Source: Parasitella parasitica (lineage: Eukaryota > Mucoromycota > Mucoromycetes > Mucorales > Mucoraceae). From it: 29,062 bases of DNA. This document shows, one piece after another, positions 1 through 29,062 of the stretch; positions within the stretch are counted from its first letter, which is position 1, and each line of letters starts with the position of its first letter. The notes beneath the pieces are model-generated. The model saw only the letters and a program-made list of their open reading frames with translations, was not told where the DNA came from and did no database searches. The position numbers were made by a program, and so were the translations under genes. Location of the stretch: positions 1 to 29,062 of the forward strand of contig MU619444.1 in the NCBI GenBank assembly GCA_025201805.1, written 5' to 3'.

Positions 1-1
1 G

Positions 2-478
2 CTGCCACCCCATCTGTTGTCTTTGAAAGTCGGGTGTCCAATAATGCTTCTCAGGAATATAGATCCAGCAAGCGGATTATGCAATGGAACAAGACTTATT
101 GTTAAATCTTTACTGGGCAACATTATAGAAGCAACAATAGCAACAGGTTCTCATGTGGGAAAAGTTACATATATACCCAAGATCAAATTAATCTCCTCTG
201 AAACCGATTCTATACAATTCAAGCGCTGCCAATTTCCTGTCCGTCTTGCATTCGCTATGACTATCAACAAAGCACAAGGACAAACGCTTGAAAAAATAGG
301 CCTATACCTTCCTAATCCAGTATTCAGTCATGGCCAATTATATGTTGCTTTATCAAGAGCCAAATCCGCAAAATCAATCAAAATTCTACTTTCCTCAAAG
401 CACAGCATTATATCAAAAGAGCTTTCTAAAAATCATACAAGAAATGTAGTATATACTGAAGTGTTTCAATCTTCTTAA
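2..478 (+). CDS. Helitron-type Pif1-like helicase, C-terminal fragment (5' end outside window)
   Basis: The frame is open through the left window edge and stops at 476-478, so only about 158 C-terminal residues are visible. It begins LPPHLLSLKVGCPIMLLRN, the signature found near the end of Pif1/Helitron helicases. It continues with the helicase motif V region (FAMTINKAQGQTLEKIG) and motif VI region (LYVALSRAKSAKS). In the family this is an SF1B 5'-to-3' DNA helicase. In Helitron transposons it is fused to a HUH Rep nuclease and drives rolling-circle transposition, whereas cellular PIF1 keeps telomeres and mitochondrial DNA. The KVG.PIMLLRN form and the solitary position beside a repeat favour a Helitron over cellular PIF1, which is inference. 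The Walker A/B motifs and any Rep domain would lie outside the window. No stop or frameshift is seen in the visible part. The distance to a Helitron 3' end cannot be fixed here. Confidence 0.85.
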   Translation: MPPHLLSLKVGCPIMLLRNIDPASGLCNGTRLIVKSLLGNIIEATIATGSHVGKVTYIPKIKLISSETDSIQFKRCQFPVRLAFAMTINKAQGQTLEKIGLYLPNPVFSHGQLYVALSRAKSAKSIKILLSSKHSIISKELSKNHTRNVVYTEVFQSS

Positions 479-569
479 ATATATAAAGTAAACTGTGCTA
501 TACAAACTGGAACTTTTTTTTTATTTCGTTTGATTTAGCATTATCGAGTAGGACAGCCCGCTGCAGGCG

Positions 570-671
570 CGAGCTATGCACCCCCCAATAGAACGAAGGT
601 CGAAAAATATCACCGAAGCGAAGCGAAGGTCGATTTTTTTCACCATAGTTCGGGGGGTGTATGAAAGCTCG
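570..671. repeat. ~102 bp imperfect palindromic repeat, copy 1
   Basis: The ends are mutual inverted repeats: CGAGCTATGCACCCCCC at the left and GGGGGGTGTATGAAAGCTCG at the right. Inside are two direct repeats, CGAAGGTCGAAAAATATCACC-like from 594 and CGAAGGTCGATTTTTTTCACC-like from 625, separated by CGAAG units. The reverse complement aligns along its whole length with 28969-29060, so this is a dispersed element and not a chance hairpin. It lies about 90 bp after the helicase stop. It could be a MITE-like element, a Helitron terminal structure, or a lineage-specific interspersed repeat. No target-site duplication was recognised. Confidence 0.75.
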
Positions 672-765
672 TACCGATTGTGGTCTTACTAAATCTATAC
701 AAACCAACAATGATACTTGTTCTTGTTTGCACAATTGGACAAAACAAGATCTTTGTCCTTTTTTT

Positions 766-798
<33 letters not shown>

Positions 799-2436
799 TC
801 CTCTTTGTTTGCGTTTGCGTTTGCGTTTTTACGTGTATCACTATTTTGCGCGTAAAAATCAGCCCGCTTCAGTTTATTGGAGGCTTTATCTTTTTGCACT
901 AATCCGGAAAGATTCCGTGCTTCGCTTTGAGAATTTATACACTGCATTAACAAAGTCCAAAAGACCGGCATACTGTTTCTTTATGAAACTAATGTCAGAT
1001 CAAGTTGCATCTGGGGATCTCTTGGATAAAAACAAATCCTTTTGGGTCTAAAGCATGCAAAATACATGTCAACAATACTGCTACATTTACATTGCTCTTG
1101 GGCTTGTATATAGATCTGCAGTATACACATAGTGTGTCTTCCTCTTTAAAAGTGTATGCGTTACACAAAACATCAATTGAAAACGCATCGAGTCCTGAAT
1201 CAGTCAGCATCGGCCCGATGATCTTCTTTTATAATATTATAAGAGAGTGTATGTATGGCACGCTAAAGAAATGTAACATTGGAGAAACTCTAATGTTGAG
1301 CGATTATAACCGCAAACACTATTGCTACTCTCAATTTCTTTCTACAGTAGCGTATATGTGTCTTCTCATTGTTCAACAAAAATATTTTGTGATGTGGATG
1401 ATTTTCCATCCTATGACAAAAAGTACACTGACCATCATAAAGTCCAAAATATCCTCTGAATTCCGAGTCTAAATAACGTAGCACGGGGCTTGTATTCACT
1501 TGCGAAATATTATGAAAGCATGTAATGGATGTTGCACAATCAAAGAAACAACTTATTTATCTGCATAACAATTGCACAAACAAGAACTGTTTTCCGGAAA
1601 TGCATTCACGATATTATAATATATGTAGTATTACCTCTCTATAAAACTGCATTTATCGTGAATCACTGCCAGTGTTCTGGACATGGGATACATGGCTTTC
1701 AGAAGCATTTGCAAGAGTCGGGCATAAAACCATATTACCCCTGAATGCTATCATGTATATAAAAAGGAAAAGCCAATGCTTGTCTGCTTTTATTAAATGC
1801 ATTCATGTGCTTCTCTGTTTTGTTGACTTCCAAGCCGATTTACATTAAAGCATAAAAAGAAGCAGATTGGACTATTACATGACGATTAAACTATTACGAA
1901 AACTCTGAAAATAAATCAGAGCTGCACTTAACATCATGTCTCAACGTTGATAACAATATAAACTTGTCAATAACAAAGCTAAAGAAAAAGGAACTTGTGT
2001 CATCGTAAAACAATGAAAACAAGAGTAAAGAGTGTTGATGTAATGTGATGTATGAAAACTACAAATAAACAACATTATCATGTGTGCATTTTGTCATTTA
2101 AGATACTCGCTTTTACCTAGAAAGGTTTGGTGCGGAAAAGGGTCTAAATAGTCTCGCCCTCCGAGTCAATGATACAAATACATAATGATCAGATGGAATG
2201 CCTCTTAAAATATTAGACACACGGTCTGCATGTGTTAATAGACCTGCGAACGTAAAAAGCTTCGAACAGGAACTAGCTTTTTGGCTCCTTGAAAATCCTT
2301 TCTATATTCGATACATGCAACTAGATACATCATTGTAGTATTTAAAATTGATATACATATTTTAATGACTTTACACAGATAATAATATTAAGAAGAATAT
2401 ACAAAGAAAGGAGTAAGTGGTTATAAAAAAGAGAAA
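672..2436. other. Intergenic stretch, possibly with decayed coding remnants
   Basis: No convincing gene was found. Two short minus-strand frames (995-1210 and 1290-1499) have a protein-like composition with paired cysteines (LCVYCRS; QCTFCHR). They are separated by stops, match no family I know, and could be fragments of a decayed minus-strand gene. The overlapping plus-strand frame at 1005-1472 looks no better. A TATAAAAA motif lies near 1757. The 2.0-2.4 kb part, downstream of the PPR gene, is AT-rich and has no recognised content. Confidence 0.4.
767..790. repeat. (CT)12 microsatellite followed by TTTGCG triplication
   Basis: Twelve uninterrupted CT units run from 767 to 790, preceded by a T run and followed by an imperfect CT tract. 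Three tandem TTTGCG units follow at 808-825. It is simple-sequence DNA. Short reading frames crossing it on either strand (Ser/Leu-rich on one strand, Arg/Glu-rich on the other) are artefacts of the repeat. Confidence 0.9.
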
Positions 2437-5400
2437 TTATTTAGAAGAAACATTAATCAATTGATTCACACCATCAACAACCTTTGTAGGGAAATCACGA
2501 CTACGCATTTGTTGTACAACCTCGAGAGCCTTTTCCTTATCACCATTGTCAATATAGGCCTTGGCCATAGCTTCATAAGTACTTGGTTCTTTAACTAGGT
2601 AGTCGGAATCATTCATATTTTCGAATACTTGTTCAGCCTTGTCCAGTTGCCCTTGAGCGCTGTAACCCGCAATAAATAAGTTTTCAATGTAAGGAGAGGA
2701 CTTGGTACCTTGTGCAAGCATATCCTTGTAGATAAGCTGAGCACTGTTCATATCATTGTTGTCGATGTAAGTATTCATCATTGCTTGATAGACAGTTTCA
2801 TCAGCTTGGATATCGGCTTTTTGCATTTCCTTATAGACAGCAACAGCGGATTGAACATCACGATGGAGACAACCATAGGAACGGATCAAGGTGGCATAAT
2901 GAGCAGCAGTGGGGCTATAACCATGACGCTTCTTCATCTCACTTAACAGCTTGTGTGCAGTCAGCATGTCATAAGCAGGGATATTGGCATAAGCTTCCAT
3001 GAGCAACTTGTATGTGTGCAAAGAAGGCTTCAAATTGAATTGCTTGGAGAGGTTGTAATACTCGAGGGCTTTTTCACGGTTAGGCTTTTCTTGAACATAA
3101 AATTGGATCATGCTGTTGTAAGCGCCAATACGAGGTTGATACTTGGGTGAGGATATCATCTCTTGGAAATACTGAGCAGCACGGCCTTCAGAACTGCAAC
3201 GAATACAGGCGGAAATAACAGAGGCGTAGGTGATTGAGTTGGGAACCACACCAAATTGAGCCATTTCATTGAATATACGCAGAACAGGTTCAATCTTGCG
3301 ACATTTAGCCAGTTTGGACAAGATGACATTGTACAGATAGACAGTTGGACGGATATTGTGCTTTCGAGATTCTTCGTAGATAGCAAGAGCATCAGTCGAT
3401 TCGTCAGTGGTAGAGTTGGAAGTACAAGCCAATAGAGACCCATAAGCATCGCCATCAGGGAATAAGTTAAGTTCACGAAGCTTATCATAAAAGGTCTTTG
3501 CAGAATTCAGATCACCATTACGAGCATAAGCAACCAACATAGAGTTGTAGATGGCATGATAACCACGGTTCTTGCGACCACCTTCTAGAAGACCAACAGA
3601 GTCAATTACAGTCTTGTAAATATCCTGAGCAATATCCAAGCGACCCAATTTCGTAGAGTGTTGAATCATATCACGAACAGCTTCAGGAGTAGGAATACTG
3701 CCTTGTTTAATAATCTTGTTGTCAAGAATGTCCATAGCCTCGGTATAGTTACCGCCAAGGACAGCATCTAGAGCTTTGCCAGAAAGTAAATCAGAAGCAA
3801 TATTTATCTTGGAGGATCGAACCATGTTTTTCGATCCGTTTGGATCAGTAGAAGAAGCACCGACTACATCTTCCGCCTTGGGAGCCATCTTGATTTGGTC
3901 TTCAATAGCTGGCAAATAAGGAGCAAATTCTGCCTTCCAACGAGCCTCGTATTCAGTAGCTTGATACTTTTTCATACGAGTCAATGCACGGATATAAACA
4001 GTAGCAGTAGGAGACAAATTCAAACTATGCATATCCTTGAGAAGATCAAAAGCCAGGTTACAGAATTCCTCGGGGGTGTTTGTCTTACGGAAGACCATAT
4101 CGTATATGATAACAAACGAGCGCTCATCCAAGCCCTTAGACACTCTCTGCCAGACATCAGGTGAAGACTTGGCCTCTTGATACAGGTTTAATACCGACTC
4201 GCACACATCAGGGGTTGGGTGAATGGAAAAGTTGTAAATTACTCGAAGAATTGACAAAGCATCGTCGAAATCTTTACAGTTGCGGCTTAAGTCCAAAGCT
4301 ATATTGCACACGGGTGAATTCTCGTTAAAAAAACTGCTTTTGGTGTATAATTCAATAAGAGAATTGAATGTTGTAACAGCATCCTTCATTCTATCATTGT
4401 TCACAAATGACATGACAACGCCTGCAAATAGACTGGAATCCAATTGCAATCCACGGGACGTCATAGCCTTAACAACATCAAAAGCTTGATCGGGCAGATG
4501 ATTATTAGTACAAGCAAAGGCATAATCCGCCAAATGACCATATTGCTTGGAAATGTCATGCTCCAGTAGACTATGATACACTTTGGAAGCTTTATCAAAA
4601 TCTTTACTGTGGCTATAAGCAGACAAAACCACACCATAGGTACTGGCATCGGGCTTTGGAAGTTGGTTGTCTGCTTCCAGCTTTGCAAGAATGGAGTTCA
4701 CAGTCTCCAGATTTCCATCAAAACAAGCTCTACGCATAATCTTGTTAAATGGCAAGATTGTGATCTTGACCTTATCGTTAACCATGGTATTTTCAATGAT
4801 ATCCAAAGCACCAGGGATGTCACCCGCACTGACATGAGCATACACAAGAGCATTATAAACGTAAGTACTGTCATGATAAGGAAGGAATTTCATGATGGTC
4901 TTGTACTCTTTAAAGCATTCGCGGACGGCTGCAAGATCACCAGCTGCACCAAATAAATTTATCAAGTTGGCAAAAGTCATACTGTTAGGGTTGGCATTGT
5001 GAGCACTTTCAAGGTGCTCATAAATATAAAGACCATCCTCAGTGTTTCCCTTGTGAGATAATACACGAAGCAGCGAATTATAAAGATTGATGTCAAAGGC
5101 TTGAGTGGATTTTTCATTGACAGCCTTGCTGAACAACGCCAACGCTTTTTCTACGTTCTTTTCATTTTCCAAATCACACAAATTGTCGACCGCATTTCCA
5201 GTGCGAGCAATCTGTCTCTTGAGCATACTCACCGTCTTCTGGACTTCAGTGTCTCTGTTGCAAAGAGTGCGAATAAGAAGAGCATATGTTTGGGAAGATG
5301 GACGGACACCAGTAGATATCATATCATGGTAGGCATTCATCATAGGTGTCAATGGCTGATTTATCTTGCGTAGCTTTCCATAGGCCTGAATGACAGCTTC

Positions 5401-5835
5401 GTAAGTTTGTATCGACAACGGCGGGGCTAATTCACCAGCGGCTGATTTCCCCTGAACAAAAGCATCTACAACAGCTCGTGAATTATTTTGTTGAGCTGCT
5501 TGAAGAATTCTAACATCAAAATGAGCAGGTTCTGCAGCAACAGCTGTTGGTGATGATGCTGAAAAATTCTTGGTCTTTTTCAAACCTTCTACAGTGGTCC
5601 AGGCTGGCTTATTCAGATGAGCAAGAGTAGCAGTTGAAGCACTCGAATTACTGTTTCCATCAATTTCTTGCTGTTGATTGAAATGAGGTTGACTTCTAGT
5701 GGTGTAAGAGAGTTTACCGGCTGACACTTGACGGGCAAGGAAAGCAGTTGATTTGGGAGCAACCAATTGCTTTGTAAGAACACCCTGCCTTGCAACAGAG
5801 TTTAGAATAGTCGATGTCCCTTTTACACCGTACAT
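2437..5835 (-). CDS. Large pentatricopeptide-repeat (PPR) protein, probably mitochondrial
   Basis: An intronless 1132-residue frame. The first ~50 residues are rich in Arg, Lys, Ser and Thr and nearly lack acidic residues (MYGVKGTSTILNSVARQGVL...), which looks like a mitochondrial targeting sequence. Degenerate 35-residue helical hairpins run from about 145 to 530. A second, clearer block covers about 755-1115, with units such as YNSMLVAYARNGDLNSAKTF, YNVILSKLAKCRKIEPVLRI and YQAMMNTYIDNNDMNSAQLI. The middle (~550-740) has weak or no PPR signal. PPR proteins bind organellar RNA in sequence-specific fashion and act in transcript stability, processing or translation. The length resembles fungal Cya5/Ppr4-type factors linked to cox1 expression, but no orthology can be claimed from the sequence alone. 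The ATG at 5833-5835 is the first in the frame and places the presequence at the N-terminus. The gene stands alone, about 1.9 kb from the divergent HOOK gene. Confidence 0.92.
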   Translation of the reverse strand: MYGVKGTSTILNSVARQGVLTKQLVAPKSTAFLARQVSAGKLSYTTRSQPHFNQQQEIDGNSNSSASTATLAHLNKPAWTTVEGLKKTKNFSASSPTAVAAEPAHFDVRILQAAQQNNSRAVVDAFVQGKSAAGELAPPLSIQTYEAVIQAYGKLRKINQPLTPMMNAYHDMISTGVRPSSQTYALLIRTLCNRDTEVQKTVSMLKRQIARTGNAVDNLCDLENEKNVEKALALFSKAVNEKSTQAFDINLYNSLLRVLSHKGNTEDGLYIYEHLESAHNANPNSMTFANLINLFGAAGDLAAVRECFKEYKTIMKFLPYHDSTYVYNALVYAHVSAGDIPGALDIIENTMVNDKVKITILPFNKIMRRACFDGNLETVNSILAKLEADNQLPKPDASTYGVVLSAYSHSKDFDKASKVYHSLLEHDISKQYGHLADYAFACTNNHLPDQAFDVVKAMTSRGLQLDSSLFAGVVMSFVNNDRMKDAVTTFNSLIELYTKSSFFNENSPVCNIALDLSRNCKDFDDALSILRVIYNFSIHPTPDVCESVLNLYQEAKSSPDVWQRVSKGLDERSFVIIYDMVFRKTNTPEEFCNLAFDLLKDMHSLNLSPTATVYIRALTRMKKYQATEYEARWKAEFAPYLPAIEDQIKMAPKAEDVVGASSTDPNGSKNMVRSSKINIASDLLSGKALDAVLGGNYTEAMDILDNKIIKQGSIPTPEAVRDMIQHSTKLGRLDIAQDIYKTVIDSVGLLEGGRKNRGYHAIYNSMLVAYARNGDLNSAKTFYDKLRELNLFPDGDAYGSLLACTSNSTTDESTDALAIYEESRKHNIRPTVYLYNVILSKLAKCRKIEPVLRIFNEMAQFGVVPNSITYASVISACIRCSSEGRAAQYFQEMISSPKYQPRIGAYNSMIQFYVQEKPNREKALEYYNLSKQFNLKPSLHTYKLLMEAYANIPAYDMLTAHKLLSEMKKRHGYSPTAAHYATLIRSYGCLHRDVQSAVAVYKEMQKADIQADETVYQAMMNTYIDNNDMNSAQLIYKDMLAQGTKSSPYIENLFIAGYSAQGQLDKAEQVFENMNDSDYLVKEPSTYEAMAKAYIDNGDKEKALEVVQQMRSRDFPTKVVDGVNQLINVSSK

Positions 5836-7729
5836 TGTGGATTTGATACAAAATATTTATGTGAAAATAATTTTTTTTTTCTCTGTTATAAAGAGGAAAG
5901 AAAGAGGGGAAATTTGCACATTGAAATATCGGGAAAACTAGTACGGTTTTTACTCGATTATTTTGACTCAAAAAACTTCCGGAAACATCGGCAGCTTCAA
6001 ACTCCAAAATTGAGGTCGATTGATGTGTTTGTCCCTAAATCTGGTTCAAATCTTCATACGTATATTAATATATTTGTGGGTAATTCAATATGTAAATTTT
6101 CTTCTTGTCAAATGGTAATATATTATCATATTCCAAACTTTATTGTAGAGGTGTACAACAATTCATTTTAATCGAGCAGAATCATTCAAGGGGAGTTCCC
6201 TCCTCCCCTGCTATTCCCATTGGATATTCTGAGCTTTGATTCTTCTCGAAGATGCCATTCAATCAACGTAATTTGACATTTTGTTGTAAATTGTGTAACT
6301 TTTCAATGGAAAAAATAGACTCATTCGGATATATGTTATATCCTTTAATGAAAAAGTTCGCTATGCCGTTACAATATATGCTTTTAACTTCTCTGAAAAA
6401 AATACGTGCAGAGCAAAACCAATTACAATGGCAGATCACAAATCTGCCGATATATGGACGGCTACCCATAATACGAGAACTGAATAGGATTTATTAAAAA
6501 ATTGAACTGAAATTTATAATATATACAACGATTGTTTACAACCTGCTTTTATTCATGTTATAATGTTTATATGCACGCACAATATTATTTTATATCATAT
6601 TTATAGAAGATCACATCATATTCTAACCCTGATTTTAACTGTAATTGAAACGTATAACATTGCAAGAACGAACCTTAAAAAATAAAGGGTTCTTAAAAAA
6701 AAGCTTTATGTAAAATGTTCTATGTAAAAAAAATAAGTAACTTCTATTAAACTTCTTTCCGGTTATACGAATTCAATTTTGACACCATTAGATGAAGCGT
6801 AAAGATATTAACAAAAATGACTTAAAATAGTCGCAATTGCCTTTGGGAATTATTTTCCAAAAAAAGCAAATTTTACACACTGTGGTGTGTATAGTTAAAA
6901 TGAAGTGATTTGATTGGCTAGATTTCTTGAAGCCTATTTTTTATCATAAAAGTCAATGTCTCCTGACAAACAGAAACTGTGTTATATTTACTTGGGATCC
7001 ATCTATTTAAGCATGCACGTGTTTTTTAAAGAATCAAATAATTGCACAATGCAGGAGCAAAGGATTCTTCTGAAATGAACCTTTCTTAAGTTCCAGAAGA
7101 GAAAAAAGAAGGGTTTCTTTTGGGTACGTTTTCAGCGGTACGAAACATGTATATGTTCATATACGGAGACAAAGTCAATAGCTTGTTAATAAAACAAATC
7201 TCATATATAAAATGACGACGACTCGTAATGAATGTATCATTCAACGAAGGAGAGCGTTGTGTTTCATGTGTACAATAGGTACACGATTTGATGGACAAAT
7301 AGTTAGAGATCATGATATGTACCACATCAATAACAATAATATTCGAACCTCTTTAGGCTCAAATTATCACTTGGCTAAGGTGGAATTCAATGTCCAAATT
7401 TCCTGACCTTGTTGAGATATCTGCTTTATTCTACAAAAGCTAGTAATCGTTTAATGATAGCATGAGCCTTTAATTTGACAAGTTCATTCGAACCAAGAAA
7501 AAAAAAACTGTATGAATACAGTAATATGAATATCATACATCGAATTCTATATGAACATGGACTAATTTTGTCCAACAAGAGGCGGTTTACGAAATAACAT
7601 TTTACTCCTAAAAAAGTGTTCTTGGTTTCGTATGTCTTTTTATTATCTCCTCAACTTATATTCTCATTTACGTTTTTTTCTATAATATCTAAACAGTCCA
7701 TAATCAATTTACCATAAAACCAAAATAAT
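5836..7729. promoter_or_regulatory. Divergent intergenic region between the PPR and HOOK genes
   Basis: About 1.9 kb of AT-rich DNA between two divergent genes must hold both promoters. An A/T run (5868-5880) lies just upstream of the PPR start. Short frames at 6252-6497 and 7086-7406 have no recognisable family features. A B-box-like GGTTCAAATC at 6043 has no matching T-stem, so it is not a tRNA. No specific operator could be supported. Confidence 0.4.
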
Positions 7730-10544
7730 ATGCTGAGGAATTCAGAGATGGAAGGAAGTCCTGAAGCAGCAATTGTTCAATGGGTAAAGCTAAAACGATA
7801 CAAAAACAAAAAGCGTGTGCAGCTGACAAGATCTAAATAGATTAATACGTTTACAAATATCTCGCATCAAATATCGCACACACAAGATTTATCAGATGGT
7901 ATCATACTCTTTGAAGTAGTATCTGATATGTAAATATTATTATCTACTCTTTATAATTATATAATTCACTTATGCCCTGTTACTGATTAGCGACAAGTAC
8001 TTTAAAAGTATTGCCATGGTCGATGTGGGAACTAACTGGGTTCTAAAGAAAAATAACCTCAAAAAGCTGCTGAACCTTGTGTATAGGTACTATGAAGACG
8101 TTTTAGGCATGTTGACTACTGGCTTTCCTAAACCTGATTTGGATACCATTGCAAAAAATTCAGACACTGCAGGAATTGTTCAACTATGCAAATTTATCTT
8201 GACCATTGCTGTGATGTGTCCAAATAATATGAAATACATTGAGAGAATCCAAGAAATGTCCCCTGCTAATCAAAATCATGTCAAGTCATTTATTGAGGAA
8301 GTAAGTCGAGAGCTTTATTTTGTTTACAAAGCAGATGCTCAACTTTATGTGCAGACATTAGAATTTACTGAAACGTCGAAAAGAGCCCAAGAAGCATCTA
8401 TTCACCACTCTCAAGACGGTTATGAGAATGACGGGACCTATCGAAGTCAAAGTGAGCTGACTAGAATCTCCAAAGAGAAAGAAGAACTTGAAATACAAAA
8501 TCGCCAATTGATTGACGAACATTCTGCATTGTTAACGAAATATGTATTGTATCTTTTATACGCTTGTGTGTGTGTTTTTAGCTGGCAATAACGATAGTTT
8601 TAGGATAATCTTGAGAATGAAAAGCAACATTTGCAAAATAGATTGCATGATATGGACGCAGCTGTTGCACAAGCAAATGAAACCGGTAGAGCCGATTTTA
8701 TCATGAGAGCAGAAATTGATCACTTGAAAAAAGATTTGTAGGAATCGATGATAAGACTATAAATCAAAAAACCAATTCTGATTTTTTCTTTTCTTTTAGA
8801 CAGAAAAGCGAAGATATACGACAAGAACAAGAGAGAAAGCTAGATGACCAGACTCGTGAAATCAGAGACTTGACTCGCAGAGTAAGTTTCGCATGATTTG
8901 TCTGCCATAGCCTGAATCTAATTCATTTCACTATAGAATGATGAACTTGAAAAGTATGAATCAGAAGCGGCAGTATTGAAAGACCAAGTGGACGAGCATC
9001 GTCATACTGCTGAAAAACTCCAAAGAGCAGAAAATGTCATTGAAAAATACAGAAAAAAGATGGAGCAATTTGCAGATTTAAAGAGACAAGCAGAAGCAAC
9101 CGAAGAGCACTACCAGTCTTTAATACAAAATAACCAAGAGCTTGAAGAAAAACTTCAAAAAGTGATTGGATTCAAGACATTGATGGAATCTTATCAGGAG
9201 CAAATTACTAGTTTGGAAACTAAAAACAGTGAACTAGTTCGTGAAAAGAACATGAAGGAGTACGACATTGCTCAATATATCAAGAAGTTAGAGGTCTTGG
9301 AGGCTGATAAAGCGAGAGATTTAGATCGTATTCAAGCCTTGGAGGATCATCTTCAAGAGGCTCAACTTGGTATGAACGCTGTGGACCCACCTGCTTATCA
9401 AAAGGCATCTACTGACGATGCAGAAGATATGGATATTGATGATTACAACCTTAACGACTCTTTGGAAGAAACATTGAAGGAGTCGAATGTCACTGAACTC
9501 AAATTATCCAAGCGTCGTCTTGAACGTCAAGTAAAGACATTACAAGAAGAGAAGGCCACCGGAGGCGGAGCAGCAGGCCAAAAAGTCATTGTTCTTCAAC
9601 ATCTCCTTGATGATGCCACTCGTCTTAAATCCAAGTTTGAAAAGAACTATTTAGAAGTATCCCAAGAGCGAGATATCTTACAGAGTGATATGGCACGTAT
9701 CCGTGAGGGTATTCCTGATGCCATTTTAGACCAGTCTGAAAAGACTCTCTCCTTGCGACTCCGCATCATCGAACTGGAGAAGGAGACCAAATCATTGAAC
9801 GAAACAATTGCCAAGCTGGAGCAAAAGATATCCGAGGGCCGATTCCATGGCGATGATGAGGAAATGGACGGCATCCTCAGTAAATACAATGCCTTGGAAA
9901 CCAAATCCAAGAGCTTGGAAGAGCAGACCAAGAAGCAATTGCAAGACATCAACAAGCTTCTTTTGGAGAAAGACATCTTGCAGGGTCAAAGTCTTGAACA
10001 AAAGGATCTCTTGCTGGCGACAGAAAGAGTGAATAGCAATTTGAAGGAATCTTTAGCTGCATTCAAGGCAAACGACGACGAGCCTTTCAAGCAAATAAAT
10101 ATTGAGCTGCAGAAACAACTAATCAAGTTACAAGAAGACCTCTACAGTGTGAGCAGCAAACTCAAGCAATCTAAAGAAGTATGCAACGCTTTTTACGTTT
10201 TTGATGTAACATATTGGTAACATTTTTTCAAAAATTTTTAGTTCATCAGACATCAAAATGGCCTTCTTGCAGAATTCAAGCGTGATGCTGCAACTGGCAA
10301 CTTTGATGAAGCTGTCAATTCATTGAAAGCCGAAGTCGAAATGCGTAACCAAGAGATTGAAAAGTACAGGAGACAACTTCATGAAACTCGCAGTCAAAAT
10401 CGTCGCGAGCAACAATTGATGATTTCAGCTTGGTATGATATGTCTAGAAGAACCAGCAAGGATGTTGTAAATAACAAAGCCTCTCCCATCTCATGGCTTG
10501 GTCAACAAAGAAGAACAATCGATAATCAACTTAAACGTCGTTAA
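7730..10544 (+). CDS. HOOK-family dynein-cargo adaptor (hookA-like), seven exons
   Basis: Exons: 7730-7783, 7841-7929, 7991-8543, 8604-8737, 8800-8881, 8937-10178, 10242-10544, giving 818 residues. The two small 5' exons restore the start of the HOOK domain (...AAIVQW-INTF..., then SDGIILFEVVSDIDKYFKSI). This leads into DVGTNWVLKKNNLKKLLN, a hallmark of the calponin-homology-like HOOK domain, which covers about residues 10-165. Long coiled coils follow (~190-760), then a conserved tail with SWLGQQR. In animals and filamentous fungi, Hook proteins link early endosomes, through a C-terminal FTS/FHIP complex, to dynein-dynactin on microtubules. All introns are GT-AG and the phases match. A second in-frame ATG at 7748 could be the true start, which would shorten the protein by six residues. 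An AATAAA overlaps the stop region (10544-10549). The family call is firm; the endosome role is inferred. Confidence 0.93.
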
Positions 10545-10585
10545 ATAAACATATGATATAGGCATATACATAACGATGACTTTTT

Positions 10586-13500
10586 TTATTTTTCAAGGCT
10601 GAAAATCATTTCATTGCCTGTTCTTCGATCCTCCATTACAAAATAGATGGTATCTGCAGGTTCTAATCTAAGGCATCGTATATTGTGTCCTGTTATAATT
10701 TGAGTCAGATCGCCCTAACGCTTTGCTGTTAGTTTCCCGTCTGATGCATATTTAAGGTATTTGTCTTACTGTGTTAACGTGTCTGATTTCGATAAAGTTT
10801 GAATCAAAAGCAAGGACGTAGGGGTATCGAAACACAAATGCGGTTGGATGGCCCTCCCAATTAATGATCCAATCTGACCTTATCCGACGACCCTTCTTGT
10901 CAATATAAAATGCAATTTCTATATATTCATATCGATCAATTAGCATGTGTCCACCGTTTGAAAGCATTCGGTTTACCATTATAACAAAGCATAATACACC
11001 CGTCTGGATGTCTAAACATGGATACTGGCCGCAAAGTCTCTTTTTGACCGATAAAGTCATGACTCTCGTCACTTGGGTCAAGCACGCCTGGTCAGCTATA
11101 CTGTCAGTCTCTATTATTCGAGAAAATATTATCTTACTCACTTTGTACGCCTGCTGAGCCAATGTCTACCATCTGGAACCCTTTAGCGCTACCCACACAG
11201 ACGACGTTTTTAAAATATTGAATAGAAGTCGCCTCTCCTGGAATGTATAAGTCCTTGAATCCTCGTAAAGATTCGTTGGAATGTCGAATAAACAGCCCTA
11301 AAGTAGATTTATTACTGCTTTTTCTTTTCTTCTTCTTTTTGCTATCAGATCCCTTTTCATCACATGGCTCTAAAGCACGAATAGTAGATGTCATGGCATT
11401 ATACTTTACAAAGCAAACCAAGGTACGTTCAACAGGCTTGCCCGCTATAGATTTATCATAAACCTGCCCCACTTTGAAAAATGATACATTGTTGCCTATC
11501 TTACGCAAATGCTGTGCCATTTTGTTTGATTTTTGGACTACAATAGTGGTTTTGGTGCTGCTGCTGCTACTGCTACTACTACTATTAGTGGCTCGGCTCT
11601 TGGTGCTGTTGGAACTGACACTACTGGTATGCTCCTGGATGCTTTTCATTTTGGAAGATGAGGGTGAAGATATAGACGGCGAGGATAGAATACTTGTGTC
11701 TACTAGAAGGTTGTTGTTTTCATCAAATAAATCATCCAATGGGTATGTGTAAAGTATTTTGTCTGCTAGGATCAACATTAGCTGCGCGCGTTCCAATATA
11801 TCTATTTGCGACACTTTCTCCAGCGATAATATTTTGACAATGTCCTCCTTTTCTACATCGTATTCGTCATTGTCTATTTGGCGAAAGGAGGCAGGCCTTT
11901 TGAAATAAATGCCATGATCACAGCCAAGAATAATATACGATGCGTAGGACGCAGCACAATGTACCCTGTTGAATGCACTAAAAACTTGATCGCTGATGCC
12001 TGTCATTCTGAATACTTTTGATCTTTCCATTATGGAATGCCGGTATCTTTCAATTGTATCCACCCATTTTCTGCGACTTGCTAGTGTGGAGGCGTATAGT
12101 GTAGTTGTACCTGAACCTTGTCTACCAAGGTGTATGAAGCTTATGGGATATCCACTTTTTCCGTTGGTATTGCTCGTAGTGGAAGATGCATGGGACAGTA
12201 ATGGAGATGGAAGTAACTCGGTGCTGGCTCCAGTCGAGTAAAAGGATCCAGTGCTTGTGCGGTTGTAAGGAAGTATAGAGCTTGATCTCCTGGTTTGATT
12301 CGGCATTGCAATCGCAAGTAGTGCCAAGGGTATTGGCTGTCAGCAATAGTTTAGTACACTATGTTCAAGTGCCTGCTATAATTCATAGCTACTAACTTTT
12401 TTGTACAATTTGAAAACTTCTGCGTTGTCAAGAAATTTTGACTTGATCAACAAAAGGCAGTGATCCAGGACATACACTTGCAATTCTGAAGATTCCGATG
12501 CTGCATTACTTGTTCTCTTTAACGCCCCTTTCAAGACGATTTTTCGATCTTCAGAAAGCAAATCTAAATCATCCTATGTATCTAAATTGTCAAGCTTTTT
12601 TTTTTTTTTTTTTTTTTTTTTCCCAAATGCATGGACAAGGAGGCACAACTTACAATTTCTTGGGTATGGGTATTCTTCTTGTTGAATGTGAGCTTTTCCT
12701 CTAAAATTTGCAGACCGAATGTATTCTCAGTTTTTCCCGACTCTTCATTCACTCTTTGTAGGAATTGCTGAATCAGCTGCATTGCTTTGGGTATGGTTTC
12801 GCAATCAGGATGGTTTTCTGGGGTATTTTTCAATATTTCTCTAAGCAACAAGTTGTATCTTCCTAGACGAGTGGTGGGTTTTGTCAAGTATCCGTTCAGT
12901 TCCAACTTGCGCGATGCAGGAGCCCTTTCTGTATTCTACATAACATGTCAAAAAACTGCATAAACCTTTTTTAACTGTGCTCTCTACCTGAACAAATTCG
13001 GCAAACGTAGCGTTGGTTGATTTTTCAGTTTCCAGCTTATATTTGCCAATAATTTGATGCGCTCCGTATTTAATGAAATGTTCAAACAAGCTGGATATAT
13101 GTTTGAGGAACACATCGCCTATTTTATAGACCACTTTGTGCTCCAACTGACGTTGAAGAAGGTCCTTTAGAAGAAGAGAGTTATTCTCTCTTATTTCGGG
13201 AAGGTTCCAAAACAAAGCCTTGACAAACTCATCTCTTCGCTCAGGGGAGATGCAGTCGTTTGTTAACAATGGCTTGATCCAACTCTATAAGTTTAACTTT
13301 CACCCGTTAGTATATTTGGCTTGCAGCGTTGCTCTTTTACATTGTTTATACTTTTTCGACATAGAGTAGATCATCAACGAAATCCTTTTCAGTGTAGATC
13401 AGCTCGTATATATTTTCTTGCCGTCTTTTTTCTTTAGCTGAAAGGCTGTTTGATATTGATTTGGAGACAGTGTTGATCCATAGTCTATCCTCCTAACAAA

Positions 13501-15151
13501 TTGGTTGGTTGCGTGATTTGTAGCCATACAGCACAAACACTTACATTTTCTTCTAAGAAAGAGTTTTGATTCTACACAAGACTATTGTTAGCACTTGGTC
13601 GTCCGTCCCAAATGGCGTACTGTACATACCTGATGAAAACGACGAGGACACAGTACACTGTAGCATGTATTCTCAGAAGTGCAAGTGGAAGAATAACAAT
13701 CAGTCAATAGCGTAAAGACACCATTTGGTATGTCATCTTGGTCATGAGAGATTTCGTTCTCGTTCGACTTGGTTGTATCAAGGACAATGGCGTCCGAATC
13801 AGCAGATAGCTTTCGTTTTATAGGTGGCTTTCCAATCACTTGATGTCCCTTGAATTGATAAAGCTCGTGCACTGAATCTCGCAAGCGATGCTCATAGTTG
13901 ACATCGTGGAAGAACTTTTGGTCATCCAGAGCACGTCCGACTAGAATGGCCAGATTTCGATCCGATGTCTTTATGATGGCGGCTAAAATACTCTATACAA
14001 AACATGTGAGCACATTGAGACATTTGTCGGTTGTCACGTCTACACATACGACAGCTTCTTTCCCAACGAATACATCGTGATACTTGATACTGTCCTTAGT
14101 CTTTGTGCCAACAACTATGTTTTCTTTGAATACACGGGCTATTTTTGAGAGTAACGCAGGATAGATGTGGCTGTTTGTAACGATTGGCGAGGTTGGGGCT
14201 GGTGAATCATACGAAAACGACTGAGATCTTTCGTTCTTTTTGCTGTTCTCTCTCTTCTTTTTTCGGCAAAGAGACATTTGGTGCACACTCTCGGCTGATT
14301 TTCTTAGGGGCAAACTTAGAGTTGTCGATGAGCTTGTCCACAGGTAATCTAGATTTGCTATTTATACAACATCAGCAACTTTATTATTCTCCCTCATTCC
14401 ACTTTCGAACGTTTGAAGATACTCAGCATTGCCGCTTCCATATTCTCTACCTACTCCTCCCCTCCTCCTTCTTATTTCTCGTCCCTCCTCCTTCCTATTT
14501 TTGTCATTCTAGCCTTCTCTCTCTCCCTAGTAATAACTCACTTTTACTTCGAGAGAGTGTAGATAACTTAGCTCGCATAGGTGCAGTTGATTTTGAGAGT
14601 TTTGATAATAATGTACTGCTGCTGGCCACTAGGGAAGTCTGAGTGCTGCTATCATTGATTTTATCTCGATCCTGTAGTACGATTTTTGGTTCCAAATTAG
14701 ATGTTGGCTCAAATAAGGTTGTATGCGCACTTTCAATAGTTTTGATCGATATGTGTTCCTCATCTTCCTCGTCATCGTCCCCATCATCGTCCTCATCTGA
14801 TAATGCAAATGAAACAGTTTCTGGACCAGGTAATATGGCATTCAGGGGCGCATATACGATCGCGCCTGGTCGATATATGAAGTCTTCATTATTTTGTACC
14901 TCTTCAGTGGCCGTTGCGGGAGCTGTAGCTGCAGCAGATATATGTGATGAGTTATTTAGCAAGACTTGTTGCTCTGGCTGCTGCTGCTGCTGCTGTTCTT
15001 GTCCCTGTATAATATAGTATTCATTCCGAAATGCCACTGCTGGTGTCAACTCATGGTTTGAGCTTTCAACAACAAAATGTGAACTATGTGTTACCATGCC
15101 TACGCGATCATGAATCTTTGATGATGAAGGCGACCCTGTATTTAAATTCAT
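10586..15151 (-). CDS. Rho1 guanine-nucleotide exchange factor (DEP-DH-PH-CNH; Rom2/Rgf-like), twelve exons
   Basis: Exons in coding order: 15151-14542, 14357-14050, 13992-13630, 13571-13545, 13492-13352, 13284-12988, 12935-12654, 12573-12397, 12336-11142, 11087-10977, 10918-10770, 10714-10586. They total 3789 bp, or 1262 residues. The N-terminus is low-complexity, with a Gln tract and an acidic run. A DEP domain follows (~267-353; LAILVGRALDDQKFFHDVNY), then DH (~460-660; KYGAHQIIGKYKLETEKS and LNGYLTKPTTRLGRYNLLLR). PH comes next (~680-840, split by a Ser-rich insert). The C-terminal CNH domain includes DWIINWEGHPTAFVFRYPYV and FIEIRHVNTGDLTQII. This is the architecture of yeast Rom1/Rom2 and fission yeast Rgf1-3, which activate Rho1 at the plasma membrane for cell-wall synthesis and polarity. 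Exon 4 is only 27 nt. A Ser9 run precedes the CNH domain. Which paralogue it is cannot be decided. Intron branch points (ACTAAC, GCTAAC, GCTGAC) support the model. Confidence 0.93.
12596..12621. repeat. 26-bp poly(T) tract inside a RhoGEF intron
   Basis: Twenty-six consecutive T on the plus strand are poly(A) in the transcript, within the 80-bp intron 12574-12653 between the DH and PH parts. The run fills about a third of the intron and sits upstream of the 3' splice site (TACATAG). It is prone to length variation and sequencing error. Confidence 0.85.
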
Positions 15152-16269
15152 CAGAGCTAGTAGTCTTTATTGCAAACAAAAGAGAAGAAAAATAGAAAAG
15201 AAAAGAAAAGAAAAAACAAAAAAAAAGTATAATTAAATTAAAAAAAAAGGGTACTATTATGGTGATTCCAAACAAATTTATAGGAGACATCCAAATATTT
15301 CTTTTCTTTTTCTTCCTCTTCTTCTGTTCTAAATATGAATTGGACTGGAGGTCAAAGGTACTATTTAGCAGTTCAAAGAATGAGTCAGCAGAAATCTTAA
15401 CAAAGAAGCCTGAAATAACACAAGACAGGAATAAAAGTATCACTCATGTAAATAGAAAGTCGCTATTAATCAACCATGTTGTTACAAAGAGTAATATGAT
15501 GATTGCAATTAAACTTCATTAATTTAAGTCTTTTTTTTTAAGGGTTGCCCTATCATTTTAGCCGTAGAGAGTTCCTAGTAGCAAGCGATGATAGACAGCA
15601 TGGGGAATCTATCTACTGCTTCTCTCTTTCTAACAATGTCGACAGATATAAAAGGCTACAACAACAACAAAAGACTTTGAATAAAGAAATGAGACGACGT
15701 CTTGGGGCTTGATGCCGATTATTTCTTATGTAAATTATCCACTACTGGCCCTCAATGCACCAATGGCTAGTGGCTAAGATGCATTACATCAGTACCGATA
15801 ACCTTCATAAATGGAAAATTCGCTTCTACCCAAAACTGATGCTCCTTTTATGTCCATAAGCTGATCTTGTTTGCCAATTGAAGTGAAAAAAAGCTCTGCC
15901 AGATTTTACTTGTCTGTAACCATAAAATTTTAAGCAAAGCAACCAAAATTAGCTGAAATTTGTAATACCGAAGCCAGTACTAGGGACATCAAGAAATCTC
16001 AAAATCACCACTCTGGGAGATTTGTGTGAAATATGTGAAAGTTGGAGTAAATTGGTGTAATGCAAATTTAATGTGAAGATTATTTTTGCATCTATGGAGA
16101 AATACCTCGAAACAACTCTATTCTTTTTTATGGACAAGAGAACAAAAGATGAAAGCCTCAACTGTTTGTATCTTTAAAACTCTCATGAGATTGACTATTT
16201 TTTGGTTATGCACAACACAATTTTTTCGTCAAAATGTTTGACAAACTGATGAAGGCATATTTTCATTAG
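15152..16269. promoter_or_regulatory. Upstream region of the RhoGEF gene; no gene seen
   Basis: About 1.1 kb of AT-rich DNA. On the RhoGEF (minus) strand a long pyrimidine-rich tract covers roughly 15175-15250 just before the start codon, a common fungal promoter feature. Short frames on both strands show no family features. Nothing else could be supported. Confidence 0.4.
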
Positions 16270-17952
16270 ATGGATCCGAGTCATCATCACCACCAACAGC
16301 AATCGGCATGAGCAAGTTCCATTTGAGCAGATGTTCATGAATTTTGTGAGAAAAGTTCTCAGTTACCAAAAGGCTAATCTTGAGAAGCAAGTATGAGTTA
16401 CAAAATAATAAGCAAAATAGTAATTAGAATACAATGGGGTCTCAATTTTACAAAACTCGATGTAAGTTTTACACAATTAATCAGCTGTAAAAATTAAAGA
16501 AAACCACGAAATTGCATTGGCACATTTATTTTAAATGCAATTGCTACAGAGAGTGAGGAAAGCCAAAAAGCTCTATTAAACTTTCAAAAAATGTTGTAAA
16601 ATTGTGATTGATGCATATAGCGACAGTAATGAAAACAATTGGAGACATGGACCAAGATTGATGGCCCAGAACGCGTGAAGTTGTTTGATGCCGCTTGCGC
16701 TTATGCTGATGCAAAAGAACCTCAACACAAGTTTGTGGGCAACTGTTTAGGTAAATGGATTTGTGAGTATGCCATTTAACCGCAGTGGACGCATAAATCA
16801 ACATAACAACTTTGATACTGTTACAAGTTTAATAAAGGCAGATATCATTAAATAATGATGAAACATATTAATGACCATTTTCTCTCTGTAGAATGTCAAA
16901 AATGATATCATCACAGGAGAAGAAGGCATTGTTCAAGTATACAATTTAGGATTTACACCATCCCCATTACCGATAATAGCAAGTGCGGTACTAATATTGG
17001 TATGACAACCTTTGCCACTCCTACTTCCTCATTACCATAACAGCAGTTGTTGAATCATCAACAAGCATAAGCATGTCCATTATTACTCCTTCCAACGAAC
17101 GTTAAAAAGATTTTGAAATACGTGGCCGAATGTAAGTAATTTGACTTTCATTCATTTAGTATTGGTGAGGAAGCATAAAAGTTTTATTTTTTATAGGATT
17201 GAATAGCTGTCTTATCAAGATGTTGGAGGATGTCCTCGAATTTGAGTTATGCCAAAGATTCATCGATCCTATACTGTTTGGATGACCCAGAGGAGGGCAT
17301 TTTGTTTAAATTTTAAGTGTACTCGATTGGTTTCTTATTCAAATGATATTCATTATCTTCAATGCTTATAGATAGGACGAGTGTTACAAGTGAAGAATTC
17401 AAAAATGGGTTTATAACAAAGTAGCTTCCTGACAGTACAATCACCAGATTAATGGACTCTAGATCATCATTAGGATTTATTGAAGTAAAAGGCGCAAAAA
17501 GAGGAAATGAAAAGTCTGCAATATCAAACGATCTTGTTTAACTTGGATTATTAACCTAAAATGCTATTGATCGATCAAACGCAAACGGTTGGTTTGGAAT
17601 ACAAGGAATAGACAATTATTAAATAGTAAGAAAGTTGGAATTAAAGTAAACACTTGACACTTGCATTCTAAACATTATTTTAGGCTTTACAGTCAGTTTT
17701 CTTATTACAGAACTTGTTGAAGATAAAATTTATGTCATAATATTTAACTTGCACAGCATAAAAGCGACATTATCAAAAGAATCACTTCAAGGATTCGTTG
17801 GATATTTTGACGAAATCTTGTCTCTATTGAATATCTTCGATGAGCATTGCATTACGTTCACTTGCGATACCAGTATTCAAGATTCCTGTATACGAAAGCC
17901 TTTCATCCCAAGAAGCATTCAATTCCATTCTATCAAAATCAAAAAGCAATAA
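16270..17952 (+). pseudogene. Decayed multi-exon gene of an uncharacterised, probably Mucorales-specific, protein family
   Basis: A series of protein-like segments runs in order on the plus strand, separated by intron-like gaps, frameshifts and stops. A start MDPSHHHHQQQ (16270) is followed, after a +1 shift near 16306, by FEQMFMNFVRKVLSYQKANL ending at a GTATGAG donor (16391). Next come DAACAYADAKEPQHKFVG (~16645-16750), EEGIVQVYNLGFTPSPLPI (16892-17000) and KMLEDVLEFELCQRFIDP (17197-17280). After another shift comes DDPEEGILFKF (17281), then a C-terminal part with in-frame stops at 17422, 17539 and 17557, and finally FLITELVEDKIYVIIF up to the stop at 17952. From memory this order resembles a very abundant uncharacterised family in Rhizopus and Mucor genomes. 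That is recollection, not a search result. The function of the family is unknown. Several independent lesions make an active gene unlikely. Confidence 0.6.
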
Positions 17953-18522
17953 ACGACGATGTTATACATCCTAAAGGGTGGCACCATCTCAACCGAAATC
18001 CTAATAATATATAAACAAATGTACTGCAAAAATCCAAACAAGATGAGAGCTTTCAAAAGGTCCTAAACGCAATGGTTGGACTTTTGAAGATGATAAATAT
18101 AATGCATATGGAAATATCTACTCATTGTGGATAAGCAGTAGGTATGTATAGTTCAGCTAGACTAGAAAAATAATGAGGTAGTAGTGGAAAATGTGTGTAA
18201 CAACTAATTTAAATTGCAAAGAAAATAAACTCTTACAGCCAATTCGTTCGTACAATAAAATTATCATCATCTTGGAACTTGCTCGTAAAATATTGATCTA
18301 TCCAAAATTATATAAACATGGCTTGTAGTGTCTGCTGCAGTTGAGGTATCCATCGAGAGTTAGGACGTCTATGTCAACTAACATATACCAAGCTCACATC
18401 ATCAGCAAACTTAGGCGGATTATTAAATAAATAGATGTTTGCCAAGTTACAAAGTTTGTTCTCTTCTTTTTTCCTCCTTTCTTAACACTAAAAGCAGGGC
18501 CATATTTTTGAAACAGCAAAGA
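17953..18522. other. Intergenic region before the Hsp70-like gene
   Basis: About 570 bp between the pseudogene and the Hsp70-like start codon. It is AT-rich, with a pyrimidine-rich run (18455-18482) that may belong to the downstream promoter or 5' leader. No gene or RNA is recognised. Confidence 0.4.
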
Positions 18523-20527
18523 ATGGCACAATCTAACGTATTTAATATACAGGACTACCCAGTGATTATTGGAATTGATTTTGGTAAAATATACATACTC
18601 ACAATATCAATTGTTTCCTAATAAAAACAAAATATCATAAAAAGGTACCACATTTTCTGGTTGTTCATATGCCTTTGCTCAGAACGACGAGGTGGTTGAT
18701 ATAGTCCGATGGTAAGCCTATAGGTAACAAACACATACTCTCTTATTTAACGCTGCGAGTAGGCCCAAGCAAAACAACAATGTCTATCCAAAAGTTGGTT
18801 AAAATAAGTTATAAATAGATATGTGATATTCTAAAAATTATCATCTAGACACCAACACTTAATTTCTACCAAGGCAATGGCAAAGCCATGACACAGTGGG
18901 GCAATGCTGCTCGCGTGGAAATGCAGCGCCCTACTGCTAGAAACTCAGTACTATTGAAGCAGTACAAGCTCTATTTGGATGAGAACATCGCCAAGGATTT
19001 ACCACCTCTTCCAAACGGTCTGACTATTGTTGAAGCTATCTCTGATTATCTTCGCATGTTTCATGAACATGTTGTTAATGAATTAAAAAAGGGCTTCGCA
19101 AAGAATTACGGAAAACACCAGTTTAGATACGTAAGTGTCGCGGGGGGGGTGCTTTGGAAAAACACTCCATATTGATACATTCCTTTTTCTCGGCAGTGTT
19201 TGACTGTTCCCGCCATGTGGTCTGACAAGGCAAAGAGTACTATGCGTGATGCTGCTGTTATGGCTGGCCTCATCAAAAGAGACGATCATCGTGATCGTTT
19301 GATGCTTATTTCTGAACCTGAAGCTGCAGCACTTTACTGTGAGAAAAAATGCGAGCAATTCAATCTAAAGGGCAACGATAGATTTATGATTTGTGATGCT
19401 GGTGGAGGAACCGTTGATCTGATTGTTTTTGAAATTGACGAACGCAATGGTCGTAAATTGCGTGAATGCACAAAGGGCCACGGTCAATCCTGTGGTTCTG
19501 TTTTCCTCGATCGTCGTATGCGAAAACTTTTGAAGAAGAAGTTCAAAAGCTACCTCTCCACGATTCCAGCTTCTGCCTTTGAAACTATGATGGATAGCTT
19601 TGTTGATTTGATTAAGCCTCAATTTGATGGTGTGGAAGACCAGTATATTACCCTGCCTGCTGCCATTAATTTAGAGCCTAGCACCAAACAACTCATCGAT
19701 GGACTTGAAGATGGGATGCTTTGTTTGAAAGCCAACGATTTGAAGAATGAAGTATTTGAACCTGTTATTAAGGAAGTCATCAATTTATGCGAAGAGCAGT
19801 TTCAAAAGGCTGGTGGCCTAAACGCAATTTTCCTGGTAGGTGGCTTTGGCTCTTCAAATTATCTTTTTGAAAGGGTACAAGAAGAATTTGAAGGAAGAGT
19901 AGGTTTAGTTGCAGTACCACCTCGTTGTGAGCTGGCTGTGGTCCGTGGCGCTGTTTACTTTGGTTTGAATCCTCATGTGGTCACGACTCGTATTCCTAGA
20001 TACTGGTATGGCATAGACACAACTACTACATTCGAGGAAGGTGTGGACCCACCAAGTTATAAGATTATCAGAGCTGATGGCAGTGTTCGCTGCGACAATA
20101 AATTCTCTGTTTATGTTAAAAGAGGACAGCCCCTTGGTACGTGTGTAGGGCCATAGATTGTTTTGATGTACTGATTTCATGCATCATAGATATTGACAAC
20201 TGCGTGTCAAAAGATTTTTTTGCTTATTATCCTCATCATACAACATGTACCCTTTATTCTGCTGATACTGACGAACAACCCATATATACAACAAGTCCTG
20301 GCGTCCATAAGGTTGCTAATTTTACCATTCCTATGCCAGCATTGACAGGTGTTACGGAGGGTGAAAAAGTTGATTTAACCATCAAAATGTATTTTGGTGA
20401 GGTTGAATTGAAAGTTGAAGGTATGTATTAGATAGTTTTCTTTATAAAAAATGCTGAGCTTCGTCTTTATGTAGCTGTGATCCGTGGCAAGACATATGGT
20501 ACAACTTGTACCTTCGACACTGATTAA
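18523..20527 (+). CDS. HSPA12-like Hsp70-family ATPase, seven exons
   Basis: Exons: 18523-18583, 18645-18711, 18763-18793, 18849-19130, 19197-20136, 20190-20420, 20475-20527, giving 554 residues. The three actin/Hsp70 nucleotide-binding motifs are present. Phosphate-1 is IGIDFGTTFSG (~17-26, made by joining exons 1 and 2), phosphate-2 is MICDAGGGTVDLIVF (~211-225), and the adenosine motif is IFLVGGFGSSNYLFERV (~358-374). The spacing and the SEPEAAALYC segment fit the divergent HSPA12A/B subgroup, not canonical Hsp70. The C-terminal part is short, has no EEVD end, and lacks a standard substrate-binding domain. Such proteins are multicopy in many fungi. Their clients and biological role are poorly known, so chaperone function is not assumed. 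Exon 3 is only 31 nt. A run of nine G lies in the intron after exon 4. All phases join without stops. Confidence 0.92.
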
Positions 20528-20848
20528 ATTTTACAGTAATAACAATTGTAACTTTCACAATAATAATAAAATACCGTTCTTTGGTTTATTATTGCTTGCA
20601 TTACCCTCTGAATCTCAACAATACTGCCTTATAAAAAGACCAGTAATCTGACTATGCAGAGGGTTATCTTGTTGGTGTCATTTTATATTGTGTTTCTGCT
20701 CAGCATGTCATGTCACTGTTTCGTTAAGAATGATAGATCACAAGCAGTTCATTGTCATCTTATCATATAAAAGCATTTGAATAGTTAACGTTAAACAGAT
20801 TTATTATTCAATAATTCCATCTCATCAAAACTACTCAAAAAATCGACA
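20528..20848. promoter_or_regulatory. Intergenic region with TATA-like motif upstream of the small secreted-type frame
   Basis: About 320 bp between the Hsp70-like stop and the next ATG. A TATAAAAG motif at 20766-20773 lies 76 bp upstream of the ATG at 20849, a sensible promoter distance. AATAATAAAATA near 20560 could serve as the Hsp70-like polyadenylation region. No other feature is seen. Confidence 0.45.
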
Positions 20849-21058
20849 ATGATTACCAAATTTTTGTTCTTTTCTCTAGCTACTATATTGCTCTGTGTTC
20901 ATGCTGCATGAGTAGCTCCAAGAAATATTATTAAACGAAGTTGGGATGGCCTGCAAACCACTGACACAAACGTGGGTTTCTTTGACAACTCGTACCGCCA
21001 AGATCTTCGGCCAGGCGATAAAGTACTCCCCCGCCCTGATATCCAAGTTGGCAAATAA
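20849..21058 (+). pseudogene. Small secreted-type protein with in-frame TGA after the signal peptide
   Basis: The frame from the ATG at 20849 to the TAA at 21056-21058 is 69 codons. It is interrupted by one TGA at 20909-20911, exactly codon 21. Codons 1-20 (MITKFLFFSLATILLCVHAA) form a textbook signal peptide: a Lys near the start, a hydrophobic core, and an A-x-A-like end. After the TGA come VAPRNIIKRSWDGLQTTDTN and a C-terminal part ending in VGFFDN...RPGDKVLPRPDIQVGK, with no further stop. A KR dibasic site follows the signal region. A TATA-like motif lies 76 bp upstream. The simplest reading is a recently disabled small secreted protein gene; a TGA sequencing error or readthrough is possible. 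No family is recognised. The overlapping minus-strand frame (20876-21178) lacks comparable features. Confidence 0.5.
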
Positions 21059-21488
21059 CTTTGGCATTACTTGATGTCGTTTAATCAAATGTTGTAATTT
21101 TGCATCAAAAGTTCGAGAAACATGATCCAATTTCCCACAGCTGTATAAATTAATAACAAGATCGAATAGCCACCACATACATTCAGGTATTATGGGATGT
21201 GATGAGATACCCAGTCAATGTTGACTTCGAAATAAAATCATCGCATTTGATCAGATAAATAATAACCTCTACGAATGTGCATCATTTGCATTTTGGACCG
21301 ACTTTTTTCGCATGTCTTTCTCTTCGAATCGTTGAAACGCCGCATGCTGCTCCTCATCTACTTGATGACGTTGAAAAGAGACGCGTATGGATTTGTTGTA
21401 CATCTAAAAAAAAGAATAGCATATATTTAAACGTTTCCCTCTATTCATTAACCTCTGTCCTTTTTTTAAAAAAAAATATTAATACACA
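21059..21488. promoter_or_regulatory. Upstream region of the proteasome alpha-4 gene
   Basis: About 430 bp. It ends in AT-rich DNA with T and A runs (21460-21480) directly before the start codon. A short frame at 21277-21513 overlaps the proteasome start in another frame and is not supported. No proteasome-type control element was recognised. Confidence 0.4.
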
Positions 21489-22529
21489 ATGTCTGGATAC
21501 GATCGCGCCTTAACAGTATTTTCTCCCGATGGTCATTTGTTTCAAGTAGAATACGCTTCAGAAGCTGTTAGAAAGGGTACATGTGCGGTATGTTACTCAT
21601 TTAATTCAATTGTGAAAAGAAATTAATACATTTTTGACAATAGGTTGGTGTTCGTGGAAAGAATGTCGTTGTTCTCGGTGTTGAGAAGAAGTCTGTATTA
21701 AAGTTACAAGATCCTAGGACTGTTCGTAAGATTTGTATGCTCGATGACCATATTTGTATGGCTTTTGCAGGTAAAAGAAAGAAGCGAGAAAGACAAACAT
21801 GACACTGAGGCTAAATGAATAAATAGGCCTCACTGCTGACGCCCGTGTCTTGGTCAACAAGGCCAGAACTGAATGTCAAAGTCATCGCTTGACTGTTGAG
21901 GATCCCGCATCAGTTGAATACATTACGCGCTATATTGCTCAAGTCCAGCAAGTAAGATTCAAACGTGGAAAATGCATAAATTATGTCACTTATTATTGCA
22001 AAAATAGAAATATACCCAAAGTGGTGGCGTTCGCCCTTTTGGTATCTCTACACTAATTGTTGGTTTTGATAACAAAGAGCCTAAATTGTACATGACCGAA
22101 CCATCAGGTATTTATACTGCTTGGAAGGTGAGTAGAGTCAAGAAATGCAAAGAATCCATCATGTACTAACGCTATTTTTAATTAGGCTAATGCTATCGGC
22201 AGAAGCTCTAAAACCGTTCGTGAATTTTTGGAAAAGAATTATAGCGAGGATATGGATGAAAAGCATACTGTTAAATTAGCCATCAAATCTTTGTTAGAAG
22301 TTGTTCAAACAGGTGCAAAGAATATTGAGATTGCAGTGATGACATCGGATAATTCTGTTAAAGTAAGACGATTTTTTTTCTCCTGAAAATTAGACATTGA
22401 TCAAATTGTAATCGAATTTAGCCCTTGGAGCAGGAAGAGGTTGAAAGCGTCGTTGCAGAAATTGAAAAGGAAAAGGAGGAAGAAGCTGAAAAGAAGAAGA
22501 AGCCTGCAGTTGCATCGGGAAACAATTAG
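21489..22529 (+). CDS. PRE6: 20S proteasome subunit alpha-4 (PSMA7/Pre6), six exons
   Basis: Exons: 21489-21587, 21644-21770, 21827-21951, 22008-22127, 22186-22362, 22422-22529, giving 251 residues. The N-terminus [20 protein letters not shown] is the alpha-subunit signature that gates the 20S barrel. The sequence then follows alpha-4 closely: [73 protein letters not shown], and the C-terminal [20 protein letters not shown]. It ends in a Lys/Glu-rich tail ([14 protein letters not shown]), as in eukaryotic alpha-4. Alpha subunits lack the catalytic threonine and form the outer rings of the core particle. The length is normal for the family (about 250). Intron 4 carries a TACTAAC branch point. 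Symbol given by family; the name in this organism may differ. Confidence 0.96.
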
Positions 22530-24427
22530 GCTATTTGTTAAAGTGTTATCAATAAAAAAAAACGTGGCCCATTCTGTATATTATTAATGTCATCTTGCAT
22601 AAAAGTTACATTACTCGCTAGTTAACGCACAAATTGTCAACTTGCAATGACTAACAAAAAATATAAAACCTTGATGGATTTGCTGCCTGGCATTTTACAA
22701 AAATATAATGTTTTCAATAATTTTAACTCCGTTGTCATGGCAACCGTTCCTGGATCAAATGTGATGTCGAATGTGAAAAAAAGTGCATAATATTTACTCC
22801 AGCATATATTATATAACTTTTAGTACAATACTACTGAAAATGTAGTTATAAGGTATGAATTATCAATGCTGATGATTATCAATCTTAAACCAGATATCAA
22901 ATCAGTATGAACTCATCTGTATGACAATAACAGGTAGCATATGTGCTGAAGTGATATAACTTCCCACAAAAAGTAATTGAATGTCATATCTTACGGAACT
23001 GCCTTAGAGATTCAAAATCAAGCTAACAGACAGATTACCTAAATATCTAACCGTGAAACCACGAAGTATCCATAATTAATTAAGAACTAATTAAAGGAAA
23101 TCGAACCACAAAACCCCATTTGGAATGCATTGACCAATGTAAGGACTGGTCCATGCATGTTATTTGATTTACACATGTTTCAGAAACATCGATAATAGAA
23201 TACCCTACTTGATTATGTAAAATGAAATAGAAACAAACTTGAACTTGGTCAGACTGACAGTTACGACATGACTGACAGACAGACCGTTTACAACAACGAA
23301 TATAAATAGAGTAGAAATGTCTAAGCTTTGCACGTTATTCTATTTCAAAAATAAAGGAACTAAATTGTATCTATTGTTCTTTTTACACTTTTTTACTACA
23401 TCATTTACCAAAGCAGTTTTCATTTTCATAAATAACAGACTGGTATGTCAAAAGTCAAACAGAGATAAATCTGCCAAACAATATTACACTTTTATTAATT
23501 AATTATACATTTCTCGATGCATTATATATGCACTCATTCTACTAGGACTTTACTGAATAACTGCATAATTTAAATAATGATTACCCATGATTTACCCTAA
23601 GACCATAGAGCTGATCTGAGACTCTGATGTGAGATTTCCTCGCCGTGTTATTGATATAACAACAGATATTTGGTCAATGTATTTCTGTGTATGAATATAT
23701 CGATATCTATAGAATTATCAAGTTTAATGAGGAGGCAATAAAGACTATTAATGTACTAGTTGCAAAACTAATAATATTACTGATTGATAAGAGATTGCCT
23801 ATTTGAATAGAATAAATTCACATCACTCGATCTATGAATACAATCAGTGTTGTGCCAGAAAAGCATGAGGTTAAGCAATTATTAGATTGGTAAGTCTTTG
23901 TATACAATGACAAGGAATGAGCTATTCATGTATAATAGAACATGTAATAAACTTGGTAATAAATACCAATGTTATGGAGTACAATTATCTAGTAGTAAGG
24001 GCAGAATGATGTACTATGTTAATGAACGGTTGGTGTATCTAATTGTTGACATTGCCATCAGTGTTATTACTTACTATATAATATGTGTGTATCTTTATTG
24101 GACATGAAGTAATTGGCAGCAATGCGGCGATGTTTATATGAACTATGAACTTATATGTAAACAATGATCGGTAGTGACAGATCAGGTGTGCAGTGATAAG
24201 GATGATTTATAGACAATAGATTTGCTAGTATATGAGAAATGTTTATTGTAATAAACTATAGCTATCACAGATATTTTCACTCGCGCTCCAATACCTAGTA
24301 AATGTTGAACCTATTTATAATAATTGGATGTTTCATGTAATATGAGCACATCATGTAATGTGAATCATTACAACCAAGTTCAAAATGTTTAACCATGATG
24401 ACAAATAGTGTCACAATAGATATAATC

Positions 24428-24500
24428 TAGTATAAAAAGATGATATTTTCTTATCGATAAATTTATTAATTTATGTGTCTGATTTTATTTTTATAAAGCT
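24428..24500 (+). repeat. Possible solo-LTR-like segment A
   Basis: TAGTATAAAAAGA, then TTTTCTTAT, ATAAA and TCTGATTTTATT occur in the same order and spacing as in 25510-25585. A TATA box followed within ~30-60 bp by polyadenylation-like signals is the U3-R layout of an LTR. The copies are diverged, the region is AT-rich, and no LTR ends, primer-binding site or target duplication are recognised. Confidence 0.3.
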
Positions 24501-24915
24501 ATACATTTTTTTAGCAGATTATATTTATTTATCCTAAGCGCATAACAATGCTAAGCAATAAAAAAACCACACGTTGAACTTCAGTTACAATAGTTTCCAA
24601 TAATACACCGGAATACACGTGATTTTTTCAAACTTCGAAACAGAAAACCGAGAAACGTTTGATAGAGACATTGCCCAGTGGAAATCAAGTTATGCTCATA
24701 TAGCGATGATCATGCCTGTACTTATGGCGCCTAAGACAGTGATTATTTTGGTCTTTATCGAAGGTTATCATTGATTATATTCAAGATTCAACTTCGCATC
24801 TGCTATTTATACTTTTTACAACTACATAATTTTTGGTGACTTATTTAAAATACTAGTCGATACTAATCGAGAAGAATAATTTGCAAACAACATCTTATCC
24901 TTAACAAGGTACGAT

Positions 24916-25146
24916 GTATTATTATACTACAAGGCTATTATTGATCTTTGATCTGACAGTGCCTTGTTGTTTGTCAATCATACAGATCTGTGTTACAGAT
25001 AACCTTCCTGATTTGAAACAAAGATTTTATTCTCTGTCCCAAATCAAGAAGATTATTCCTGGAAGTAACAGACCTGAGCACCAGGATAAAGATTAAGGCA
25101 CTGTCAGATCAAAGAAGGTGGTAGCCCTTGTTGTATAATATATAAC
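24916..25146. repeat. ~230 bp inverted-repeat (MITE-like) element
   Basis: A perfect 21-bp inverted repeat joins 24945-24965 and 25095-25115 (core CTTTGATCTGACAGTGCCTT on the plus strand at 24946). Outward from these, 24916-24938 and 25121-25146 remain similar as inverted repeats (TATTATACNACAAGGGCTA type), giving arms of about 50 bp around a 129-bp centre. This resembles a small non-autonomous DNA transposon or the relic of one. The arms could extend further, and no clear target-site duplication was seen. Confidence 0.6.
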
Positions 25147-25509
25147 CTTACATTGTATCCTATCAAGTAGATTATTACTAGGGATTATGTTGTGTCCATA
25201 TAAAGGCTACATATATGTCATATCTAACTTAATCATAATGCACGGATCATGATATTAATTGTTGATAATTCTTTTACAAATAAGGAATAAGCTACAATTT
25301 GTAATTGGACCTCTTGCAAGGTTCCAGGCTTATTCAAAGAATACATCTAGATCAGATCGCGGGATGTCAGGAAGACTTCCTACCCAATCTTCTCTTTAAT
25401 GTAAAATAGAAAGATAGGTCTGCCCTGGAAATGCTGTGATTTAATAAGGTCTGACATTTCTTGTCAAACATCAGATGCTATGTGGATAAACATTGATTGG
25501 GATATATTT

Positions 25510-25585
25510 TAGTATAAATAGAGATCATTTCTTATGTCAATAAAAGTCTTCAGTTTTGTATCTGGTTTTATTCAGAAAAGTCTTT
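25510..25585 (+). repeat. Possible solo-LTR-like segment B
   Basis: It holds TAGTATAAATAGAG, TTTCTTAT, CAATAAAAG and TATCTGGTTTTATTC in the order seen at 24428-24500, about 1.1 kb downstream of that copy. Its TATAAATAGAG is also found at about 23301-23311. It may be a promoter plus polyadenylation module of a degenerate LTR. Base composition alone could produce part of the match, so confidence is low. Confidence 0.3.
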
Positions 25586-26752
25586 ATTACTTTATACAAA
25601 CAACATTTACATAACATTACGCTGCGCCCTTTGACACTGGCACAACAGATTAGCCTTGTAGATTAATAATCTAAATGAGGCACCATAAATTTATGTAGTT
25701 GCAAGAGGAATAAGTAGCAGATGCGGTTTCGAACTTAAAGTATCATATTTCGCTTACCTCTGGTTTTTAACTTTTTTTCCAACAATTATGAGATTTTAGA
25801 CGAGGTTTTGAATTAACTTTAAAATAATTTTACAAATCACTCTTGATAAACCTCGTAAAATAAGCAATGCAGTTGAAATACCCAATTAATTACGACTTCC
25901 TCCACAGGGAATCAAATCGTGTGGCAGTACCAAGTGACCTTGGAGTTCCACAAGCTTCTACACCTTTCAGTCATTCATGATAGTAACGCAATAAAAATCA
26001 GATTCATTATGTAATCTCCAAGGTTAGGTTTACTTTCTTTTAAGCACTGCTACAACAAGATATTTCGAACGTGGTCGTTTGTTATATAATTGTGGAGCTA
26101 AATTTATAACAAAGCTTATATCTAGCAAGGCAAAATATATTTTATATTCCTCAAATATACTGAGCACATGTTTTTGTTTTAACATGGTTTACACCTTTAA
26201 GACATGTGTCAATTGTAATGGTAATCTGAATTATATATGCTACGCCCACAATTAATTCAAATCCTAATACTCGAGAAAGAGTAACATCTGTCTATTTACA
26301 ATGAATTTTCATAAATTAAAACGAGACCACCGTCTGATATTTGCCCCATAATAAATATGTCATTGAAATGTCAATGCCGTATAACTGATTCATAGAGGCT
26401 CCATCCAATGTGATTTGAAGTGTGGATAGTTATTCAAAATATCTGGCCAAGTTGATGATAGTACTCTTTGGGGTTTCGTTTATGGCAGAAACGTGAGACG
26501 TTAACGATCATAACTTCAGCTTTAAGGCTATCTCAAGCCCAGTTGCCAAATTATTATCTTTTTAGTGTTTACTACCACTAATAAAGAAAAAGGGGGACAG
26601 TAATAATGATCATTTTGTAGCCTTCTTGGACATTGAACCCGTTTCAAAAACCGTACAAATGTTCACACTGACAAATTATATTTAATTGCACGTGGGGAGT
26701 TTTTTCCCCACACCTTTCTAATTTTTTTTATCTGTTTTTTCTGTTTTTAAGC

Positions 26753-28049
26753 ATGTCAACATTACCATCTCAAGAGATAGGAGCAACGGGAGCAGCAACA
26801 GCAGCATCATCACATAATAAAATGGTGTTATCACAACCACCACTTGCTCTTAACTTCCCATATGGTGCTCAACCTGACATCAGTAAGTGGCTTTATTATT
26901 GAAAGCATATATATATGAAACTCAGTTCTACCCTGCTTAGTTCGTGCCAACCAAAAGGACGTTTATTATCAAACCATTTTACAAGAGCAAATGACAAGAG
27001 TAGCCCAACAGTTTCTGGGTGCTAGACGTCAACATATTTGGCAAAAAGAGATAAACACAATGTCAGACATTTGTTATTTTGGGCTAACGACACTGTTGGG
27101 TACACAAACATTGGGCGAAGAGTATTGTGATATTTTGCAGGTCAATAGTTACAATCAAACATACCCTGGATTAGTGGTAAGTATTAACTGTCAGATTAAA
27201 TGGCCTTATGTTTATTAAGAAAGCAATCCAACAGCGTCGGTTTTTACTGGTATTTACTCAAGCTGCATTACCGTACATCTACACCAGAGGTGCAGCCGAA
27301 TTGAAGAAAAGAGGGCGCCGTCAACCAACATCAGGGCAGGACATCGATATTGATAAGCCATCATACACATTACAGCAGCGTATTCTTGGTTTTTTGAGGC
27401 AGCATTTATCTCAAATTCAGGATTTTGTGGTAAAAAATGTTCGTCCTGTACATTTAGCCATTTTTTACTTTTTCGGTGCCTATTACAATTTTTCCAAGCG
27501 ATTGACAGGTATTCGATACGTAAGTGTCCTTTTGCTACGGATTAAAAAAAGAGATATTTATGGGTAATGCTCTACTAGATTTTCACTCGCCAATTGGGTC
27601 TTCATGAACAACGAGTGGGCTATGAAGTATTGGGCGTTTTGATCGTCCTTCAATTGTTGATTCAGGGATATCTGACAGGTCGGAAGCGTATTCAAGCTGC
27701 GGCACAATTGAGAAAGGAGGAAGAGAAAGTGCTTCTTGTTGCACAACAACAACAGCAGGAACAACAGGGACATGACGATGAAAAGGAAGTTGTGGATGAG
27801 GATGATTTTGATTTCATGGATTCTATGCTTCAGGAAGAGGAAGAGCCCCAACAGGAATTAACATATGAACAGCTGCAAATGCTGAAATGTGCACTTTGTC
27901 TGGAAAAACGTACAGTAACAACAACTACGCCTTGCGGCCATTTATTCTGTTGGAACTGTATTGTGGAATGGTGTCAGAATAAGCCTGAATGTCCCTTGTG
28001 TCGTAGTCATGTTAACATCTCTCATTTGGTACCATTAAACAATTTTTAG
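26753..28049 (+). CDS. PEX10: Peroxisome biogenesis factor 10, RING E3 ligase (PEX10), four exons
   Basis: Exons: 26753-26882, 26941-27176, 27220-27519, 27579-28049, giving 378 residues. The N-terminal half carries the Pex2/10/12 membrane region (IRANQKDVYYQTILQEQM..., RPVHLAIFYFFGAYYNFSKR, then RYIFTRQLG joined across the last intron, and GYEVLGVLIVLQLLIQGYL). The C-terminus is a complete C3HC4 RING: C326, C329, C341, H343, C346, C349, C360 and C363. Between the membrane region and the RING lies a Gln-rich and strongly acidic linker (~273-320). PEX10, with PEX2 and PEX12, forms the peroxisomal retrotranslocation channel and ubiquitinates the import receptor PEX5. The length is close to other fungal PEX10 proteins. 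The intron after exon 2 is only 43 bp. The first ATG follows a long pyrimidine-rich tract and is the only plausible start in the exon. Confidence 0.95.
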
Positions 28050-28968
28050 TTTTGTATTGCACACACTCTATATATTGTCAGCAAGGGGGCGGGGGGCGGG
28101 GACAATGATCAGTTGCAAGGATTCGGATCAGGTACACATGCGGTATGATGGGATTATTAATAACCGGAAGAAGGCCCACGGCGATCGGCCTGACTGTTTC
28201 TTACAATACTATTGTTTATTGACTTGCTTCATTTGTATTGCGCGCATCTGCAGTAGATGATAAAAGTTGTAATATGAGTCATTGCTGTTAGGACAGAAAT
28301 TGTACTTGATTTTTTACATTGAAACGTATGATTTTTTCATGTTGAACAATGATAAACACTGGATGATAGACACAGACGGAAAATTAAAGGGCCGTTGTTT
28401 TTGGTGGTGTTCTTTTTCTCGACGTTTGCTTGAATTGCATCATTCATACAGATTAATGATTAAGCAGTGCTTTTTTTATTTAAAAAAAAATTATAAAACA
28501 TCTGCATTTAACGATTACGAATGACTCATCCCTGCCATATATTCTTGAAAACAAATATTTACATTGGAAATGTTTAACCGCTGTATATTTAAAACAGATT
28601 TTCGGTAATATTAGATTTTCCCAAAAAATATATAGTTTCAAAAACCGTGTCGGTTACACCTGGAAAAGTCATTCGGCTATCAAAAGGAAATGAAAAATCA
28701 ACATGCGAAAAAAAAATTTTTTTGCATGAATTTAACCAAAGGAAAAAACAAAAAAAAAAAAAGAAGAAAAAGAGCATTTTAGAAGCATCTAAAAAATGCA
28801 TGTCATTGTGAAATCTGGGGTTGCGTTTGTGTGGAGGAAATGAAACATATGCCATGATAACAGTAAAGAGGGTTGTGCAAAACGAAGGCCGATTTCGCCG
28901 TATTTTTGAAGTAGCATGCAACAGAATTTATCCGCGCTTTATAAATTTACAAAATTTTAGACATATGA
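28050..28968. other. Intergenic region downstream of PEX10
   Basis: About 0.9 kb. A G-rich run (three G blocks at 28085-28101) lies just after the PEX10 stop. An A-rich, purine-only stretch is present near 28740-28772. Reading frames at 28282-28524 and on the minus strand at 28589-28921 show no family features; the latter reads through the A-run as poly-Phe. At 28885 an AACGAAGGCCGATTT motif resembles part of the neighbouring palindromic repeat. Confidence 0.4.
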
Positions 28969-29060
28969 CGAGCTGGTCACCCCGCCCACTCTGGTGATTT
29001 TTGCACCTTCGCTACGCTACGGTAAAAATCGACCTTCGTTTACGCGGGGTCCATCTCGCT
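28969..29060. repeat. ~92 bp imperfect palindromic repeat, copy 2 (inverted relative to copy 1)
   Basis: It begins CGAGCTGGTCACCCCGC and ends GCGGGGTCCATCTCGCT, which are imperfect inverted repeats. The centre reads CACCTTCGCTACGCTACGG followed by TAAAAATCGACCTTCG. The reverse complement of 570-671 aligns throughout, including the CACCCC block, the GGTGA block, the tandem CTTCGCT units, the second CGACCTTCG, and the GGGGT end. The GC-rich ends stand out from the AT-rich surroundings. The window ends two bases after the element, so its right flank and any target duplication cannot be examined. Confidence 0.75.
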
Positions 29061-29062
29061 CT

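Follow-up and report, generated by a model that had tools for sequence, protein, structure and literature searches.

The DNA analysed here, referred to as the window, is a stretch of 29,062 nucleotides and constitutes one complete contig (C206) of a source assembly of 30.7 Mb in 232 contigs. On the reading argued for below, its two ends carry parts of Helitrons of two families, A and B, and the features concerned are as follows:

1-671, plus strand: 3' part of an A-family Helitron, cut by the contig start; a helicase C-terminus is followed by the terminal hairpin, and other A copies share the last ~160 bp and parts of the interior
17-478, plus strand: C-terminal part of a Helitron helicase ORF, open at the contig start (Pfam Pif1_2B_dom, E 2.4e-14; 60% identity to the intact ORF on contig C12)
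547-569, plus strand: conserved inner tag adjoining the hairpin; in the alignments it is found in A copies borne by Helitrons and is missing from solo hairpins
570-671, plus strand: A-family 3'-terminal palindrome, ending in CTCG at 671 and followed by T at 672 (boundary from copy comparison; fold z -6.1)
672-686, plus strand: host target flank 3' of the A Helitron end, first base T; copies diverge from here
25482-25556, minus strand: paralogous empty site, identified by flank match, for the solo hairpin L059, in an unrelated dispersed repeat; no hairpin and one target copy
28969-29058, minus strand: B-family 3'-terminal palindrome, terminus at 28969, with a host A at 28968 that is T on the minus strand (copy comparison and fold)
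29059-29062, minus strand: first four bases of the B Helitron interior, cut by the contig end (identical 95-bp overlap with C12)

A first-pass annotation had described the two palindromes as related elements in inverted orientation that match from end to end. This was borne out: when 570-671 is reverse-complemented and globally aligned with 28969-29062, the alignment extends over the full length (score 69, without a shuffle control). The best local alignment, a segment of about 60 columns comprising the core and one arm, scored 42; the highest value among 1000 single-base shuffles was 24, which rules out chance similarity. Each element is also itself a palindrome, as claimed, and forms one long hairpin; folded as single-stranded DNA, 570-671 reached -24.9 kcal/mol and 29058-28969 reached -21.6 kcal/mol (z -4.4), and none of 200 shuffles was as stable in either case. 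The right-hand element had been placed at 28969-29060; its start stands, and the palindrome terminates at 29058, with bases 29059-29062 (CTCT) matching Helitron interior. The pair is not confined to the window, as there are far more than two copies in the source genome (at least 37 matches for the right palindrome and at least 32 match rows for the left). The description as related holds for the common core and arm ends; the left and right palindromes are different families and not copies of one element.

It is nearly certain that each palindrome forms the final ~90-110 nt of a Helitron encoding a RepHel protein, in agreement with the earlier suggestion of a Helitron end structure. Copies fetched with their flanks have a sharp outer boundary at GCTCG followed by T and a conserved interior on the other side. 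The A interior leads to the helicase C-terminus inside the window (17-478, Pif1_2B domain). The B family is represented on C12 by an intact Helitron of 5,450 bp with a single 1,626-aa Rep/helicase ORF, in which the domains Helitron_like_N (E 9e-61), PIF1 (E 1.5e-69) and Pif1_2B and the motifs PHAH (at 656), KYVYKYVYKG (at 796) and GPGGTGKT (at 1159) were found. We take PHAH to be a HUH-type motif and, together with KYVYKYVYKG, to mark a HUH/two-tyrosine Rep; the ORF thus has the composition that defines Helitrons, one protein with a HUH/two-tyrosine Rep and a PIF1-like helicase. The 5' end of the C12 element is A followed by TCTTATATAATAAAATAATGG (type A-TC), and B-family 5' ends read TCTTATAYAATAAAATAATGG at L066, L014 and L035 and CCCTTATA at L060. 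The TC is preceded by A at three of the four B-family 5' ends seen; no 5' ends were found for A, D and E.

The last 95 bases of the window contig are identical to the last 95 of C61 and the first 95 of C12, an overlap from which we infer that a short-read assembler left a junction common to two insertion sites. Judging from the overlap with the start of the intact C12 element, the right-hand copy probably runs on into a Helitron past the contig end. The contig therefore stops inside a Helitron at each side, with the 3' ends facing inwards, hence the inverted pair near both ends; the placement of the palindromes looks like an assembly effect. Several contigs (C61, C12, C206 and C210) start or stop in an A or B hairpin, and the terminal palindromes appear to break the assembly.

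The closest named fungal relatives of a Helitron protein from the source assembly are those of M. plumbeus (60%) and M. hiemalis (57%), and two proteins named from a pseudoscorpion outscore these Mucor relatives at 45%. On the strength of these protein relatives, a Mucorales origin of the contig is likely. Searches of viral contigs with the C12 ORF and with an alignment of 15 proteins found no relatives, and an exact 16-base core pattern matched eight viral contigs that are apparently unrelated.

With a 153-aa helicase fragment as query, 94 matching stretches were found in the genome, and with the Rep family 17. The 3' ends were read at 18 further places, of which eight are palindromic, three carry CTAG followed by T and seven have no recognisable end:

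Family D (L069-L072, L074 and L075, the end of L075 being damaged): palindromic 3' end
Family E (L073, L077): palindromic 3' end
Family F (L078, L079): classical end, CTAG followed by T
Family G (L086, plus L067 and L068): classical end, CTAG followed by T
L076 and L080-L085: no recognisable 3' end

Three family D copies (L070-L072) are 99.7-100% identical to L069 over the last ~619 bp and the four lie in different flanks; the family was therefore recently active. Family G appears to be a second autonomous-looking Helitron family, with L067 and L068 being 99.3% identical over 4.85 kb and having open frames of 1481 and 1136 aa with a Rep match. Within family A, L042 (2767-3117) and L044 (1295-1646) are 98.9% identical in a 351-bp BLAST alignment, and this shared stretch ends with the A terminal hairpin, at 3103 and 1632, respectively.

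The reference copies of A, B, D and E all terminate in CTCG with T next, not in CTRR, and their palindromes of ~90-110 nt have a stem that includes the very last bases, without a spacing of 10-12 nt. The apex is GCGAAGC or GCGTAGC in the A, B and D reference copies; GNA loops of this type make unusually stable DNA hairpins. By comparison, the terminal 127 nt of a G copy are no more stable when folded than shuffled sequence (z -0.85). In a fold survey of 85 palindromes (84 of the main table and L100), the median z was -3.25 for A (n=28), -3.3 for D (n=16), -3.5 for E (n=3) and -1.3 for B (n=37), with -1.9 for L100. A z below -2 was obtained for 40 of the 85 palindromes overall and for nine of the 37 B copies; many copies, those of B above all, have therefore decayed. 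When the mixed-family alignment was folded to a consensus, covariation lent the structure no support (double changes in 3 of 15 pairs, covariation term +0.25), perhaps due to misalignment by indels in the arms.

The comparison with Helitron 3' ends called for by the first-pass annotation thus gave a divided answer, a 3' hairpin and a T after the end being shared and the CTCG terminus and terminal stem not. Canonical Helitron1 elements such as Helraiser (PMC4778049) likewise have a RepHel protein, a 5' TC, A-T insertion and a 3' hairpin; the Helraiser hairpin, however, is 19 bp, lies 11 nt upstream of the end, acts as a terminator and precedes a CTAG/CTRR terminus. The 3' hallmarks of Helitron1 are given in PMC5148889 as CTRR and a hairpin 10-12 nt upstream. 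Families A, B, D and E are accordingly Helitrons by protein and A-T insertion, and non-canonical by both 3' hallmarks; Helitron finders that demand CTRR would likely miss them. HELPO1 and HELPO2 of Pleurotus are also fungal Helitrons, and the CTTG of HELPO2 indicates that non-CTRR ends are tolerated, but their hairpin is subterminal, and the text available of PMC4289320 describes neither a complete terminal palindrome nor solo ends. Non-canonical fungal ends with hairpins are further known in Helitron2, FoHeli and Helentrons (PMC5148889), which differ in having asymmetric terminal inverted repeats. In the B element, a comparison of the 5' 60 nt with the 3' 200 nt detected no such repeats (score 15; 300 shuffles averaged 16.1), and no Helentron-type endonuclease family was found at E<=0.001 in the C12 ORF.

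Target preference was read from the flanks. In 73 of the 85 palindromes in the table, the end could be recognised and the flank read; four of the 73 are solo hairpins (also followed by T), leaving 69 non-solo copies. T directly follows the outer end in 67 of the 69, and the insertion preference between A and T that had been anticipated is therefore evident. The motif T-N5-9-TAAA lies 3' of the terminus in 36 of the 69; the background frequencies are 4.6% of T positions within the window and 483 of 9765 T positions in neighbouring DNA. This contrast is descriptive, because the motif was picked after inspecting these flanks. The B 5' end, TCTTATAYAATAAAA, is laid out alike, and the target downstream of the 3' end therefore resembles the element's own 5' end. 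For two of the four B 5' ends, at L035 (1498-1501) and L060 (1588-1594), the 3' end of another Helitron lies just 2-5 bp upstream, which suggests insertion hot spots or tandem events.

Some palindromes stand without a Helitron. A solo hairpin was defined as a palindrome with no Helitron interior on its inner side and with both flanks readable. Solos are few: eight were obtained, five among the 85 palindromes (L059, L005, L065, L062 and L049) and three from pattern searches (L100, L098 and L097), L098 being an 18-bp remnant. Their ends are the arm ends CGAG...CTCG with point changes (L065 starts with GGAG and L100 ends with CTTG). Only five of the eight have a clear, anchored target duplication, of 6-12 bp, with T as the first base and A as the last except in the left copy of L100:

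L059: TTTAATA, 7 of 7 positions alike
L005: TAGTAATATA/TAGTCATATA, 9 of 10
L065: TCTTAA, 6 of 6
L100: TACATTTGGAAG/TACATTTGGAAA, 11 of 12; last base G in the left copy and A in the right copy
L098: TTATTTA, 7 of 7

Possible duplications only are present at L062 (gapped, of 13-14) and L049 (5 of 6), and L097, whose outer end is altered, has none. In the AT-rich DNA of these loci, the background probability of so high a duplication score is 0.0025 per pair, and none of 73,599 flank derangements of the eight solos reached the observed sum. The right junction obeys the T rule in seven of the eight solos, and the TAAA target motif is present in four of the six with a duplication when the gapped L062 is counted, L100 and L098 being without it. 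The base preceding the hairpin is A in all five solos from plain DNA searches, in which that base was not part of the query (L059, L005, L065, L062, L049); L098 and L097 were found with a pattern starting with A, which mildly favours duplications ending in A.

For L059, an empty site could be identified. When the hairpin and one TTTAATA are removed, the flanks align, with one single-base gap, to a dispersed repeat at window 25482-25556 (minus strand), L022 and L024. The scores with one and with both target copies were 130/123, 126/119 and 118/111, the two-copy version being lower in all three. The repeat itself occupies 25345-25647 of the window and occurs also at L022, L024, L067 and L059.

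Further searches added little: a pattern with 14 fixed bases gave 22 rows, equal to 11 places on both strands (one solo, L059; eight D-family; two apparently unrelated, on C27 and C122), with 10 rows for the reversed control; another pattern was no better than its control (90 vs 90 rows), and one further search for solos yielded no new one. Left out of the solo count were L061 (outer flank unreadable), L045, L051, L002 and the right-hand window copy (inner side unreadable or cut by a contig end), L099 (no outer arm), truncated palindromes such as L053, L057, L091, L092, L022, L025, L031, L032 and L033, pattern matches that the inner tag shows to be Helitron-borne (L101, L102, L103, L107), L104 and L106 (truncated or unclear) and L105 and L108 (no palindrome).

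The solo hairpins are likely mobile insertions. The target duplications looked for at the palindromes are clear at the solos and only there: none of the Helitron-borne copies in the table has a comparable duplication score, a weak control in that their left side is element interior, and no duplication was seen by eye in the one full element with both flanks readable (C81). With a single such element, the contrast between Helitrons and solos leans mostly on the literature, in which Helitrons are described as inserting without target duplication and the Helraiser 5' end as essential (PMC4778049, PMC5148889). The proposal of an active or recently active non-autonomous element accordingly applies to the solo hairpins with target duplications, and the window copies belong to RepHel Helitrons. 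No report of full terminal palindromes ending in CTCG, or of solo Helitron hairpins with duplications, was found in the literature as accessible, where subscription journals are poorly covered.

The reading that we favour, with a probability of about 0.7, is that the palindromes represent the 3'-terminal hairpins of Helitrons from two families, truncated at the contig ends, and that the hairpin unit likely also moves alone, probably by means of the Helitron Rep/helicase. The variable length of the solo duplications (6, 7, 7, 10 and 12) and the low copy number would also be expected if the solos were Helitron by-products, namely excised single-stranded hairpins captured as filler in staggered-break repair, the duplications then arising from fill-in and ligation and not from Rep; the altered outer end of L097, without duplication, points the same way. 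We consider this unlikely, as both termini of the five clear solos are those expected of the arms (with the L065 and L100 variants given above), without trimming or filler, and the solos follow the Helitron T rule and TAAA preference in the proportions reported. The same duplication lengths bear on a less probable explanation, an independent foldback or MITE-like element with its own enzyme that Helitrons captured as a 3' end. MITE duplications usually have one fixed length, which the solos do not show, and the solo target preference is that of Helitron 3' ends and of the 5' end, although the duplications as such resemble those of DNA transposons and one 3' module is found on different helicase lineages. 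Retrocopies from target-primed reverse transcription, which would agree with variable duplications and an AT-rich target, are disfavoured and very improbable: there is no A tail, the right junction follows the Helitron T rule, and the duplications begin with T, with TAAA, where present, inside or behind them. That the hairpins are host repeats with a regulatory or chromatin role, or virus-like ends that integrate, and that the Helitron link is incidental, can practically be dismissed despite the GC-rich structures and the frequent role of palindromes as binding sites, because Helitron-borne copies adjoin RepHel coding sequence or Helitron interior and end at the insertion boundary; the regulatory or chromatin repeat, of which no evidence emerged, was set aside since most table copies carry Helitron interior.

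For a Helitron hairpin that also moves alone, a mechanism can be proposed. In the full element, by analogy with Helraiser, the hairpin would serve as terminator and as 3' recognition site for the Rep nuclease. A complete palindrome would present a Helitron-type CTCG 3' end on both strands of the hairpin; Rep could then join each CTCG end to a T, the two T's lying on opposite strands of the target at a distance of a few bases, and a T...A duplication of variable length would result once the gaps were filled. The chances that Helitron Rep drives solo movement by such paired 3'-end joining are, in our estimate, about even.

The modularity of the hairpin may also have allowed Helitron lineages to exchange the 3' end of ~160 bp. 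The 3' ends of the window A copy and of the A copy at L043 are alike at 144 of 159 aligned positions (91%) and the helicase parts at 285 of 430, and the two helicases are not grouped together in a tree of 35 rows with eight well-supported inner branches, which was used only for the window/L063 pair, the B group and the D+E group. Of 86 copies examined, four (L073, L077, L089 and L100) have a hairpin centre inverted with respect to the arms, 69 have it in the usual orientation and 13 lack it. Inverted centres fit a hairpin intermediate, and inversion by recombination would do likewise; they resemble the flip/flop isomers of viral terminal hairpins. Taken together, these observations allow a tentative picture, to which we give somewhat less than an even chance, of a transposon end turned transposon: a palindrome with a Helitron 3' end on each strand would be inserted double-stranded by paired transfers onto staggered T's, leaving variable duplications, free hairpins would seed new 3' ends on other Helitrons, and the four inverted centres would be the flip-flop trace of a hairpin intermediate.

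If true, solo movement of a 3' hairpin with target duplications would be a type of transposition new for eukaryotic HUH nucleases and a simple source of new 3' ends on Helitrons. In its logic, such a hairpin would also be the eukaryotic equivalent of bacterial REP palindromes, for which, to our knowledge, target duplications are not known. In the REP/RAYT system, as outlined in PMC2817692, a short palindrome is likewise proposed to owe its mobility to the tyrosine transposase that a related larger unit encodes, but the bacterial enzymes are related to IS200/IS605 and no homology is claimed. The mobile palindromes of mitochondria, for example double-hairpin elements, also found in fungi, are similarly short and scattered as apparent mobile units; they are organellar, whereas the hairpins described here are nuclear and tied to a Helitron. 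We know of no enzyme identified for the mitochondrial elements. A paralogous target, an intact ORF and a tiny substrate make solo movement directly testable.

Away from the Helitron ends, the window contains at 19200-20156 a partial Hsp70-like ORF (PF00012, E 1.1e-6), which may represent a single exon of a divergent gene of the Hsp70 family.
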